DNA from: Gordonibacter massiliensis (ex Traore et al. 2017)
Lineage (GTDB): Bacteria > Actinomycetota > Coriobacteriia > Coriobacteriales > Eggerthellaceae
Assembly (NCBI GenBank): GCA_900170005.1
Contig: LT827128.1
Coordinates: 992,001 to 1,056,000, forward strand
DNA: 64,000 bases
Reading direction: 5' to 3'
Position 1 is the stretch's first letter. Every line of letters starts with the position of its first letter. Under the pieces are notes generated by a model. The model was given only the letters and a program-made list of their open reading frames with translations. It did no database searches and was not told where the DNA came from. The position numbers were made by a program, and so were the translations under genes. Positions 1-64,000 of this stretch are shown here, piece after piece.

Positions 1-74
1 GGTGTTCGCTTTGCTGGCGGATGCCCCGCACCCAACATCGTAGGTCGTACTCTGTTCGGTCCGCCCGCCAAGTT

Positions 75-129
75 GTCATCCTGAGCGGAGGCCGAAGGCC
101 GGAGTCGAAGGATCCCGCGCGGCGCCAGC
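75..129. repeat. Dispersed palindromic repeat, copy 1
   Basis: This copy begins GTCATCCTGAGC and continues through GAGTCGAAGGATCCCGCG to GGCGCCAGC. The same blocks recur near 42437 and 47796. It lies just beyond the 3' end of the first gene. Bases 1-154 hold nothing else I can support. Confidence 0.7.
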
Positions 130-154
130 AGGCCGCCCCTACGAGGGCGCACCG

Positions 155-958
155 TCACTTCTTCCCGTACACGCTCATGTTCTGCATGCGCGATTGCAGG
201 AAGCTGTCGGGGAAGTGCTCGTCGAAGAACCGCTGCTCCCAGGTGGTCGCGGGGATGCCCACGGCGCGCTGGCCCTCGCGGTCGAGCGCCAGCACCGTCA
301 CCACCACGTCGATCGCCAAGAGAACGGTCATGACCGCCGTGACGGCGCGAACGAGCGTGTTCTTGGCGTTCACGTGCGAGAACACTTGTTTCACGAAGGG
401 CAGGATGACGCGCACCCACACCAGTCCCAGAAGGCCCCACATCATGCCGAACGCGAAGTTCGTGCGCCCGTTGATGGAGCCGAACGTGCCCGTGTAGTCC
501 CAGGCGATGGCGCCCCAGAAGAACTCCATGCCCCAGCTGGTCACGTACTCCAGCGCCGAGCCCACCACCATGGCCCCCAGGAATATCACCAGGTTGTGCG
601 AATGGTAGAAGCGGTTCAAGAACAACGTCAGCGCCACGGCTCCCACGCCGTAGATGGGGGAGAAGGGGCCCCACACGAGCCCCGCCCGGCTCTCCAAGCC
701 GCCGTAGACGATGGCGTGGAACGCGGTCTCCACCACGAGGCCGAACACGCTGCCTCCCAGAAACAGCCAGAACAAGGTGAAGAAATCGAGGCGCAGGTAG
801 CCGGCGTTGTGGAACACCTGGGCTTTGACCTCCTGCTTCACCTCGCGAAGCAGGCCGTATCCCTCGGCGTCGCCCGGGCGCGCGGACGCCGCCCCGCTGG
901 GGGCGGAAGAGTCGCCCTCCGCTTCGAGCGAACCCGGGTTTTTCGATTCTTTCTCCAT
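155..958 (-). CDS. Putative ABC-transporter-type (CmpB-like) membrane protein
   Basis: This is a 267-residue integral membrane protein. A charged N-terminal tail of about 50 residues is followed by four or five hydrophobic segments with the glycine- and aromatic-rich pattern of the putative ABC transporter permease family PF06541 (segments like FWLFLGGSVFGLVVE and VWGPFSPIYGVG). No ATPase gene is adjacent, so a transport role is only inferred from the family name. The ATG at 958 is chosen because GAGGA sits about 8 bases upstream; an in-frame TTG lies 15 bases further out. ACTATA at 991-996 reads as a TATAGT -10 box on this strand. The gene is divergent from the ferrochelatase gene. Confidence 0.7.
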   Translation of the reverse strand: MEKESKNPGSLEAEGDSSAPSGAASARPGDAEGYGLLREVKQEVKAQVFHNAGYLRLDFFTLFWLFLGGSVFGLVVETAFHAIVYGGLESRAGLVWGPFSPIYGVGAVALTLFLNRFYHSHNLVIFLGAMVVGSALEYVTSWGMEFFWGAIAWDYTGTFGSINGRTNFAFGMMWGLLGLVWVRVILPFVKQVFSHVNAKNTLVRAVTAVMTVLLAIDVVVTVLALDREGQRAVGIPATTWEQRFFDEHFPDSFLQSRMQNMSVYGKK

Positions 959-1069
959 TCGTCCGTTCCTCAAAGGGCCGATAGGGATAAACTATAGCAG
1001 ATTTACCACGTATGACTGGAACCGTTTCGCTTCGGCGACCTGCCCGGAGCCGGGAAGGGGATCGATATC

Positions 1070-2086
1070 GTGCAAGCTGGGGACCGCACCGGAATCCTCC
1101 TGGTGAACACCGGCACGCCGGCCGAGCCGCGGCCGCGCGCCGTGCGGAAGTACCTCGCCCGGTTCCTCATGGATCCGCGCATCGCGCCCATGAACCGTCT
1201 GGGCTGGTGGTTCGTCCTCCACCTGTTCATCCTGCCCAAGCGCGGCCGGGCGTCGGCCGAGAAGTACGGCAAGATCTGGACGGAGGAGGGCTCGCCCTTC
1301 ACGGTGGCCCACGACAAGCTCGCGCGCGGTTTGGACGCGCAGCTCGCCGACGAGGGCCACGACGCCGTCGTGCGCTGCGCCATGAGCTACAGCGCTCCGT
1401 TCGTGGACGATGTCGTGCGCGAGCTGAGGGATGCGGGCTGCACGCGCCTGGTCGTGCTGCCGCTCTACCCGCAGAGCGCCCATTCCACCACGGGATCGGT
1501 GTCGGACAGCGTGGAGCGCGCGCTGAAGAAAGCGCGCTGGGACGCGCCGTGCGACTTCGTGTACAACTACCACGACGACCCCACCTACGTGCGCGCCATC
1601 GCCGCGTCCATCAAGCACGCCGGGTTCGACCCCGACGCGGACGACAAGGTGCTGTTCTCGTTCCATTCCATCCCGCTCGTCGACATCGAGGCGGGCGACA
1701 CCTACGAGCTGCAGACGGGCGCGTCGAGCCTCCAGATAGCCGGCGAGCTGGGCATCGAGCGCAACCGCTGGACCATCGGCTACCAGTGCCGCTTCGACAA
1801 GGGTCGCGAGTGGCTTTCGCCGTTCACGCGCGACGTGCTGGCGCGCTGGGCCGAGGCCGACGTCGGCCGCGTGTTCTTCGTGTGCCCGAACTTCGCCGTG
1901 GACTGCCTCGAGACGCTCTACGACATCGAGCACGAGCTGAAGCCGTATTATTTCGACCAGGTCAGGAAGGCCGGCCGCGAGCCGCGCGAAGACGATTTCG
2001 CGTACGTGCCCTGCCTCGACAAGAGCCGCGCGCACGTGAAGGTGCTCGCCGACGTGCTGCGCCCCCATGTGGAAGGAGGCCGCTGA
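1070..2086 (+). CDS. hemH: Ferrochelatase (heme or coproporphyrin type)
   Basis: The product inserts Fe2+ into a porphyrin at the end of heme synthesis. The 338-residue length is normal for the family. It opens with GILLVNTGTP, carries LFSFHSIP with the expected catalytic histidine near residue 199, and has the acidic DCLETLYDIE segment near the C-terminus. The GTG start follows an AAGGGGATC ribosome site. No other heme gene is in the window, so whether it acts on protoporphyrin or coproporphyrin cannot be decided here. Its stop overlaps the coaBC start (TGATG), so the two are probably co-translated although their pathways are unrelated. Confidence 0.93.
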   Translation: MQAGDRTGILLVNTGTPAEPRPRAVRKYLARFLMDPRIAPMNRLGWWFVLHLFILPKRGRASAEKYGKIWTEEGSPFTVAHDKLARGLDAQLADEGHDAVVRCAMSYSAPFVDDVVRELRDAGCTRLVVLPLYPQSAHSTTGSVSDSVERALKKARWDAPCDFVYNYHDDPTYVRAIAASIKHAGFDPDADDKVLFSFHSIPLVDIEAGDTYELQTGASSLQIAGELGIERNRWTIGYQCRFDKGREWLSPFTRDVLARWAEADVGRVFFVCPNFAVDCLETLYDIEHELKPYYFDQVRKAGREPREDDFAYVPCLDKSRAHVKVLADVLRPHVEGGR

Positions 2087-3309
2087 TGGCCGGTGAGGAA
2101 AGCCGCGCGAACGCGTCGCAGAAAACGGTGCTCGTGGGCGTGACGGGCTGCATCGCGGCGTACAAGAGCTGCGAGATCGTGCGCCTTCTGCAGAAGGCCG
2201 GCGTGCGGGTGAAGGTGGTCATGACCGAGCATGCCACCGAGTTCGTGGGCCCCACCACGTTTCGCGCTCTCACGCACGAGACGGTGGCCGTGGGCCTGTT
2301 CGACGATCCGTCCGACCCCATACACCACGTGTCGCTGGCGCAGGAGGCCGACGTGTTCCTCATCGCGCCGTGCACGGCCAACGTCATCGCGAAGATCGCG
2401 AACGGACTGGCCGACGATCTGCTCACCACGACGGCGCTGGCCTGCACCTCGCCGCTCGTCATCGCGCCCGCCATGAACGTGAACATGTACGAGAACGCGG
2501 CGACGCGCTACAACATCGGCAAGCTGCACATTCGCGGCGCGCGCATCGTCGAGGCCGGAGACGGCTACCTGGCCTGCGGGGACGTGGGTCGCGGGCGCTT
2601 GGCGGAGCCGGCCGACATCGTGGCCGCCGTGCTGGAGGAGCTGGGCGTGAGCCGCGATCTGGCCGGACGTCGCGTGCTGGTCACGGCCGGGCCCACCGTG
2701 GAGCCCATCGATCCGGTGCGCTATATCTCGAACCACTCGTCGGGCAAGACCGGTTACGCCATCGCGCGGGCGGCGGCTCGGCGCGGGGCCGACGTCACGC
2801 TCGTGTCGGGCCCGACGGCGCTCGCGGCGCCCGAGGGCGTGCGCACGGTGCACGTGAAGACGGCGCGCGACATGCTGGCCGCCGCCGAGGAGGCCTTCCC
2901 GGCGGCCGACGTGGCCGTGTTCTCCGCAGCCGTGGCCGACATGCGCCCGAAGGAGCCCGCCGCGCGCAAGCTGAAGAAGGGCGAGCCCGGCGCCGACCTG
3001 GGCACCATCGAGCTTGTGGAGAACCCCGACATCCTGGCCACGCTCGGGGCGGCCAAGCGCGACGGGCAGGTGGTGGTGGTGGGCTTCGCCGCCGAGACGG
3101 AGAACGTCGTGGCCAACGCGCGGAAGAAGCTTGCGACGAAGCACGCCGACCTCATCGTGGGCAATCTGGTGGGCGAGGGCCGCGCCTTCGGCACCGACGA
3201 CAACGAGGTGTGGTTCGTCACCGCCGACGACGTGGACGAGCTTCCCCTCATGTCGAAGGAGCGCCTGGCCGACGCGATCCTCGATCGAGCCGTGCAGTTC
3301 TTCGGGTAG
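2086..3309 (+). CDS. coaBC: Bifunctional phosphopantothenoylcysteine decarboxylase / phosphopantothenate-cysteine ligase
   Basis: The 407-residue product makes 4'-phosphopantothenoylcysteine and decarboxylates it in coenzyme A synthesis. The N-terminal half is the FMN flavoprotein CoaC, with GVTGCIAAYK, APAMNVNMY and the ACGDVGRGR substrate-clamp cysteine region. The C-terminal half is CoaB, with VLVTAGPTVEPIDPVRYISN, SSGKTGYAIA and the FSAAVADMRP motif. The ATG overlaps the hemH stop and is served by GGAAGGAGG. It is full length. Confidence 0.97.
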   Translation: MAGEESRANASQKTVLVGVTGCIAAYKSCEIVRLLQKAGVRVKVVMTEHATEFVGPTTFRALTHETVAVGLFDDPSDPIHHVSLAQEADVFLIAPCTANVIAKIANGLADDLLTTTALACTSPLVIAPAMNVNMYENAATRYNIGKLHIRGARIVEAGDGYLACGDVGRGRLAEPADIVAAVLEELGVSRDLAGRRVLVTAGPTVEPIDPVRYISNHSSGKTGYAIARAAARRGADVTLVSGPTALAAPEGVRTVHVKTARDMLAAAEEAFPAADVAVFSAAVADMRPKEPAARKLKKGEPGADLGTIELVENPDILATLGAAKRDGQVVVVGFAAETENVVANARKKLATKHADLIVGNLVGEGRAFGTDDNEVWFVTADDVDELPLMSKERLADAILDRAVQFFG

Positions 3310-3397
3310 CACGTCGCTCTGGGCGGCGAGAGCGCGCATGCGAAACGCTTCGGCTCGATGCCGGATGCTTGCGACCGTTTCCGACGAGAGACGAGAA

Positions 3398-3421
3398 AAG
3401 CCCTTCAGAAGAGAAGGGCTT
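3398..3421. terminator. Hairpin terminator between coaBC and csp, first of two
   Basis: The arms AAGCCCTTC and GAAGGGCTT enclose a 6-base loop. The minus-strand transcript runs into TTTTC after the stem, and the plus-strand side is flanked by AAAA, so it may act in both directions between the convergent coaBC and cold-shock genes. Confidence 0.65.
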
Positions 3422-3425
3422 CATG

Positions 3426-3448
3426 AAAAAGGGCCGCATGAGCGGCCC
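3426..3448 (-). terminator. Intrinsic terminator of the cold-shock gene
   Basis: The arms GGGCCGC and GCGGCCC enclose a 4-base loop. On the minus strand a run of five T follows. This is a canonical intrinsic terminator 26 bases beyond the csp stop. Confidence 0.8.
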
Positions 3449-3474
3449 TTCGACGTTCTTAGGTGAGAATGGGG

Positions 3475-3678
3475 CTAGATGGTGTGGACCATCGTCGCCT
3501 GGCTCTTGCCGTTGTTGCCGACGGCGACGGTGAACTCGACATGCGCGTTCTCTTCAAGGGTCTTGAAGCCGTCGGTCTGGATCTCGCTGAAGTGGACGAA
3601 CAGATCGTCGCCGCCCTCCTGGGAGATGAAGCCATAGCCTTTGTCAGCGTTGAACCATTTAACTGTACCAGTAGACAT
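3475..3678 (-). CDS. csp: Cold-shock protein, CspA family
   Basis: This 67-residue single cold-shock domain protein acts as an RNA/ssDNA chaperone in the cytoplasm. RNP1 (KGYGFIS) and RNP2 (DLFVHFS) are both intact, and it opens with TGTVKWFN. It is a lone gene with its own terminators. The long upstream stretch leaves room for a structured 5' leader, as known for some csp mRNAs; I did not identify the promoter. Confidence 0.96.
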
Positions 3679-4018
3679 GCAAACCTAACTTTCTGCCCCG
3701 AAGGGCAACAACGGGCAGGACAGGCACGCGCCTGTGACCCCTGCCAACAACAGCGGCACTGTGCCGCGTCAACCAGTGTACGCGCTCGCGCCCCTTATTC
3801 CGTCGCGGTTCGAATAAAAGACGCTTGCACACGCCATCCACACGTTTGGACTCGCGCCCGGCGCTCGTGCTCCGTGGTTCGAGTGCGAGAGTCGCCTTCG
3901 AACGGCTCGCGCGCGCTATTGGCGAAGCTCGCCCGCCTTGCTTGGTGCGCGGTTGTGCGTTTGCGCAATTCTGTTTGGCGAAATCGAACAATAATCGAGG
4001 AAGATGGCAAATTCCATC
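3679..4018. other. Intergenic stretch between csp and tRNA-Pro
   Basis: These 340 bases hold no credible reading frame on either strand. The part next to csp is the probable cold-shock 5' leader, with a CTGCCCCGAAGGGCA hairpin at about 3692. No other element is supported. Confidence 0.5.
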
Positions 4019-4047
4019 TTGAAATACGCGACAACTAACGGTAATAT
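4019..4047 (+). promoter_or_regulatory. Promoter of tRNA-Pro
   Basis: TTGAAA at 4019-4024 and TAATAT at 4042-4047 are separated by exactly 17 bases. This near-consensus sigma-70 promoter would start transcription at about 4054, some 45 bases before the tRNA. Confidence 0.8.
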
Positions 4048-4098
4048 GGTCAAGCTGTCTTGCGAGGGAGCATGTCAAGAACCTTCGCGAACGCACAA

Positions 4099-4175
<77 letters not shown>

Positions 4176-4182
4176 GCAACTT

Positions 4183-4217
4183 AACGGGCCGCGAGCGAAT
4201 CTCGCGGCCCGTTCTTA
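4183..4217 (+). terminator. Terminator of tRNA-Pro
   Basis: A 13-base-pair stem (AACGGGCCGCGAG with CTCGCGGCCCGTT) with a 5-base loop is followed by CTTATTC. It lies 7 bases after the tRNA. Confidence 0.85.
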
Positions 4218-4236
4218 TTCCCGGCTTATAGCCCCC

Positions 4237-5466
4237 CTATTTTCCGCATCCGTGCGCCCCTGCCGAAGCGACTCGGCTACGGGGAGTCCAAACCGCCGGA
4301 ACGTCCTCACCCGTCTTGGACAACGACGCCGTGCTGTTCTTGCGCGCCTTAGCCTCCAAAAGCTCCACCAGGTGGCTGCGGATCAGATTGGGGGAATCGA
4401 CCTTTGAAAAGGAAGCGAGTCCGTCTCGCATCGCCTGCATCTCGGCAGGACGCGATAGCAGGTCTGCTGCGAGTCGGGCCAGCTCTTTGACGTCGGAGCC
4501 TCCCTTCGCGCCGCCCTTTCGGACGAAGAAATCCAAGTTGGCCTCTTCACAGCCCGCCACGGCGTCGATCAGTATCAGGGGCACCCTTTTCACGGCGGCT
4601 TCGGTGATGCTGATGCCGCCAGGTTTCGTCAGGCACAGGTCGACGCTGTCCATGAGCAGGGACATATCTCGAACAAAGCCCCTGACATGGACGCGGGGAT
4701 TCGCGGCGTATCGCTTGGCAAGCCTTTTTTCCAAGCGCCGGTTCGTTCCGCACACGATGGAGATGTCGACGTCGGGCGGGGCCTCGGTCGCCAGGTGCCG
4801 GGCCAGCCTCGCCATCGGGCCGCAACCCATGCTGCCGCACATCATTGCCAGGTGCCTGTGGTGCGCGGGGATCCCGAGCGCCGCTTTCGCCTCGTCCCTA
4901 GAGACGCGACGATAGAATTCCGACCTCAGGGGAATGCCCACGCTGCGTATGCGTTCCTTGTCGATGGACTCGCATTCGAAGTCGTCGGCAAGCGATCGGT
5001 CGGGGATGAAGTACCGGTCGAGCTCGCTGTCCTTCGTGCAGGGATTGCAGGTGTAATCGGTGTTGACCAGGCAGGTCGTAACGCGCGGGCGATGCTTGCG
5101 CAGCACGCTCGTCAGCATCACGGCGGCGAACGCATGGGTGCAGACCACCGCATCGAATCTGCCCGTCTCGATGCGGCGATGGAGGGCATCCGTCCCCAGG
5201 GCGAAAAGCCGGTAGATGCCCGACTTCTTCCAGAACAGCTCCGGGTGCCTTTCGGAGAAACGGTACCCGAACCGGAACAACCAAGGGAAGCGCTTGTACA
5301 TGGTCGCATGTCCCCAGGACATGAATCGGGACAGCAGGGGGGAGACGAACCGGATGGCGTCGTCGATTTCGCAAACATCGCCGCATCGTTCGCCGTGCTC
5401 CTTGATCGCCCGAGCGCAGGAGTCGTGCCCCTGGCCGGTGCTGCAACTCAGAACGAGAACCTTCAT
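4237..5466 (-). CDS. MGDG-synthase-like glycosyltransferase
   Basis: This 409-residue GT-B fold enzyme opens with MKVLVLSCSTGQGHDSCARA, the motif of monogalactosyldiacylglycerol synthase and related processive diacylglycerol glucosyltransferases. The C-terminal half has the sugar-nucleotide segment KPGGISITEAAVKRVPLILID. It likely moves a sugar from a UDP-sugar to a membrane lipid at the inner face of the membrane. Its ATG overlaps the upstream acyltransferase stop (ATGA), so translation is coupled. Together the two could build an acylated glycolipid or glycosylated carotenoid; which one is not visible. Confidence 0.8.
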   Translation of the reverse strand: MKVLVLSCSTGQGHDSCARAIKEHGERCGDVCEIDDAIRFVSPLLSRFMSWGHATMYKRFPWLFRFGYRFSERHPELFWKKSGIYRLFALGTDALHRRIETGRFDAVVCTHAFAAVMLTSVLRKHRPRVTTCLVNTDYTCNPCTKDSELDRYFIPDRSLADDFECESIDKERIRSVGIPLRSEFYRRVSRDEAKAALGIPAHHRHLAMMCGSMGCGPMARLARHLATEAPPDVDISIVCGTNRRLEKRLAKRYAANPRVHVRGFVRDMSLLMDSVDLCLTKPGGISITEAAVKRVPLILIDAVAGCEEANLDFFVRKGGAKGGSDVKELARLAADLLSRPAEMQAMRDGLASFSKVDSPNLIRSHLVELLEAKARKNSTASLSKTGEDVPAVWTPRSRVASAGAHGCGK

Positions 5467-5951
5467 GCCTGCACCTCCGAGGCTCTTTTGGCCAAGGCCG
5501 CTTGCCGCTTTCTTCCGAGACGGGCAAGTCGCGGCCTGTTGCACCTTTGCGCCAATATGAAGGGGATGTTTCCCGCTGCGTACAGCACGGAGACGGTTGC
5601 TCCACCCGGCCCGGGCCAGAGAGCGATGCAATACAGACCCGCCAGGCACAGAAGCCCGTGGACGAGCTCTGCCACGCACGTCTCTTTCACCATTATGGGG
5701 AGCCTGCTTGCAGGATTCGCACCGAGTTTTTTCGAGGGCATGGCACCCGGCAAGATCCTGCTCATATCCGGCAGCTTGCCCTGCCACCGCTTTATCCCGA
5801 TGCGGTCGTACAGGCTCCCTTCGCGCTCGAAGCGGAAGCTGTGAAAGGGGAACCGTTCCTCGTTCAGCCAGCGTAGCGGAATCATCCTGCCCAGCACGAA
5901 AGACCCCGCGCCGATCACCGCCAAGTACGCCGTGCATTCGATTAGGTTCAC
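5463..5951 (-). CDS. Glycosyl-4,4'-diaponeurosporenoate acyltransferase-like membrane protein
   Basis: The 162-residue protein has an N-terminal hydrophobic segment, then the pattern of the CrtO acyltransferase family: RFPFHSFRFEREGSLYDRIGIKRWQGKLPDMSR, with a later VAELVH. In staphyloxanthin synthesis this family esterifies a glycosyl carotenoid, but homologues occur widely without carotenoid genes. The GTG at 5951 is preferred because GGGAGGA lies just upstream; the longer reading frame has no ribosome site. It is coupled to the glycosyltransferase by an ATGA overlap. No carotenoid synthesis gene is in the window, so the true acceptor is unknown. Confidence 0.72.
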   Translation of the reverse strand: MNLIECTAYLAVIGAGSFVLGRMIPLRWLNEERFPFHSFRFEREGSLYDRIGIKRWQGKLPDMSRILPGAMPSKKLGANPASRLPIMVKETCVAELVHGLLCLAGLYCIALWPGPGGATVSVLYAAGNIPFILAQRCNRPRLARLGRKRQAALAKRASEVQA

Positions 5952-6070
5952 AACGTCCTCCCTTCCCCCCGCGCAGGGGCGGCGTTGCATGGAAAAGAAA
6001 ACGACAGCCTGCCGACTTTTCCATCGTGGCACGGATCTGCGGACGCCGCATCGACGCCTGCCCGCTTATT

Positions 6071-6102
6071 AGACTGATATCAGTCTGTTTATGGGGAGTA
6101 TA
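6071..6102 (-). promoter_or_regulatory. Palindromic operator and -10 box upstream of the acyltransferase/glycosyltransferase pair
   Basis: AGACTGATATCAGTCT at 6071-6086 is a perfect 16-base palindrome. Immediately upstream on the minus strand is TATACT (6097-6102), so the palindrome covers about +4 to +19 of a transcript. This is the geometry of a repressor site. No regulator gene is adjacent. The rest of 5952-6277 holds no gene. Confidence 0.6.
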
Positions 6103-6277
6103 GGACGAGACGAGGTTCACGACCTCGAATATAGACCGACTTCAGACAATATTCACATACGGCATGGGCGGAGCAGGGATCGCAGCGTGATCGGGCGCTT
6201 CTTGCACCCTCGCGCGAGGGCGGCGAAGGGGAAGGAAGCGCGAGACGAGTGCGGACGTCAGAGGGAGCGGCTCGATC

Positions 6278-7177
6278 CTACAGCGCGGCTTCGACCTTGG
6301 GAGCGCGTTGTGCGCGGGGGAGGCGAAGCTTGCTTCCGCATTCGGCGTAGACGGCTCCGCCGATCACGAGGACGACGCCGGCCGCCTGCGCGCCGGAGAA
6401 GGGCTCGCCAAGCAGCAGGGCCGACAGCACCACGGCCGAAAGCGGTTCCAAATAGCCGCACACCGACACCGTTTGCGCGGGCAGGCCGCCCATGGCGGAG
6501 AAGTACAGGAAGCAGCCGAGGCCGGTGTTCACCATGCCCAGTACGAGAACAGGGGCCCAGTCCGTCGGCGAGAGCTGCACGGACAGCCCGCCGGTCGCGC
6601 CCATGAACACGGCCGCCACCACGAAGCTGAACACGAGCTGCACGGCCGAGCTCTCCAACCCCTCCACGTGCCGGGCCTTCTTCGTGAACACGACCATGAC
6701 CGCGTACATGACGGCCGACATGCCCCCGCAGAACAGGCCCCAGCCCGACGCGCCCGCACCGATCGCCTGGCCGTTCACCAACAGCACGCCTGCGAGCACG
6801 AGGCCGAACCCGAGGAGCTTCGTTTTGGTAAGGCGCTCGCGGAACAGCCACGGCGACAGCGCGGCCACGATGATGGGCCCGCAGTAGTACACGAGCGAGG
6901 CGGCCCCCACGCCCACGTGACGGTAGGCTTCGAACAGGAAGAGCCAGCTGGCTCCCAGGGCCGCGCCGGACACGGCGAGGCAGGCGAAGTCGCGCAGATG
7001 GCGATGGAACGTGATCCCGCGTCGCGAGCCGGCCAGCAGCGCAACCAGAAGCAGGCTGCCCAGAAGCGTGCGCAAAAGCACGATCTCGCAGCTGGCAAGG
7101 GCTATGCCGCTCGCCACGATGCCGTTGCTGCCGAACAGCAGCAACGCCCCCACGTACTTACCGTAATCCTTCGCCAC
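6278..7177 (-). CDS. EamA/DMT-family transporter
   Basis: A 299-residue membrane protein with ten hydrophobic segments arranged as two EamA repeats (first repeat about residues 7-133, second about 148-280). It has typical signatures such as GASWLFLFEAYRHVGVGAASLVYYCGPI and CGYLEPLSAVVLSALLLGEP. Family members export small metabolites, amino acids or drugs; the substrate here is unknown. It diverges from a LysR regulator that probably controls it. Confidence 0.88.
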   Translation of the reverse strand: MAKDYGKYVGALLLFGSNGIVASGIALASCEIVLLRTLLGSLLLVALLAGSRRGITFHRHLRDFACLAVSGAALGASWLFLFEAYRHVGVGAASLVYYCGPIIVAALSPWLFRERLTKTKLLGFGLVLAGVLLVNGQAIGAGASGWGLFCGGMSAVMYAVMVVFTKKARHVEGLESSAVQLVFSFVVAAVFMGATGGLSVQLSPTDWAPVLVLGMVNTGLGCFLYFSAMGGLPAQTVSVCGYLEPLSAVVLSALLLGEPFSGAQAAGVVLVIGGAVYAECGSKLRLPRAQRAPKVEAAL

Positions 7178-7410
7178 CGCTGCCTCGCCCTTTCGCTTCG
7201 CTTACCGGCCGCGCGATAGTTTCTCATAGAAGCAATCAGCACAAAAGCGAATGTTTTTCATAGTTAGCATGATAAAATCGCATAGAAAGAAACAGGGCGG
7301 AGCGCGGTCGGGAGTCGCGCGGGAACCAGGCTGCGAACAGGAGGGTTCGCGGTGCTCGAAAACTCAGGCGGCACGAGCGCCCGGACGGGTGGGAGAAGGT
7401 AGGTGGAGCC
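7178..7410. promoter_or_regulatory. Divergent control region between EamA and LysR genes
   Basis: An AT-rich patch in an otherwise GC-rich sequence contains three CATAG pentamers at 7225, 7259 and 7281. This is where LysR-type binding and the two divergent promoters would lie. I could not define -35/-10 boxes with confidence. Confidence 0.4.
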
Positions 7411-8277
7411 GTGGACGCGGCCATTCAGAAATACCGGGCGTTCGTCGCCACGGTGGAGTTGGGGAGCTTCACCAAGGCGGCGGAGGCGCTGTCGTACTCG
7501 CAGTCGGGCGTGAGCCGCATGGTGGCCGACTTGGAGCGGGAGTGGAAGGTGGCGCTGCTGGAGCGCGGACGGGGCGGGGTGCGCCTCACGTCCGAGGGCA
7601 CGAGGCTTCTGCCCCTCGTCCGCCGCGTGTGCGACGAGCATGCACGGCTGCAGGCGCAGGTGGACGATCTGAACGGCCTGCAGTCGGGCCTCATCCGCAT
7701 AGGGACGTTCTCCAGCGTGGCCACGCACTGGCTGCCGAACGTCATCAGCGCGTTCCAGAAGGACTACCCGAACATCGACTACGAGCTGCTGCTGGGGGAC
7801 TACGCCGAGATCGAGGAATGGGTGCGCGAAGGGCGGGTGGACTGCGGCTTCCTGCGCCTGCCCGCTTGCGCCGACCTCGAGGTGCTGCCGCTCGACCGCG
7901 ACGAGCTTTTGGCCGTGCTGCCCGAGGGGCACCGCCTCGCCTCGCGTGCGAGCGTGTCGGCCGCCGAGCTGTGCGAGGAGTCCTTCATGCTGCTGGAGAA
8001 GGGGGACAGCACCGCCGTGTCCGAGGTGTTCGAGCGCGACGGGCTGGCTCCGCGCGCCCATTTCACCACGTGGGACGACTACGCCATCATGGCCATGGTG
8101 GAGAGCGGCCTGGGCGTGAGCGTGCTGCCCGAGCTCATACTGCGCCGGGCGCCGTACCGCATCGTGGCCAAGCCGCTGGACGAGCCGGTCTTCCGCGCCA
8201 TCGGGTTGGTCCTGCGCAGCCGCGAGGCCGCCTCGCTCGCCACCCAACGCTTCCTGGAGTACCTGGACTGCCGATGA
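7411..8277 (+). CDS. LysR-family transcriptional regulator
   Basis: This 288-residue protein has an N-terminal winged helix-turn-helix (about residues 5-64, FVATVELGSFTKAAEALSYSQSGVSRMVADLE) and a LysR substrate-binding domain from about residue 90. The GTG start is set by the conserved N-terminus. It is divergent from the EamA gene, the usual arrangement for a regulator and its target exporter. The co-inducer is unknown. Confidence 0.92.
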   Translation: MDAAIQKYRAFVATVELGSFTKAAEALSYSQSGVSRMVADLEREWKVALLERGRGGVRLTSEGTRLLPLVRRVCDEHARLQAQVDDLNGLQSGLIRIGTFSSVATHWLPNVISAFQKDYPNIDYELLLGDYAEIEEWVREGRVDCGFLRLPACADLEVLPLDRDELLAVLPEGHRLASRASVSAAELCEESFMLLEKGDSTAVSEVFERDGLAPRAHFTTWDDYAIMAMVESGLGVSVLPELILRRAPYRIVAKPLDEPVFRAIGLVLRSREAASLATQRFLEYLDCR

Positions 8278-8412
8278 GCCCGGTCGTCTTCGTTTTGTGC
8301 GCTTGCATCACGAAGGCGCAACGCCCAGGATACGGTTGCCGCCTGCGACCTTCGCGGGCACGGTGCTTCCCTATGCTGTGAAGGCACAGTCCCCTCGGAA
8401 AGGAGCATCAGC

Positions 8413-8667
8413 ATGAGCATCATCGTGTGGATCGTCATCGGCGGGCTCGCCGGATGGGTGGCGGGCATGATCATGAAGTCGGAAGGCGGCCTGGTCAAGA
8501 ACATCGTCACCGGCATCGTGGGAGCCCTCATCGGAGGCTTCATCATGAGCTTCTTCGGCGCGGAGGGGTTCACCGGGTTCAACCTGTGGTCGTTCGTGGT
8601 GGCGTTGATAGGGTCGGTGGTGCTCATCGCCCTCATCAACCTCGTCACGAGGAGAACCGCCTCGTAA
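8413..8667 (+). CDS. GlsB/YeaQ/YmgE-type stress-response membrane protein
   Basis: The 84-residue protein has three hydrophobic segments and Gly-rich repeats (IIVWIVIGGLAGWVAGMIMK, IVTGIVGALIGGFIMSFFG) typical of transglycosylase-associated/GlsB proteins. These are small inner-membrane proteins induced by stress with no settled biochemical role. AAAGGAG lies 10 bases upstream. It is a single-gene unit followed by two strong hairpins. Confidence 0.9.
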   Translation: MSIIVWIVIGGLAGWVAGMIMKSEGGLVKNIVTGIVGALIGGFIMSFFGAEGFTGFNLWSFVVALIGSVVLIALINLVTRRTAS

Positions 8668-8715
8668 GGGCGCTTGGAGCCGATCGGCCCGCCGCGAGGG
8701 CGGGCCGATCCGATA

Positions 8716-8749
8716 GAGGGCCGGACCCCGTCGGGGGTCCGGCCCTCTT
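8716..8749 (+). terminator. Terminator after the GlsB-like gene
   Basis: A 14-base-pair stem (GAGGGCCGGACCCC with GGGGTCCGGCCCTC) with a 4-base loop is followed by TT. A second long hairpin at 8682-8710 precedes it. The pair can also insulate the convergent DUF4179 gene. Confidence 0.75.
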
Positions 8750-8825
8750 CGCGTAGGTGGGCGCTCTGAGCCCGGAACGCTTGGGACGGCGTGCGCTCTT
8801 CGCTCGTCTCACGCAGCCTTTCGCG

Positions 8826-9917
8826 TCATGGCAAGGGAAGCTCCGCGCCGCCGATCGTGATCGAGGCTACGTCGTCCAGGTTCAGGAACTCGTCGAACAT
8901 GATGCTCTTGTTGCAGGCGGTGGAGTTCGCGCCCTCGCGCGTCCCTCCGGCGCCCCGCAGCGCGTCGATCTCAATCGTCGTGCCGTCTTTCATGCTCACC
9001 GTGATGGATGGATCGAGGAAGCGGTCCGTCTCGTTCTGGTTGTGGTCCGACATGCGACCGGACTCCTGATCCTCCCAGTTCAAAACCTCATGCACCGTGT
9101 ACTCGAGCGTGAGGGCGATGGGGGACACGGTCACGGAGTCGAGCGTCGCGTCCATGCCGCTCACTTTGATGGTCTGTCCGGCCGGCAGGTCGACGGAGGT
9201 GTCCTCATAGTCGACCGCGAACTTCATGTTCCACTCGCCCTCAGCGATGACGTGCGAAGTGCTGCCGTCGTACATCTTCAGGTCGCTCAAGCTGACCCGC
9301 GCCGTGTGTCCGATGATACTGCCGCCGATGGTGGTGACGGACATTTGCTCTACATATTGGATGGCGTTGTCGGAAGGGTCGGCGTCGTAGAAGTGCCCGC
9401 TGCCACCGCCCGTCATCACGCCGTCTACGTGGACGCTGCTGCCGCTTTCGAACCCGAGGGGCAAGATGCCGCTCTCCAAAGGCTCGATGCCCTCGAACGC
9501 CGTTCCGTCGTCCTTGGCGATGCTGAACACGACAGCGTAGTTCGTCCTATCGCCGATGATGGCCTCGGCCGTCACGGTCACGCCGTTCGACGTGGCGCTC
9601 GCGCCGATGGGCCGCCCGATCTTGTCGACCACCTCGGTTTGGGCCGGCGGGCCGTTGAAAAGGTCGTCGAAGACGTTCGCCATGCTCATGAGGTTCCCGG
9701 TCGCGGACGCGACGCCGCCCACGCCCACCACCAGCACCACCGCCGCGGCGACCGCGGCCGCATAGCGCCAGCGGCGCTTCCCGCCGCGCACCGCGTAGAC
9801 GTCCGGGCGCGGATGCGCCGCTTGCTCGTGCGCGGCCGCCAGGTTGGCCGTCATGCGCTTCTTCGCCTCGGGCGAGAACCGCAGATCGTTCATGGCCTCG
9901 TTATATTCCCTGCTCAC
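8826..9917 (-). CDS. DUF4179 membrane protein, probable anti-sigma factor
   Basis: The 363-residue protein has a cytoplasmic N-terminus of about 45 residues, a single transmembrane helix near residues 51-72 (YAAAVAAAVVLVVGVGGVA), then a long extracytoplasmic region with the DUF4179 fold. Proteins of this type, encoded directly behind ECF sigma genes, act as membrane anti-sigma factors. The GTG start follows GGAG and overlaps the sigma gene by 17 bases. That this protein binds the adjacent sigma factor is inference from context. Confidence 0.8.
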   Translation of the reverse strand: MSREYNEAMNDLRFSPEAKKRMTANLAAAHEQAAHPRPDVYAVRGGKRRWRYAAAVAAAVVLVVGVGGVASATGNLMSMANVFDDLFNGPPAQTEVVDKIGRPIGASATSNGVTVTAEAIIGDRTNYAVVFSIAKDDGTAFEGIEPLESGILPLGFESGSSVHVDGVMTGGGSGHFYDADPSDNAIQYVEQMSVTTIGGSIIGHTARVSLSDLKMYDGSTSHVIAEGEWNMKFAVDYEDTSVDLPAGQTIKVSGMDATLDSVTVSPIALTLEYTVHEVLNWEDQESGRMSDHNQNETDRFLDPSITVSMKDGTTIEIDALRGAGGTREGANSTACNKSIMFDEFLNLDDVASITIGGAELPLP

Positions 9918-10401
9918 AATAGGCTCCTTCCAGCATCGTGCGAAGCTTTCCGCGTCCGCGGCTCAAGTGGGCGCTCACGGCCGAGACGCTGCGACCCGTG
10001 AGGTCGGCGATCTCCTGAACGGAGTACCCTTCGTAGTAGTACAGGTAGATGGCCTCGCGGTACTTCTGCGGCAGCGCCATAACGGCGTCTGTCACGCCGG
10101 TGTCGGGTTCCTCGGGCGCCGCCGTGTCGGGCGCCTCGTCCAGCGCGACCGCGCGTTTCCTGAAACCGCTGCGCAGCGCGTCTTTGCAGGCGTTCGCCGT
10201 GGTGCGGACGATCCAGGCCTTCTCGTGCTCCGGCCCCTCGAAACGCGGCTTGGCGTTCATGAGCTTGAGCAGCACCGTCTGGCAGATGTCCTCCGCGTCG
10301 TGCGTGGACTTCAAGTAGGTGTAGCTCAGCCGCAGTATGAGGTCCGCATAGGTCTCGACCAGCCGCTCGGCCTCCGCCTCGCTTGGTTTTCTCGCTTCCA
10401 T
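9901..10401 (-). CDS. ECF-type RNA polymerase sigma factor
   Basis: The 166-residue protein has sigma region 2 (residues about 10-75, LILRLSYTYLKSTHDAEDICQTVLLKL) and region 4 (about 110-160, ALPQKYREAIYLYYYEGYSVQEIADLTGRSVSAVSAHLSRGRGKL). The ATG at 10401 has AGAAGGA upstream and gives the usual length; longer starts would add an unconserved tail. It is co-transcribed and translationally coupled with the DUF4179 protein. The regulon is unknown. Confidence 0.93.
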   Translation of the reverse strand: MEARKPSEAEAERLVETYADLILRLSYTYLKSTHDAEDICQTVLLKLMNAKPRFEGPEHEKAWIVRTTANACKDALRSGFRKRAVALDEAPDTAAPEEPDTGVTDAVMALPQKYREAIYLYYYEGYSVQEIADLTGRSVSAVSAHLSRGRGKLRTMLEGAYCEQGI

Positions 10402-10533
10402 TCGCAACCGATCCTTCTCTTGCCCGGCCGTCGCCGGAGGGGTTTCGAGCAACGTCGCTTCACCTGCAATACGATTCGGGAAGGGGTTTCCTGACAGCAT
10501 CGCCCAATATGGTCGAAAACTTCCTGTCGACGG

Positions 10534-11388
10534 TTAAGCGTCTGCGCCCTGCTGCGTTGCGGCTTGGAATATCGCGTTCGTCCGGTCGGGCGCATCGGCG
10601 CGCTTGCACAAGAAGAAGGTGGCGTGGGCCTCGGCATCGGCGATGGGCACGACGGCCCGGGCCGTGTGGTCGGCATCGTTTTCGGGGACGAGCGTGGTGA
10701 AGTAGCACAGCTCGGTGCTGTTGATGAGCTGCATGAACACCATGCGGTCCTTCTGCACGATGATCTGCGAATCGGGAAGGAACCGGCGGCACACCTCCAT
10801 CCAGAAGCCGATCTGCTCGAACACCAAAAACGTCTCGCCGTTCAGATCGTCGAACGACACCGTGCCGCGCTTGGCCAGCCGATGGCCGTTCGGCGCGCTG
10901 AAGTACAGATCTTCGGTCATGAACGGCACGCAGGCGACGGTGGGCAGCTGGATGGGGCGGCGGGTGATGGCAAGGTCGCAGGCGCGGTTCGCGAGCTGGT
11001 GTTCGGCTTCGGCATCGCCCACTAAGTCCGGCTCCAAGACGACTCCAGAGAATCTTTCGACGACGATGGATCCCAACCGCCAGTTCGGCGCGGGCGCCAC
11101 CGACGCCACGCGCACCGTGCGCTGGCGCTTCGCCAGCTCGTCGAACGCCTCGCGCATGCGGCGTTCCTCCGCGAGGACGCGCCCGGCGTGCTCGACCGCC
11201 AACCTCCCCGCATCGTTGAGAACGGCGCGGTTGCGCGTGCGCGAAAACAGCTCCTGCCCCAGATCCGCCTCGAGCTTCTTCATCGAGCGCGAGAGGGAGG
11301 GCTGCGTGGTGCGCAGCGCCTTAGCTGCCGCCGATATGGTGCCGCAGCGGGCCACCGCCTCGAGCTGCCTGAGCTGTTCGAGTTCCAT
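10534..11388 (-). CDS. LysR-family transcriptional regulator
   Basis: A 284-residue regulator with an N-terminal winged helix (MELEQLRQLEAVARCGTISAAAKALRTTQPSLSRSMKKLE) and a type 2 periplasmic-binding-fold effector domain. AAGGAGG precedes the ATG. It diverges from the flavodoxin cluster and is the natural candidate to control it. Confidence 0.93.
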   Translation of the reverse strand: MELEQLRQLEAVARCGTISAAAKALRTTQPSLSRSMKKLEADLGQELFSRTRNRAVLNDAGRLAVEHAGRVLAEERRMREAFDELAKRQRTVRVASVAPAPNWRLGSIVVERFSGVVLEPDLVGDAEAEHQLANRACDLAITRRPIQLPTVACVPFMTEDLYFSAPNGHRLAKRGTVSFDDLNGETFLVFEQIGFWMEVCRRFLPDSQIIVQKDRMVFMQLINSTELCYFTTLVPENDADHTARAVVPIADAEAHATFFLCKRADAPDRTNAIFQAATQQGADA

Positions 11389-11434
11389 CGCCCCTCCTTG
11401 TTTGCTATGCGCTCAATGAATACTGAATACCACT

Positions 11435-11450
11435 ATAGGCATTGTACTAT
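11435..11450. promoter_or_regulatory. Interrupted palindrome in the LysR/flavodoxin divergent region
   Basis: ATAG-N8-CTAT at 11435-11450 contains the T-N11-A spacing used by LysR proteins and lies midway between the regulator and the flavodoxin genes. Confidence 0.45.
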
Positions 11451-11478
11451 GCGTTTTCCGGTTGATAAAGTGGGATTG
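11451..11478 (+). repeat. Upstream element shared with the aldo/keto reductase gene, copy A
   Basis: GCGTTTTCC followed by GGTTGATAAAGTGG and GATTG lies 30 bases before the truncated Tat lipoprotein. It is matched almost base for base at 13059-13087, upstream of the aldo/keto reductase. The shared block suggests shared control or duplication of the promoter. Confidence 0.6.
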
Positions 11479-11507
11479 CAAGCATACCGAACAAAGGAGG
11501 CCCACCA

Positions 11508-11696
11508 ATGGATCGTCGCCAATTTCTCAAGCTCGGCGTTGTCGGAGCAGCCGTTGTTGCGGGCGGCAGCTTGCTTGCCGGTTGCGCTGGCCTGATCGCG
11601 GTGGCAAGTTGGCCATCGACGGAAAGGGAGGACGAATGGAACGTATCGCACTCGGAAGCCAAGCTTCGCAGCTGCTTACGCGGAGGGCGATGCTGA
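11508..11696 (+). pseudogene. Truncated Tat lipoprotein gene (signal sequence only)
   Basis: With AAAGGAGG upstream, this frame encodes a complete Tat/lipoprotein signal: RRQFLKLGVVGAAVV, then a lipobox LLAGC at residues 22-26. The remaining 36 residues are low-similarity sequence ending at a stop. The mature domain is missing, and the start of the real flavodoxin gene lies inside this frame. It is most simply the stump of a second exported flavodoxin. A short functional lipopeptide cannot be excluded. Confidence 0.5.
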
Positions 11697-12322
11697 AGCT
11701 CGCCGGAACGGTCGGCGCGGCCGTGATGGGCGGCGCGCTGCTGTCGGCATGCGCCTCGGGCGGCGGCGAGGCCGTCAGCTACTCCGAAGCGTCCGCCAGC
11801 ACCGGTGACGCGCCCGAAGGAACCGCAAGCGCGCCGCAGCTGGGCGACAAGACGCTTATCGCCGTGTTCTCGTGGTCGGGCAACACCCTGAACATGGCCA
11901 ATCGCATCAATGAGCTGGCCGATGCAGACTTCTTCCGCATCGAGACCGCAGAACCCTACCCCGACGACGTTGACGCTACCATCGAACGGGCGCGCACCGA
12001 GCAGGATGCCGACTTCATCCCCGAGCTGGCCGCGCGCGTGGATAACTGGGACGATTACCACACCGTGTTCCTTGGCTACCCCATCTGGTGGTACGAGCTG
12101 CCGCAAGCGGTCAAGGGCTTCATACAGAGCTACGACTGGGCCGGCAAGACCATCATCCCGTTCAGCAGCCACGAGGGCAGCAGCTTCTCTGGGACGCCGG
12201 CCGACATACAGGCGCTGTGCCCCAACTCGTCAATGCTGCAAGGCATTTCCATACAAGGCGAAGCGGTCGCGTCTTCGCTCGACAGCATCAACGTCTGGTA
12301 CGACGGTTTGGCGCTTGCGTGA
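11636..12322 (+). CDS. Tat-exported lipoprotein flavodoxin
   Basis: This 228-residue protein has a twin-arginine segment (RRAMLKLAG, residues 16-24) and a lipobox LLSAC with Cys39, so it should be exported folded and lipid-anchored. The mature part is a flavodoxin with the FMN phosphate loop FSWSGNTLNMA near residues 78-88 and the WWYE ring-stacking region. AAAGGGAGGACGA precedes the ATG. The stop overlaps the DUF4405 gene (TGATG). It probably exchanges electrons at the outer membrane face. Confidence 0.87.
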   Translation: MERIALGSQASQLLTRRAMLKLAGTVGAAVMGGALLSACASGGGEAVSYSEASASTGDAPEGTASAPQLGDKTLIAVFSWSGNTLNMANRINELADADFFRIETAEPYPDDVDATIERARTEQDADFIPELAARVDNWDDYHTVFLGYPIWWYELPQAVKGFIQSYDWAGKTIIPFSSHEGSSFSGTPADIQALCPNSSMLQGISIQGEAVASSLDSINVWYDGLALA

Positions 12323-13038
12323 TGGCCGCACGGGACAAGATGCCACGCAAGCGCGCAGCGAAGCTGATCGTCGACGCGGCCATGGCGGTGCTGCTGTTGC
12401 TGCAGATGGCCCAGCAGCTGTTGCCCCAGGGGTTTCACGAGCTCAGCGGCATAGGCCTCGGCGTTCTGTTCGTGGTGCACAACCTGCTGAACCTGCGTTG
12501 GTACGCCCAGCTGCGCCGCGGCCGCTGGACCGCAGCCCGCGTGGCGCAGACCGTCGTGAACGCCTGCTGCCTAGCGCTGCTGGTGCTCATGTTGGCGAGC
12601 GGCATCGGCATGTCTGAGCTGATGACGAGGCTGGGCGTGGAGTTTCCGGGCGTCGCCCTTATGCGGCGAGTGCATATGACCTGTGTATACGCAAGCTTGG
12701 TTGTCATGTCGTTTCATCTGGGCCTGCATGGGCGCATGGTGTTGGGGTTGCTTCGCGGTTATTTCGGCTCGCTGGCTCCTTCGCGGCTTGCCTCCGTTTT
12801 CGGCCGTGCTGCGGCTGCGGCGGTGTCTGCGTACGGCGTCTATGCGTTCGCGAAGCTGAACCTATGGGGCTACCTCTCGGGTGGCACGGAATTCGCCTTC
12901 ATGGACGCCAGCGTTCCCTTGCCCGTGTTCCTGGCCGACTACGCCGCCGTCATGGCGCTGGCCGCCTGCCTGGGCCATTGCCTCGCGCAGCTGATTGGCG
13001 AAAGGCGGCATAAGGGGTCGAAGGCCCTTGCGCGCTGA
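12322..13038 (+). CDS. DUF4405-type multi-pass membrane protein, likely heme-binding
   Basis: The 238-residue protein has about six hydrophobic helices and conserved histidines within them (HELSGIGLGVLFVVHN near residues 36-52 and RRVHMTCVYASLVVMSFHLGLH near 114-136). This is the pattern of DUF4405 and b-type cytochromes. The coupled start and the flavodoxin partner suggest that it passes electrons across the membrane to the exported flavodoxin. Heme binding is inferred from the histidines. Confidence 0.75.
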   Translation: MAARDKMPRKRAAKLIVDAAMAVLLLLQMAQQLLPQGFHELSGIGLGVLFVVHNLLNLRWYAQLRRGRWTAARVAQTVVNACCLALLVLMLASGIGMSELMTRLGVEFPGVALMRRVHMTCVYASLVVMSFHLGLHGRMVLGLLRGYFGSLAPSRLASVFGRAAAAAVSAYGVYAFAKLNLWGYLSGGTEFAFMDASVPLPVFLADYAAVMALAACLGHCLAQLIGERRHKGSKALAR

Positions 13039-13058
13039 CTTCGGCGTCGGCAATGGGC

Positions 13059-13087
13059 GCGTTTTCCCGGTTGATAGAGTGGAATTG
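13059..13087 (+). repeat. Upstream element shared with the flavodoxin cluster, copy B
   Basis: GCGTTTTCCC, GGTTGATAGAGTGG and AATTG, nearly identical to 11451-11478, lie about 28 bases before the aldo/keto reductase start. Confidence 0.6.
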
Positions 13088-13114
13088 TTGAAGCATCGAG
13101 CAAAGGAGAAATGT

Positions 13115-13966
13115 ATGGAGTTCGCAACACTGTCTAACGGCCTTCGCATGCCTATGCTGGGCTACGGCGTCTTCCAGATTGACGACGCGACTGCCGAGCG
13201 CTGCGTGGCCGACGCGCTGGACGCGGGCTACCGCCTTATCGACACGGCGCAGGGCTACGGCAACGAGCGCGGCGTGGGCGCGGCCATCGCGCAGAGCGGT
13301 GTGGCCCGCGAGGACGTGTTCCTGGTCGACAAGGTGTGGATCAGCAACTACGGCGAGGGCAAGGCCTACGATTCCCTCAAGGCGTCGCTTGAGCTTCTGG
13401 GCACCGACCACATCGACCTCATGCTGCTGCACCAGCCCTTCGGCGATTACTACGGCGCCTGGCGCGACCTCGAGCGCGCCTGCGAAGAGGGCCTGGTGCG
13501 CGCCATCGGCGTGTCGAACTTCGACCCGGTGCGCCTGCTCGACCTCTGCACGTTCGCCGAGGTGGCGCCCATGGTCAACCAGGTGGAAATCCACGCGTTC
13601 CGCCAGCAGGACGCCGCAATCGAAAACATGCGCGCGCTGGGCGTGCAGCCCATGGCGTGGGGCCCCTTCGCCGAGGGCATGAACAACTTCTTCCAGAACC
13701 CGCTTCTGGCCGAGGTAGGCGCGGCCCACGGTAAGACGGTCGGCCAGACGGCGCTGCGCTTCCTCATGGACAAAGGAGTGGTCGCCATTCCCAAGACGGT
13801 GCGCCGCGAGCGCATGGCCGAGAACTTCGACGTGTTCGACTTCGAGCTGACCGATAAGGACGTCGCGCGCATCCGCACCCTGGACTCCGCTGACTTCACC
13901 TGCTACGACCACACCGACACCAAGCTCATCGGCGGCCTTCTGGGCTTCATCAAGTCAACGATGTAA
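13115..13966 (+). CDS. Aldo/keto reductase
   Basis: A 283-residue NADPH-dependent carbonyl reductase. The catalytic tetrad is intact: Asp43 and Tyr48 in RLIDTAQGYGNE, Lys73 in LVDKVW and His106 in LMLLHQP. Cofactor-side residues GVSNF and IPKTVRRERM are present. AAAGGAG lies 6 bases before the ATG. It is the first gene of a run of redox and hydrolase genes. The substrate is unknown. Confidence 0.93.
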   Translation: MEFATLSNGLRMPMLGYGVFQIDDATAERCVADALDAGYRLIDTAQGYGNERGVGAAIAQSGVAREDVFLVDKVWISNYGEGKAYDSLKASLELLGTDHIDLMLLHQPFGDYYGAWRDLERACEEGLVRAIGVSNFDPVRLLDLCTFAEVAPMVNQVEIHAFRQQDAAIENMRALGVQPMAWGPFAEGMNNFFQNPLLAEVGAAHGKTVGQTALRFLMDKGVVAIPKTVRRERMAENFDVFDFELTDKDVARIRTLDSADFTCYDHTDTKLIGGLLGFIKSTM

Positions 13967-13968
13967 AA

Positions 13969-15078
13969 ATGCGGGCGACGGAGGACATACGGGTTCGCCT
14001 GACGGAGCGCCTGAGGCTGCTGCGGACGGGCGCGACTGCACCCCTACTGGGCATGGCGCTCGCCACGGTGTCTCTCGCGTCCTTGCTGCTCGCGGCATGC
14101 ACCGAGAGCGCGGTGGTCGCCGTCCAGCCCGATGACGTGGAACCCCCTTCGACGCCCGCGATCGAGCAGGCGCCCGAAGCAGACGATGCGCAGCAGGAAC
14201 AGGCGATGGAGTTCACGCAAGATTCGGCCGTGTCCGACGTGGTGTCCGACCCCGCGTTCGGCGACTGGGGCAGGCTGCTGCTTCCCGCAGACGACGGCTA
14301 TTGGAGCGGCGACACGCTGGGCAACCTGGGCTTCACGTGGTACAGCTGCGTGTCGCCCGACAGCACGGTCGAGGTGGCGAACTACCTGCGCGGCCGGGCG
14401 CAGGCGGGCGAGCAGGTGTTCTTCGACCTGTACACCGAAGAGGAGAAGGCGGCCGACCCGGCCAAGGCCGACACGGGGCTGGTCTTCTTCCGGGGCGAGC
14501 CGGGCGGGCGCTTCGCCGTCTGCAACGCCGGCGGCGGGTTCTCCTACGTGGCCGCCATGCACGACGGCTTCCCCCATGCGCTCGAGCTGTCGAAGCGCGG
14601 CTACAACGCCTTCGCCCTCGTCTATCGCCCCGGTGCGCAGACGGCGTGCGAGGATCTTGCCCGTGCCGTCGCGTTCGTGTTCGAGCATGCCGACGATCTG
14701 GGTGTGGACACCAGCTGCTACTCGCTTTGGGGAGGATCGGCGGGCGCGCGCATGGCGGCGTGGGTGGGATCGTACGGCACGGCAGCGTTCGGCGGCGGCG
14801 ACCTGCCGCAGGCCGGATGCGTGGTCATGCAGTACACGGGGCTCTCCGAGTACCGCCCGACCGACCCGCCCACCTACGCATGCGTGGGCACGAGCGACGG
14901 CATCGCCAGCTGGCAGGGCATGGAGCGCCGCCTCGATGCCATGGCCGCCGTCGGCATCCCGACGGAGTTCCATGCGTACGAGGGTTTGGGCCACGGCTTC
15001 GGCCTGGGCCGGGGTACGGTGGCGGAGGGATGGCTGGACGACGCCGTCGCCTTCTGGGAACGGCAGATGGAGGAGTAG
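13969..15078 (+). CDS. Lipoprotein alpha/beta hydrolase
   Basis: The 369-residue protein has a long N-terminus, a hydrophobic stretch and a lipobox LLAAC (Cys44), followed by a Glu/Gln-rich linker. The hydrolase core has nucleophile motif GGSAG (Ser257) and a late GLGHGFG histidine, typical of esterase/lipase enzymes of the BD-FAE/acetyl esterase type. The start sits two bases after the previous stop and lacks a clear ribosome site, so its exact position is uncertain. It is expected on the outer membrane face. Confidence 0.8.
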   Translation: MRATEDIRVRLTERLRLLRTGATAPLLGMALATVSLASLLLAACTESAVVAVQPDDVEPPSTPAIEQAPEADDAQQEQAMEFTQDSAVSDVVSDPAFGDWGRLLLPADDGYWSGDTLGNLGFTWYSCVSPDSTVEVANYLRGRAQAGEQVFFDLYTEEEKAADPAKADTGLVFFRGEPGGRFAVCNAGGGFSYVAAMHDGFPHALELSKRGYNAFALVYRPGAQTACEDLARAVAFVFEHADDLGVDTSCYSLWGGSAGARMAAWVGSYGTAAFGGGDLPQAGCVVMQYTGLSEYRPTDPPTYACVGTSDGIASWQGMERRLDAMAAVGIPTEFHAYEGLGHGFGLGRGTVAEGWLDDAVAFWERQMEE

Positions 15079-15082
15079 GACC

Positions 15083-16177
15083 ATGAAGAAGCTTCACGTA
15101 ATCCCGCTTGCGCTGGCGCTGTGCGCGAGCCTGCCGCTGGCGGCATGCGCTTCGACGGGCGCTGTTGAAACCATGCCGGATGCCCAAACGGCGGAAAGCG
15201 ACGCGGCGAAGGCGAGTCGGCCGGCAGACGTCGAAGGCTCGTACGAGGTTCGCGACGGCGTGTCGGGCTATGCGCTGGACTACGACGACCTGCCCGACGA
15301 CTACAGCATTCCCGACGGGTACTCTCGCGCGGCGATGCAGCGAAAGCCGCCGCTGCCCGAGGACGGCGCGACGGTTCTGTCGGCCCGGCCCGACGCTTCC
15401 CGGGCGCAGGCCTTCTACCTGTGGGAAGAGGGCAACGCTCCGGCGACCACCGAGTTCACGCCCGATATGACGGGCTACTACGACTCCTACGATTTCCGCC
15501 CCTATGTGACGGCGCTGCCGGTGCCGCAGGGCGTCGAGGCGAAGGGCGCCGTGGTGCTGCTCGCGGGCGGCGCCTACCAGGTTCGCGCCGATTACACCGA
15601 CACCATCCCCACGGCGCTGCAGCTGCGCGAACGGGGGTTCCAGTGCTTCGTGGTGGACTACCGCCTGCGCCCGTACACACCGCAGGAAGGAGCGCTCGAC
15701 GTGGCACGCGCCGTGCGCTTCATCGCCAAGAACGCCGATGCGTACGGGATAGACCCTGCCGACATCGCGGTCATGGGGTACTCGGCGGGCGGCATCCAGG
15801 CGGGCGAGTTCCTGATGCACTACGACGGCGACGTGGACGGGCGCGCCCTCGATCCGAGCTACGCCCCCGACGAGCTTGACGCCGTTTGGGCGCACGCCTC
15901 CGCCGACGCCATGATCTACTCGTTCTACGGCCGGCTGAGCGTGGCTTCGCTCGACACCGACGCCTTGCAGGCGGGCGAGCTGCCGCCGACGTTCTACTGC
16001 TACGGCACCGAGGACCCGTTCTACCGTCAGTTCGAGGCGCAGGTCGCGCTGATGGACGAGGTGGGCGTGCCCACGACGACCCTCGTCTTGCAGGATTGGC
16101 CCCACGGCTTCGGCGGCGACGGAGGCTGGGTGGCCGATTACGCCGCCTGGTTGGAGCAGGTGTTTGCGAGTGAGTGA
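15083..16177 (+). CDS. Lipoprotein alpha/beta hydrolase
   Basis: A 364-residue paralogue of the preceding gene. It has a short signal peptide with lipobox LAAC (Cys22), an acidic linker, oxyanion-type segment LLAGGAYQVRAD, nucleophile GYSAGG (Ser234) and the late WPHGFGG histidine. It is likely an exported carboxylesterase or acetyl esterase. It starts 5 bases after the previous stop behind GGAGTAGGA. Confidence 0.85.
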   Translation: MKKLHVIPLALALCASLPLAACASTGAVETMPDAQTAESDAAKASRPADVEGSYEVRDGVSGYALDYDDLPDDYSIPDGYSRAAMQRKPPLPEDGATVLSARPDASRAQAFYLWEEGNAPATTEFTPDMTGYYDSYDFRPYVTALPVPQGVEAKGAVVLLAGGAYQVRADYTDTIPTALQLRERGFQCFVVDYRLRPYTPQEGALDVARAVRFIAKNADAYGIDPADIAVMGYSAGGIQAGEFLMHYDGDVDGRALDPSYAPDELDAVWAHASADAMIYSFYGRLSVASLDTDALQAGELPPTFYCYGTEDPFYRQFEAQVALMDEVGVPTTTLVLQDWPHGFGGDGGWVADYAAWLEQVFASE

Positions 16178-16220
16178 CCCCGACCCGGCGCAAGATATCC
16201 AACGTCAGAAAGGCAGATCG

Positions 16221-17321
16221 ATGAAAGATTTTCAATTGAGAAACGACACGCTGCTCCTGTTCAGGAACGATCCCTTTGCCGATTTGCGGAAGCTGGCCGA
16301 GAGGAAGCGCGTGCTGTTCGTGTACGGCGGCGGCTCGGTGAAGGCGAGCGGATGCTACGATGACGTGTGCGAGTCCGTGCGCGCAAGCGGCGGCAAGCTG
16401 TTCGAGTGCGGAGGCGCCTCGCGCGAGCTCGCCGACATCGAACGGGGGATCGTGCTTGCCCGAGAGAACGGTGCTGATCTCGTGATAGGCGCAGGCGGCG
16501 CGAGCGTCATGGACTGTGCCAAGCTCGTCGCGCTCGGCGCGCTGCACGAAGCAAGCGTGTGGGATTACGTGAAGGGTCGCAAAAGCCCCTACGGCGAGGC
16601 CAAGCTGCCGCTCGTCCTTATCCCGACCTACCCCTCAAGCGGCTCCGAGTACGGTCTGGGCGCCGTTGCCGCCGACGGGCGCACGGGCGAGTTCGGCACG
16701 GCGTTCGGCATCCCGGCCGACGTGGCGCTGCTGGTCCCCGCCTACTCGCTGTCGTTGAGCTCCGAGATGACGGCCTACGCGGGCCTGGTCACGTTGGTGC
16801 AGCTGTCCGCGTCGACCATCGGCGACGAGAATCCCGTGTCCTACGGCGTCGGCGTTTCGGTCATCCGCAGCGTCTTGCAGGCGGCTAGGCGGCTGCGCGA
16901 GGCCCCGCTCGATCTGGACGCGCGTGGAACCATCCTCTGCGGTGCGGCCTTGTCCACGTCGGGCCGGCTGGGACTCGGCAAGGAGAGCAACTACGCCTAC
17001 GACCTGTACGAGCTGGAGTTCATTCCCGAGGTGCTGTTCGGCGTGCCGTATCGCACGAGCCTGACCACCGTGTTCCCACGTTTCCTGAAGGCGATGGCGC
17101 GCTATCACGAAGACGACGTCAAGGCGTACTTCAAGGACGCGTTCGGGTTCGAAGGCGACGTTGCCGATTCCTCCGAGAAGCTGGTGGGGCTGTTCGAGGA
17201 CTTGGGCGTCGACATGCGCTTCGACGGGGAGGCGACGCTCGAGGCTGTCAGCGGGATCCTGGTCGACTCCTCGCTCTCCTCCGAGGAGATCCATGCCCTC
17301 ATTGCCGAATGCTGCCGATGA
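16221..17321 (+). CDS. Iron-ADH-fold protein lacking metal ligands
   Basis: This 366-residue protein has the dehydroquinate-synthase-like/iron alcohol dehydrogenase fold: YGGGSVKASG at residues 35-44 and GAGGASVMDCAK near 90-101 for the dinucleotide. Aligned with the intact paralogue at 18350, none of the four iron ligands survives: the Asp and His of DSLSH become Gly and Leu (about residues 188 and 192), and the later histidines of CHMIQH and NHG become Asp and Tyr. AGAAAGG precedes the ATG at 16221. It may bind another metal, be a non-catalytic partner, or be decaying, but the frame is fully open. Confidence 0.8.
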   Translation: MKDFQLRNDTLLLFRNDPFADLRKLAERKRVLFVYGGGSVKASGCYDDVCESVRASGGKLFECGGASRELADIERGIVLARENGADLVIGAGGASVMDCAKLVALGALHEASVWDYVKGRKSPYGEAKLPLVLIPTYPSSGSEYGLGAVAADGRTGEFGTAFGIPADVALLVPAYSLSLSSEMTAYAGLVTLVQLSASTIGDENPVSYGVGVSVIRSVLQAARRLREAPLDLDARGTILCGAALSTSGRLGLGKESNYAYDLYELEFIPEVLFGVPYRTSLTTVFPRFLKAMARYHEDDVKAYFKDAFGFEGDVADSSEKLVGLFEDLGVDMRFDGEATLEAVSGILVDSSLSSEEIHALIAECCR

Positions 17322-17379
17322 GGGCATGTGGCATGCGTGGGACGGCACCCCGGCGGGGCTTGACGGAAGGACTGTCGCG

Positions 17380-18288
17380 ATGATGACGCGAAGAAGCTTT
17401 CTTGCTGCCGCAGCGTCGGGCGCGGTGCTCGGAGCCGGCCTGCTCGCCGGGTGCGCTGGCCCTGTGCGCGTCTCTGGTGCAGACGGCGCCGCAGCGGGAG
17501 GCCCCACTCGGGAAGCGGATATCGTTCCGCCCGCCGAACCGATGCGGGGCGAGGTGACGCCGGGAACCGAGACGTACCGGGGGTTCACGCTCGACAACGT
17601 CCTGCACTCCGAAGCCGAAGGGGACATCCACTTCAACCTCCTCGTTCCCGAAAGCTACGACGAGGTGGGCAAGGCGGCCCTGTTCGTCACGCTGCCGGGA
17701 TACCAGGGGCTGTACTTCCAGGGCGTGGGCGGAAACATCCAGACCGAGGACTTCGCCTTCGAGGCCCAAGCTTACGACTCCGGCATGATCATCGCGGCGC
17801 CGCAGCTCTCCGATTGGGGCGAGGCGTCGGCCCGCCAAACGATAGCCCTCGTCAAGCATCTGATCGGCTCTTATGCCATAGACGAGAAAAGGGTGTTCCT
17901 GGAGGGCTACTCGGGCGGGGGCGAGACGCTCTCGCTCGTGATGGGGATTGAGCCCGGGCTGTTCTGCGCGGCGCTGTTCTGCTCGTCGCAGTGGGACGGG
18001 GACCTTTCCGTCCTCGCGGACGCGCGCGTGCCGGTTTACCTGGTCATCGGAGAGAGCGACGAGTACTACGGAAGCGAGCCCGCGCGCGAGGCGTATGCGG
18101 AGCTTGCGGGCATCTACCGCAGCCGCGGCCTTCCGGAGGACGAGGTTGCGCGCCTGGCGACGCTCGATGTGAAGGATGCGGGCTACTTCCAGCGCGGAGG
18201 GGTGACGAACCAGCACGGGGGAGGCGGGGCGCTGTTCTGCCGCGACCCGGCCGTGATGGGCTGGCTGTTCGGGGCGGAAGGGGCTTGA
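17380..18288 (+). CDS. Tat lipoprotein alpha/beta hydrolase
   Basis: The 302-residue protein begins MMTRRSFLAAAASG, a twin-arginine signal, with lipobox LLAGC (Cys25). The core has LPGYQGLYFQG near residue 105, nucleophile GYSGGG (Ser178) and a late NQHGGGGAL histidine, as in poly-ester/feruloyl-esterase-like or PHB-depolymerase-like peptidases. GGAAGG lies 9 bases upstream of ATG 17380. It is the third exported hydrolase in this island. Confidence 0.82.
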   Translation: MMTRRSFLAAAASGAVLGAGLLAGCAGPVRVSGADGAAAGGPTREADIVPPAEPMRGEVTPGTETYRGFTLDNVLHSEAEGDIHFNLLVPESYDEVGKAALFVTLPGYQGLYFQGVGGNIQTEDFAFEAQAYDSGMIIAAPQLSDWGEASARQTIALVKHLIGSYAIDEKRVFLEGYSGGGETLSLVMGIEPGLFCAALFCSSQWDGDLSVLADARVPVYLVIGESDEYYGSEPAREAYAELAGIYRSRGLPEDEVARLATLDVKDAGYFQRGGVTNQHGGGGALFCRDPAVMGWLFGAEGA

Positions 18289-18349
18289 CCAAAAGCCGGC
18301 CCTCTGTTGTGAAATGAAAGCTATTGCACGTTTCGAGAAAGGATCTGTC

Positions 18350-19513
18350 ATGGAATCGTTCACCTACGACTACCCGGTAAAGAACTACTTCGGCGAGGGC
18401 GCCGTCGAGCGGGCGCTTGAAGCCGAGATGCCCGTCATGGGCGCGACCGTCATGCTTGCCTACGGCGGTGGTTCCGTCAAGCGCACCGGCGTCTACGACA
18501 AGCTGGTCGCGCTGCTCGAGGGCGCGGGCAAGCAGGTCGTCGACTTCGGCGGCATCATGCCCAACCCCACCTACGAGAAGGTGCAGGAGGGCGCGGCCTT
18601 GGCGCGCGCCGAGAAGGTCGACTTCGTCCTGGCCGTGGGCGGCGGGTCGGTGTTCGACTGCTGCAAGGTGGTGTCGGCCCAGGCCAAGCTTGATGCCGAC
18701 ATCGCCGAGTTCGAGCGCGTGCAGGGCAAGCGCCCCAGTGAGTTCATCCCCCTGGGCTGCGTTGTGACGCTGTCGGGCACCGGGGCCGAGCAGAACGACG
18801 GCGGGGTCATCACCGACGAGAAGGCGCACGTGAAGGGCCCGCTTTTCGGGGCGCTGCCGAAGTGGGCCGCGCTCGACCCCGCCCTCACGCTCACGGTTCC
18901 GCGAGCCCAGTTCCTGAGCGGGGCGTTCGATTCGCTGTCGCACTGCATGGAGACGTACTTCGGCGCCCCGCGCGAGCGCAACGCCTCCGACGACGTCAAC
19001 CTGGCCGTGCAGCGCAACATCGTCCGCAACATGCGTGCCGTGGCCGCCGACGAGGGCGACCTGCACGCGCGCAGCGAGCTCGTCTACGATTCCGCGATGG
19101 GCGAGAACGGCGTGCTCAAGATCGGCAAGGTGGGCGACTTCCAGTGCCACATGATCCAGCACCAGTACGGCGCCTACACGCACACCAACCACGGCCTGGG
19201 GCTGGCCGTCATCCATCCCGCGCTCTACCGCCGCCTTGCCCCGGCAGCGCCCGAACAGTTCGCCCACTGGGCCGTTGAGGTGTGGGGCGTTGATGCGACC
19301 GGAAAGGACGCGCCCGACGTGGCGCTTGAGGGCGTGAGCGCGCTTGCCGCGTTCACGCGCGAGATGGGCCTGCCTGCAACCCTCGCCGAGTTGGGCGGCG
19401 ACGCGTCCGACGATACGCTGCGCGCCGTGGCCGACACCGCCGTGCTCACGCCCGGTTGCGCCAAGAAGCTCGACCGTGACGAGATATTCCAGATCCTCGC
19501 CGAGTGCCGTTAG
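18350..19513 (+). CDS. Iron-containing alcohol dehydrogenase (YqhD/BDH type)
   Basis: The 387-residue cytosolic NAD(P)H-dependent alcohol dehydrogenase reduces aldehydes. The dinucleotide loops YGGGSVKRTG and VGGGSVFDCCK are present, and the metal ligands appear complete: Asp194 and His198 (FDSLSH), His267 (CHMIQH) and His281 (NHGLGLAV). AAAGGA precedes the ATG. This is the functional counterpart of the ligand-less gene at 16221. Confidence 0.94.
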   Translation: MESFTYDYPVKNYFGEGAVERALEAEMPVMGATVMLAYGGGSVKRTGVYDKLVALLEGAGKQVVDFGGIMPNPTYEKVQEGAALARAEKVDFVLAVGGGSVFDCCKVVSAQAKLDADIAEFERVQGKRPSEFIPLGCVVTLSGTGAEQNDGGVITDEKAHVKGPLFGALPKWAALDPALTLTVPRAQFLSGAFDSLSHCMETYFGAPRERNASDDVNLAVQRNIVRNMRAVAADEGDLHARSELVYDSAMGENGVLKIGKVGDFQCHMIQHQYGAYTHTNHGLGLAVIHPALYRRLAPAAPEQFAHWAVEVWGVDATGKDAPDVALEGVSALAAFTREMGLPATLAELGGDASDDTLRAVADTAVLTPGCAKKLDRDEIFQILAECR

Positions 19514-19548
19514 GCAGATTCGCCACCCGATTGAGAAGGGAACCATCC

Positions 19549-21245
<1,697 letters not shown>

Positions 21246-21296
21246 CCCTGTCAGGTCGGATAGGGCTCAAGATCGAATCGAAGGAGAGGACACGTC

Positions 21297-21917
21297 ATGA
21301 AAGCGCTCATGATCAACGGCAGCCCCCGGCGTGGGGGAAACACGTCCATCGCGCTCGCCGAGATGGAGAAGGTGTTCGCCGCCGAAGGCATCGACGTCGA
21401 GACCGTCCAGGTAGGCCACCGGGACATCCGCGGCTGCATCAGCTGCTACAAGTGCTTCGAGCGGGGGAAATGCGTCTTCGACGATTTGGTGAACGAGACA
21501 GCGCCGAAGCTTGACGAGGCGGACGGCCTGGTCGTGGGCGCGCCGGTGTACTACGGCAGCGCCAACGCCACCGTCATCGCGTTTCTCGACAGGCTGTTCT
21601 ACAGCACCGGCCGGATGGACAAGACCATGAAGGTCGGCGCGGGCATCGCCGTTGCGCGCCGCGGCGGCACGAGCGCCACATGGGACGAGTTGAACAAGTA
21701 CTTCGCCATTTCGGGCATACCCATCGCCAGCGGGCAGTACTGGAACGGCGTGTTCGGACGCGAGAGGGGCGAGGCGCGGGCCGACGCGGAGGGCCTGCAG
21801 CAGATGCGCGCGCTCGCCCGCAACATGGCCTTCCTCATGAAGAGCGTCGAATGGGGAAAGCGCGAGCTGGGGCTTCCCGAAAAGGAACCTTTCGAGCGCA
21901 TGAACTTCATACGATAG
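21297..21917 (+). CDS. NADPH-dependent FMN reductase / flavodoxin-family protein
   Basis: The 206-residue flavoprotein opens with MKALMINGSPRRGGNTSIAL, the FMN phosphate-binding motif. GCISCYKCFERGKCVFDD (residues about 47-64) follows, a Cys-rich segment found in iron-sulfur flavoproteins. GAPVYYGSANA marks the flavin ring pocket. It closes the redox island behind AAGGAGAGG. It may reduce small quinones, metals or nitro compounds; this is inference. Confidence 0.87.
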   Translation: MKALMINGSPRRGGNTSIALAEMEKVFAAEGIDVETVQVGHRDIRGCISCYKCFERGKCVFDDLVNETAPKLDEADGLVVGAPVYYGSANATVIAFLDRLFYSTGRMDKTMKVGAGIAVARRGGTSATWDELNKYFAISGIPIASGQYWNGVFGRERGEARADAEGLQQMRALARNMAFLMKSVEWGKRELGLPEKEPFERMNFIR

Positions 21918-22057
21918 AGGCGCAAGGGACGCGACCCCGCAGCCTGCAAGGAGCGTTACGACCGTTATCTAAAGGCATCGAGTTGTTCCTTTGCCCGGGC
22001 GACAATTGCGGAGAACTCGACGCCGCCTGCTTCTAGGCTCTTCGAGGCGGTGCGGGG

Positions 22058-22086
22058 TTGTCGCGGCGGCGGCGCTCCCGTATACT
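22058..22086 (+). promoter_or_regulatory. Promoter of the MATE gene leader
   Basis: TTGTCG at 22058-22063 and TATACT at 22081-22086 are 17 bases apart. The predicted transcript starts at about 22093, leaving a 155-base leader. The earlier bases 21918-22057 hold nothing else supported. Confidence 0.65.
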
Positions 22087-22092
22087 TGCCTC

Positions 22093-22248
22093 TGCTCGGG
22101 ATGACCCGAGCCGGTGCGGCGTCGAGCCCTTCGGGAAAGCTCCGCCGCCACCCGTCCGGTCTGCCGGGACAACCCGGGAAATCCAAGCGATCGCGCGTCC
22201 TTGCAGGGCGCCGTCAAGATCGTGCACATCAAGTGGGGACACGCAACG
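22093..22248 (+). promoter_or_regulatory. Structured 5' leader of the MATE gene
   Basis: The leader folds into at least three hairpins: CTCGG/CCGAG near 22094, a long GCGGCG..GAGC/GCTCCGCCGC stem near 22118-22150, and GTCC/GGGAC around 22158-22173. It resembles a cis-regulatory RNA, but I do not recognise the consensus of a known riboswitch class in it. Confidence 0.4.
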
Positions 22249-23830
22249 ATGGAGGAGAAGAGGAACCAGCTGCGGCCGACCGCTGCGGAAAGCGGGGAGC
22301 TGCATCGGGAGCAGCAGATAGCGGCCGAGAAGCCCTTCGAGCGCCGACCGGTGCTCGACACCGGCGACCTGGAAGTGGCCGTGCCCGTGAAGCGCACGGA
22401 CCAGCAGCGCGCCGGCGACGCCAAGATCGACCGCATGGGAGAGGCCAGCACGTTCAAACTGCTGCTGGAGTTCTCCATACCGGCCGTGTTCGGCGTGCTC
22501 GTGCAAACGCTCTACAACGTCATCGACGCCGTGTACGTGGGCGCCGCGGTGGGGGAGAACGGCCTGGCCGCCACGACGGTGGCGAACCCGGCCATGACGT
22601 TCATGGTGGCCGTGGCCATGCTCGTGGGCGTGGGCGGCAACGCGCTCGCGGCCATCAAGCTGGGCGAGCGCAAGAAGCGCGTGGCCGAGCGCGTGCTGGG
22701 CAACAGCCTGGTGCTGCTCCTGGGCGCGGGCGTCGTCGCCTGGGTCGTGGGCCTTTTGGCGCTCGATCCCATCCTGCGCGCCTCCGGTGCCGACGAAGCG
22801 GTGCTGCCGCGCGCGCGCCTTCATGACGGTCATCATCGCGGGCTGCCCTCTGCAGTTCGTGGCGTTCGGCATGAACAACTTCATCCGCACGGCGGGCCAT
22901 CCCAATCGCGCCCTCGGCTCCATGCTCGTGGGCACCGGCGCGAACATCGTGCTGGGGTACCTGTTCATCATCGTTCTGGACGGCGGCATGATGGGCGCGG
23001 GGCTGGCCACCGTGTGCTCGTGGGCGCTCTCGGCCGTCTTCGTCATGCAGTTCTTCCTGAAGAAGGGCTCGCCCATGCCGCTGCGGCGCGAGGCGCTGGG
23101 CATCAAGTGGCGCGTGGCGCTGCGTATCTGCGCGCTCGGCGTGGCGCCCTCGGTCATGGAGCTGGGCTTCGCCGTGTCGAACATGATCATGAACAACCTG
23201 CTGCTCTCCTACGGCGCCGCCGACCCGCTCGGCTCCGACGGGGCGCTGGCGGTCATGAGGGTGCTCTCGGCCGTGGGCATGTTCACCATCATGCCGTCCA
23301 TGGGCATCGCCATGGGCGCGCAGCCCATCATCGGCTACAACTACGGCGCCCGGAAGTTCGGGCGCATGAAGCGCACGCTGGGGCAGGGCATCCTGCTGGG
23401 GATCGCCATCACGGTGCCGCTCTGGTTCACCGTGCTGTTCCTGCCCGATATGTACGCGCACCTGTTCAGCCTGCCGGAGGCCTATCTCGACGCCACGGCG
23501 TGGGCGCTCATAGCCTACCTCGTGTTCATACCCATCCTGCCCGTGGCGCTCATCGGCGCGAACTACTTCGACGCCACCGGGCAGGCGCTCAAGGCGACGC
23601 TGCTCACGCTCACGCGCCAGATACTGTTCTTCATCCCGCTTCTGCTGGCGAGCCCGCATGTGCTGCCGCACGTCTTGCCCATGACGCCCCTGCAGAGCCT
23701 GTTCTTCGCGCCTTCGCTCTCCGACATCACGTCCACGCTTTTGGTGGTGTCGTTCCTGGCGGTGGAGTGGCGCCGGCTGCGCAAGCTGGAGGCGCGGGAA
23801 GGGCTCGCGGGCGCCGAGTCGGCCTCGTAG
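22249..23830 (+). pseudogene. MATE-family efflux transporter, frameshifted
   Basis: The first frame (from ATG 22249) gives a hydrophilic tail and the first MATE half (FKLLLEFSIPAVFGVLVQTLYNVIDAVYVGAAVG) up to about 22808. The second half continues in another frame from the same place (AFMTVIIAGCPLQFVAFGMNNFIRTAGHPN) to 23830. The break falls in a CGCGCGCGC run at 22810-22818; two more bases (one CG) would restore a single frame of about 527 codons. Possible causes are mutation, a reversible slippage switch or a base-calling error. MATE proteins export drugs and metabolites using Na+ or H+ gradients. Confidence 0.85.
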
Positions 23831-24010
23831 CGTCCTTTCCGCTCGCCTTGCCCGGCTGACCGCCCGCCGCGCGTGCCGCGCGCTTCCCATCCGCCAAGAC
23901 GGGGCTTGGCGCCGGTTGGCGGCGTCCTGTCGCGCGCCGCGCGCAAAGAGCCTAGCATGGTTCGCGTATTCTCGAATGGCCGTACCCACGCGACCGGGAA
24001 GGAGCATGCC

Positions 24011-25090
24011 ATGAGGATCGAAGCCGCCGTCACCCACGGCAAGGGGGAGGCGTTCAAGATCGAGGAAGTGGAGCTGGCGAAACCGCGCGCCGGCGAGGTG
24101 CTGGTGAGGATAGCTGCTACGGGCGTTTGCCATACGGACGCCGTGGCCCGGGACAACGGCATCGTTCCCTATCCCATCGTCCTCGGGCACGAGGGCGCCG
24201 GCGTCGTCGAGCAGGTGGGCGAGGGCGTGAAGACCGTCGAGCCGGGAGACCACGTGGTGCTCTCGTACTCGTCGTGCGGGCACTGCGAGAACTGCCGGTC
24301 CGCCCATCCCTCCACGTGCGAGGATATGAACGCCTTGAACTTCGGTTCCGAGGGCATCGAGCGCCTGGAGCAGAACGGCGAGAAGGTGGCCACGTTCTTC
24401 GGCCAGTCCTCGTTCGGCACCTACGCCGTCGCCGACGAGCGCAACGTGGTGAAGGTGAGGAAGGACGTGGAGCTGGAGCTGCTCGGCCCCTTGGGCTGCG
24501 GGATACAGACGGGGAGCGGGACGGTGCTCGTCCGCCTCAAACCCGAGTTCGGCTCCACGATCGCCGTGTACGGCTGCGGGGCCGTGGGGCTCAGCGCCGT
24601 CATGGCGGCGAAGATCGCGGGGTGCAAGACCATCATCGCGGTCGACGTCCACGACAACCGCCTGGAGCTGGCCCGCGAGCTGGGCGCCGCCTACGCGTTC
24701 AACGGCGGCGAGGTCGACGTGGTGGAGGAGATCAGGAAGGTGACGGGGTCGGGCACCCATTACGCGGTCGAGACGACCGGCGTCCCCTCCGTCGTCCACC
24801 AGAGCCTGGCCGCGCTGCGCCCGCTCGGCACCGTGGCCATCGTGGGCATCACGCCCGAGATGACCATCGACATGTTCGGCGAGATCATGGCCGAGGGGAA
24901 GACGATGACGGGCGTCATAGAGGGCGACACCGTGCCGCAGCTGTTCATTCCCGAGCTGGTCGACTACTACTGCCAGGGCCTTTTCCCCTTCGACAAGCTG
25001 GTGAGATACTACGCTTTCGACGACATCAACCAGGCGTTCGAGGATTCTCGCACGGGCGAGGCCATCAAGCCGATCGTCAAGATGAAGTAG
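24011..25090 (+). CDS. Zinc-dependent NAD(P) alcohol dehydrogenase
   Basis: A 359-residue medium-chain dehydrogenase. Catalytic zinc ligands are Cys40 (GVCHTD), His60 and Glu61 (GHEGAG) and a later Cys in PLGCGIQTG. The structural zinc is held by the four cysteines of SCGHCENCRSAHPSTC. The nucleotide site is VYGCGAVGLSAVM. The architecture matches aryl-alcohol/benzyl-alcohol dehydrogenases. The ATG at 24011 follows GAAGGAG. It is a single gene with its own terminator. Confidence 0.94.
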   Translation: MRIEAAVTHGKGEAFKIEEVELAKPRAGEVLVRIAATGVCHTDAVARDNGIVPYPIVLGHEGAGVVEQVGEGVKTVEPGDHVVLSYSSCGHCENCRSAHPSTCEDMNALNFGSEGIERLEQNGEKVATFFGQSSFGTYAVADERNVVKVRKDVELELLGPLGCGIQTGSGTVLVRLKPEFGSTIAVYGCGAVGLSAVMAAKIAGCKTIIAVDVHDNRLELARELGAAYAFNGGEVDVVEEIRKVTGSGTHYAVETTGVPSVVHQSLAALRPLGTVAIVGITPEMTIDMFGEIMAEGKTMTGVIEGDTVPQLFIPELVDYYCQGLFPFDKLVRYYAFDDINQAFEDSRTGEAIKPIVKMK

Positions 25091-25117
25091 CCCGAGGCGA
25101 ACAGAGCATCGGTTTCG

Positions 25118-25147
25118 GCGCCCCGCATCTTTGCGGGGCGTTTTTTT
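25118..25147 (+). terminator. Terminator of the zinc alcohol dehydrogenase gene
   Basis: CGCCCCGC and GCGGGGCG with a 6-base loop are followed by seven T residues. Confidence 0.92.
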
Positions 25148-25260
25148 CGCGCTTTCCGACGAGGCGGTCCCGCGGCGGGGCTGGGGGTTTCCGCGTCTTT
25201 CGCCGCGGTTTGCGAGGGCGCGGGCTGCGCCCCGTGGGGACGTTCTGCTGGGGATTAAAA

Positions 25261-25276
25261 TTGTGCATCTGCACAA
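25261..25276. promoter_or_regulatory. Palindrome upstream of the ech operon
   Basis: TTGTGCA-TC-TGCACAA is a perfect inverted repeat, with another GTGCA six bases downstream. It follows TAAAAT at 25256-25261. It is a plausible operator for the hydrogenase operon. The surrounding stretch 25148-25506 contains no gene. Confidence 0.5.
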
Positions 25277-25433
25277 ATCGTGCATACCCTGCTTGGAGGC
25301 CGTTCGCCGCCCACCGTGACTTTGCAACCGCCCCCGGCGACTTTTCGCGCGTTCGCGGCCCTTTTACCGACCGAAACCCGCCGAAGCGACCCCTTTTCGA
25401 ACACAGGTGCTTTTCTCTGATAAAGTGCTTGCG

Positions 25434-25454
25434 AAGCGACATCGGTCGCTTTTT
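25434..25454 (+). terminator. Short hairpin with T run in the ech leader (possible attenuator)
   Basis: AAGCGAC-ATCG-GTCGCTT is followed by TTT, so it has the form of an intrinsic terminator. It lies only 52 bases before the first ech gene on the same strand. Confidence 0.55.
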
Positions 25455-25475
25455 ATGTTCGCATCTATGTTCGCA
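25455..25475 (+). repeat. Direct repeat ATGTTCGCA in the ech leader
   Basis: ATGTTCGCA occurs at 25455-25463 and 25467-25475, a 12-base period just before the ribosome site of the first ech gene. It may be a protein binding site or part of the leader RNA. Confidence 0.45.
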
Positions 25476-25506
25476 AACAATCGGTAAAGGTAAAGGGGGA
25501 AGCTAC

Positions 25507-27426
<1,920 letters not shown>

Positions 27427-27444
27427 GAAAGGGTGTGATCTGAC

Positions 27445-28314
27445 ATGTCTTTGCTTTTCGTCCTCATCGGCACCCTCGCCTTCACCATCGCGGCGCCCGT
27501 GCTGGGCTGCCTTCTGGCGGGCCTCGACCGCAAGATCACGGCGCGCATGCAGGGTCGCGTGGGCCCGCCGCTTTTGCAGCCGTACTACGACGTGCGCAAG
27601 CTCATCGAGAAGGACAACGTGTCCGTCAACTCCACCGAGGGAACCTACATCACCTGCGCGCTCGTGTTCACGCTGCTCGCCGGCGGCATCTTCTACTCGG
27701 GCGGCAACCTGCTCATGAGCGTGTTCGTGATCACGCTCTCGGGCCTGTTCTTCATCGTGGCCGCGTACTCCACGCGCTCGCCTTACGCCGAGATCGGCGC
27801 GAACCGCGAGACGCTGCAGGTCATGGCGTACGAGCCCATGGTGCTGTTCATGGCCGTGGCCTTCTACATGGCGGCCGGCACGTTCGACTCCGCAGGCGTG
27901 TTCGCGCTCGACGCGCCCGTCGTCTCGAGCATCTGGCTCGTGTTCCTGGGCTTTCTGTTCATCCTCACCATCAAGCTGCGCAAGTCGCCGTTCGACCTGT
28001 CGTACTCCCATCACGCCCACCAGGAGCTCGTCAAGGGCATCACCACCGAGATGAGCGGCAAGACGCTCGCCAAGGTGGAGGTCATGCACTGGTGCGAGAA
28101 CGTGCTGTTCCTTGGCTGGGTGGGCATGTTCTTCGTGTGGGCCAACCCGGTTTCCATCGTGCTGGCGCTCGTGGTGATCGCGCTGGTGTACTTCTTGGAA
28201 ATATGGATCGACAACAACTTCGCCCGCGTGAAGTGGCAGGCGATGCTCTCGTCGGCCTGGATCGTGGCGTTCGTGGCCGGCTTCGTCAACATCGCCGTCC
28301 TGGCGTACCTGTAA
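27445..28314 (+). CDS. echB: Ech hydrogenase subunit B, NuoH-like membrane subunit
   Basis: The 289-residue membrane protein belongs to the NuoH/HycD/EchB family. GLDRKITARMQGRVGPPLLQPYYDVRKLIEKDN near residue 27 is the family signature, and the ANRETLQVMAYEP loop faces the quinone-site equivalent. It has about eight helices. It anchors the soluble arm and links it to the ion path in EchA. Confidence 0.93.
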   Translation: MSLLFVLIGTLAFTIAAPVLGCLLAGLDRKITARMQGRVGPPLLQPYYDVRKLIEKDNVSVNSTEGTYITCALVFTLLAGGIFYSGGNLLMSVFVITLSGLFFIVAAYSTRSPYAEIGANRETLQVMAYEPMVLFMAVAFYMAAGTFDSAGVFALDAPVVSSIWLVFLGFLFILTIKLRKSPFDLSYSHHAHQELVKGITTEMSGKTLAKVEVMHWCENVLFLGWVGMFFVWANPVSIVLALVVIALVYFLEIWIDNNFARVKWQAMLSSAWIVAFVAGFVNIAVLAYL

Positions 28315-28327
28315 GGAGGCGGGAACC

Positions 28328-28771
28328 ATGACGTTTGCAACCAAATCCCCGTGGGTCATCCACTACGACGCGTCGAGCTGCAACGGCTGCGACATCGAGG
28401 TGCTGGCGGCGCTCTGCCCCGGCTACGACGTCGAGCGCTTCGGCATCGTGAACACGGGCAACCCCAAGCACGCCGACATCTTCCTGGTCACCGGCTCGGT
28501 GAACGAGCGCAACATCGAGGTGGTCAAGGAGATCTACAACCAGATGGTGGAGCCGAAGGTGGTCATCGCGTGCGGCATCTGCGCGTGCTCGGCCGGCATC
28601 TTCCACGACTGCTACAACGTGATCGGCGGCGTCGACCAGGCCATCCCCGTCGACGTGTACGCGCCCGGCTGCGCCGTGCGCCCCGAGGCCATCATCGACG
28701 CGGTCGTGCAGGGGCTGGGCATTCTGGAAGAGAAGTCCAAGGCCCTGCAGGCGCAGAAGAAGGGAGCGTGA
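28328..28771 (+). CDS. echC: Ech hydrogenase small subunit (EchC)
   Basis: A 147-residue NuoB-like small subunit. Cys18 and Cys21 (SSCNGCDIE), Cys85 (GICAC) and Cys115 (APGCAVRP) can hold the proximal 4Fe-4S cluster next to the nickel site. AAGGAGG precedes the ATG. It ends one base before echD. Confidence 0.94.
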   Translation: MTFATKSPWVIHYDASSCNGCDIEVLAALCPGYDVERFGIVNTGNPKHADIFLVTGSVNERNIEVVKEIYNQMVEPKVVIACGICACSAGIFHDCYNVIGGVDQAIPVDVYAPGCAVRPEAIIDAVVQGLGILEEKSKALQAQKKGA

Positions 28772-28772
28772 C

Positions 28773-29498
28773 ATGACGCTTGAAACCACGTTCGTCCCGC
28801 TGACCGTCGAGGGGCTGCCCGCGCTCGCGGCGGCCAAGAAGGCCGACGGCTGGCGTTTCGTGCAGATACTCGCCGTGAACACCGAGGAGGGCATCGACCT
28901 CATCTACTCGTTCATGAAGGGCAACCTGCTGGAGAACTGCGAGATCAAGGCCGTCCAGAAGGACGCGGTCGTACCCAGCATCACCGACCAGTTCCTCGAG
29001 GCGTTCGTGTTCGAGAACGAGACGCACGACCTGTTCGGCGTGAACATCCAGGGCATCGCCATCGACTTCGGCGGCAACTTCTACGCGCTGGCGCAGAAAG
29101 AGCCCATGACCATCATCTCGCCCGAGCAGAAGGCCGCGCGCGAGAAGGCGAGGAAGGTCGCCGAGGCGAAGGCGGCCAAGGAAAAGGCCACCAAGGCCGC
29201 GGCGGCGAACGCCGCGTACGAGGCGGGGCATCCCACGCCCAAGGAGCCCGGAGAGCCCATCGTGCCCACGGGCGACGACGACGCGGAGCTGAAGCTGGCC
29301 GGTGCCGACCCCGAGAAGGTGGCGCGCGCCCGCGCGGCCATCGCCGCGAAGGCCAAGAAGGCCGCCGAGGCCGAGAAGGACGCCGCGCTCAAGGAGAAGC
29401 TGGCCGGCATGGATCCCGAGAAGGCCGCCAAGGTGCGCGCCGCCATGGAGGCGAAGGCAGCCCGCGAGGCCGCCGCAGCCCAGAAAGAAGGTGAGTAG
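28773..29498 (+). CDS. echD: Ech hydrogenase subunit D with Ala/Lys-rich extension
   Basis: The N-terminal 115 residues match NuoC/EchD (TFLVPLTVEGLP-like start, ETHDLFGVNIQGIAIDFGGNFYALAQ). The remaining 125 or so residues are a charged, alanine-rich helical tail containing two related blocks, each LAG-[AM]-DPEK followed by an Ala/Lys/Arg-rich run (about residues 174-200 and 210-236). EchD proteins normally stop near 110-130 residues. The tail resembles the DP-K-A repeats at the end of RnfC. Its role is unknown. Confidence 0.88.
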   Translation: MTLETTFVPLTVEGLPALAAAKKADGWRFVQILAVNTEEGIDLIYSFMKGNLLENCEIKAVQKDAVVPSITDQFLEAFVFENETHDLFGVNIQGIAIDFGGNFYALAQKEPMTIISPEQKAAREKARKVAEAKAAKEKATKAAAANAAYEAGHPTPKEPGEPIVPTGDDDAELKLAGADPEKVARARAAIAAKAKKAAEAEKDAALKEKLAGMDPEKAAKVRAAMEAKAAREAAAAQKEGE

Positions 29499-29499
29499 C

Positions 29500-30588
29500 A
29501 TGGGAAAGGCGACCGTCATCCCGTTCGGCCCCCAGCACCCGGTGCTGCCCGAGCCTTTGCACCTCGACCTCGTGGTGGAGGACGAGACCGTCATCGAGGC
29601 CGTGCCGCAGATCGGCTTCATCCACCGCGGTTTGGAGAAGCTCGTCGAGACGCGCGACTACAACCAGTTCATCTACGTGGCGGAGCGCATCTGCGGCATC
29701 TGCGCGTTCGGGCACTCCATGGGCTACGCCGAAACGGTGGAGCGGCTCATGGGCGTCGAGATCCCCGAGCGCGCCGAGTACCTGCGCGTCATCTGGCACG
29801 AGCTGTCCCGCGTGCACTCCCACGTGCTGTGGATGGGCCTGGCGGCCGACGCGTTCGGCTACGAGAGCCTGTTCATGCACTGCTGGCGCCTGCGCGAGCG
29901 CGTGCTCGACATCTTCGAGAAGACCACCGGCGGGCGCGTCATCTTCTCGGTGGTGAAGGTGGGCGGCGTGGTCCGCGACATCGACGACGCCATGTTCGCC
30001 GAGATCAAGCGCGTCCTGGAAGGCATCAAGGACGACTACCGCCAGCTCTGCAACGCGTTCCTCAAGGACTCCTCGGTGAAGAACCGCACCGTGGGCGTGG
30101 GCTACATCAGCCACGAGGACGCGCTGGCCATGAGCATGGTGGGGCCGTTCGCCCGCGCCTCGAACGTGAACAACGACGCCCGGTGCCTGGGCAACGGCGG
30201 CTACGGCAAGCTCGCCGACTTCCAGCCCGTCATGGACGCCCAGGGCGACTGCTACGCCCGCGTGAAGGTGCGCGCGCTGGAGGTGCTGCAGTCCATCGAC
30301 ATCATCGAGGAGATGATCGCCAAGATCCCCGCCGGCGACATCGCGGTGGACGTGAAGGGCGCCCCCGCGGCGGGTGCCGAGGAGGCCAACGTGGTGGAGC
30401 AGCCTCGCGGAGAGTGCTACTACTACGCGCGCGGCAACGGGTCGAAGTACCTCGAGCGCATGCGCATGCGCACGCCGACTTCTCAGAACCTGGCCGGCAT
30501 GGCCACGGCGCTGGCCGGATGCGACCTGGCCGACGTCAACATGATCGTGCTGACCATCGACCCCTGCATCAGCTGCACGGAAAGGTAG
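29500..30588 (+). CDS. echE: Ech [NiFe] hydrogenase large subunit (EchE)
   Basis: The 362-residue catalytic subunit keeps both nickel-binding motifs: RICGIC (Cys65, Cys68) and DPCISC (Cys356, Cys359). This marks a true hydrogenase, not a NuoD. The protein ends three residues after the last cysteine (TER), as in EchE/CooH, which need no C-terminal processing. It oxidises or makes H2 with ferredoxin. The ATG at 29500 follows AAGAAGG and overlaps nothing. Confidence 0.95.
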   Translation: MGKATVIPFGPQHPVLPEPLHLDLVVEDETVIEAVPQIGFIHRGLEKLVETRDYNQFIYVAERICGICAFGHSMGYAETVERLMGVEIPERAEYLRVIWHELSRVHSHVLWMGLAADAFGYESLFMHCWRLRERVLDIFEKTTGGRVIFSVVKVGGVVRDIDDAMFAEIKRVLEGIKDDYRQLCNAFLKDSSVKNRTVGVGYISHEDALAMSMVGPFARASNVNNDARCLGNGGYGKLADFQPVMDAQGDCYARVKVRALEVLQSIDIIEEMIAKIPAGDIAVDVKGAPAAGAEEANVVEQPRGECYYYARGNGSKYLERMRMRTPTSQNLAGMATALAGCDLADVNMIVLTIDPCISCTER

Positions 30589-30593
30589 GCACC

Positions 30594-31016
30594 ATGGGAT
30601 CGTTCAAACTGGGAAAGATGACGTTCAAGTCGCTGTTCGGCAAGCCGGAGACCATCCAGTACCCGGCCGAGCAGAAAACGCCGCCGCCGGGCCTCAAGGG
30701 GCACGTGGTGAACGACGTGGAAAGCTGCATCCTGTGCGGCATCTGCATGAAGCGCTGCCCGTGCGCGGCCATCGAGGTGGACAAGCCGGCGCGCACGTGG
30801 TCGATCAACCGCTTCCGCTGCGTGCAGTGCGGCACGTGCGTGCGCGAATGCCCCAAGCAGTGCCTGACCATGGAGCCCACGTACACGCCGCCGGCCACCG
30901 AGAAGCGGATGGACTCCTACGAGGTGCCCGAGCGCGCGAAGCCGGCCAAGAAGGCCGCCTCGGCCGAGGAGCGCATCGAGTGGGAGCGCGCGGCCCAGGG
31001 CTTGGAAGAGCGCTGA
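30594..31016 (+). CDS. echF: Ech hydrogenase ferredoxin-like subunit (EchF)
   Basis: The 140-residue protein has two 4Fe-4S motifs, CILCGICMKRCPC (about residues 44-56) and CVQCGTCVRECPKQC (about 74-88), then a charged C-terminal tail. It passes electrons between ferredoxin and the small subunit. It closes the operon. No hyp maturation genes follow, so they must be elsewhere. Confidence 0.93.
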   Translation: MGSFKLGKMTFKSLFGKPETIQYPAEQKTPPPGLKGHVVNDVESCILCGICMKRCPCAAIEVDKPARTWSINRFRCVQCGTCVRECPKQCLTMEPTYTPPATEKRMDSYEVPERAKPAKKAASAEERIEWERAAQGLEER

Positions 31017-31100
31017 GGGAAGCTTAAAAAACTGCGAAGGATGCGTGGGCTTCGCGGCAGGCGCGCGCAAAACTGCTAGAATAGGCGCCGATATGCAACG

Positions 31101-31124
31101 AACCGGGCTTCACGCCCGGTTTTT
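31101..31124 (+). terminator. Terminator after the ech operon
   Basis: AACCGGGC and GCCCGGTT enclose a 5-base loop and are followed by TTT. It lies 85 bases past echF and before the phosphatidyltransferase gene. Confidence 0.8.
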
Positions 31125-31215
31125 GCGTGGGGAGGCCGCCCGGGTGCCAAGCGCGGGCGACGGACCCCCTGCGCAGCGGCCGGGAAGGCCGTTCGGGCGG
31201 CGAGAGAAGAGGACG

Positions 31216-31887
31216 ATGGCGAGCAAAGAAGGACGCGGCGGACAGGAACGCGGCAAGGAGAACGTGAGCAACCGCATTCTCACGGTGCCGAACGTCATCT
31301 CGCTCGTGCGCCTGTGCCTCGTGCCCGTATTCCTCGTGCTGCTGTTCAACGGCTACGACCTCATGGCCACGTTCCTGTTCGCGCTCGCGGCGGGCACGGA
31401 TTGGGTGGACGGGCAGATAGCGCGCCGCACCAACGCCGTGTCGCGGCTCGGCCAGCTGCTCGACCCGGCCGTCGACCGCATCCTCATGATAGCGGGCGTG
31501 GCGGGCCTCTTTTTGGTGGGCCGGTTGCCGCTGTGGATCATCGTCGTCGTGCTCGTGCGCGATTTGGCCCTGCTCGTGGGCGGGGCGGCCATCCTCAAAC
31601 GCTATCAGGTGCGCGTGGCCGTCATCTACCCGGGCAAGGTCGCCACGACGCTCCTGTTCGTCGGCTTCGCGGCGCTGCTCCTGAACTGGCCCGTGTTGAA
31701 CGGCCTGGGGGTGGTGAACGCCTCGTGGCTGCCCGGCTTGTCGGCCGACCCGTACTCGTGGGGCATATGGTTCGTGTACGCCGGGCTCGTGCTCGCGTTG
31801 ATAACCACCGCGTACTACGCCGCCGCGGCGTTCGTCAAAGTGCGCGCGGCGAAGCGCGCGTCGACGGCGCAACCGGAGCGGCGGTAG
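31216..31887 (+). CDS. CDP-alcohol phosphatidyltransferase (PgsA-like)
   Basis: A 223-residue membrane enzyme of phospholipid synthesis. The family motif DG-x2-AR-x8-G-x3-D-x3-D is intact (DGQIARRTNAVSRLGQLLDPAVD). There are about five to six helices. It most resembles phosphatidylglycerophosphate synthase, but the alcohol acceptor is not settled by sequence. The ATG at 31216 has AGAGGA upstream. The next gene begins 4 bases after its stop. Confidence 0.88.
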   Translation: MASKEGRGGQERGKENVSNRILTVPNVISLVRLCLVPVFLVLLFNGYDLMATFLFALAAGTDWVDGQIARRTNAVSRLGQLLDPAVDRILMIAGVAGLFLVGRLPLWIIVVVLVRDLALLVGGAAILKRYQVRVAVIYPGKVATTLLFVGFAALLLNWPVLNGLGVVNASWLPGLSADPYSWGIWFVYAGLVLALITTAYYAAAAFVKVRAAKRASTAQPERR

Positions 31888-31890
31888 CGC

Positions 31891-34188
31891 ATGGCCGGTC
31901 GGACGCCCGGAAAGGACGATGCGGCGGCGCGTCAGCGCCCGCACGCCCGACAGCCCCAGAAGGCCGCCCCGCGCACCTCGGGTCGCGCGCCCTCCTCCCC
32001 GAAGGCGGCCGGCCGCGCGCCGAAGCCCCCCGCGACGTCCCGCAAGCGGCGGGACGCCGCCTCGTACAACGCGCCGTCGCTTTGGACGAAGGACGCGCCG
32101 CAGGCCCCGTCCTCGGGCGGTCCCGTCCTTCGCGCGCTCTCCCTCGTCGGCCGCGCCCTGCTGGCCGTGCTCGCGCTCGTCGGCAAGGGAATCGGCTGGG
32201 CGTTCCGATCCCTGGGCTCCCTGGTGTCGCGCAGCCGGGCTGCGCTCGCCGTGGTCGTCGTCGCGGTCGTGCTGGCGGCGGGCGGCCTGGTGGATCTGGG
32301 GCTCAACTGGGGCCGCGCCTACGCCGGCGTGAGCATCGGCGAGATCGACGTGTCCGGCAAGACCGCCGACGAGATGAGGGACCTCGTGGAGCAGACCTAC
32401 GCCGGGCGCCTCCAGGCGGGCGCGGTGACCGTCTACGCGAGCGACGAGGCGGCCGCTCGGGTGGCCGACGCCATGGCGCAGGCCGAAGACGCGGCCCTCG
32501 CGGAGCAGCGCTCCGTGGAGGAGGAGCGCGAAAGACGGCAGCTGTGGACGACCGACGCGAACGCGCTGTCCGCCTCCTTGCCGGTGGACGACCTCGTTGA
32601 CGAGGCGCTGGCGGTGGGTCGCGAGGAGGGCGGCCTGGGCGCGCGTGCCGCGGCCTTTTTCGGAGGCTGGAACGTCAAGGCGCGCGCCGATTACGACGAC
32701 GCCGCGTTGGAGGCGCTCGCCGCCGACGTCGATGCGACGATCGGCAGCCCGCGCGTGGACTTCGGCATAGCGGTGCAGGACGGCCAAGCGAGCGTGACCG
32801 AGGGCCACGACGGCGACATGGTCGACCGTGGCGAGTTCGCATCCGAGCTCGACCGGGCGTTTTTGGAGAGCGCGGGCGGCGAGGGTTCGTTCGTCGCGCG
32901 CGCCGAGCACGCGCCTTTGCGCATCGACCGCGACGGGGCGCAGGCGGCCTGCGACGCCGTGAACGCGGCCATCGCCGCCGGCGCCCGCTTCAGCTACGCG
33001 GGCACTTCGTGGGAGGCCTCCGCGACCGATCTGGGCGATTGGGTGACCGCCGCGCCCGAGGAGCGCGACGGCGCGTGGACGCTCGTGCCCGCCATCGACG
33101 AGGCGCGCGCCAAGCCGGCCATCCTGGCGCACGTCCAGGAGACGCGCACCGGTGATCCCGTGCACGTGACGTTCGAGCGCGACGGCGACGACGTGCTCGT
33201 GCGCACGGACGGCTCGGGCGAGGTGCCGCTCGCCGGCGCGACGGCGAGCGCGCTCAACGCCGCGCTCTTCGGCGAGGAGGCCCTCGAACATGCCGACGTC
33301 GAGGTCGACGCGGGGGGCGCGAGCGCGCACCGGCCCGCTTCGGGCGAGCCCGTCGAGGTGATCGTGGGCAGCGGGTCGGCCCCCGCCGCGTCCACGTTCG
33401 ACGAGGCCCTCGAACTGGGGCTCGTCGCCAAGGTGTCGGAGTACACCACCGAGTACACGAGCGGCGCGGGAACCGAGAACCGCAACCACAACATCCACCT
33501 GGTGTCCGACCTGCTGAACAACTCCATCGCGGAGGCGGGCGGGGGCACCTGGTCGTTCAACGGCACGGCCGGCGAATGCAACGCGGAGCGCGGTTTCCTG
33601 GGTGCGGGGGCCATCATCGACGGCGAGTACGACGACGCCGTGGGAGGCGGTATCTGCCAGGTGGCCACCACCGTGTTCAACGCCGTGTACGAAGCGGGCT
33701 ACCCCGTGCCCACGCGCCACAACCACTCGCTCTACATCGCCAGCTACCCGGCCGGACGCGATGCCGCGGTCAGTTGGCCCGACCTCGACCTCGTGTGGAA
33801 GAACGACACCGCTTCCGATGTTTTGATGCGCACGAGCTACACCGACGGGTCCGTAACCGTTACACTGTACGGAGTCGATCCGGGCTACCGCGTGAGCACC
33901 GACGTGGGGGAGTGGACCGAGGGAGAGAAGCACAAGACCAAGACCGAGCGCGACGACACCCTCTCGCCGGGCACGAGCTATGTCAAGACGGCGGGCACCG
34001 ACGGCAAGAAGATCACGGTGATCCGCACGGTGGCTTCCTCCGACGGAAGCATCCTGCACGAGGATCCGTTCTACTCGACGTACGACCCCGTCACCGAGGT
34101 CGTGGTGGCGGGCCCCGAGGCTCCGGAGAAGACGGCCGACGCGAGCGCCGGAGGCGACGCCGCTAAGAAGCAGAACGAGGAAGGGTGA
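31891..34188 (+). CDS. VanW-family protein with peptidoglycan-binding-like repeats
   Basis: The 765-residue protein has a basic, Pro/Ala-rich cytoplasmic tail of about 95 residues, one transmembrane helix near 112-135, then two extracytoplasmic repeats of the PF12229 type (about 145-300 and 300-430). A VanW domain follows (about 500-690, NIHLVSDLLNNSIAEAGGGTWSFNGTAGECN and VGGGICQVATTVFNAVYEAGYPV). It ends in a Lys/Ala tail. VanW proteins occur with cell-wall and glycopeptide-resistance genes, but their activity is unknown. Confidence 0.88.
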   Translation: MAGRTPGKDDAAARQRPHARQPQKAAPRTSGRAPSSPKAAGRAPKPPATSRKRRDAASYNAPSLWTKDAPQAPSSGGPVLRALSLVGRALLAVLALVGKGIGWAFRSLGSLVSRSRAALAVVVVAVVLAAGGLVDLGLNWGRAYAGVSIGEIDVSGKTADEMRDLVEQTYAGRLQAGAVTVYASDEAAARVADAMAQAEDAALAEQRSVEEERERRQLWTTDANALSASLPVDDLVDEALAVGREEGGLGARAAAFFGGWNVKARADYDDAALEALAADVDATIGSPRVDFGIAVQDGQASVTEGHDGDMVDRGEFASELDRAFLESAGGEGSFVARAEHAPLRIDRDGAQAACDAVNAAIAAGARFSYAGTSWEASATDLGDWVTAAPEERDGAWTLVPAIDEARAKPAILAHVQETRTGDPVHVTFERDGDDVLVRTDGSGEVPLAGATASALNAALFGEEALEHADVEVDAGGASAHRPASGEPVEVIVGSGSAPAASTFDEALELGLVAKVSEYTTEYTSGAGTENRNHNIHLVSDLLNNSIAEAGGGTWSFNGTAGECNAERGFLGAGAIIDGEYDDAVGGGICQVATTVFNAVYEAGYPVPTRHNHSLYIASYPAGRDAAVSWPDLDLVWKNDTASDVLMRTSYTDGSVTVTLYGVDPGYRVSTDVGEWTEGEKHKTKTERDDTLSPGTSYVKTAGTDGKKITVIRTVASSDGSILHEDPFYSTYDPVTEVVVAGPEAPEKTADASAGGDAAKKQNEEG

Positions 34189-34195
34189 TCGATCC

Positions 34196-35500
34196 GTGTA
34201 CTACCAGCCAGACATCGAAACCATGCCCGCGGAGCAGCTGCGCGAGCTCCAGCTCGAGCGCATGAAGCAGAGCGTTCGCCACGCGTACGACAACGTGGCG
34301 TTCTACCAGCAGTCGTTCAAGGACGCCGGCGTGACCCCCGACGACCTGAACAGCCTTGAGGACCTGCAGAAGTTCCCGTTCGTCATCAAGCAGAACATGC
34401 GCGACGCCTATCCGTTCGGGCTGTTCGCCGTGCCGCAGAAGGACGTGGCGCGCATCCACGCGTCCTCCGGCACGACGGGCCAGGCCACGGTGGTGGGCCA
34501 CACGAAGAACGACCTGGCCAACTGGGGCGACTGCTTCGCCCGCGGCATCGCCATGGTGGGCGGCGACGAGAACTCCACCATCCAGGTGTCCTACGGCTAC
34601 GGCCTGTTCACGGGCGGCCTGGGCGCGCACGCCGGCGGCGAGGCCATGGGATGCTCCGTCATCCCCACGTCGTCGGGCAACACGAAGCGCCAGGTGCAGA
34701 TGATGAAGGACTGCGGCACCGACATCCTGGCCTGCACGCCCTCCTACGCCCTGCTCATCGCCGACACGGCCATCGAGATGGGCTACGACCCGGCCACCGA
34801 GTTCAAGATCTCGGGCGGCATCTTCGGCGCCGAACCCGCCTCCGACAACATGCGCGAGGAGATCGCCTCGAAGCTGGGCATCCAGTACTGCGACGTGTAC
34901 GGGCTCTCCGAGATCATGGGGCCGGGCGTTGCCATGGAGTGCGCGGAGAGGTCGGGCCTGCACGTGGCCGAGGACCACTTCTACTGCGAGATCCTGAACC
35001 CCGAGACGCTCCAGCCCGTGCCGGACGGCGAGTGGGGCGAGCTCGTCATCACCACGCTCACCCGCGAGTGCTGCCCGCTCGTGCGCTACCGCACGCGCGA
35101 CGTCACGCGCATCATCTCCGAGCCGTGCGCGTGCGGACGCACGCACCGCAAGATCGACCAGCTGCGCGGCCGCACCGACGACATGCTCATCATCCGCGGC
35201 GTGAACGTGTTCCCGTCCCAGATAGAGCAGGTCATCACCGGTTTCCCGGAGATCGCCACGCACTACCAGATCATCCTCACCACGCGCGGGCCCCTCGACC
35301 ACGTTGAGCTGCAGGTGGAGACGGTGCCCGACTTCCCCATCGACGAGGTGCGCAAGATCGAGGATCTGAAGAAGCGCCTGGGCGTGGAGCTGAAGAGCAA
35401 CTTGCAGGTTTCGGTGGAGGTCAAGATCGTCGAACCGAAGACCATCGCCCGCAGCGAGGGCAAGGCGAAGCGCGTGATCGACCTGAGAGAAGGGAAGTAG
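34196..35500 (+). CDS. paaK: Phenylacetate-CoA ligase (first copy)
   Basis: A 434-residue adenylate-forming enzyme. The ATP loop is ASSGTTGQATVVGHT (about residues 92-106), followed by YGLSEIMGPGV and the C-terminal GRTDDMLIIRGVNVFPSQIE with its conserved turn. It joins an aryl acid to CoA through an AMP ester, and in amino-acid fermenters works beside indolepyruvate oxidoreductase. The GTG at 34196 follows GAGGAAGGG. An ACT gene starts 3 bases later. Confidence 0.92.
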   Translation: MYYQPDIETMPAEQLRELQLERMKQSVRHAYDNVAFYQQSFKDAGVTPDDLNSLEDLQKFPFVIKQNMRDAYPFGLFAVPQKDVARIHASSGTTGQATVVGHTKNDLANWGDCFARGIAMVGGDENSTIQVSYGYGLFTGGLGAHAGGEAMGCSVIPTSSGNTKRQVQMMKDCGTDILACTPSYALLIADTAIEMGYDPATEFKISGGIFGAEPASDNMREEIASKLGIQYCDVYGLSEIMGPGVAMECAERSGLHVAEDHFYCEILNPETLQPVPDGEWGELVITTLTRECCPLVRYRTRDVTRIISEPCACGRTHRKIDQLRGRTDDMLIIRGVNVFPSQIEQVITGFPEIATHYQIILTTRGPLDHVELQVETVPDFPIDEVRKIEDLKKRLGVELKSNLQVSVEVKIVEPKTIARSEGKAKRVIDLREGK

Positions 35501-35503
35501 CCG

Positions 35504-35932
35504 ATGATTTCTCAGCTGACCGTGTTCCTGGAGAACGAGAAGGGCCGTCTCGCGGCCGCCTGCCAGACCGTGGCGGACGCGGGCATCAACATGCACGCGA
35601 TGAACCTGGCCGACACGGCCGACTTCGGCGTCGTGCGCCTGCTCACCGACACGCCGGAGGCCGCGGCCGAGGCGCTGCGCGCCGCCGGTTACCGCGCCGC
35701 CGTCACGCCCGTGCTGGCCGTGCGCGTTCCCAACGTGCCGGGCGGCTTGGCGAAGCTGCTCTCGTTCATGGACGAGCAGGAGGCCAACATCGAGTACGGC
35801 TATTGTTTTTCCGTGAACGCCGACGTCGCCATTGACGTGCTCAAGGTGGACGGGGATAGTGGGATCGAGCAGAAGCTGACCGCAGCCGGCTTCGAGCCGG
35901 TACGACCCGAAGACATCTATGACCTGGATTAA
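35504..35932 (+). CDS. ACT-domain protein (tandem)
   Basis: The 142-residue protein is two ACT folds in series (about 1-65 and 70-140), the small-molecule sensor fold of amino-acid enzymes. Encoded directly after a PaaK gene, it probably senses aromatic amino acids or their oxo acids. The same pair recurs at 40572-42379. Its last 14 bases overlap the next gene. Confidence 0.88.
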   Translation: MISQLTVFLENEKGRLAAACQTVADAGINMHAMNLADTADFGVVRLLTDTPEAAAEALRAAGYRAAVTPVLAVRVPNVPGGLAKLLSFMDEQEANIEYGYCFSVNADVAIDVLKVDGDSGIEQKLTAAGFEPVRPEDIYDLD

Positions 35933-37316
35933 CGATATCAAACATACCTTGAACAAGAAGTGCGCGGGCCTTGCGGCTTGCGCACTCGTCTTGGCGCTGG
36001 CCGGCGCCCCCGTCCTCGCGCCCGCCCAGGCCTTGGCCGACGTGCGCAAGGCCGACGTCGTCTACGGCCAGACCGTGGACGCGCGCGGCCTGTCGGTGGC
36101 GCAGTGCCCGAGCATCGACGCCGAGTACGCGTTCGTCATGGACAAGGACGGCACCGTGTACTTCGAGCGCAACGCGACGAGCCCCACCCAGATCGCCTCC
36201 ATCACGAAGATCATGACGGCCGTCGTGGCGTTGGACGCGGTCGCCTCGGGCGCCGTCACGCTCGACTCGACCGTGACCGTCTCGGCCGCCGCGGCGGCCG
36301 TGGGCGAGTCGTCGGCGGATTTGCAGGAAGGCGACACGATGCCGCTCGAGGTGGCGCTCAAGGCGCTGCTCGTGCCCTCGGGCAACGACGCCGCCGTGGC
36401 CATAGCCGAAGCGGTCGGCGGCAGCGAGGACGCGTTCGTGGCGGCCATGAACGCGAAGGCGGCGGAGCTCGGCTGCATCGACACCGTGTTCGAGAACCCG
36501 CATGGATTGGATCACGAGGAATACGCTGGCGACCAGCACAGCTGCGCGGCCGACGTGGCGAAGATGGCCCAGTACGCCATGAAGAACGAGACGTTCCGCG
36601 CCATCGTGGGCGGCGGCGACACGGCCATCGTGGTGAACCGGGCCGACGGCACGAAGCCCACCATCGAGCTGGAGTCGACCGACGAGCTCATGGACTACTA
36701 CTCCAACGCCATCGGCATCAAGACCGGTACCACGTTGCTCGCGGGCCCCTCGTTCGCCGGCGCCGCGAACAACGGCGACAAGGAGCTCTACGCCGTCGTC
36801 ATCCACTCCACGTCCGAGGCCCAGCGCTTCGAGGATGCGCGCGAGCTGTTCGACTGGGTGTACGAGCACGAGCTGGACTACCGGCTGGCCAACAGCGCCC
36901 AAACCGCCACCATGACCGTGAACGGCGCGCGCACCGAGGTTCCGGTGGCAGCCGAGGTGCCCCATACCGAATGGATCGACAAGACGGTGAAGGCCACGCT
37001 CGCCGACCCCGAGGCCTCCGTGCGCATATTCGACCTCAACGGCAACGTAAGCCAGTCGCTCGAGTTCGACGAGGTGACCGGCGACGTGAAGGCGGGCGAC
37101 AAGGTGGGCACCGTCACGTTCAAGCAGCGCAACGCCACCATCGCCACCGTGGACCTCGTGGCCTGCGAGGACGTGGCCGCGCCCGACTTGCTCGAGGGCA
37201 TCGGCATTTGGTGGGACCGCTTGTTCCGCGGCTTGTCCGGCCAGCCGCAGGTCGCTTCCGCCGTCACGCTGAACGAGACGCCGCTCGTCGTCGACAAAAC
37301 CGCCGTCGCCGCCTAG
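35919..37316 (+). CDS. dacA: D-alanyl-D-alanine carboxypeptidase (S11, PBP5/6 type)
   Basis: A 465-residue exported penicillin-binding protein that trims peptidoglycan side chains. The signal peptide covers about residues 1-40 (cleavage near ALADVRK). The active-site set is complete: SITK (Ser94-Lys97), SGN (from Ser154) and KTGTT. A C-terminal beta domain and an amphipathic end follow. It overlaps the ACT gene by 14 bases although the functions are unrelated. Confidence 0.93.
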   Translation: MTWINDIKHTLNKKCAGLAACALVLALAGAPVLAPAQALADVRKADVVYGQTVDARGLSVAQCPSIDAEYAFVMDKDGTVYFERNATSPTQIASITKIMTAVVALDAVASGAVTLDSTVTVSAAAAAVGESSADLQEGDTMPLEVALKALLVPSGNDAAVAIAEAVGGSEDAFVAAMNAKAAELGCIDTVFENPHGLDHEEYAGDQHSCAADVAKMAQYAMKNETFRAIVGGGDTAIVVNRADGTKPTIELESTDELMDYYSNAIGIKTGTTLLAGPSFAGAANNGDKELYAVVIHSTSEAQRFEDARELFDWVYEHELDYRLANSAQTATMTVNGARTEVPVAAEVPHTEWIDKTVKATLADPEASVRIFDLNGNVSQSLEFDEVTGDVKAGDKVGTVTFKQRNATIATVDLVACEDVAAPDLLEGIGIWWDRLFRGLSGQPQVASAVTLNETPLVVDKTAVAA

Positions 37317-37343
37317 GCGACCTACGATAAGAAGGAGCCGAAC

Positions 37344-37787
37344 ATGACCGAGAGATGCCCCGTATGCAGCAACGAGCTTCCGCCCGACGCTCCGGCGTGC
37401 CCGTATTGCGGGTTCAAGCTGCTCGGCTCCACGCAGCGCTTCGAGCCGGTAACGCTTCCCGACGAGTCGTTCGCCCCCGAGGCGAAGCCGGCCGCCGCCG
37501 CGGCCCTGCGCGTCGTGCGCGGCCCGCAGACGGGCGTGACGATACAGCTCGGCGACGCCCCGCAGACCATCGGCCGCAGCCCGCAGCGCGACGTGTTCCT
37601 GAACGACATGACCGTGTCGCGCGAGCACGCGCTCATCGAGCCGTGCGACGGCGGCTACGCCATCCACGACACGAACTCGTTCAACGGCGTATGGCTGAAC
37701 AACGACAGCGTGGACGCACCGCGCAAGCTGGTCGACGGCGACGTCATCCAGATCGGCGCGTTCTGCTTGCTCTACCAGGAGGAATAA
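37344..37787 (+). CDS. FHA-domain protein with zinc ribbon
   Basis: The 147-residue protein has an N-terminal zinc ribbon (CPVC and CPYC, residues 5-22), a Pro/Ala linker, then a forkhead-associated domain (about 58-145) with GRSPQRDVFLNDMTVSREHALIE and NGVWLNN, which reads phosphothreonine. It is probably a partner of a Ser/Thr kinase encoded elsewhere. AAGGAG precedes the ATG. Confidence 0.9.
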   Translation: MTERCPVCSNELPPDAPACPYCGFKLLGSTQRFEPVTLPDESFAPEAKPAAAAALRVVRGPQTGVTIQLGDAPQTIGRSPQRDVFLNDMTVSREHALIEPCDGGYAIHDTNSFNGVWLNNDSVDAPRKLVDGDVIQIGAFCLLYQEE

Positions 37788-37805
37788 CCCCTCAACCTGC
37801 GGGAC

Positions 37806-37964
37806 GGCCGCGGGGAGAACCGTGCTCCACGGCTGCGCTTTCGCTGCTCGTGCCCGCGCTCGCGCGGGCATTCGTGCGCTTCGCTCTTCATGCTTTGGAA
37901 TGCGCCCTGCGGGCGCGAAAAGGCGGTGTTCAGAAAGCCGCGGAGCACGGTTCTCCCCGCGGCC
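37806..37964. repeat. Structured inverted-repeat element (MITE-like)
   Basis: The 29-base arms at 37806-37834 and 37936-37964 are near-perfect reverse complements (GGCCGCGGGGAGAACC against GGTTCTCCCCGCGGCC). The 101-base interior contains two further perfect hairpins, TGCCCGCG/CGCGGGCA and GCGCCC/GGGCGC. There is no gene inside. The wider gap 37788-38239 holds this element, a terminator and the iorA promoter. Confidence 0.7.
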
Positions 37965-38126
37965 CTCTTCCTGGTTGCGCCGTTCCGTAGGGGCGCACTC
38001 CAGAGCGCCCGCTCGCGCGAAGCGCGAGAATCGACCGGGGAGGATGCGCGGCGCAGCTAGGAAAGAGGAGAGGTGCGGGCTTGCCGGCTTCGCCTTGGGT
38101 TCGGAGGCGGTTAGGATGCGTTTCGC

Positions 38127-38161
38127 ACGAACGGCGCCTTTCGGGGCGCCGTTCGTGTTTC
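38127..38161 (+). terminator. Terminator before iorA
   Basis: A 13-base-pair stem (CACGAACGGCGCC with GGCGCCGTTCGTG) and 6-base loop are followed by TTTC. It separates the dac-FHA unit from iorA. Confidence 0.7.
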
Positions 38162-38198
38162 GGGTCGGGGTTCGGCGGATGGTCGGCGGTTTTTGCCG

Positions 38199-38204
38199 TA
38201 TAAT
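38199..38204 (+). promoter_or_regulatory. -10 box of the ior operon
   Basis: A perfect TATAAT 35 bases before the iorA ATG; no good -35 is visible at the usual distance. The start would be at about 38211. Confidence 0.55.
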
Positions 38205-38239
38205 CTGCCATGGTAATCTGAAGCGGGGGAAGGTCGTCT

Positions 38240-39985
38240 ATGGAACTGATGTCAGGTAACGAAGCCATCGCCCAGGGGGCGTGGGAGGCGGGCGCGCATA
38301 TCGGCGTGGCCTATCCCGGAACGCCCTCCACCGAAACGCTCGAGGCGTTCGCGAAGAAGGACGGGGTGTACGCCGAGTGGTGCGTGAACGAGAAGGTGGC
38401 CGTGGAGGTGGGCATCGGAGCCTCGGCTGCGGGCGCGCGCGTGCTGTCCACCATGAAGCACGTGGGCGTGAACGTGGCGGCCGATCCGCTGTTCACCGCC
38501 GCGTACACGGGCGTGGGCGGCGGCATGGTGGTGCTGGCTGCCGACGATCCCGGCATGTACTCGTCGCAGAACGAGCAGGACTCCCACTACTACGCCCGCG
38601 CGGCGCATATACCCATGCTCGACCCCGCCGACTCGGCCGAGGCGCTGCGCTTCACGCGCGAAGCCTTCGATTTGTCCGAGCGCTTCGACGTTCCCGTGTT
38701 CATCCGCTCGTCGGTTCGCGTGTCGCACACGAAGACGCCGGTGGAAACGGGGGAGCGCGTCCGCGTCGACATCAAACCTTACGAGAAAGACGCGGGCAAG
38801 TGGGTCATGATGCCCGCGTTCGCCAAGCCGCGCCGCAAGGTGCAGCTCGAGCGCATCGACGCGCTCGCCGCGTGGGCCGAGGATTGCCCGTACAACCGCA
38901 TCGAGCGCCGCTGCCGCGCCGCAGGCGTCGTGTGCGCGGGGGCGGCGTACCAGCACGTGGTCGAGGCGCTGCCCGACGCGTCGGTGTTCAAGCTGGGCTG
39001 CACATGGCCCCTGCCCGCCGAGGCGCTGCGCTCCTTCGCCGCCAGCGTGGACGCGCTCTACGTGGTGGAGGAGGCCTCCGAGTACCTGACCGAGGCCGTG
39101 CACGCGCTGGGCATCGAGGTCGCCGACTTCGCGAACCCGCTCCCGCGCGACGGCGAGCTTTCGCCGGGCCTTGTCCGCGCGGCGTTCGGGCTCGCGGAGC
39201 CAGCGCACGAGGACGCGCCCGCAGGGCTTCCCGGCCGCCCGCCGGCGCTCTGCCCGGGCTGCCCCCACCGCCTGGTGTTCAAGGAGCTCACGCGCATCAA
39301 AGCCATCGTCGCGGGCGATATCGGGTGCTACACGCTGGGTGCGTTGCCGCCGCTGTCCGCCATGGACACGTGCGTGGACATGGGCGCCTCGGTGTCGATG
39401 GCGCACGGCTTCGAGCTGGCGCTGGCGGGCGCGGAGCATCGCCCCGTGGTGGCCGTCATCGGCGACTCCACGTTCGCGCACTCGGGTCTGTCGTCGCTCA
39501 TCTCCACCGTGTACAACCGCGGCGGAGGCACGGTGTGCGTGCTGGACAACCGCACCACGGCCATGACGGGCCGCCAGGGCAACCCCTTCAACGGCGAGAC
39601 GCTGCAGAAGCGTCCCAGCCGCGAGCTCGACCTCGAGGGCGTGGTGCGATCGCTGGGCGTGGAGGACGTGCGCACGATCGATCCGCACGATGCCAAGGCC
39701 GTGCGCGCCGCCCTCAAGAGCGCCACGTCCTCGGGCGAGCTGTCGGTGGTCGTGTTCCGCGCCCCGTGCGTGCTGCTTGAGCGCACCCGCAAGCCGGCCT
39801 TCGCGGTGACGGGCGCCTGCACGGCGTGCGGCGTGTGCCCCACGCTGGGATGCCCGGCCATCGCGAAGGACGCCGAGACGGGCCGCGCGGACATCGACCC
39901 CGGCCTGTGCATAGGCTGCGGCCAGTGCGCCCAGTACTGCGCCTTCGACGCCATCGAGCAAACGGAAGGAGGCTCCCATGAATAG
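38240..39985 (+). CDS. iorA: Indolepyruvate:ferredoxin oxidoreductase, alpha subunit
   Basis: The 581-residue subunit carries the pyrimidine-binding region (about 1-200, AYPGTPSTETLEAFA), a TPP-binding domain (GDIGCYTLG near 353 and GDSTFAHSGL near 411) and a C-terminal ferredoxin domain with two 4Fe-4S motifs (CTACGVC and CIGCGQCAQYC). It oxidises aryl-pyruvates from aromatic amino acids to aryl-acetyl-CoA and reduces ferredoxin. It overlaps iorB by 8 bases. Confidence 0.95.
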   Translation: MELMSGNEAIAQGAWEAGAHIGVAYPGTPSTETLEAFAKKDGVYAEWCVNEKVAVEVGIGASAAGARVLSTMKHVGVNVAADPLFTAAYTGVGGGMVVLAADDPGMYSSQNEQDSHYYARAAHIPMLDPADSAEALRFTREAFDLSERFDVPVFIRSSVRVSHTKTPVETGERVRVDIKPYEKDAGKWVMMPAFAKPRRKVQLERIDALAAWAEDCPYNRIERRCRAAGVVCAGAAYQHVVEALPDASVFKLGCTWPLPAEALRSFAASVDALYVVEEASEYLTEAVHALGIEVADFANPLPRDGELSPGLVRAAFGLAEPAHEDAPAGLPGRPPALCPGCPHRLVFKELTRIKAIVAGDIGCYTLGALPPLSAMDTCVDMGASVSMAHGFELALAGAEHRPVVAVIGDSTFAHSGLSSLISTVYNRGGGTVCVLDNRTTAMTGRQGNPFNGETLQKRPSRELDLEGVVRSLGVEDVRTIDPHDAKAVRAALKSATSSGELSVVVFRAPCVLLERTRKPAFAVTGACTACGVCPTLGCPAIAKDAETGRADIDPGLCIGCGQCAQYCAFDAIEQTEGGSHE

Positions 39986-40568
39986 CGCCAGCAACGCCAC
40001 GACCGTGCTCTTGTGCGGCGTGGGCGGCCAGGGCACCATCCTGGCGGCCGACCTTCTCGCCCATGCGGCGCTCGAGGCCGGCACGTCGGTGAAGGTGTCG
40101 GAGATCCACGGCATGGCCCAGCGCGGCGGCGCCGTGACCACGGTGGTGCGCTTCGGCGACGAGGTGGTCTCCATGGTGTGCGACCCCGGCACGGCCGACT
40201 GCGTCGTGTCGTTCGAGACCACCGAGGCGCTGCGAAACCTGCCCTTCCTGGCGGAAGGCGGCTACCTGCTCGTGGCCGACGAGGCCATCAAGCCCTTGCC
40301 CGTGGCCACGGGCAAGGCGTCCATGCCCGCGCACGCGCGCGAGACGTTGGCCGACCTGGGCGCCACGCTCATCCCGGCGGGCGACCTGGCCCGCGAGGCC
40401 GGCAGCGCGAAGTCCACGAACGTGGTGCTGCTGGGCGCGCTTTCCACGCGCCTGCCGTTTCCCGTCGAGGCATGGGAGCGCGTGGTGGCCGACCGCGTGC
40501 CGCCGAAGACCGTCGACGCCAACCTGGCGGCGTTCCGCGCCGGGCGCGCGTTCGGGGAAGGGGCCTAG
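39978..40568 (+). CDS. iorB: Indolepyruvate:ferredoxin oxidoreductase, beta subunit
   Basis: The 196-residue gamma-domain subunit contains LLCGVGGQGTILAADLLAHAA and EIHGMAQRGGAVTTVVRFG, the CoA-binding gamma signatures. It completes the heterodimer with IorA. Confidence 0.95.
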   Translation: MNSASNATTVLLCGVGGQGTILAADLLAHAALEAGTSVKVSEIHGMAQRGGAVTTVVRFGDEVVSMVCDPGTADCVVSFETTEALRNLPFLAEGGYLLVADEAIKPLPVATGKASMPAHARETLADLGATLIPAGDLAREAGSAKSTNVVLLGALSTRLPFPVEAWERVVADRVPPKTVDANLAAFRAGRAFGEGA

Positions 40569-40571
40569 GAC

Positions 40572-41009
40572 ATGAGCGTGCAGCAGATCAGCGTGTTCCT
40601 GGAAAGCCAGCCCGGGCACCTGCGCCGCGTGCTCGACGCGTTCGAGGACGCGCACGTGAGCGTGCGCGGCTACAGCGCGTCGGACACGGGCGACTACGGC
40701 ATCGTGCGCTTCATCGTGGACGACCCGGCCCGCGCGCTCGAGGTTCTTGGCTCCATGGGAGCGGCGGCCACGGCCACCGACGTGCTGTGCCTGCGCCTGG
40801 ATGACACCCCCGGCGAGCTCGCGCGGGTCATGGGCATCATGGCCGACTGCGACATCAACGTCACCTACAGCTACTCGCTCATCTCCACCTACATCGCGCT
40901 GTCCGTGAAGGACCTGACCCGCGCCGAGGAGCTGCTGGCCGGCGAGCCGGTGGAGCTCATCGGGCAGGACGACCTGGCCCGCCCCCTCGCGTCCGCCGAG
41001 GGGCGGTGA
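40572..41009 (+). CDS. ACT-domain protein (tandem)
   Basis: A 145-residue tandem ACT protein, paralogous to the one at 35504 (shared VFLE, PG-LA-V core). It follows iorB by 3 bases and overlaps the second PaaK gene by four (GTGA). A likely aromatic ligand sensor. Confidence 0.88.
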   Translation: MSVQQISVFLESQPGHLRRVLDAFEDAHVSVRGYSASDTGDYGIVRFIVDDPARALEVLGSMGAAATATDVLCLRLDDTPGELARVMGIMADCDINVTYSYSLISTYIALSVKDLTRAEELLAGEPVELIGQDDLARPLASAEGR

Positions 41010-42379
41010 TCCGCGTGGCCGACATGACCGTGAAGGGCGCGGCGCTCGCCGCCGCGGCGGCCGGGGACTTCTCCGACCTGCCCATCCACAACCCGGCCGT
41101 CGAATGCGCGTCGCGCGAGCGCATCCGCGCCATCCAGCTGGAGAAACTCATCGCGCAGGTCGAGTGGACCTATGCGCGGGTTCCCTGGTACCGCGCGCGC
41201 ATGGACGAGCTCGGCGTGTCGCCGGCGGACATCAAGACCTTGGACGACGTGCGGAAGCTCCCGTTCACGGACAAGTCCGTGCTGCGCGACACCTTCCCCT
41301 ACGGCCTGTTCGCCGTGCCGCTCGACGAGGTGGTGGAGCTGCATGCGTCGTCGGGCACCACCGGCAAGCCCATCGTGGTGGGCTATAACCGCGCCGACAT
41401 GGACATGTGGGCCGACTGCATCATGCGCCTCGTGCAGATGGCGGGCGTCGTGCCCGGCGACCGCGCGCAGATGGCGTTCGGCTACGGCATGTTCACCGGC
41501 GGCTTCGGCCTGCACTACGGGCTGCAGAAGCTGGGATGCATGATGATCCCCGCCGGTTCGGGCAACACCGAGCGGCACATCGCCATGATCGAGGACTACG
41601 GCACCACCGTGCTCATCGCCACGCCCTCCTACGCGCTGCACATGTGCGAGGTGGGGGAGCGGCTGGGCTTCGACTGGGAATCGTCCTCGCTGCGCGTGGG
41701 TTTGTTCGGCGGCGAGCCGTGCCCGCCGGGCCTCAAGGCCGAGATCGAGAGCCGCATGCACATCGTGTGCACCGACAACTACGGCTTGACCGAGGTCATG
41801 GGGCCGGGCGTGTCGGGCGAGTGCCTGGCTGCGCGCGACATGCAGCACATCGCCGAGGACCACTTCCTGTGGGAGGTCGTGGATCCCGAGACGGGCGAGC
41901 CCGTGCCCGACGGGGAGATGGGCGAGCTCGTGCTCACGCCGCTGGGGAAGCAGGCCATCCCCGTGCTGCGCTACCGCACGCACGATCTCACGCGCGTCGT
42001 GTGCGAGCCCTGCGCCTGCGGGCGCACCACGGCGCGCATGCAGAAGGTGCGCGCGCGCTGCGACGACATGCTCATCATTCGCGGCACGAACGTGTTCCCG
42101 AGCCAGGTGGAAGACGTGCTCTCCGGCATCCAGGGCGTCACGCCGCACTACCGCATCGTCGTGGACAACGAGGGCGGGCTCGACCGCATGGTCGTGCACG
42201 TGGAGCTGAAGCCCGAGGCGTTCTCCGACTCCTTCGAGGACATGGAGCGCCTGCGGCGCGCCATCGAGGAGAAGCTCAAGGGCGTGCTTTTGGTGGGCGT
42301 CCGCGTGAAGCTCGTGGAGCCGGGCGGCATCGAGCGCACCACGGGCAAGGCCAAGCATGTCGAGGACTTGCGGAGGTAG
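41006..42379 (+). CDS. paaK: Phenylacetate-CoA ligase (second copy)
   Basis: The 457-residue enzyme is homologous to that at 34196, with ASSGTTGKPIVVGYN, YGLTEVMGPGV and CDDMLIIRGTNVFPSQVE. An N-terminal extension of about 25 residues depends on the start chosen; the GTG at 41006 is coupled to the ACT stop, while GTG 41015 and ATG 41024 are alternatives. It acts in aromatic-acid activation or, run backwards with IorAB, in energy conservation from aromatic amino acids. Confidence 0.92.
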   Translation: MIRVADMTVKGAALAAAAAGDFSDLPIHNPAVECASRERIRAIQLEKLIAQVEWTYARVPWYRARMDELGVSPADIKTLDDVRKLPFTDKSVLRDTFPYGLFAVPLDEVVELHASSGTTGKPIVVGYNRADMDMWADCIMRLVQMAGVVPGDRAQMAFGYGMFTGGFGLHYGLQKLGCMMIPAGSGNTERHIAMIEDYGTTVLIATPSYALHMCEVGERLGFDWESSSLRVGLFGGEPCPPGLKAEIESRMHIVCTDNYGLTEVMGPGVSGECLAARDMQHIAEDHFLWEVVDPETGEPVPDGEMGELVLTPLGKQAIPVLRYRTHDLTRVVCEPCACGRTTARMQKVRARCDDMLIIRGTNVFPSQVEDVLSGIQGVTPHYRIVVDNEGGLDRMVVHVELKPEAFSDSFEDMERLRRAIEEKLKGVLLVGVRVKLVEPGGIERTTGKAKHVEDLRR

Positions 42380-42435
42380 CTTGTTCCACCTGCGAGTTCG
42401 GGGGTCGGGCGGGCATCCCGTGCAGCGCTAGCGCT

Positions 42436-42556
42436 TGTCATCCTGAGCGAGCGCAGCGAGTCGAAGGATCCCGTGCGGCGCTAGCTGGAAGCCTCTCGGT
42501 TGCCACCGCACGGGATCCTTCGACTCTGGCGCTACGCGCCTCCGCTCAGGATGACA
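42436..42556. repeat. Dispersed palindromic repeat, copy 2 (inverted pair)
   Basis: Two copies face each other: TGTCATCCTGAGCGAGCG with GAGTCGAAGGATCCCGTG, then CACGGGATCCTTCGACTC ending GCTCAGGATGACA. The transcript can fold into one long hairpin. It lies directly upstream of the GIY-YIG/GluQ-RS gene. The rest of 42380-42615 holds nothing else. Confidence 0.8.
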
Positions 42557-42615
42557 GCACGTGGGCGCATAGAACTACGCTCAGAATGACAGAGGCACGT
42601 GACGTCGGGAAGGGG

Positions 42616-43842
42616 ATGCCCGTGGCCGAGGCAAACGTTTACAGCGTGTACATCATGAGCAACGCCCGCCGCACTGTCTTGTATATCGGAGTGACGAGCG
42701 ATCTTGCCCGACGCGTTGCCGAACATAAATCACATGCGTTCAAGGGCTTCACCGATCGCTACAACGCCACCGAATTAGTGTACTGCGAAAGCTGCGGACG
42801 CATCGAAGACGCCATCGCGCGTGAAAAGCAGCTCAAAGGCTGGAGTCGAAAGAAAAAGGAAGCGCTAGTAGAGCGCCTGAACCCCCAATGGCGCGACCTA
42901 TCTGTCGAAGCGCCCGTCCAAGACCCCGTCGTGGGGCGGTTCGCTCCCTCGCCGACGGGGCGGATGCATGCGGGGAACGTGTTCGCGGCGCTCGTCGCGT
43001 GGCTCGTGGCCAAATCGCAGGGCGGGAGAATCGTGCTGCGGATCGAGGACTTGGACGCGGAGCGCTCGAAGCCGGTGTTCGTCGACGCGGTGCAGCGGGA
43101 CTTCGAGCGGTTGGGACTCACGTGGGACGAGGGGCCGTACTTCCAGCACGACCGCACGGAGGCGTACCGCGCCGCCTTCGACGAGCTGCGCGCCCGGGAC
43201 CTCGTGTACCCCTGCTTCTGCACGCGCGCCGACCTGCATGCGGCCTCGGCTCCTCATCGCGGCGAGAAGCCGGTGTATCCGGGCACCTGCCGCCGCTTGA
43301 GCGATGACGAGCGCGCCGCTCGCGCGCAGGATCGCACCCCGGCGCAGCGACTTGTCGTGCCCGACCGGGACGTCGCCTTCGTCGACCAGGTGCAGGGGCC
43401 TTACGCGCAGAACCTCGGCACGGACTGCGGCGACTTCCTCGTGCGGCGTTCCGACGGAGCCTTCGCCTACCAGCTGGCGGTGGTGGTGGACGATGCCGCG
43501 CAGGGCGTGAACTCGGTGGTGCGCGGCGTCGACCTGCTGTGCTCCACGCCGCAGCAAATCTACCTGCAAGAACTCCTCGGTTTGCCGCATCCGCAGTACG
43601 CGCACGTTCCGCTCGTCGTCGCCGAACGCGACCGGCGCCTCTCGAAGCGCGACCGCGACGCCGCCCTCGACGCGCTGCTCGCCCGCTTCGAAACGCCTGA
43701 AGGGGTCATCGGTCATATCGCCGGCATCACCGGCCTTGCGCCCACCTGCGACCCCGCCACCCCCGAGGAGCTGCTCGAAACCTTCGACTTTGCCGCCTTG
43801 CCGGCGACCTTCGACGATCTCGTGCAGGTTCGCTGGAGGTAG
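42616..43842 (+). CDS. gluQ: GIY-YIG domain fused to glutamyl-Q tRNA(Asp) synthetase
   Basis: A single open frame of 408 codons. Residues about 5-92 form a GIY-YIG nuclease domain of the UPF0213 type (YSVYIMSNARRTVLYIGVTSDL, REKQLKGWSR). From about residue 106 it is a GluQ-RS: GRFAPSPTGRMHAGN (HIGH loop), zinc ligands CFC and GTC, and LSKRDRD (KMSKS loop). GluQ-RS places glutamate on queuosine of tRNA(Asp). The ATG at 42616 abuts GGGAAGGGG; GTG 42622 has better spacing. An internal GTG at 42931 could start the synthetase alone but lacks a ribosome site. GluQ-RS is normally about 300 residues with no such domain. Confidence 0.85.
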   Translation: MPVAEANVYSVYIMSNARRTVLYIGVTSDLARRVAEHKSHAFKGFTDRYNATELVYCESCGRIEDAIAREKQLKGWSRKKKEALVERLNPQWRDLSVEAPVQDPVVGRFAPSPTGRMHAGNVFAALVAWLVAKSQGGRIVLRIEDLDAERSKPVFVDAVQRDFERLGLTWDEGPYFQHDRTEAYRAAFDELRARDLVYPCFCTRADLHAASAPHRGEKPVYPGTCRRLSDDERAARAQDRTPAQRLVVPDRDVAFVDQVQGPYAQNLGTDCGDFLVRRSDGAFAYQLAVVVDDAAQGVNSVVRGVDLLCSTPQQIYLQELLGLPHPQYAHVPLVVAERDRRLSKRDRDAALDALLARFETPEGVIGHIAGITGLAPTCDPATPEELLETFDFAALPATFDDLVQVRWR

Positions 43843-43847
43843 GGCCG

Positions 43848-44342
43848 TTAAAGAACGATGAGCGAGCTGGCTATCTCGATGGCCAGAACCGCGAGCATGA
43901 CGACGGCGAGCACGGCGATGCCGCGCCGTCCGAGCGCGTATTCCTCATCGAGCCCACCGGCGTTGCCGTCCTCTACGCCCGCAAACCTCCTTCTGTCGCG
44001 GCGCGACCCCGCACCGATCCAAACGCAGCCGACGATAACTGCGAGGAGAAACACACCGCCCGACACCGCTTCGAGGTTTGCGGAGAAGTCGCTTGCTGCG
44101 CTGAACGCCGCGATGCCGAGGATGCCGGCGCACGCCACTGCCCACACCAGATCGACGAGAGCGGCCCGCCTTCCCCGACGTCTTTGAAGCGGGGTTGCAG
44201 GGCGTCCTTCATAGCGATTGAAAGTGATGTCGGAAAAGCCCAGCCACGCTCCATGCCATTGCTTCCACGAAGCCGTCAGCAGCAAAACGATCAAGGGGAC
44301 GAACAGGGCGCACCCAACGATCAGCTTCACGTACCCGTCCAT
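43848..44342 (-). CDS. Small four-helix membrane protein, WxGxW family
   Basis: The 164-residue protein has helices near 5-25, 60-80, 92-112 and 140-162. After helix 1 it has TASWKQWHGAWLGF and, some 25 residues on, QRRRGRRAALVD. The same layout occurs in the products at 45131, 46331 and 47967. Topology and the W-x-G-x-W motif recall DUF3784-like proteins, but I cannot name the family. GGGAGAG precedes the ATG. Function unknown. Confidence 0.65.
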   Translation of the reverse strand: MDGYVKLIVGCALFVPLIVLLLTASWKQWHGAWLGFSDITFNRYEGRPATPLQRRRGRRAALVDLVWAVACAGILGIAAFSAASDFSANLEAVSGGVFLLAVIVGCVWIGAGSRRDRRRFAGVEDGNAGGLDEEYALGRRGIAVLAVVMLAVLAIEIASSLIVL

Positions 44343-44489
44343 GGCGCTCTCCCTTCAACCAGCTTCGCCACAGTATACTCCGGCATCACCGGACAGGGAA
44401 AGGGCGAAGAACGAGTGGCTGCCTACCGCGCTTTCCCATCCCGTGTAGGTGCGCTGAGGATAGGCTCGTTTGAAAGACCGATCTACAGG

Positions 44490-44783
44490 CTATGCTGGGA
44501 TATCGTAGCGGTAGCTCTTCTCGTAGAGCGCCTCAGGGGCAATATCTATCGCGCCGTTATTCCATGTCACAATTCCGTGGTCGAGTTGAAATGACGCGAA
44601 GACGCTTTTATCCTCCAGGGGTTTGAAGGCCGGAACGTCGAGCAGGGGAGCAGCGTCGAACAAGCGCGTCTCGCCGCTGGAGAAGCGCACAAGCATGCTG
44701 TAGTCGTTAACCACACGCACCTGATCAACCTTCATATCCTCGCGTGGTGCTCCGGCATACGCGATATCATTCACAACATACAT
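44490..44783 (-). CDS. DUF2442 protein
   Basis: The 97-residue protein has the DUF2442 pattern (VNDYSMLVRFSSGETRLFDAAPLL, then VTWNNGAIDIAPEALY). It follows the DUF4160 gene by 9 bases and has AAGGAGG upstream. DUF2442/DUF4160 pairs are common, often among mobile or toxin-antitoxin-like genes, but the biochemical role is not established. Confidence 0.88.
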   Translation of the reverse strand: MYVVNDIAYAGAPREDMKVDQVRVVNDYSMLVRFSSGETRLFDAAPLLDVPAFKPLEDKSVFASFQLDHGIVTWNNGAIDIAPEALYEKSYRYDIPA

Positions 44784-44792
44784 GATGCCTCC

Positions 44793-45059
44793 TTACGCGA
44801 GCGGGTCGATGCGGTCGAGCGGTTTACCGATAACGGCGTTGTTCCAAGCTCTATAGAGTTCATCTTCGTGCAAAACCAACCAAGCTTGAATCAGCTTGTA
44901 CTGCTTCACGGGAAGGGAGCCGGCCAGCAACTCACCATCGATGGCGATAGAAGCCTCATAGTCGCCGTAAAACACATGCACATGAGGTTTATGGTGTTTT
45001 CCGTCATCCATGAACAGCATTTTTATGATGAGTCCGTAAAACCTGCTCAGTTCTGGCAT
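44793..45059 (-). CDS. DUF4160 protein
   Basis: The 88-residue protein contains the DUF4160 core: GLIIKMLFMDDGKHHKPHVHVFYGDYEASI, with the HxPHxHV motif. AGGAGG precedes the ATG. It is the first gene of a two-gene unit with DUF2442. Histidines suggest metal or nucleic-acid chemistry, unproven. Confidence 0.88.
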   Translation of the reverse strand: MPELSRFYGLIIKMLFMDDGKHHKPHVHVFYGDYEASIAIDGELLAGSLPVKQYKLIQAWLVLHEDELYRAWNNAVIGKPLDRIDPLA

Positions 45060-45130
45060 TTGCCCTCCTAACCGATTCTCTTGTCTTAGATTATAACATC
45101 GTGGGAGAAACGGCGTTCTTCACTTGGGTG

Positions 45131-45628
45131 TCAGACGCCTGCGAACAGCACGCCCACGAGGGCGATGACGGCGATGAACGCGATAGAGAACACGAGGGTG
45201 GCCATCGGCAGGTGGTCGAGGCGCGCGGAACGGGCGCGGGCGGCCGTGCGGGACTCCTCTTTCGCGGCGTCGTCCTTGCTTCGGTCGGGGCGCTGGACGA
45301 TGAAGAACCACACCATGCCGACCAAAAGGGCCACGAACGCCACGTTGTTCGCCATCGTGGCCGCCGTGGCGAGCGGGGCGTTGCCGGCAAGCTTGGCACC
45401 TTCGAACAAGACGAGCGTGGCCACCAGCGCGAAGCCTATCAGCAGAACCACGACCATGCGTCGCGCCAGGCGCCTTCGGCCCTCCGAGGTTTCCTCGTCC
45501 TCGTTTTCGCCAGCGCGGCCGGCCACCAAAAACAGCCAGGATCCCCGCCAGAACATCCAAGCCAGCACCGCCAGCGCGACAAGCACCAGCACCGCCGTTG
45601 CCAAGGCAACGATCGCCGTTACGTCCAT
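45131..45628 (-). CDS. Small four-helix membrane protein, WxGxW family
   Basis: A 165-residue paralogue of the product at 43848. Helix 1 ends in LAWMFWRGSWLFLVAGR, then an acidic loop, RRRLARRM and three further helices. ATG 45628 gives this conserved length; a longer frame upstream has no ribosome site. Function unknown. Confidence 0.65.
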   Translation of the reverse strand: MDVTAIVALATAVLVLVALAVLAWMFWRGSWLFLVAGRAGENEDEETSEGRRRLARRMVVVLLIGFALVATLVLFEGAKLAGNAPLATAATMANNVAFVALLVGMVWFFIVQRPDRSKDDAAKEESRTAARARSARLDHLPMATLVFSIAFIAVIALVGVLFAGV

Positions 45629-45850
45629 AAAACAACCTGCCGTTCTCGAAACATCCTGATAAACCGTCGATTCGTTCTCAACGATTATATCGCAAGGCGC
45701 GCACGGTCCCGCCTCGGCAACGAACACGGCGCAAAAGCCGCGTCGCGCTCATCGTTCGAACGCGGCGTGGTAGAATTCGGGTATCGTACGAAAGCGTCCG
45801 GCAGACGGCTGGTTCTCGCCGCGCCGGCACGAGGGGAAGGCGGGACTGCC

Positions 45851-46297
45851 ATGGGTTACGGAACGATTCTGGTCGCATACGACGGGTCCTCGCCGTCGAA
45901 CCGGGCATTGGCGAATGCGCTCGACCTGGTGAACCACGGACTCGGGCAGCGGGTGGTCGTCCTGAGCGTCACCGATCCCGCCAAGATGGGCGATCCCGCG
46001 TTCGCCGCGGCCGCACGGGCGGCAGGCGTGCTGCTGTCGACGGAAGAGAACGAGCAGGCCGCTCTCGAGGCGCTGAAAGAGCAGGTCGCAGGACGCATCG
46101 AGGGGAACGAGGACGCGGTCGACCTGCGCGTGGCCTTCGGCAAGCCGCAGGAGGCCATCGCGAACGCCGCCGCCAAGGAGCCGTGCGGCCTCATCGTCAT
46201 GGGCAGCCGCGGGTTGGGCGCCATCAAGGGCATGCTCGGCAGCGTGAGCACGGCGGTGCTGCACGCTTCCTACGTGCCGGTGCTCATCACGAAGTAG
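45851..46297 (+). CDS. uspA: Universal stress protein
   Basis: The 148-residue UspA-fold protein has ILVAYDGSSPSNRAL at the start and GSRGLGAIKGMLGSVS near the end. This is the G-x2-G-x9-G-S/T ATP-binding motif, so it is an ATP-binding type. It stands alone between two membrane-protein genes. Confidence 0.93.
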   Translation: MGYGTILVAYDGSSPSNRALANALDLVNHGLGQRVVVLSVTDPAKMGDPAFAAAARAAGVLLSTEENEQAALEALKEQVAGRIEGNEDAVDLRVAFGKPQEAIANAAAKEPCGLIVMGSRGLGAIKGMLGSVSTAVLHASYVPVLITK

Positions 46298-46330
46298 GCG
46301 CGCATCGCTCGAGCGACGTCGTGTCGTCCC

Positions 46331-46837
46331 CTAGGTCGCAAGGGAGGCGACAACGAACACGCCGAGCACGACCAGCAGGTAAACGCCCAGTATTACACCG
46401 AGCACCACGCCCGCCTTGCGGTCGAGTTTGACGTCTTCGGCTTTGGAGGGATCGGCGGCCAGCATCTCGCTGCGCTGCCGGCGCGCCTGCCTGTTCGACC
46501 ACACGACGACCCACACGCAGGGTCCGGCGATCAACAGGACGGCGGCGCCGACGAGGACGGAGGACACGGCCGCCCCCGCTTCGCCGGCGAAAGCCGAGGC
46601 GGCGATGGAAGCCGGCAGAAGGATCATCGAAACGCAGCAGCAGGCCATGACGACGGCCATGCGCCGGCCGAGCGCGCGCTGGAAGGGGCTGCCGTACTCC
46701 TCGTCGCTCACGAAGTTGTTGCCGGCGATGGCGCGCAGCCAGCGGCCATGCCAGAATTTCCACGCCATGAGAGCGAAAAGCGCGAACAGAACGGTCGAAA
46801 CGACGGCCGCGCCGATCAGCTCGCCCATGTCGTCCAT
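46331..46837 (-). CDS. Small four-helix membrane protein, WxGxW family
   Basis: A 168-residue paralogue with MAWKFWHGRWLRAIAGNNFVSDEEYGSPFQRALGRRMAV after helix 1. This copy shows best the likeness to DUF3784-type proteins (aromatic-G-x-W-L-x-x-I-A-G then S-x-E-E). Four hydrophobic helices. Function unknown. Confidence 0.68.
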   Translation of the reverse strand: MDDMGELIGAAVVSTVLFALFALMAWKFWHGRWLRAIAGNNFVSDEEYGSPFQRALGRRMAVVMACCCVSMILLPASIAASAFAGEAGAAVSSVLVGAAVLLIAGPCVWVVVWSNRQARRQRSEMLAADPSKAEDVKLDRKAGVVLGVILGVYLLVVLGVFVVASLAT

Positions 46838-46909
46838 CTGCGCCCCTTTCCCCTGTTAACCTCGCATCAGTATAGCAAAGGTCTTGCGTGGCGGGGGAGC
46901 GCGACCCCC

Positions 46910-47647
46910 TTAGAACCCATAGAGCAGCTTCGCGAGGCCGAGCTCGTCGTAGAGGAGGAAATGAGCAACGAGCAGGGCGAGCGCGTAGAAGGCGGGTTCG
47001 CCGAGGGCGCGCCACGGACGCGGCGCGTCCAAGGAGAACGCGGGTGCGTCCTTCGATCGAAACCCCGCGCTCCCGGACGGGTCGGGTCGCCCGAAGCCGC
47101 CGTGCTTCCCGCGCACGGCACGAGGACGGCGAACGGCGTCGCGCCAGAGCGCGTAGAAGGCGAACCCGACCAGCGTGCCGAGCGCGTTCGCCGCAAGGTC
47201 GTCCACGTCGGTCGTGCGGTTGTTGAAAAGCTGGCTCAGCTCGATCAAGAGCGAGAGGCCCAAACCGAACGTCGCTACGGGCAGCGCGCGGGCGCCACGC
47301 GGCCAGGCGAGCGGCAGCAGCAATCCCAAGGGAACGAACAGGACGACGTTCAACGCGAATCCGACGAGCGCGTCGCCGACGTCGATGGCTTGCACGAGCG
47401 AAACGAGCGGCACGAGGTTCAGCTGGCGGGGGTTCACTTCGAACCCATGGCGGGCTAGGTCGTACACGGTGAGCGGACCGGTAACGAAAACAACGCCGAA
47501 CAGGTAGAACGCGAACAGCAGCACGAGCGCGAGGCGCGCGGGGCGTCCTCTCGTGCTCCGTGCATGGGCTCTCACGAGCGCGAACGCGGCCAGCGTTGCC
47601 GCCAAAACGACGGCCAGCTCGTAGCCCGCAAGCAAGATCGTTTCCAC
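46910..47647 (-). CDS. VanZ-like membrane protein
   Basis: The 245-residue protein has five or six helices. The VanZ signature is present: NLVPLVSLVQ, LNVVLFVPLGLLLPL and SLLIELSQLFNNRTTDVDDLAANALGTLVGF. VanZ itself gives low-level teicoplanin resistance by an unknown route; most homologues are chromosomal and uncharacterised. The GTG start follows AGAAGGAGG. A charged 40-residue loop precedes the last helix. Confidence 0.87.
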   Translation of the reverse strand: METILLAGYELAVVLAATLAAFALVRAHARSTRGRPARLALVLLFAFYLFGVVFVTGPLTVYDLARHGFEVNPRQLNLVPLVSLVQAIDVGDALVGFALNVVLFVPLGLLLPLAWPRGARALPVATFGLGLSLLIELSQLFNNRTTDVDDLAANALGTLVGFAFYALWRDAVRRPRAVRGKHGGFGRPDPSGSAGFRSKDAPAFSLDAPRPWRALGEPAFYALALLVAHFLLYDELGLAKLLYGF

Positions 47648-47795
47648 GACGGCCTCCTTCTGTCATACGGTCGAATGATTCCGCATGCTACCAGGCTCTC
47701 GCGGCGATCCGGCGGCGGGTGCGACAGTATTAAGGGAGGCTTAAGGTTAAAACCACACGACGGGGAATATCTTAAGAAACGCCCCCGGCCAAGTT

Positions 47796-47954
47796 GTCAT
47801 CCTGAGCATGCAACAGTCCAGTGGACTGTTGCACTCCCGAGCACGCGGAGCGGGCGCAGGGAGGCGTCGCGAAGCGATGAGCGGCGCGAGCCGCCGGAGT
47901 CGAAGTATCCCGCGCGGCGCCAGCTGAAGGCGCCCCGGCTGGTGCCGCGCGGGA
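47796..47954. repeat. Dispersed palindromic repeat, copy 3, with a nested 23-base palindrome
   Basis: Starts GTCATCCTGAGC and includes GAGTCGAAG and CCCGCGCGGCGCCAGC like copy 1. It ends with the inverted TCCCGCGCGGC..GCCGCGCGGGA pair (47908-47954). Between them sits a perfect palindrome, GCAACAGTCCA-G-TGGACTGTTGC at 47810-47832. Bases 47648-47795 hold nothing else. Confidence 0.7.
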
Positions 47955-47966
47955 CGTCGCGGCCGA

Positions 47967-48401
47967 TCAGGAGAACAGGTACGACGAGGCGGTGAGCACG
48001 ACGCAGCCTACCAGCAAGGTGACGGGCAGGCGCACGAAGCCGTCGCCGAAGTACGGGCGCCCGTGGGACCTGCCGTGGGCGAGCACGGCCCAGAGCACGA
48101 ACGCGCACCAGGCTGCGAGCGCCACGAGGTTGAGCACGAAGGCGATCTGCGCAAGGGTCGCGTCGCCGCTCATCTCGGCCATGCCGAACGACACCTGCGT
48201 GGCCATCGCGGCGGCGAGGGCCACCATGGCCCAGGAAACGCGCTGCCCCGCCTTGCGGGTGCCTTCGGGGAAGAACACCCCTTTCTTCGTCTGCATCGGC
48301 CGGGCGATCAGGAACTGCCAGCGGCCGTTCCACAACTGCACGGCCACGACGGCGGACGCCGCCAAAAGCAGGGTTCCCAGTGCCAGACGGACGATCTCCA
48401 T
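47967..48401 (-). CDS. Small membrane protein, WxGxW family
   Basis: The 144-residue protein has AVQLWNGRWQFLIARP after helix 1 and RKAGQRVSWAMVAL before helix 2, matching the layout of the paralogues at 43848, 45131 and 46331. The ATG at 48401 follows AAGGAGAG. Its 3' end abuts the repeat at 47796-47954. Function unknown. Confidence 0.65.
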   Translation of the reverse strand: MEIVRLALGTLLLAASAVVAVQLWNGRWQFLIARPMQTKKGVFFPEGTRKAGQRVSWAMVALAAAMATQVSFGMAEMSGDATLAQIAFVLNLVALAAWCAFVLWAVLAHGRSHGRPYFGDGFVRLPVTLLVGCVVLTASSYLFS

Positions 48402-48476
48402 AGTTCTCTCCTTGCTGCTCGGGCCTCCCATCGCCGTCCAACCGACAAGCCGGCGCGGCGGGAAGGGCGTACGGTG

Positions 48477-49448
48477 CTACACGGCCAGCGTCACGCCGCT
48501 CGCGAAGATCGCGGCGGCGTAGAACGCGCCGAGGGCGATGTTCACACTGCATATCTGCGCCATGGCGCCCACGCGGGCGGGAGGGGCGAGCGGGTTCTTC
48601 AACAGCGCGTTCAACAGCGGGTAGGCGGCCAGCAGCATGAAGGGCATCACCACGAGCCCGTTCGTGAAGAACGCGGCCACCAGCGCCACGATGGCGACGA
48701 CCCACGCGTACACCGCGCCGTGGTACAGCTTCCGCGCGCGCTCGCGGCCGAGCAGCACCGACAGCGTGCGGCGGCCGGCCTCGACGTCCTTCTCCACGTC
48801 GCAGGTGTTGTTCGTGAACATGATGAGCCCCACGCCCAAGACGGTGGGCACGGCCCACAAAAGCGCGCGAACGTCGAAGGCTCCCGTGAGCGCCTGATAG
48901 CTGGCGAGCGGGATGAGGCCGCCCATGACGAACCCGCTCACGACCTCGCCGATGGGCAGGTAGGAGATGGGCGTCTTGCCCGCCGAGTACAGCACCACGA
49001 TGACCGCGCCCACCGCGCCGATGGCGAGCGGTATCCAGCCTGCCGCCAAAATGACGTAGACGCCGAGCGCGAACGCGGCGACCAGGAAGCCCACGGCCAG
49101 CGCGAGCGCCGAGCGGGGGTTGACGTTGTTGTACACCAGCACGGCGTCGGCGGCCTCCACGTTGTCGTCGGCGGAGTCCGCGCCCTTCACGAAGTCGTAG
49201 TAGTCGTTGAACGTGTTCACGGCGGACTGCATGAGCACGCAGATCACCAGCAGCGTGCACGCCATCGTCACCGACACGGTGCCGCTCGTGGCGGACGCGG
49301 CCGCGACGGCCACGAGCACGGGCAAGATGGCCGCCGGCCACGTGTGCGGCGCTGCCAGCTGCCACGCCATGCGCGCGGTGAGGCGACCGTACGACGCCTT
49401 CGACCCGGCGCTTCCGCAAACGCCGCCCGCTGCCGATACCTCGCTCAT
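48477..49448 (-). CDS. menA: 1,4-dihydroxy-2-naphthoate polyprenyltransferase
   Basis: A 323-residue UbiA-superfamily membrane enzyme that prenylates dihydroxynaphthoate in menaquinone synthesis. The two Asp-rich motifs are NTFNDYYDFVKGAD (about residues 79-92) and NNTCDVEKDVEAGRRT (about 205-220). About nine helices. The ATG at 49448 is coupled to the upstream gene by ATGA overlap and has AAAGGA. Confidence 0.92.
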   Translation of the reverse strand: MSEVSAAGGVCGSAGSKASYGRLTARMAWQLAAPHTWPAAILPVLVAVAAASATSGTVSVTMACTLLVICVLMQSAVNTFNDYYDFVKGADSADDNVEAADAVLVYNNVNPRSALALAVGFLVAAFALGVYVILAAGWIPLAIGAVGAVIVVLYSAGKTPISYLPIGEVVSGFVMGGLIPLASYQALTGAFDVRALLWAVPTVLGVGLIMFTNNTCDVEKDVEAGRRTLSVLLGRERARKLYHGAVYAWVVAIVALVAAFFTNGLVVMPFMLLAAYPLLNALLKNPLAPPARVGAMAQICSVNIALGAFYAAAIFASGVTLAV

Positions 49449-50623
49449 TGCTTTCGTCCTTTCCGGTCGTAGGCCTCGCGCCGGCGCGGCAGCCACGTGG
49501 GCGGCGCGGGCTTGAAGCGTTTGACGGTCTCGTCTTTCAGTATGCCGCCCAGGCTGCCGAGCGTCTGCCAGATGAAGCTTCGCGTCTCGGCGTCCAGCTT
49601 CGTGCCCGACCCCAGCATCCGCCGCGTGTTGGCGAACAGGTTCTCTTGGAACTCGGCCCACGTGCCGGCCTCCGTCGAGGCGAACAGCTCGTAGATGGTG
49701 TCGACGAAACGCTCGCGTTCCCGGGGCGTCTTGCCGCGCAGCCAGGTGTCGAGCGCCTCGTCGAAGAACACGGCGGAGGGGTTGAGCGCCTCCTGGTACA
49801 CGAAGTCGCACCCCTCCACTTGCCAGGAGAACGGCTCGTGTTGGAACACCGACAGCGCCGAGGACCGCACGACGCGGTAGTCGGCGCGGCGCTCCAGTAT
49901 CATGCCGAACGCGGAGGACTCGGGGACCGTCTTGTTCAGCAGCGCGGCGAACCGCACGTCGCGCATGCGGGGCGAGGGGTCGTCGAGGAAGGACGGGCCG
50001 TCGTGGTTGTAGACGCCCGCGAGGCGCGCGAAGGCGCTTTCATCGGCTGAGAGCGCCGCGAACTCGGCAAGGTTGCCGCCCTTCGAGTGGCCCGTGGTGG
50101 CGAGTTGGCCCTCCACGGCCGACGCGACGCCCGAAAGGTAGGCCGCCGCCGCGCGCTGGGAGGGGATGACGTCCTTGAAGCACAGGTTGAAGTCCTCCTT
50201 CCAGCCGGCGAAGCTGCCGTCGGTGCCGCGGAACGCCAGGCAGGCCAGCGTGCCGTCCGCGCCGCCGGCGCCCGGCACGAGGAACGTGGTGGCCGAGAAC
50301 TGCTTCTCCACCGCGCTCGAGCGCTCGTTGGCGTAGAAAGCCAGCGCCACGTCGCGCAAACGCCGGCTCGCCATGACCGCGTGCAGGAAGGCGCGCGTGT
50401 CCTTGGCGTCCTCCAGCCAGCTCGCGCACGTGAGCGCGCGCCAGTCGGCCAGCGCCACCACGTCGTGCAGGAGCACGCGCTCGGGCGACGACGGATCCAC
50501 GAGCCCGCTCGCTTCGTAATTGAAATAGCAAAGCGTGGAGAACACGAGGCTGTCGACGGGATTGAACGGTGATTCCGCGAACGTTCGCTGATTTTCCTGG
50601 ATATACGATACGATATTGCCCAT
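49445..50623 (-). CDS. DUF2974 (Mbeg1-like) lipase-fold protein
   Basis: The 392-residue protein has the Mbeg1/DUF2974 fold, an alpha/beta hydrolase relative. VDSLVFSTLCYFNYE lies near the start, CLAFRGTDGSFAGWKEDFNL in the middle, and TTGHSKGGNLAEFAAL is the nucleophile elbow (Ser in GHSKGG). There is no signal peptide. Substrate unknown. It runs directly into menA. Confidence 0.85.
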   Translation of the reverse strand: MGNIVSYIQENQRTFAESPFNPVDSLVFSTLCYFNYEASGLVDPSSPERVLLHDVVALADWRALTCASWLEDAKDTRAFLHAVMASRRLRDVALAFYANERSSAVEKQFSATTFLVPGAGGADGTLACLAFRGTDGSFAGWKEDFNLCFKDVIPSQRAAAAYLSGVASAVEGQLATTGHSKGGNLAEFAALSADESAFARLAGVYNHDGPSFLDDPSPRMRDVRFAALLNKTVPESSAFGMILERRADYRVVRSSALSVFQHEPFSWQVEGCDFVYQEALNPSAVFFDEALDTWLRGKTPRERERFVDTIYELFASTEAGTWAEFQENLFANTRRMLGSGTKLDAETRSFIWQTLGSLGGILKDETVKRFKPAPPTWLPRRREAYDRKGRKQ

Positions 50624-50652
50624 AGGACCATGGTACCAAAAAGGAAAGGGGC

Positions 50653-51117
50653 GTGAGCGCGGCCATGCGGGTTTGCACGCCAATAACCATACGCTACGGC
50701 GAGACGGACATGATGGGCGTGGTCTACCATGCCAACTACCTGCTGTACTTCGAGGATGCGCGGACCGCGTTCCTCGAGGCCGTGGGATACCCTTACGAGC
50801 GCATCGAGCAGGCCGGCTTCATGTCGCCGGTCACCCATATGGAGTGCGACTACGGAGAGCCCCTGCGCTACGGCGATACGGCCATCGTGCGCACGCGCGT
50901 CGTGTCGGCGCGCCCCACCAAGACCGTGTACGCCTACGAGGTGTTCCGCGAAGGACAGGATCTCGACCACGACAAGCCGCTCGCCACGGGGCGCAGCACG
51001 CATTGCCTGGTGGACGCGGCCACGTTCAAGCCGGTGAGCATGAAGAAGACGGTGCCCGAGCTGTACGAGCGCTACCAGGAGATCGTCGAGCCGGATGGGG
51101 AAGGGGACGTGCGATGA
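50653..51117 (+). CDS. Acyl-CoA thioesterase, hot-dog fold (YbgC-like)
   Basis: The 154-residue 4HBT protein has RYGETDMMGVVYHANYLLYFEDART, with the catalytic Asp/His region of YbgC/4-hydroxybenzoyl-CoA thioesterases. The GTG at 50653 follows AAAGGAAAGGGG. It heads a three-gene unit with the phosphatase genes. Confidence 0.9.
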   Translation: MSAAMRVCTPITIRYGETDMMGVVYHANYLLYFEDARTAFLEAVGYPYERIEQAGFMSPVTHMECDYGEPLRYGDTAIVRTRVVSARPTKTVYAYEVFREGQDLDHDKPLATGRSTHCLVDAATFKPVSMKKTVPELYERYQEIVEPDGEGDVR

Positions 51118-51614
51118 GCGACCCCGTGCGCATCCTGTTCGTGTGCCATGGCAACATATGCCGCTCGCCCATGGCCGAGTTCGTGATGAAGGATCTGGCC
51201 GAGCGCCGGGGCATGGCCGACCGGTTCCGCATCGCGTCGGCCGCCACGCACGACGACGTCATCGGCAGCCCCGTGCATCCGGGCACGCGCGAGGTGCTGG
51301 AATCCCAGGGCATAGCGTGCGACGGCAAGGTCGCGCGCCGGCTGCGCGACGAGGACGCCGAAGACTGGGACGTGGTTGTCGTCATGGACGAGGCCAACGT
51401 GCGCGACGCGAAGCGCCAGCTGGGCCGGGCGGGGAAGGGCAAAGTGCGCAAGCTGCTGGAATACGCCGGAGAGGACCGCGACGTGGCCGACCCTTGGTGG
51501 ACGGGCGATTTCGCCACGACCTACGACGACGTGCTCGCCGGCTGCACGGGACTCCTGTCCGCGCTCACGGGCAGCGCAGGGTCGCGCGGTGCGCACCGCG
51601 CGGTGCGCGACTAG
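51114..51614 (+). CDS. Low-molecular-weight protein-tyrosine phosphatase
   Basis: The 166-residue enzyme has the P-loop CHGNICRS (Cys11, Arg17) at its N-terminus and the general-acid DPW near residue 126. It starts within the previous stop (ATGA). It may act on protein tyrosines or arginines; a kinase partner is not seen nearby. Confidence 0.92.
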   Translation: MSDPVRILFVCHGNICRSPMAEFVMKDLAERRGMADRFRIASAATHDDVIGSPVHPGTREVLESQGIACDGKVARRLRDEDAEDWDVVVVMDEANVRDAKRQLGRAGKGKVRKLLEYAGEDRDVADPWWTGDFATTYDDVLAGCTGLLSALTGSAGSRGAHRAVRD

Positions 51615-51624
51615 GCGGCCTCGC

Positions 51625-52173
51625 ATGGATTTCGCCATCCTCGACGCCATCCAAAGCTCGTGGCGCAACCCCTTCCTCGACGCGGTCATGCCCCTCGTCA
51701 CGCACTTGGGCGATTTGGCCCTCGTCTGGCTGCTGGCCGCCGCCGTGCTATTGGCGCAGCCGAAGCGGCGCACGTACGGCCTGGCCGTGCTCTTGGCCGT
51801 CGTGCTGGCCGCCGCCGTGGGCGCGCTCGTGCTCAAGCCCCTGTTCGGGCGCACGCGACCGTTCGAGGCCGCGGGTTTCATGGGCCTGCTCATACCCGCG
51901 CCCACCGGCTCCTCGTTCCCTTCGAACCACTCGATGGTGTCGTTCGCGGCCGCGACGGCGCTCTGCTGTCTGCCCGAAAGGGGGCGCGCGGTCACCGCGG
52001 CGAAGGTGGCAGCCGTGATCGTGGCGTGCCTCATCGCGTTCTCGCGCATCTACCTGTACGTCCACTTCCCCAGCGACATCGCCGTGGGCGCCGTGCTGGG
52101 CATCGCCCTGGGCTTCGCCTCCGTGGCCCTGGCCAGGAAGCTGCGCCCCGACAAGGCCGTGTCGGGCGAATAG
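51625..52173 (+). CDS. PAP2-family membrane phosphatase
   Basis: The 182-residue protein keeps all three PAP2 motifs: KPLFGRTRP, FPSNHS and SRIYLYVHFPSD. With about five helices it probably dephosphorylates undecaprenyl pyrophosphate or a lipid phosphate at the membrane. Confidence 0.91.
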   Translation: MDFAILDAIQSSWRNPFLDAVMPLVTHLGDLALVWLLAAAVLLAQPKRRTYGLAVLLAVVLAAAVGALVLKPLFGRTRPFEAAGFMGLLIPAPTGSSFPSNHSMVSFAAATALCCLPERGRAVTAAKVAAVIVACLIAFSRIYLYVHFPSDIAVGAVLGIALGFASVALARKLRPDKAVSGE

Positions 52174-52209
52174 GTTCTGCCGCGTGCCCGATACGGGGCG
52201 GTTCGCCCG

Positions 52210-53049
52210 TTACGAGGCCGCTTTCTTGCGAGAAGGAGGGCGCTTCGCCGGGGGCTTGCGGCTTGCCGCCTTTTCCTTGGGGACGTCTTCGCCGGTGCGT
52301 TCCTTGAGGCTCGCGGCCAGGGCGTCCATGAGGTTGATGACGTTTGCGGGTTGCGCGGCGGGCTTCTCGGCTGCGATCTGCTTGCCGGCGACCTTGTCTT
52401 GGATGAGGCCCATGAGCTTTTCTTGGTACGTGTTTTTGAAGCGGGCGGGGTCGAACGGCGCGTCCATGCTTTCCACGAGGCGTTTCGCCATGTCGAGCTC
52501 GGCGTCCTCGATGCCGGGATGCTGCAGGGCCTTCGGGATGTCTTTTACCTCGCTTTGGTAGTGCAGCGTCATCATGACGAGGTCGTCCTCGTAGGGGATG
52601 AGCGCGATGGGCGTTTCGGAGTTGCCCAGCACCGTGGTGCCGATGGCGATCTTGCCCTCGTCGACCATGGCCAGCCGCAGAAGCTCGAGCGGCTTCTCGC
52701 CGCCGGGCTGGGCCACCACCTGGTAGGGCTTTTCGAAGTAGATGGGCGACACGTCGGAGAGATCGGTGAACTGCACGATCTTCATAGCGCGGTCGGCTTC
52801 CGTTTTGATGGCGTCGAGTTCCTCGTCGCTCACCACCACGTACTTCCCCTTCTCGTACTGGTACCCCTTCACGATGTCTTCCGGCCCCAGCTCGCGCTTG
52901 CAGTCGGGACATGTTTTCACGTAGCGCACGCGCTGCATGCTGTCCTTGGCCAATTGGTTGAACCGCACGGCGTCGTCTTGCGTGGCGGCGAACAGCTCCA
53001 CCGGGATGTACACGAGGCCGAATGCGATGGCTCCTTTTCTGCCAGCCAT
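52210..53049 (-). CDS. ku: DNA end-binding protein Ku
   Basis: The 279-residue bacterial Ku (MAGRKGAIAFGLVYIPVELFAATQDD opening) forms the ring that holds broken ends in non-homologous end joining. CPDCKREL near residue 48 is a CxxC turn. The C-terminus is Lys/Arg/Pro-rich, as in Ku proteins with DNA-binding tails. AAGGAGGA precedes ATG 53049. No ligD is in the window. Confidence 0.95.
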   Translation of the reverse strand: MAGRKGAIAFGLVYIPVELFAATQDDAVRFNQLAKDSMQRVRYVKTCPDCKRELGPEDIVKGYQYEKGKYVVVSDEELDAIKTEADRAMKIVQFTDLSDVSPIYFEKPYQVVAQPGGEKPLELLRLAMVDEGKIAIGTTVLGNSETPIALIPYEDDLVMMTLHYQSEVKDIPKALQHPGIEDAELDMAKRLVESMDAPFDPARFKNTYQEKLMGLIQDKVAGKQIAAEKPAAQPANVINLMDALAASLKERTGEDVPKEKAASRKPPAKRPPSRKKAAS

Positions 53050-53173
53050 GAATCCTCCTTCGATTGCGCGGAACCCGCATCGTAGCGCATGCGCGCGACG
53101 CGTTTCGCAAGGACGGACGGTGGGGGAAAGATTGCGGCCGAGACGGAGCCGGTCTGTTGACGGCCGCTTAAAG

Positions 53174-53204
53174 AAAAGGCCGATCCTTAGCGGACCGGCC
53201 TTTT
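53174..53204 (-). terminator. Terminator of the 24-residue peptide gene
   Basis: The minus-strand RNA forms a 13-pair stem (one G-U) with a 5-base loop. It begins AAAAGGCCGGTCC and ends in TTTTCTTT. It lies 12 bases after the small gene stop. Confidence 0.85.
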
Positions 53205-53216
53205 TGCGCGCTGTAC

Positions 53217-53291
53217 TTAGGCGAGGCGCCGTATGAGCGAAACGCAGAACGCGGCGCCTACAAAGCACAGCAAAGAGATCGAGTATCCCAT
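53217..53291 (-). CDS. Candidate 24-residue single-helix membrane peptide
   Basis: The frame MGYSISLLCFVGAAFCVSLI-RRLA is one hydrophobic helix with a basic end. ACAAGGAGG ends six bases before the ATG, a near-perfect ribosome site, and the same ACAAGGAGG occurs again 18 bases upstream. A TATAGT -10 box lies 53 bases before the ATG and a strong terminator 12 bases after the stop, so it forms a complete tiny transcription unit. It could be a type I toxin or a small regulator of a membrane complex. No homologue is recognised. Confidence 0.65.
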   Translation of the reverse strand: MGYSISLLCFVGAAFCVSLIRRLA

Positions 53292-53343
53292 TGGCGTGCC
53301 TCCTTGTATCCAGAACCCTCCTTGTCAGGTTCTGCTTGGGTTC

Positions 53344-53349
53344 ACTATA
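53344..53349 (-). promoter_or_regulatory. -10 box of the 24-residue peptide gene
   Basis: TATAGT on the minus strand; TTACGT lies 17 bases further upstream as a weak -35. The start would be at about 53338, a 47-base leader. Bases 53350-53477 hold nothing else. Confidence 0.55.
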
Positions 53350-53477
53350 GCACCGGGCGGGGTCGCACGTAAGCCCTCAACGGTTCCTGTAATCGTATGG
53401 TTTTCTTGCCGCGCTCGCTACGTAAAAAGCACGTCGCCGTCTTAAGAGACGAGTTCATGGCGTGTCAGGCCGAGGTA

Positions 53478-54734
53478 TCAAAGGTCGAAGTAATACGAGT
53501 GCAGAAGGTACTTCTGGTCGTACCGCTCGGCCAGTGCCGCTAGCCGCCGCTTCACTGCCGCCAGATCGGCTTTCCCGTCCTCGTATCGTTCCATAAGCCG
53601 CTCAAACGAGGTGTGCTCGCGCGTGGTGGCGTGCTTCGACACGTAGCCCCACACGTGCTGGGCCGCGTTGCGCCCGCTGCCCGTCATGGGCTGGCGGGCG
53701 AGGGCGCCGTCCACCAAGCGGTAGAATTCCCGCACCGGATAGGCGTCCTTGTCCTTCAGCAAGTTTCTCACCTGCTGATACGCCTTTTGGTCACGCTCGA
53801 GCACGCTGTACTTGTACGCCGCCCACGCATGTTCCAGCGCTACCATCCTCCCAGTCGGGTCGAGCGCGTTCAAGCATTTCAGCGCCGAGACGTTCTTGTC
53901 CTTCACCTCCAGCATCACGTCGGGCGCGCGCTCTTCGAGCGAAGCGGCGAAGGTGAGGAAGGCGTCGAGGTCGATGGTGTCGGTGTGGCTGCCGAGCCTT
54001 CTTCCCGGCGCCTGCTGCGCGTAATGCACCTTCTGCGGGCCGTCTTGCGTGCTCCACGTGCGCGCCGCCGCGTCGATCAGCTCGAGCTCGCTCGGCCCGT
54101 TCGGGCTGTGGTTCAGGCGATGGTGGAGCACGTCGAACACCATCGGAATGCCGCAGGCCTCGCTCGCCGCCAGCGCGTCCTCGGCGGTGAACAGGCGGTC
54201 GTCGTTCTCCACGACCAAGCGCCGGAGCACGTTCGCGTCGAGTTCTCCGCAGCGGGCGGCGAAACGCGCCAGAGCGGCGCGCTTGTCGCCGTAGGCGCCG
54301 CCGACGTGCAAGACGACCTTCGCCTCGGGCCCCGCGCCCAGCGCGTCGAGGAAGGCCGCATGGTAGGCCAGATCGTCCACGGCACGCCGCACGACGTCGT
54401 CGTCCGGCGAGTTCAGCACCGTGTACTGTCCCGGATGCATGCTGAGCCGCACCTTGTTTTCCACGGCCAGCGCTCCTATGGCGGCTAGCCGCTCTCCGAA
54501 CAAGCGCGCCCAGTCCAAGCGGTTCGCCGGGCTCGATCCGAAGGGGATGACGTCGGAGCCGATGCGGAACAAGCGGATGCCGTTCGCGCCGCAGTAGGCG
54601 ATGACGGCCTCCAATGCCGACAGATTGTCATCGATGACCTCGGCCAACCGCTCGTCGCTCGCGTTCCGCATGATCAAAGAGCGCATGCGTCCCTCAGGGA
54701 ACCCGAGCGTCTTCGACGCGTATCCGATGTTCAT
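53478..54734 (-). CDS. uvsE: UV-damage endonuclease UvsE with DUF1722-like tail
   Basis: Residues about 1-290 are the UvdE/UvsE TIM barrel (MNIGYASKTLGFPEGRM, SMHPGQYTVLN, VENDD, FDVLHHRLNH), which nicks 5' to UV photoproducts using metal ions. Residues about 320-418 look like a DUF1722 module (NAAQHVWGYVSKHATTREHTSFERLMERYEDG, YLLHSYYF). ATG 54734 fits the conserved N-terminus and has GGAAGGCGG upstream. The domain assignment of the tail is by pattern only. Confidence 0.9.
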   Translation of the reverse strand: MNIGYASKTLGFPEGRMRSLIMRNASDERLAEVIDDNLSALEAVIAYCGANGIRLFRIGSDVIPFGSSPANRLDWARLFGERLAAIGALAVENKVRLSMHPGQYTVLNSPDDDVVRRAVDDLAYHAAFLDALGAGPEAKVVLHVGGAYGDKRAALARFAARCGELDANVLRRLVVENDDRLFTAEDALAASEACGIPMVFDVLHHRLNHSPNGPSELELIDAAARTWSTQDGPQKVHYAQQAPGRRLGSHTDTIDLDAFLTFAASLEERAPDVMLEVKDKNVSALKCLNALDPTGRMVALEHAWAAYKYSVLERDQKAYQQVRNLLKDKDAYPVREFYRLVDGALARQPMTGSGRNAAQHVWGYVSKHATTREHTSFERLMERYEDGKADLAAVKRRLAALAERYDQKYLLHSYYFDL

Positions 54735-54839
54735 GGCACCGCCCGCCTTCCGCTTCGCCGTCCATGCGGCCAGCATAGACGCTTGCGGCGCGCGCCGCAC
54801 GTTTCGTAGGGGAATCGGCACGCATCCGGCCGGCCTGAC

Positions 54840-54864
54840 GTGACTTAGAGTAACTCTAAGTCAC
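54840..54864. promoter_or_regulatory. 25-base perfect palindrome upstream of uvsE
   Basis: GTGACTTAGAGT and ACTCTAAGTCAC flank a central A. The TTAGAGT/ACTCTAA core is like MerR-family (NmlR/AdhR-type) operators. It lies 106 bases before uvsE and about 105 bases after the NYN gene. A degenerate relative is at 63154-63176. Confidence 0.6.
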
Positions 54865-54967
54865 GGTGCGAACACGGGCGCGGGCGAACGCAACGACCCG
54901 TCGACGGCATGCGGCCGGCCATCGGCTTCGAGCGTTTGTCGTCGTTCGCGGCCCGACGGCGCCGCCC

Positions 54968-55447
54968 TCAGTCCTCGATGCCCCAGATCTTCTTCAGTTC
55001 GCGGTTGATCTCGTTCGCGTTCGCGGGAATGCCGACGTCGCGGGGAAGGGGAGCGCCTTTGCGTTTCTTGGCCGCGCTTTTCGCCTGCGCGAACAGCCGC
55101 TCCGAGGGCAGCACGTCCACTCCGTGAAGGGCGACCGTGCGGCAGCGTTCGGCGAGCCCGCGATCGGACGTCACCACGCCGACGCGGTCTTTCGCCCCGC
55201 GAACGCGCTCGACGATGGCATCGTCGGCGGTCGGCTTGCGTGTGAAAGCGACATGGGGATCGGGCCCCCGAACGACGCCCCCGCCACCCGCGCCGTCCCA
55301 TACGATCGTATAGGAAGCCCTGCCCAGCGCGCGTCCCGCATCGATGCGCAGACGGCGCTCGAGCGCATCGCGCTGCTCCTCGATCGAGAGGTTCCGCGTG
55401 GAGGGGTCTCGTTTCGTCACATTGTATCCGTCGATGTAATAGCGCAT
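54968..55447 (-). CDS. NYN/PIN-fold endoribonuclease (YacP/Rae1-like)
   Basis: The 159-residue protein opens YYIDGYNVTKRD, the NYN metal-site start, followed by IVWDGAG, DDAIVERV and VVTSDRGLAERC, giving the four acidic residues of PIN-like nucleases. YacP/Rae1 cleaves mRNA on ribosomes; this one is shorter at the C-terminus. Confidence 0.88.
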   Translation of the reverse strand: MRYYIDGYNVTKRDPSTRNLSIEEQRDALERRLRIDAGRALGRASYTIVWDGAGGGGVVRGPDPHVAFTRKPTADDAIVERVRGAKDRVGVVTSDRGLAERCRTVALHGVDVLPSERLFAQAKSAAKKRKGAPLPRDVGIPANANEINRELKKIWGIED

Positions 55448-55639
55448 TGTCGCCGCCTCTTAGCGCGCCTCCGGTCATCTACCCGCTCAGTCTACCATAC
55501 CGCGAACAGCCCCCGCCTGAGCGCATCCCCTCTCGACGCGATCGCGTACGAAGAAAGGCGCGGCGAACGCGGGAAGGAGCGAAGGATCGAACGAGGTTCC
55601 GCAACCGAGTCGCAAAGCGCCTTCGAATCGCAGGGGCCC

Positions 55640-55867
55640 TCAGGCCTTCGGGGTCTCGGGAGCTTTCGGAGCTGCGGGGATGGATGCCTGAGGGATGGGA
55701 GGGGCTGCGGGAATCGGCTTCTCGCCCTTCAAGTAGGGAAGGAGGTCGCACTTGCAGTGCGGGCACTTCTTCAAGGCGATGCCGGTCAGCACCTGGATAT
55801 CTTGGCCGCACTCGGGGCATTTGTTCGAGCCTGCATCGACCGATGCGTCGGCGGGTCTGAAGCACAT
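55640..55867 (-). CDS. Small double-zinc-ribbon protein
   Basis: The 75-residue protein has CPECG and CPHCK, one Cys pair each on two strands (residues 19-22 and 36-39), so it probably holds a single zinc. A Pro/Ala-rich tail follows. AAAAGGAG precedes the ATG. It is last in the molybdenum-oxidoreductase gene string. Role unknown. Confidence 0.8.
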   Translation of the reverse strand: MCFRPADASVDAGSNKCPECGQDIQVLTGIALKKCPHCKCDLLPYLKGEKPIPAAPPIPQASIPAAPKAPETPKA

Positions 55868-55959
55868 GGCTATCACTCCTTTTCGTATCTGGCTCGAGCG
55901 CCGCGCTGTACAGGGAGCGGCGCTCGAGCCATGGCGAGAGCTCGTCCGAGCTCCCTTTC

Positions 55960-57144
55960 CTATTTGAACTTGCACAAGGCGAGGGCGGCGGTGCCGGCGA
56001 AGCCGATCGCGCACATCACGATGCCGGTGAACATCCACGCGGACACGTCGGGGCCGAGCAGCAGGGGCACCAGCCACGTGCCCAAGAACTGGCCGAGGCT
56101 CTGGACCAGCATGAGCACGCCCATGCCGATGGACATGAGCTCGGGGCGGCCCAGGACGTTGATGTACGACGTCAGGCACATGACCGGGCCTCCCAAGCCG
56201 ACGAGGCCCATGACGATGGCGCCGACCCACATCAGAGGACCGGTCTGGGTGAGCAGGAGCAGCGTACAGGGGCCCATGACGAACATCGCGGCCAGGTACA
56301 GCGGCTTGCAGCGGCCCAGCTTGTCGGACAGGGCGCCGAACAACGGAGACGAGATGACGGCGAGCAGCATGGGAAGCGTGCTCACGAAGCCGGACAGCGT
56401 CGGGTCGACGCCCTGCTGCTGCAGGAAGGTGGGACCGAAGCTCAACACGGCCATCAGCGTCATGTTGAAGACGAGGAAGGCTGCGAAGAACAGCAGGATG
56501 TTCGGTTTCACGAGCTCGCCGTAGCCGACCTTTCCTTCCGCAGGGACGTCCGCAGCGCTTTCGAGCGCCTCGCCGGGATTCTTGACGATCACGGCAACCA
56601 CGACGGCGAGCACCACGGCTGCGACGGCGTAGATCACCCACACGCCCACGAAACCGGTGGAAGCGTACAGCGTGGGGGTCAGCACGCCGCCGACGACCGA
56701 ACCGAGGCAGACCCAGAGCGCCCAGATGCCCGTTGCGGAACCGATCTTGTCGGGCGCGACGTACTTCTGCACGGCCAGGGGGCCGCAGATGGTCACGAAG
56801 ATGAACGCCACGCCCTCGATGGCGCGGGAGACGATGAGAACCATGCCGTTGCCCGCGAAGGCGCCCAGCAACGAGCCGGCGGCGATGATCGCGGCAGCGG
56901 CGAGCAGCATGGTCTTCGGGCCGAACTTCTTCGCAAGCGCGCCCGTGGGAAGCGCCAGGATAATGCCTACGAACGTGAAGATGGACATGAGCCACGAAGC
57001 GGAGCTTGCATCCATGTTCATGTTCGCCATGATGTCGCCCATGACGACGGGGACCTTGAACTGGATCGTCGCGATTGCCGTTCCGAACAGGAGCATGGCA
57101 ATGGCGATCAGCGCCCAGTTCCGGTATTTCTTGCTGGTGCTCAT
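55960..57144 (-). CDS. Major facilitator superfamily transporter
   Basis: A 394-residue, 12-helix MFS protein with GALAKKFGPKTML (loop 2-3 motif) and GALSDKLGRCKPLY in the second half. It has the oxalate/formate or NarK-like antiporter feel, but the substrate is unknown. AAAGGAGGAGG precedes the ATG. Lying behind the cytoplasmic molybdopterin enzyme, it is a candidate substrate importer. Confidence 0.9.
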   Translation of the reverse strand: MSTSKKYRNWALIAIAMLLFGTAIATIQFKVPVVMGDIMANMNMDASSASWLMSIFTFVGIILALPTGALAKKFGPKTMLLAAAAIIAAGSLLGAFAGNGMVLIVSRAIEGVAFIFVTICGPLAVQKYVAPDKIGSATGIWALWVCLGSVVGGVLTPTLYASTGFVGVWVIYAVAAVVLAVVVAVIVKNPGEALESAADVPAEGKVGYGELVKPNILLFFAAFLVFNMTLMAVLSFGPTFLQQQGVDPTLSGFVSTLPMLLAVISSPLFGALSDKLGRCKPLYLAAMFVMGPCTLLLLTQTGPLMWVGAIVMGLVGLGGPVMCLTSYINVLGRPELMSIGMGVLMLVQSLGQFLGTWLVPLLLGPDVSAWMFTGIVMCAIGFAGTAALALCKFK

Positions 57145-57241
57145 AAGGCACCTCCTCCTTTATCGTCTGCAAAGCGGGTTCTTTGTCCGGAAGGGGCTGT
57201 ATCAAAAGCCGTTAAACGCACGTCCTCCGAGGTCGCCCCGC

Positions 57242-57317
57242 AGGGCAAGGGTTCTGCCCTTGCCGTCGACCTGCGGAAACGTTGCTAGTTGAGCGGCAAG
57301 GGCAGAACCCTTGCCCT
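57242..57317. repeat. Paired REP-like hairpins
   Basis: Two 24-base arms (57242-57265 and 57294-57317) are perfect reverse complements, separated by 28 bases. Each arm is itself a hairpin, GGCAAGGG-N5-CCCTTGCC. This is the arrangement of a bacterial interspersed mosaic element. It sits between the VOC and MFS genes. Confidence 0.75.
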
Positions 57318-57358
57318 ACCAGACCAGTGAAGCGGCGGTTTGATGCAGTCCCTTCGGC

Positions 57359-57820
57359 TTACAGCGCTTCGATGTTGTCCTGCACGGCTTCGAAGCGCTC
57401 CCCTCCGGGGCCGTGGAAGAACATGATCCTCAGCTGCGAACCCGCATCGCCGCAAACGGCGAACACGTCGGAGTCGCCGTCTGTCAAAGGGCGGTCGAAC
57501 TCCAAGGGCGGATCGAACGGGCCCGCCTCGACGGCAACGCCCTTCTCGCCCAGATGCGCGACGAAGCCGTCCATGTCGTCCACGCGCAGCGCCACATGGT
57601 TGAGGCAGTTCGCGGCGGCCTCGCAGGTGGACTTGTCCTCGCATTCCAGCAGCTCGAAGACAAGGTTCCCCCTCCTGGCCCATGCCATCTTGAGCGGCTT
57701 GTCGCCCTCCAGGGCGTCCGACTTGAACAGCAGCCTGCAACCGAGCACGTCCTCGTAGAACGCGATGGACTCCTCGATATCGCGGCAGTAGATCCCAACA
57801 TGGTGAAAGACCGATTCCAT
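57359..57820 (-). CDS. VOC-family (glyoxalase/dioxygenase fold) protein
   Basis: The 153-residue protein has FHHVGIYCRDIEESIAFYEDVLGCRLL and NCLNHVALRVDDMDGFVAHL, the paired beta-alpha-beta-beta-beta modules of the vicinal-oxygen-chelate fold, with metal-ligand positions His7, Glu/Cys and His75-region. It resembles methylmalonyl-CoA epimerase and lactoylglutathione-lyase relatives. GGGGGAAA precedes the ATG. Confidence 0.85.
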   Translation of the reverse strand: MESVFHHVGIYCRDIEESIAFYEDVLGCRLLFKSDALEGDKPLKMAWARRGNLVFELLECEDKSTCEAAANCLNHVALRVDDMDGFVAHLGEKGVAVEAGPFDPPLEFDRPLTDGDSDVFAVCGDAGSQLRIMFFHGPGGERFEAVQDNIEAL

Positions 57821-57909
57821 GGTTTCCCCCAATCGCATGTATTCGGCAAGAATCGGGATGCGCGTGCGAACTCGGTCGACGCGCATCCCAAAATGATGGT
57901 TTGCGGACG

Positions 57910-58656
57910 TTAGCCCTGGTCGCTCGTCGTGGCGGCCATGACCTCGGCCACGGTGGCGTTCTTCATGCGCAGCTCGCGGATGCACGCGACGTCGGTGTCG
58001 AACTCCGTGACGCTGTCGCAGTCGCCGGCGTACACGTCGTCGGTTGCGGTGCGGCGCTTGGTGAGCCGGACGGCCTTGTCCGCGTCGTAGGGAATGAGCT
58101 GCTCCTTGGGCGGATTCACCTTGGCGACCCAGTTGGGCATGGTCGTCTCGGGATCGGGCATGGTCTCGATCTTGCGCACGTCGCCGTACTTCTCCACCAG
58201 CTCGTCGATGGGGCCGAAGTCCAACGCGCGCATGGGGCAGGACGCCACGCACAGGGGCAGCTGGCCTTTCTCCAACCGGTCGATGCACATGGTGCATTTG
58301 CTCATCTTGGTGCCGGGCTCGTCGCTCGCGAACTTCGGGGCGCCGTAGGGGCATGCCTGGAAGCAGTTGCGATCGCCCTGGCACTTCTCCTGGTCAACCA
58401 GCACGGCGCCGTACTTCTCCTCCTTGAAGATCGCGCCATGCTCGCAGGCGGAAACGCACACGGGGTTGTCGCAATGGCCGCAGCTGAAGGCCAGGATGCC
58501 GATGGACGTGAGCGGGAACGCGTTTTTCTCCCACATGTAGACGCTCATCCACTTCTCGGGGCCGGGCGCGATGTCGTACCAGTCCTTGCAGGCCACCGAA
58601 CAGGCTTTGCAGCCGTAGCAGCGTCCTTGGTCGAAGAAGAATCCGTACTGGGTCAT
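57910..58656 (-). CDS. Four-cluster Fe-S electron-transfer subunit (DmsB-like)
   Basis: The 248-residue protein carries four Cys-rich motifs for 4Fe-4S clusters: CYGCKACSVAC, CGHCDNPVCVSAC, CQGDRNCFQAC and CTMCIDRLEKGQLPLCVASC. It is the electron-transfer partner of the molybdopterin subunit, encoded one base downstream of it. There is no signal peptide. ATG 58656 gives the conserved start (TQYGFFFDQGRC). Confidence 0.93.
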   Translation of the reverse strand: MTQYGFFFDQGRCYGCKACSVACKDWYDIAPGPEKWMSVYMWEKNAFPLTSIGILAFSCGHCDNPVCVSACEHGAIFKEEKYGAVLVDQEKCQGDRNCFQACPYGAPKFASDEPGTKMSKCTMCIDRLEKGQLPLCVASCPMRALDFGPIDELVEKYGDVRKIETMPDPETTMPNWVAKVNPPKEQLIPYDADKAVRLTKRRTATDDVYAGDCDSVTEFDTDVACIRELRMKNATVAEVMAATTSDQG

Positions 58657-58657
58657 G

Positions 58658-61156
58658 TTATTCTCCCACCTTCCTGATCTCCACAAGGCCGGCCGTCAGC
58701 AGCGCGCCCACCACATGCGGCAGATGCGTGTCGCCGATGAGGAGGTTGCAGTTGCCGGCTTCGTCGATGCCGTAGGGCATGAGCTTGGACTTTCTCACGT
58801 TGTCGAACTTCGACCATTCGCCATGCCCGATGGACACGGTGCCGGGCAATAGCTTCGACGAGACGTACGCGGTGATCTCGACCTCGCCGAACTGGTTGTA
58901 CACCAGCACGCGGTCGCCCGTCTTGATGCCGCGGTCGGCGGCGTCGGCGGGGGACATGCGCACCATGTGCTCGTAGCAGTCGCCCTTGAGCCAGGGGTTC
59001 TGGTCGTTGGACGAGTGCTGGCGGTACGTGGACACCGGCGTGACCATGGACAGCGGGAAGTTCTTCGTCCACGGGTGGTAGTAGCTGTCGTTCGCGGGCA
59101 GGTCCTGGTAGGTGGGCTGCCAGCGCGGATAGGTGTCCATCTGCCCACCGTAGCGGGTCTTCGTCAGGTCGTTCTCCTTCACGAAGGAGCTCTCGAACTC
59201 GATCTTGCCGGACGGCGTCTTGAACGGCGAGCGCCCCCATTCGACCGTGTTCTTGAAGGGATAGAACCACTCGCCGGGCTCGCCGGGAACGCGGACGATG
59301 GGCAGCTTCTGGAACTCGTCCCACGAGGGCGGCTCGATCTCGTAGTAGCCCAGAAGACCGTTCTCGTCCTCGGCCCATTTCTCGTAAGCGGGCTTGTAGA
59401 TGCGCTCGATGACCTGCTCGTCCCAGTCGCGCCAGTCGGTCACGTCGAGCATCTTCGGGCAGTACTTGTCGGCGAAGCCGAGGCGGCGGGCCAACTCCAT
59501 CCAGACCCAGTCCTTCGAGCGGACCTCGCCCGGAGGGTTCACGCCCTTGCCGGCGAACAGGAAGTAGTTCATCATGCCGGACGGCGAGTTCCAGAAGCGG
59601 TTGATGCCGAAGAAGTGCATGTCCGTGGACTCGAACTGGATGACGGGGGAGGGCAGCACGATGTCGAGGAACTCGATGGACGGCTGGTCGTGGAAGTACT
59701 GCCAGCCCCAGGAGAACTCCATGTCTGCGAAGCCCTGCATGCGCTTCGACACGTGATGCTGGTTGTTGATGTAGTTGTTCGGGATGATGGCCATCTTCAG
59801 GTTCGGCAGCGGGCTGTCTGCCGGGCAGCCGATGCGGCGGCGGAACTCGTCCTCGGTGATCTCGCCGGCGGCGTAGAGCTTTTGGCAGTGCATGACCTCG
59901 GTCACCTTGTTGTTGTTATTGGTGATGGGGTTCACCACGTCGCCCTTGATCTGGCCGGTGTCGGGCACAGGGGCGAAGAGGCGGGGCTGGGTCACCAGGT
60001 TGGCGCCGCCGCCCTCGCAGCCGCCGGGAATGGACAGGTTGCCGGTCATAGCCTGCAGGAGCATGGCCACGGCAGCGGCGTAGTCGCCCAGGTTGCGCTT
60101 GGACACGCCGTACATCTGCTGCAGATGGACGGGCTTCATGGAGGCGTAGTAGCGCGCGAAGGCCTCGATGGTCTCGGCCGGGATGCCCGTGAGGGGTTCG
60201 GCCCATTCCGGGGTGTGGGCGACGCCGTCCACCTCGCCGACGATGTATCGGCGCCATTCCTCGAAGCCCTCGGGCTCCACCCACTGCGCCACGTACTCAT
60301 GGTCGTAGAGGTCCTCGGTGTAGAGCACGTAGGCCACGGCCAGGCCGAACGCGGTGTCGGTGCCGGGGCGGATGGGGATCCACTGGGCGCCCAAGGCCTC
60401 GGCGCTCACGTTGTACACCGGGTCGATCAGGATGAACTTGCAGCCGCGCTCTTGGGCCAGCTTCATGTAGTAGGGCACATGGCCGAACCAGGACACCATG
60501 GGATCGAAGCCCCAGAGCACCACGAGCTTGGAGTTCAGCAGATCGGGGGCCTCGAAGCCGGGAAACGCATCGGACGTTCCCTTGATGAGGCAGTCGGTCA
60601 GGCGCACGCCCAGATGGAAGTCCTCGGCGGCGGCGCTGCCGGAGGTCGAGTGGTCGCCCCAACCGGTGATGGTGCCCGGCATGTAGGAGGCGAACGGGAA
60701 GTCGGAGCTTTCGAACGCCACATAGTAGCAGTAGTACAGCCAGGGATTGTCGGGGTTCTCCTCGGCCATCTGCTTCATCTTGTCCGCGATGGTGTCGAGC
60801 GCCTCGTCCCAGGAGATACGCTCGAAATGGCCTTTGCCGGAGCCTTTCCCGCCTACGCGCTTCATGGGATACAGCAGGCGGTTCTCCGAATAGAGTTCCT
60901 GGCGCCACGCATGGCCCATGGGGCAGGCGCGGGCTTGGAGCATGCCGGTTTGGACGGCGTCCTCGTTGTCGTCCTCGCGGGCGACGCCCGGATTGACCGA
61001 GTCGTCGGGCTCGATGGCGACGATCTTCCCGTCCTTCACGCTGCACTTGATAAGGCAGGTGGCGTCCCAACAGCCGTTGTTATGGCAGGTGGTGTAGAAG
61101 AAGTCGACCCCCTCGTGACGCTCGCCTAGTTTCTCGACTACCGATTCTCTTGACAT
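58658..61156 (-). CDS. Molybdopterin oxidoreductase catalytic subunit, cytoplasmic
   Basis: The 832-residue DMSO-reductase-family protein has an N-terminal Fe-S motif (CHNNGCWDATCLIKC plus ACPMG, Cys24 to Cys78), the molybdopterin domains (WGFDPMVSWFGH, IDPVYN, IPIRPGTDTAFGLAV) and the C-terminal barrel (HPWTKNFPLSMVTP, DRVLVYNQFGEVEI). It has no Tat signal and no membrane anchor gene, unlike respiratory DmsABC. With an MFS gene in the same string it fits the cytoplasmic dehydroxylase/reductase class of gut Eggerthellaceae. The substrate is unknown. AAAGGGGGCACG precedes ATG 61156. Confidence 0.92.
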   Translation of the reverse strand: MSRESVVEKLGERHEGVDFFYTTCHNNGCWDATCLIKCSVKDGKIVAIEPDDSVNPGVAREDDNEDAVQTGMLQARACPMGHAWRQELYSENRLLYPMKRVGGKGSGKGHFERISWDEALDTIADKMKQMAEENPDNPWLYYCYYVAFESSDFPFASYMPGTITGWGDHSTSGSAAAEDFHLGVRLTDCLIKGTSDAFPGFEAPDLLNSKLVVLWGFDPMVSWFGHVPYYMKLAQERGCKFILIDPVYNVSAEALGAQWIPIRPGTDTAFGLAVAYVLYTEDLYDHEYVAQWVEPEGFEEWRRYIVGEVDGVAHTPEWAEPLTGIPAETIEAFARYYASMKPVHLQQMYGVSKRNLGDYAAAVAMLLQAMTGNLSIPGGCEGGGANLVTQPRLFAPVPDTGQIKGDVVNPITNNNNKVTEVMHCQKLYAAGEITEDEFRRRIGCPADSPLPNLKMAIIPNNYINNQHHVSKRMQGFADMEFSWGWQYFHDQPSIEFLDIVLPSPVIQFESTDMHFFGINRFWNSPSGMMNYFLFAGKGVNPPGEVRSKDWVWMELARRLGFADKYCPKMLDVTDWRDWDEQVIERIYKPAYEKWAEDENGLLGYYEIEPPSWDEFQKLPIVRVPGEPGEWFYPFKNTVEWGRSPFKTPSGKIEFESSFVKENDLTKTRYGGQMDTYPRWQPTYQDLPANDSYYHPWTKNFPLSMVTPVSTYRQHSSNDQNPWLKGDCYEHMVRMSPADAADRGIKTGDRVLVYNQFGEVEITAYVSSKLLPGTVSIGHGEWSKFDNVRKSKLMPYGIDEAGNCNLLIGDTHLPHVVGALLTAGLVEIRKVGE

Positions 61157-61273
61157 CGTGCCCCCTTTCGTATGAACTGCTCCCTCGAAAGAATGCGCTC
61201 GCGCCCGTGGACGCAACCCGCTTGCCTGCAGGCTACTGAGCGCTGGAGGGGGTTCGCAAGGTAGTTTCTGCTT

Positions 61274-61314
61274 TTCGGACATACGGGAATATCGCATGGT
61301 CCGAATTTTGCGGA
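61274..61314. promoter_or_regulatory. Inverted repeats in the divergent region of the molybdopterin cluster
   Basis: TTCGGAC (61274-61280) and GTCCGAA (61299-61305) form arms 18 bases apart. An overlapping TCCG-N7-CGGA follows (61300-61314). They lie between the molybdopterin gene and the Fic-like regulator. Apart from possible promoters, 61157-61495 holds nothing else. Confidence 0.5.
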
Positions 61315-61495
61315 TTCCCCTCATTGCGAAGGATGAAGCGTCCCTGAAAGTCCAGATGCTAAAATGAACGGAGAAGTCTCGGAAAGCGGCGCGCCGGCAA
61401 ACGGGGCGGCGCGCCGTAAAGGTTGTTCGCGCATGCGGGGCAAAGGCGCCCGCATTGCCGGCCGGGAGTTTTCAGGGGAAGGACAGGGGGGCGAT

Positions 61496-62668
61496 ATGGG
61501 ATACTCCGGATACCCTTATTCGGCCTTGACTCAGGCAGAGTTCTACAAAGCGGAGGCCGAGCTGATACGGTTCGGCGAACGGCTCGCGCACAGCCCCAGC
61601 GCGAAGTGCATGAAGGACACGCTTCTGGCCATCGACGCCATCTTCGCCATTCGCATGTCGCATGACGTGACGCTTCCGGCCGTCCCCTTGATCACCGCTT
61701 TCGACCTATCGAACTGGAAGTATCGTGGCGACGCCAACCAGGGCATACGCATGCAAAGGCCGGAGTTCCGGTTTCCCGACGGCTGCCTGAACGCCGCTCT
61801 GCAGGCGATCCATTACATGCAGGCCATCGAGTGGGCGACCGCGGTGAGCGGGCAGGATGCCGCCATCACCATGGAGACCGTCCTGCACCTTCACGAGATC
61901 CTCTTGAGCGGGAAGACGGGCGACAACCGCTACCACGGCTTCAGAAGCAACTTCCTGCCGCACAAGAAGGGGTCCGATCCCACCGCCATCCCTTTGGAGA
62001 TCAGCGAACTCTGCGCTTTTGCGAGCAGCGAGGCGTACTCGCCGTTGGGGCAAGCGTCTATCATCCACTGGGCTTTCGAGAGAATCGTTCCGTTCGACAC
62101 GATGATCGACCGGACGGGGCTGGTGCTTGCCTTCATGCCCATGTTCAGGCGCGGCCTTTTCTCGAACGGCTACATGGTGCCCGTATGCTGGGGCGCCTCC
62201 ATCGGAAGGGAATACCGCCGGAAGCTGAAGGACTCCTCCCGCGTCGATCGCTCGGCGGGGAAGGGAGAGGACCTTAGAGAGCACTGGGCGGTCTACAATG
62301 CGCAGAACACGTACATGTCGGTGGTTGTCGCGGATTCGTTTTTGGCCGAAGCGGAGAAGCTGAGCGCGAAGTGGAGGTCGCAGAACCTGCGCATACCGGC
62401 CCATTCCGCGCTGGACAAGCTGCTTGACCTGCTCCTGGGGAACCCGGGGCTCTCCACCATCCGCGCCGCCGAATTGATCGGAAAGAGCTACGGCGCCACC
62501 AACGAGGCCATAAGGCAGTTGGCTCGGGCGGGGATCGTCAAAGAAGTGGCGGTTGACGGCAGGGAGCGCATCTTCGTGTGCCGGCAGTCTGCCGCCATGA
62601 TCACCGATTTCGTGGAGAGCCTGGTCAAAATGGGCGACGAAGCGGAATCGAGCGGGGTGCGCTGCTAG
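61496..62668 (+). CDS. Degenerate Fic-domain protein with winged-helix C-terminus
   Basis: The 390-residue protein has a Fic fold: HLHEILLSGKTGDNRYHGFRSN near 131-152, then IVPFDTMIDRTGLV where IHPF-x-DGNGR-x-GR is expected. The catalytic His is Val198 and the GNG loop is MID, so AMP transfer is unlikely. The last 90 residues form a winged helix (LSTIRAAELIGKSYGATNEAIRQLARAGIVKEV). It is most likely a transcriptional regulator of the divergent molybdopterin operon. ATG 61496 follows GGACAGGGGGG. Confidence 0.82.
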   Translation: MGYSGYPYSALTQAEFYKAEAELIRFGERLAHSPSAKCMKDTLLAIDAIFAIRMSHDVTLPAVPLITAFDLSNWKYRGDANQGIRMQRPEFRFPDGCLNAALQAIHYMQAIEWATAVSGQDAAITMETVLHLHEILLSGKTGDNRYHGFRSNFLPHKKGSDPTAIPLEISELCAFASSEAYSPLGQASIIHWAFERIVPFDTMIDRTGLVLAFMPMFRRGLFSNGYMVPVCWGASIGREYRRKLKDSSRVDRSAGKGEDLREHWAVYNAQNTYMSVVVADSFLAEAEKLSAKWRSQNLRIPAHSALDKLLDLLLGNPGLSTIRAAELIGKSYGATNEAIRQLARAGIVKEVAVDGRERIFVCRQSAAMITDFVESLVKMGDEAESSGVRC

Positions 62669-62681
62669 GCACACCCCGCTC
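62650..62681. terminator. Hairpin at the end of the Fic-like gene
   Basis: GAGCGGGGTG and CACCCCGCTC pair across the stop codon. There is no T run on either side, so terminator strength is uncertain. Confidence 0.45.
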
Positions 62682-62723
62682 GTCGAAAGGGGTCGTATCT
62701 TCTCCGCTTTTGATGGTACGAGC

Positions 62724-62957
62724 CTACTTCGCGGCTTCTGCGGTGGTGTCGCTATGGAAGTTGGAGAAGCCGCCGACGGCGTTGGCGACGAACCTGCCTT
62801 CGCCTTTCGAGAAGAACACCTGCGCCACCATGAGGTCCTTCAGGCTGACCCCTATCTGCGCCATAGCCTCTTTCTGGCTCATTCCCGCTTCGATGAAGAC
62901 GTTCAGCTCTTCCGCCTTCTTCGGTGATTCCAGAGCCATGAACTCCTCGCGATTCAT
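62724..62957 (-). CDS. Small HTH-like protein of unknown function
   Basis: The 77-residue soluble protein has EAGMSQKEAMAQIGVSLKDLMVAQVFF (about residues 24-50), the spacing of a helix-turn-helix, then a Gly/Phe-rich tail. ATG 62957 follows GGGAGG. It is driven from a near-consensus promoter with an upstream palindrome and converges on the Fic-like gene. No family is recognised. Confidence 0.72.
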   Translation of the reverse strand: MNREEFMALESPKKAEELNVFIEAGMSQKEAMAQIGVSLKDLMVAQVFFSKGEGRFVANAVGGFSNFHSDTTAEAAK

Positions 62958-63000
62958 AAGGTACCTCCCCAAGGATCGTCAGCCGCCGATACGCAAGCCC

Positions 63001-63063
63001 ATTATAGGAAGGGGAGAGGCGTTTCCTAAGAACGTTTCCGTTTGGCCCGACAACGGAAACGTT
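63001..63063 (-). promoter_or_regulatory. Promoter and palindrome of the small HTH-like gene
   Basis: ATTATA at 63001-63006 is a perfect TATAAT on the minus strand, with TTAGGA 17 bases upstream as a -35. Just beyond it AACGTTTCCGTT (63031-63042) and AACGGAAACGTT (63052-63063) are perfect 12-base arms with a 9-base spacer, centred near -53. This fits an activator site. Confidence 0.65.
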
Positions 63064-63153
63064 TGCGTGTTGGAATCTGACGGCGAATGCTTGTAGGTGC
63101 GCGTTAGGAAGCGCAACTCGTCTTCAGCTATAGCGAATACCGTCTTCATGACC

Positions 63154-63176
63154 TGTCTAAGAGTTGCTCTAAGACA
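63154..63176. promoter_or_regulatory. Imperfect palindrome with CTAAGAG half-sites
   Basis: TGTCTAAGAG and CTCTAAGACA flank TTG, with one mismatch in ten. The half-site resembles the perfect palindrome at 54840. It lies just past the 3' end of the last gene. Confidence 0.4.
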
Positions 63177-63180
63177 ACTA

Positions 63181-63912
63181 TCAGGAACTGGTCCGGGCAA
63201 CCCCGTTCTGCAACGAGCGAGCGCGCTTTTCATTCTGCGGTTTGCACCCTCGCTCGATCATCACCATCAGCGCAATGTCCCTTGTGAACAGTTCGACGCT
63301 TTCGAGGGGCATTTCATTTGTCAGATCCGCCAAATCCCATAACGGGCCAGCTAGCGACATGAGGACAATCGCCGCAAACCCGGCCATCACGAATAGGCTT
63401 GCTGCGAGGCTCGTCCCAAGAGGGTCGTTGGAGATATCCGTCAACTTTACAAAGAGCGATACGAATACTCCCGCAATTAATGCTGTATATGCGCGGTCGG
63501 TGAACGTTTTGCGCGCCTCGCGTCGAGCCACAGCAAAGCGATGCGACTCTTCCAGCACGAGAACGAGCGTGTCAGCAGTCAGACCGACTTGAGCAACAAA
63601 CTTGCGCCGAATTCGCTCTACTTGGTCAATAGCACTCCCAAGATCGCCCAACGCGCTTTTTCGCTTGAGCTTGTTGAGCAGTATCGAATAGATAAATGAA
63701 AGAGCGAGCGAGAACGCTATGATGACGATTTGGACGACAGCGGCAATATCGCTTGGAAGCAACGTTGAAACGCCGACGCCGGGCAAACACAGGATCAGTA
63801 CTACCAGAATGATCTTCGCAGAAAACGGGGCGTTGGCCGCAAAGCGCCGCCAGAGCGAGCCCCGCTCATCTTTTTCGATATTCTGCCATATTTTGAAATA
63901 ATAGCTGAGCAT
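63181..63912 (-). CDS. Multi-pass membrane protein of unknown function
   Basis: The 243-residue protein has four hydrophobic helices (about residues 33-53, 58-80, 143-160 and 170-195) and a basic cytoplasmic middle segment (NKLKRKSALGDLGSAIDQVERIRRKF). It is not recognised. Codon use is less GC-rich than its neighbours, which suggests acquired DNA. An in-frame GTG lies 3 bases upstream of the ATG. Bases 63913-64000 are AT-rich and run to the window edge. Confidence 0.65.
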   Translation of the reverse strand: MLSYYFKIWQNIEKDERGSLWRRFAANAPFSAKIILVVLILCLPGVGVSTLLPSDIAAVVQIVIIAFSLALSFIYSILLNKLKRKSALGDLGSAIDQVERIRRKFVAQVGLTADTLVLVLEESHRFAVARREARKTFTDRAYTALIAGVFVSLFVKLTDISNDPLGTSLAASLFVMAGFAAIVLMSLAGPLWDLADLTNEMPLESVELFTRDIALMVMIERGCKPQNEKRARSLQNGVARTSS

Positions 63913-64000
63913 CACAATCCCGCATCCTGATCTTGATCAATCAAACCGCCAATCACCGATTATACGATCATTGTAGCTTCCAACTTTTAACTTTACATAA

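Follow-up and report, generated by a model that had tools for sequence, protein, structure and literature searches.

How does a gene for glutamyl-Q tRNA(Asp) synthetase (GluQRS) come to begin with a GIY-YIG nuclease domain, and is that domain still connected with the palindromic repeat lying directly upstream of it? The question is raised by a locus of Gordonibacter massiliensis, found in a window of 64,000 nucleotides (contig LT827128.1, positions 992,001 to 1,056,000, forward strand) to which the coordinates below refer. With moderate confidence we favour the reading that insertion of a REP-nuclease unit ahead of gluQ was followed by its in-frame capture and its retention, the nuclease being predicted to nick the folded repeat still. 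Three genomes are central to the analysis, namely the own genome (G000), that of a sister species in the same genus (G067) and one from another genus of Eggerthellaceae (G020). Relevant features of the window are as follows.

41006 to 42379, plus strand: PaaK-like phenylacetate-CoA ligase, the 5' neighbour (best model TIGR02155, 510.6 bits, below its cut-off of 646.3)
42436 to 42556, no strand: REPIN-like palindrome pair (TGTCATCCTGAGCG..GTCGAAGGATCCCGTGCGG..loop..inverted copy), from its sequence, fold and counterparts in G067 and G020
42575 to 42592, minus strand: half-repeat remnant (CTACGCTCAGAATGACAG), read by eye, in the interval separating the fused gene from the REPIN
42622 to 43842, plus strand: fused GIY-YIG and GluQRS gene, with GTG 42622 as the likely start and ATG 42616 possible too
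42622 to 42903, plus strand: GIY-YIG domain of a REP-associated clade, from Pfam, conserved residues and dN/dS of 0.05-0.06
42904 to 42930, plus strand: linker, poorly predicted in both structure models, identical in G067
42931 to 43839, plus strand: complete GluQRS catalytic domain with HAGN, RLSKRD and CxC..Y..C motifs
47795 to 47957, plus strand: second, interrupted repeat copy, about 4 kb past the gene end and absent at the matching G067 site
about 74 to 130, plus strand: third, half copy of the repeat

The frame at 42616-43842 (plus strand), read directly, is open throughout and encodes 408 amino acids. Pfam GIY-YIG (PF01541; whole-protein E-value 5.9e-15) covers residues 9-81 with 55.8 bits against a cut-off of 22.6. 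The Pfam catalytic domain of Glu/Gln synthetases covers residues 105-350 (E-value 5.9e-46), and the GluQRS model of NCBIfam, TIGR03838, matches residues 106-376 of the 408 with 316.3 bits (cut-off 276.7). The preliminary description had proposed one uninterrupted frame from a GIY-YIG domain into a complete GluQRS, and this is confirmed, both domains scoring above curated cut-offs. No anticodon-binding or other further domain was found with Pfam and NCBIfam profiles. The protein thus shares with GluQRS (YadB) its complete catalytic domain, its motifs and a score above the curated cut-off, and differs from it by the N-terminal GIY-YIG domain.

In the synthetase half, the HAGN, RLSKRD and cysteine motifs are with few exceptions invariant across 26 aligned rows; we take the first two to be the HIGH- and KMSKS-like motifs and the cysteines to form the zinc site. 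A tgt gene scoring over its cut-off is found in the own genome, and the synthetase half probably charges queuosine in tRNA(Asp). The GIY half retains Y10, Y21, G23, R31, E68 and N87 (numbered from 42622). Y10, Y21, R31, E68 and N87 are present in 79-80 of 80 relatives, and these residues are retained in all three fusions described below; the tyrosines, arginine, glutamate and asparagine are presumably the catalytic residues of the superfamily. Against PHROGs and NCBIfam the GIY half matched no specific family. Both structure models of the fusion are of middling quality, with mean pLDDT of 68.7 and 71.8. The first had 19 GIY-only alignment rows misplaced over the synthetase, and in the second the GIY half was poorly predicted from three alignment rows only.

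The UPF0213-type label given to the domain earlier is imprecise, and membership in UPF0213 proper was rejected. The fusion matches the solved UPF0213 protein 1zg2 with an E-value of 0.0073, whereas a separate UPF0213-like gene of the own genome (G000:C1:1552925) matches solved UPF0213 proteins with 6.5e-23 and is thus far closer to 1zg2; between this gene and the GIY half there is no hit at E 0.001. In searches with the GIY half, members of its clade score at least 98 bits and other GIY groups below 30. The relationship to UPF0213 is one of superfamily, the clade profile matching BH0048 (PDB 1zg2) at E 9.4e-10. Membership in the RAYT family was rejected as well, since the fusion has no Pfam match to HuH/Y1 tyrosine transposases at E 0.01.

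Distribution of the fusion was examined by searching the whole fused protein against 138 genomes of the family. Matches were obtained in 137 of them, some of which look like other synthetases; G031, 72% complete, gave no match. Among the matches listed, those running from GIY-YIG through GluQRS are in G000, G067 (94% identical) and G020 (86%). Other listed gluQ matches begin at query residue 85-106, with the exceptions of G088, G001, G125 and G036 (52-74); the GIY half finds no match in G088, G001 and G036, and a weak one on another contig in G125. One stop codon is read through in five gluQ matches (G001, G003, G036, G092 and G094). With the GIY half alone as query, and its matches listed in full, close matches (at least 98 bits) occur in 10 of 138 genomes and are fused only in the three named; the 11 other close GIY genes of the family are free-standing open frames of 97-187 amino acids. 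Apart from the fused domain, this search found no close GIY of the clade in G000 and G020. In the phylum, a GIY match was obtained in 32 of 396 genomes drawn; the 15 strong matches outside the family (E < 1e-19) lie in frames of 85-215 amino acids, too short for GluQRS. A fusion whose frame is conserved in three genomes is more than chance. An assembly artefact was rejected, because the frame is present in three species, with G000 and G020 being single contigs. The patchy distribution, which takes in two of the five own-genus species and a single one from a different genus, weighs against capture of a unit in an ancestor.

An empty site in related Eggerthellaceae had been suggested as a check, and such sites exist. 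The PaaK-like gene adjoins gluQ in relatives as well, and the distance from its stop to the GluQRS motif is 45-53 nt in G052, G053, G054, G066 and G068, compared with 557 nt in G000 and 601 nt in G067. At the DNA level, 26 bp separate the flanks of the locus in G053, compared with 537 bp in G000. The end of the PaaK-like gene was recognised at 14 of 30 loci examined. The 12 unfused loci among these have a gap of 29-521 nt, the largest being that of G040, which has no GIY match; the gap therefore varies for other reasons too. In G053, gluQ apparently begins GTG GAA GCC, and the junction in G000 reads TCT GTC GAA GCG. From the likeness over these nine bases, gluQ may formerly have started at what is now the point of fusion.

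A free GIY gene in G067 (C9:10681-10950) is the nearest kin of the fused domains and lies between two repeat pairs. The corresponding site in seven relatives searched measures 43-280 bp and holds no GIY gene and, by eye, no such repeat. The earlier proposal that a small mobile unit landed 5' of gluQ is thus supported in part, by the empty sites and by absence of the free unit from seven relatives; active transposition is not supported, as no target duplication was seen at the G067 free-unit site or at the 47795-47957 repeat, divergence of intergenic sequence blurring the breakpoints in both cases.

Both halves are under purifying selection. For the pairs G000/G067, G000/G020 and G067/G020, dN/dS (Nei-Gojobori method, on short sequences) is 0.053, 0.059 and 0.062 in the GIY half and 0.12, 0.14 and 0.18 in the GluQRS half. 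That both halves are kept intact by selection suggests that the nuclease half still has a job. These values bear directly on a passenger reading, in which an insertion left behind a harmless N-terminal extension that has no nuclease role and is tolerated as GluQRS stays functional. Rarity of the fusion (3 of 138 genomes) would fit such a passenger, as would the poorly conserved linker, of which G000 and G020 have two of seven residues in common. It would also agree with a 2006 survey, according to which many GIY-YIG fusions may reflect the ability of the domain to invade new loci (PMC1564403). We nevertheless regard it as rather unlikely, given that dN/dS of the GIY half is below that of the synthetase in all three species pairs and catalytic residues are retained in all three species.

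Phylogenetic trees give a divided picture of the origin. The three fused GIY domains group together, with support of 90/94 in a 14-row tree and SH-aLRT of 94 in a 94-row tree. Independent fusions were consequently rejected as the main reading, which falls short of proving a single origin. In GluQRS trees, the three fused genes do not form one group (p-AU 0.039 for protein and 0.099 for DNA, 20 rows each). Further, dS between G000 and G020 is 1.65 in the GIY half and 0.59 in GluQRS, nearly a threefold difference, for which codon bias (GC3 0.66 versus 0.88), gene conversion or separate origins are possible causes. Conflict in the GluQRS trees and unequal dS both weigh against the favoured reading. 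With two of five own-genus species fused, one fusion followed by losses, or transfer, is a possible origin.

Analysis of the repeat confirmed both parts of the initial observation: a palindrome stands upstream of the fused gene (42436-42556) and a second copy of its family about 4 kb away (47795-47957). As single-stranded DNA, the upstream element is predicted to fold with -52.4 kcal/mol (z -10). Rfam gave only microRNA models below gathering scores, as long hairpins can. Searched with a pattern of the repeat core, the own genome gives 32 exact matches, compared with none when the pattern is reversed as a control, and 22 of 30 further sites read out there are inverted pairs. The repeat lies directly 5' of the fused gene in G000, G067 and G020 alike, with 32, 28 and 82 pattern matches in the respective genomes. 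On the 3' side G000 has no copy, and G067 has a degraded pair after gluQ; the missing downstream repeat in G000, expected of a free unit, weighs against the favoured reading.

In the family as a whole, the pattern is present in 21 of 138 genomes. At least 20 matches are reached in 4 of the 10 genomes with a close GIY versus 0 of the 128 without (Mann-Whitney p 4.5e-6, uncorrected for relatedness). Genomes that have matches and no close GIY, at most 13 in G065, followed by 7 in G053 and 6 in G029, count against capture of a repeat-bound nuclease. The pattern was derived from the own genome and misses variant repeats elsewhere. G127, G073, G074 and G115 have a close GIY yet no pattern match, and their flanks hold variant palindromes.

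The clade of the fused domain was sampled by one scan of genome contigs, in which at least 583 stretches matched, at least 571 of them encoding a relative. The best 80 named loci were taken, of which seven were left out (L169 because its frame is long, the other six because they lie close to the end of a contig) and 73 tested, with 479 positions elsewhere within those 73 loci serving as controls. Of the 73 GIY loci, 36 have an outward YGTCAT tag within 150 nt on both sides and 63 have it on one side or both; for the 479 control positions, the corresponding counts are 5 and 78. Exact inverted repeats of at least 12 nt join the flanks at 25 of 73 loci and at none of the 479 controls. The tag is absent from one or both sides at 37 of 73 loci, which weighs against the favoured reading. 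Smaller sets behave similarly. The 11 free genes of the family have the tag on both sides in 5 cases and on either side in 8, with the inverted repeat in 7; for 13 of 14 GIY loci from the phylum (one at an edge was left out) these numbers are 7, 12 and 6. Weaker GIY relatives, many of UPF0213 look, gave 0, 3 and 4 among 18 loci; this set comprised 28 loci, 10 of them without a tblastn hit, after prior exclusion of two short fragments. Frequent in the clade sets and on both sides in none of the 18 weaker relatives, the tag therefore goes with the clade and not with the whole superfamily. The suspicion that GIY-YIG genes and such repeats may travel together is supported: free relatives are often placed between palindromes, in related genomes and across phyla.

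The arrangement resembles RAYT/REPIN systems: a nuclease gene is flanked by palindromes, and many paired palindromes occur elsewhere in the genome. It differs in having a GIY-YIG fold and the tag YGTCAT, that of RAYT/REPIN being GTAG. Closer in sequence are the CGTC-tagged REPs, according to a 2013 survey (Di Nocera 2013, PMC3733652), where the tag may also be TGTC, stems almost always start with AT and most REPs form head-to-head pairs. The same survey reports no dedicated transposase for them and names S. meliloti, A. lipoferum, N. aromaticivorans and Neisseria as hosts (PMC3733652). The Eggerthellaceae repeat, tagged YGTCAT, shares the CGTC/TGTC tag followed by AT; its stem is longer and imperfect. 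Genes related to our clade are indeed found beside CGTC-type REPs in N. gonorrhoeae, S. meliloti, N. aromaticivorans and A. lipoferum (L230-L233, chosen from 34 matching records of a plasmid collection because these hosts were known from PMC3733652). Their proteins are 47-51% identical to the fused domain, the gonococcal one 51%. The A. lipoferum unit sits between sufB and sufC.

A GIY-YIG family named Ssn reportedly cuts single-stranded DNA at a Neisseria repeat, as described in a 2025 paper, and we assume the gonococcal gene found here to be this Ssn, a site-specific single-stranded nuclease. The REP-associated GIY units are probably the Ssn family. The fused gene fits these units, tagged inverted repeats adjoining it and recurring in the genome. 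It resembles Ssn in being a small GIY-YIG protein tied to a many-copy repeat; Ssn is free-standing in Neisseria, whereas here it is fused to a tRNA enzyme. Among the papers listed in a literature search covering few subscription papers, none dealt with a GIY-YIG/GluQRS fusion or with GIY-YIG genes and REPs, and a text search of PMC12306157 gave no GIY, nuclease or RAYT. We do not claim the link of GIY-YIG genes with CGTC REPs as unpublished; it may have been drawn before.

This setting also bears on a repurposed nuclease, whose GIY half would act on RNA such as queuosine-lacking tRNA(Asp) or mRNA hairpins, a substrate common to it and the synthetase. The fusion partner is a tRNA enzyme, and the 2006 survey records a TrmH-like tRNA methyltransferase as another fusion partner of GIY-YIG and proposes that the domain may have functions on RNA (PMC1564403). 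We consider this very unlikely, as the fused domain shows the same pattern of residues as its free relatives linked to repeats, the repeat adjoins the fused gene in all three genomes, and joint substrate binding is not apparent in the models, whose low quality leaves room for it.

Of the translation starts considered in the preliminary description (42616, 42622 or 42931), 42622 is favoured over 42616 and 42931 appears unlikely. AAGGGG stands six bases 5' of GTG 42622 and G020 has ATG at the matching codon, behind AAGGGGATATCG, so that 42622 is the likelier start. Codon 42931 is GTG in G000 and at the matching position of G020, and GTT in G067, where the fused frame has no ATG, GTG or TTG from codon 56 to codon 116; codon 117 already lies in the RMHAGN motif. 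Synthesis of two separate proteins from the one frame, a GIY protein and a synthetase translated independently from 42931 or from a rare codon, could draw on the GTG shared by G000 and G020 and on a frame of similar kind at L169, which joins GIY to 6-phosphogluconate dehydrogenase and keeps an internal ATG, and is highly improbable in view of the G067 sequence, the absence of a stop codon between the domains in all three species with the fusion, and the lack, by eye, of a ribosome-binding-like stretch 5' of 42931.

In-frame capture of a REP-nuclease unit could have proceeded as follows. In an ancestor, a unit consisting of repeat, GIY-YIG gene and repeat would have entered the gap that separates gluQ from the PaaK-like gene. 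The unit would then have lost its stop codon and the repeat on its 3' side, and gluQ its native start, so that a single in-frame protein resulted. Its GluQRS half would continue to charge queuosine in tRNA(Asp), and the GIY half, by analogy with Ssn, would most likely recognise the YGTCAT-tagged palindrome when it is folded as single-stranded DNA, and nick it. The dispersed repeats would then depend on a nuclease encoded by a housekeeping gene and would spread or persist through it. A host gene would here have taken up a repeat-bound nuclease that is under selection, in genomes where the repeats are still numerous. The question of who moves CGTC REPs could be put to a direct test using this protein and the repeat that belongs to it, and annotators should be aware that this GluQRS gene encodes a possible DNA-cutting enzyme. 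Only tentatively, and with some doubt, do we extend the idea to bacteria at large, where GIY-YIG nucleases would be dedicated to the dispersal of CGTC-type REPs; in this lineage the enzyme would have been domesticated through its fusion with a conserved gene of tRNA modification and would sustain dozens of selfish palindromes. Were such domestication true, the repeats would be sustained from a housekeeping locus that is not easily lost.

Several further arrangements were observed among the loci inspected. In a Draconibacterium MAG (L169, 5986-7797), GIY, a translated REP (..IPAFAGMT..) and 6-phosphogluconate dehydrogenase share one frame, the internal ATG remaining 5' of the dehydrogenase. It is the sole such frame among the 80 named loci, and capture of units at 5' ends of host genes may therefore not be unique. 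Free GIY genes of L041 and L043 (G073 and G074, one genus) apparently follow the same upstream coding sequence, so at least some GIY units seem to be vertically kept. Another group of small GIY genes from the same phylum (L204-L207), to which the four weaker relatives with inverted repeats belong, lies beside different palindromes, of GGTCTCGATACG..CGACCACC type in L204, and is possibly a second repeat-nuclease pairing. A larger inverted repeat (TGTTAAACCAGCATTGACAT..ATGTCAATGCTGGTTTAACA) encloses or adjoins several REPIN-like elements of the own genome, at L065, L066, L072, L074, L086, L087, L089, L091 and L092, and is perhaps a nested mobile element. Finally, loose copies or short runs of the repeat 5' half (TTGTCATCCTGAGCGAGCG and variants) adjoin full pairs at some of L069-L071, L076 and L083.
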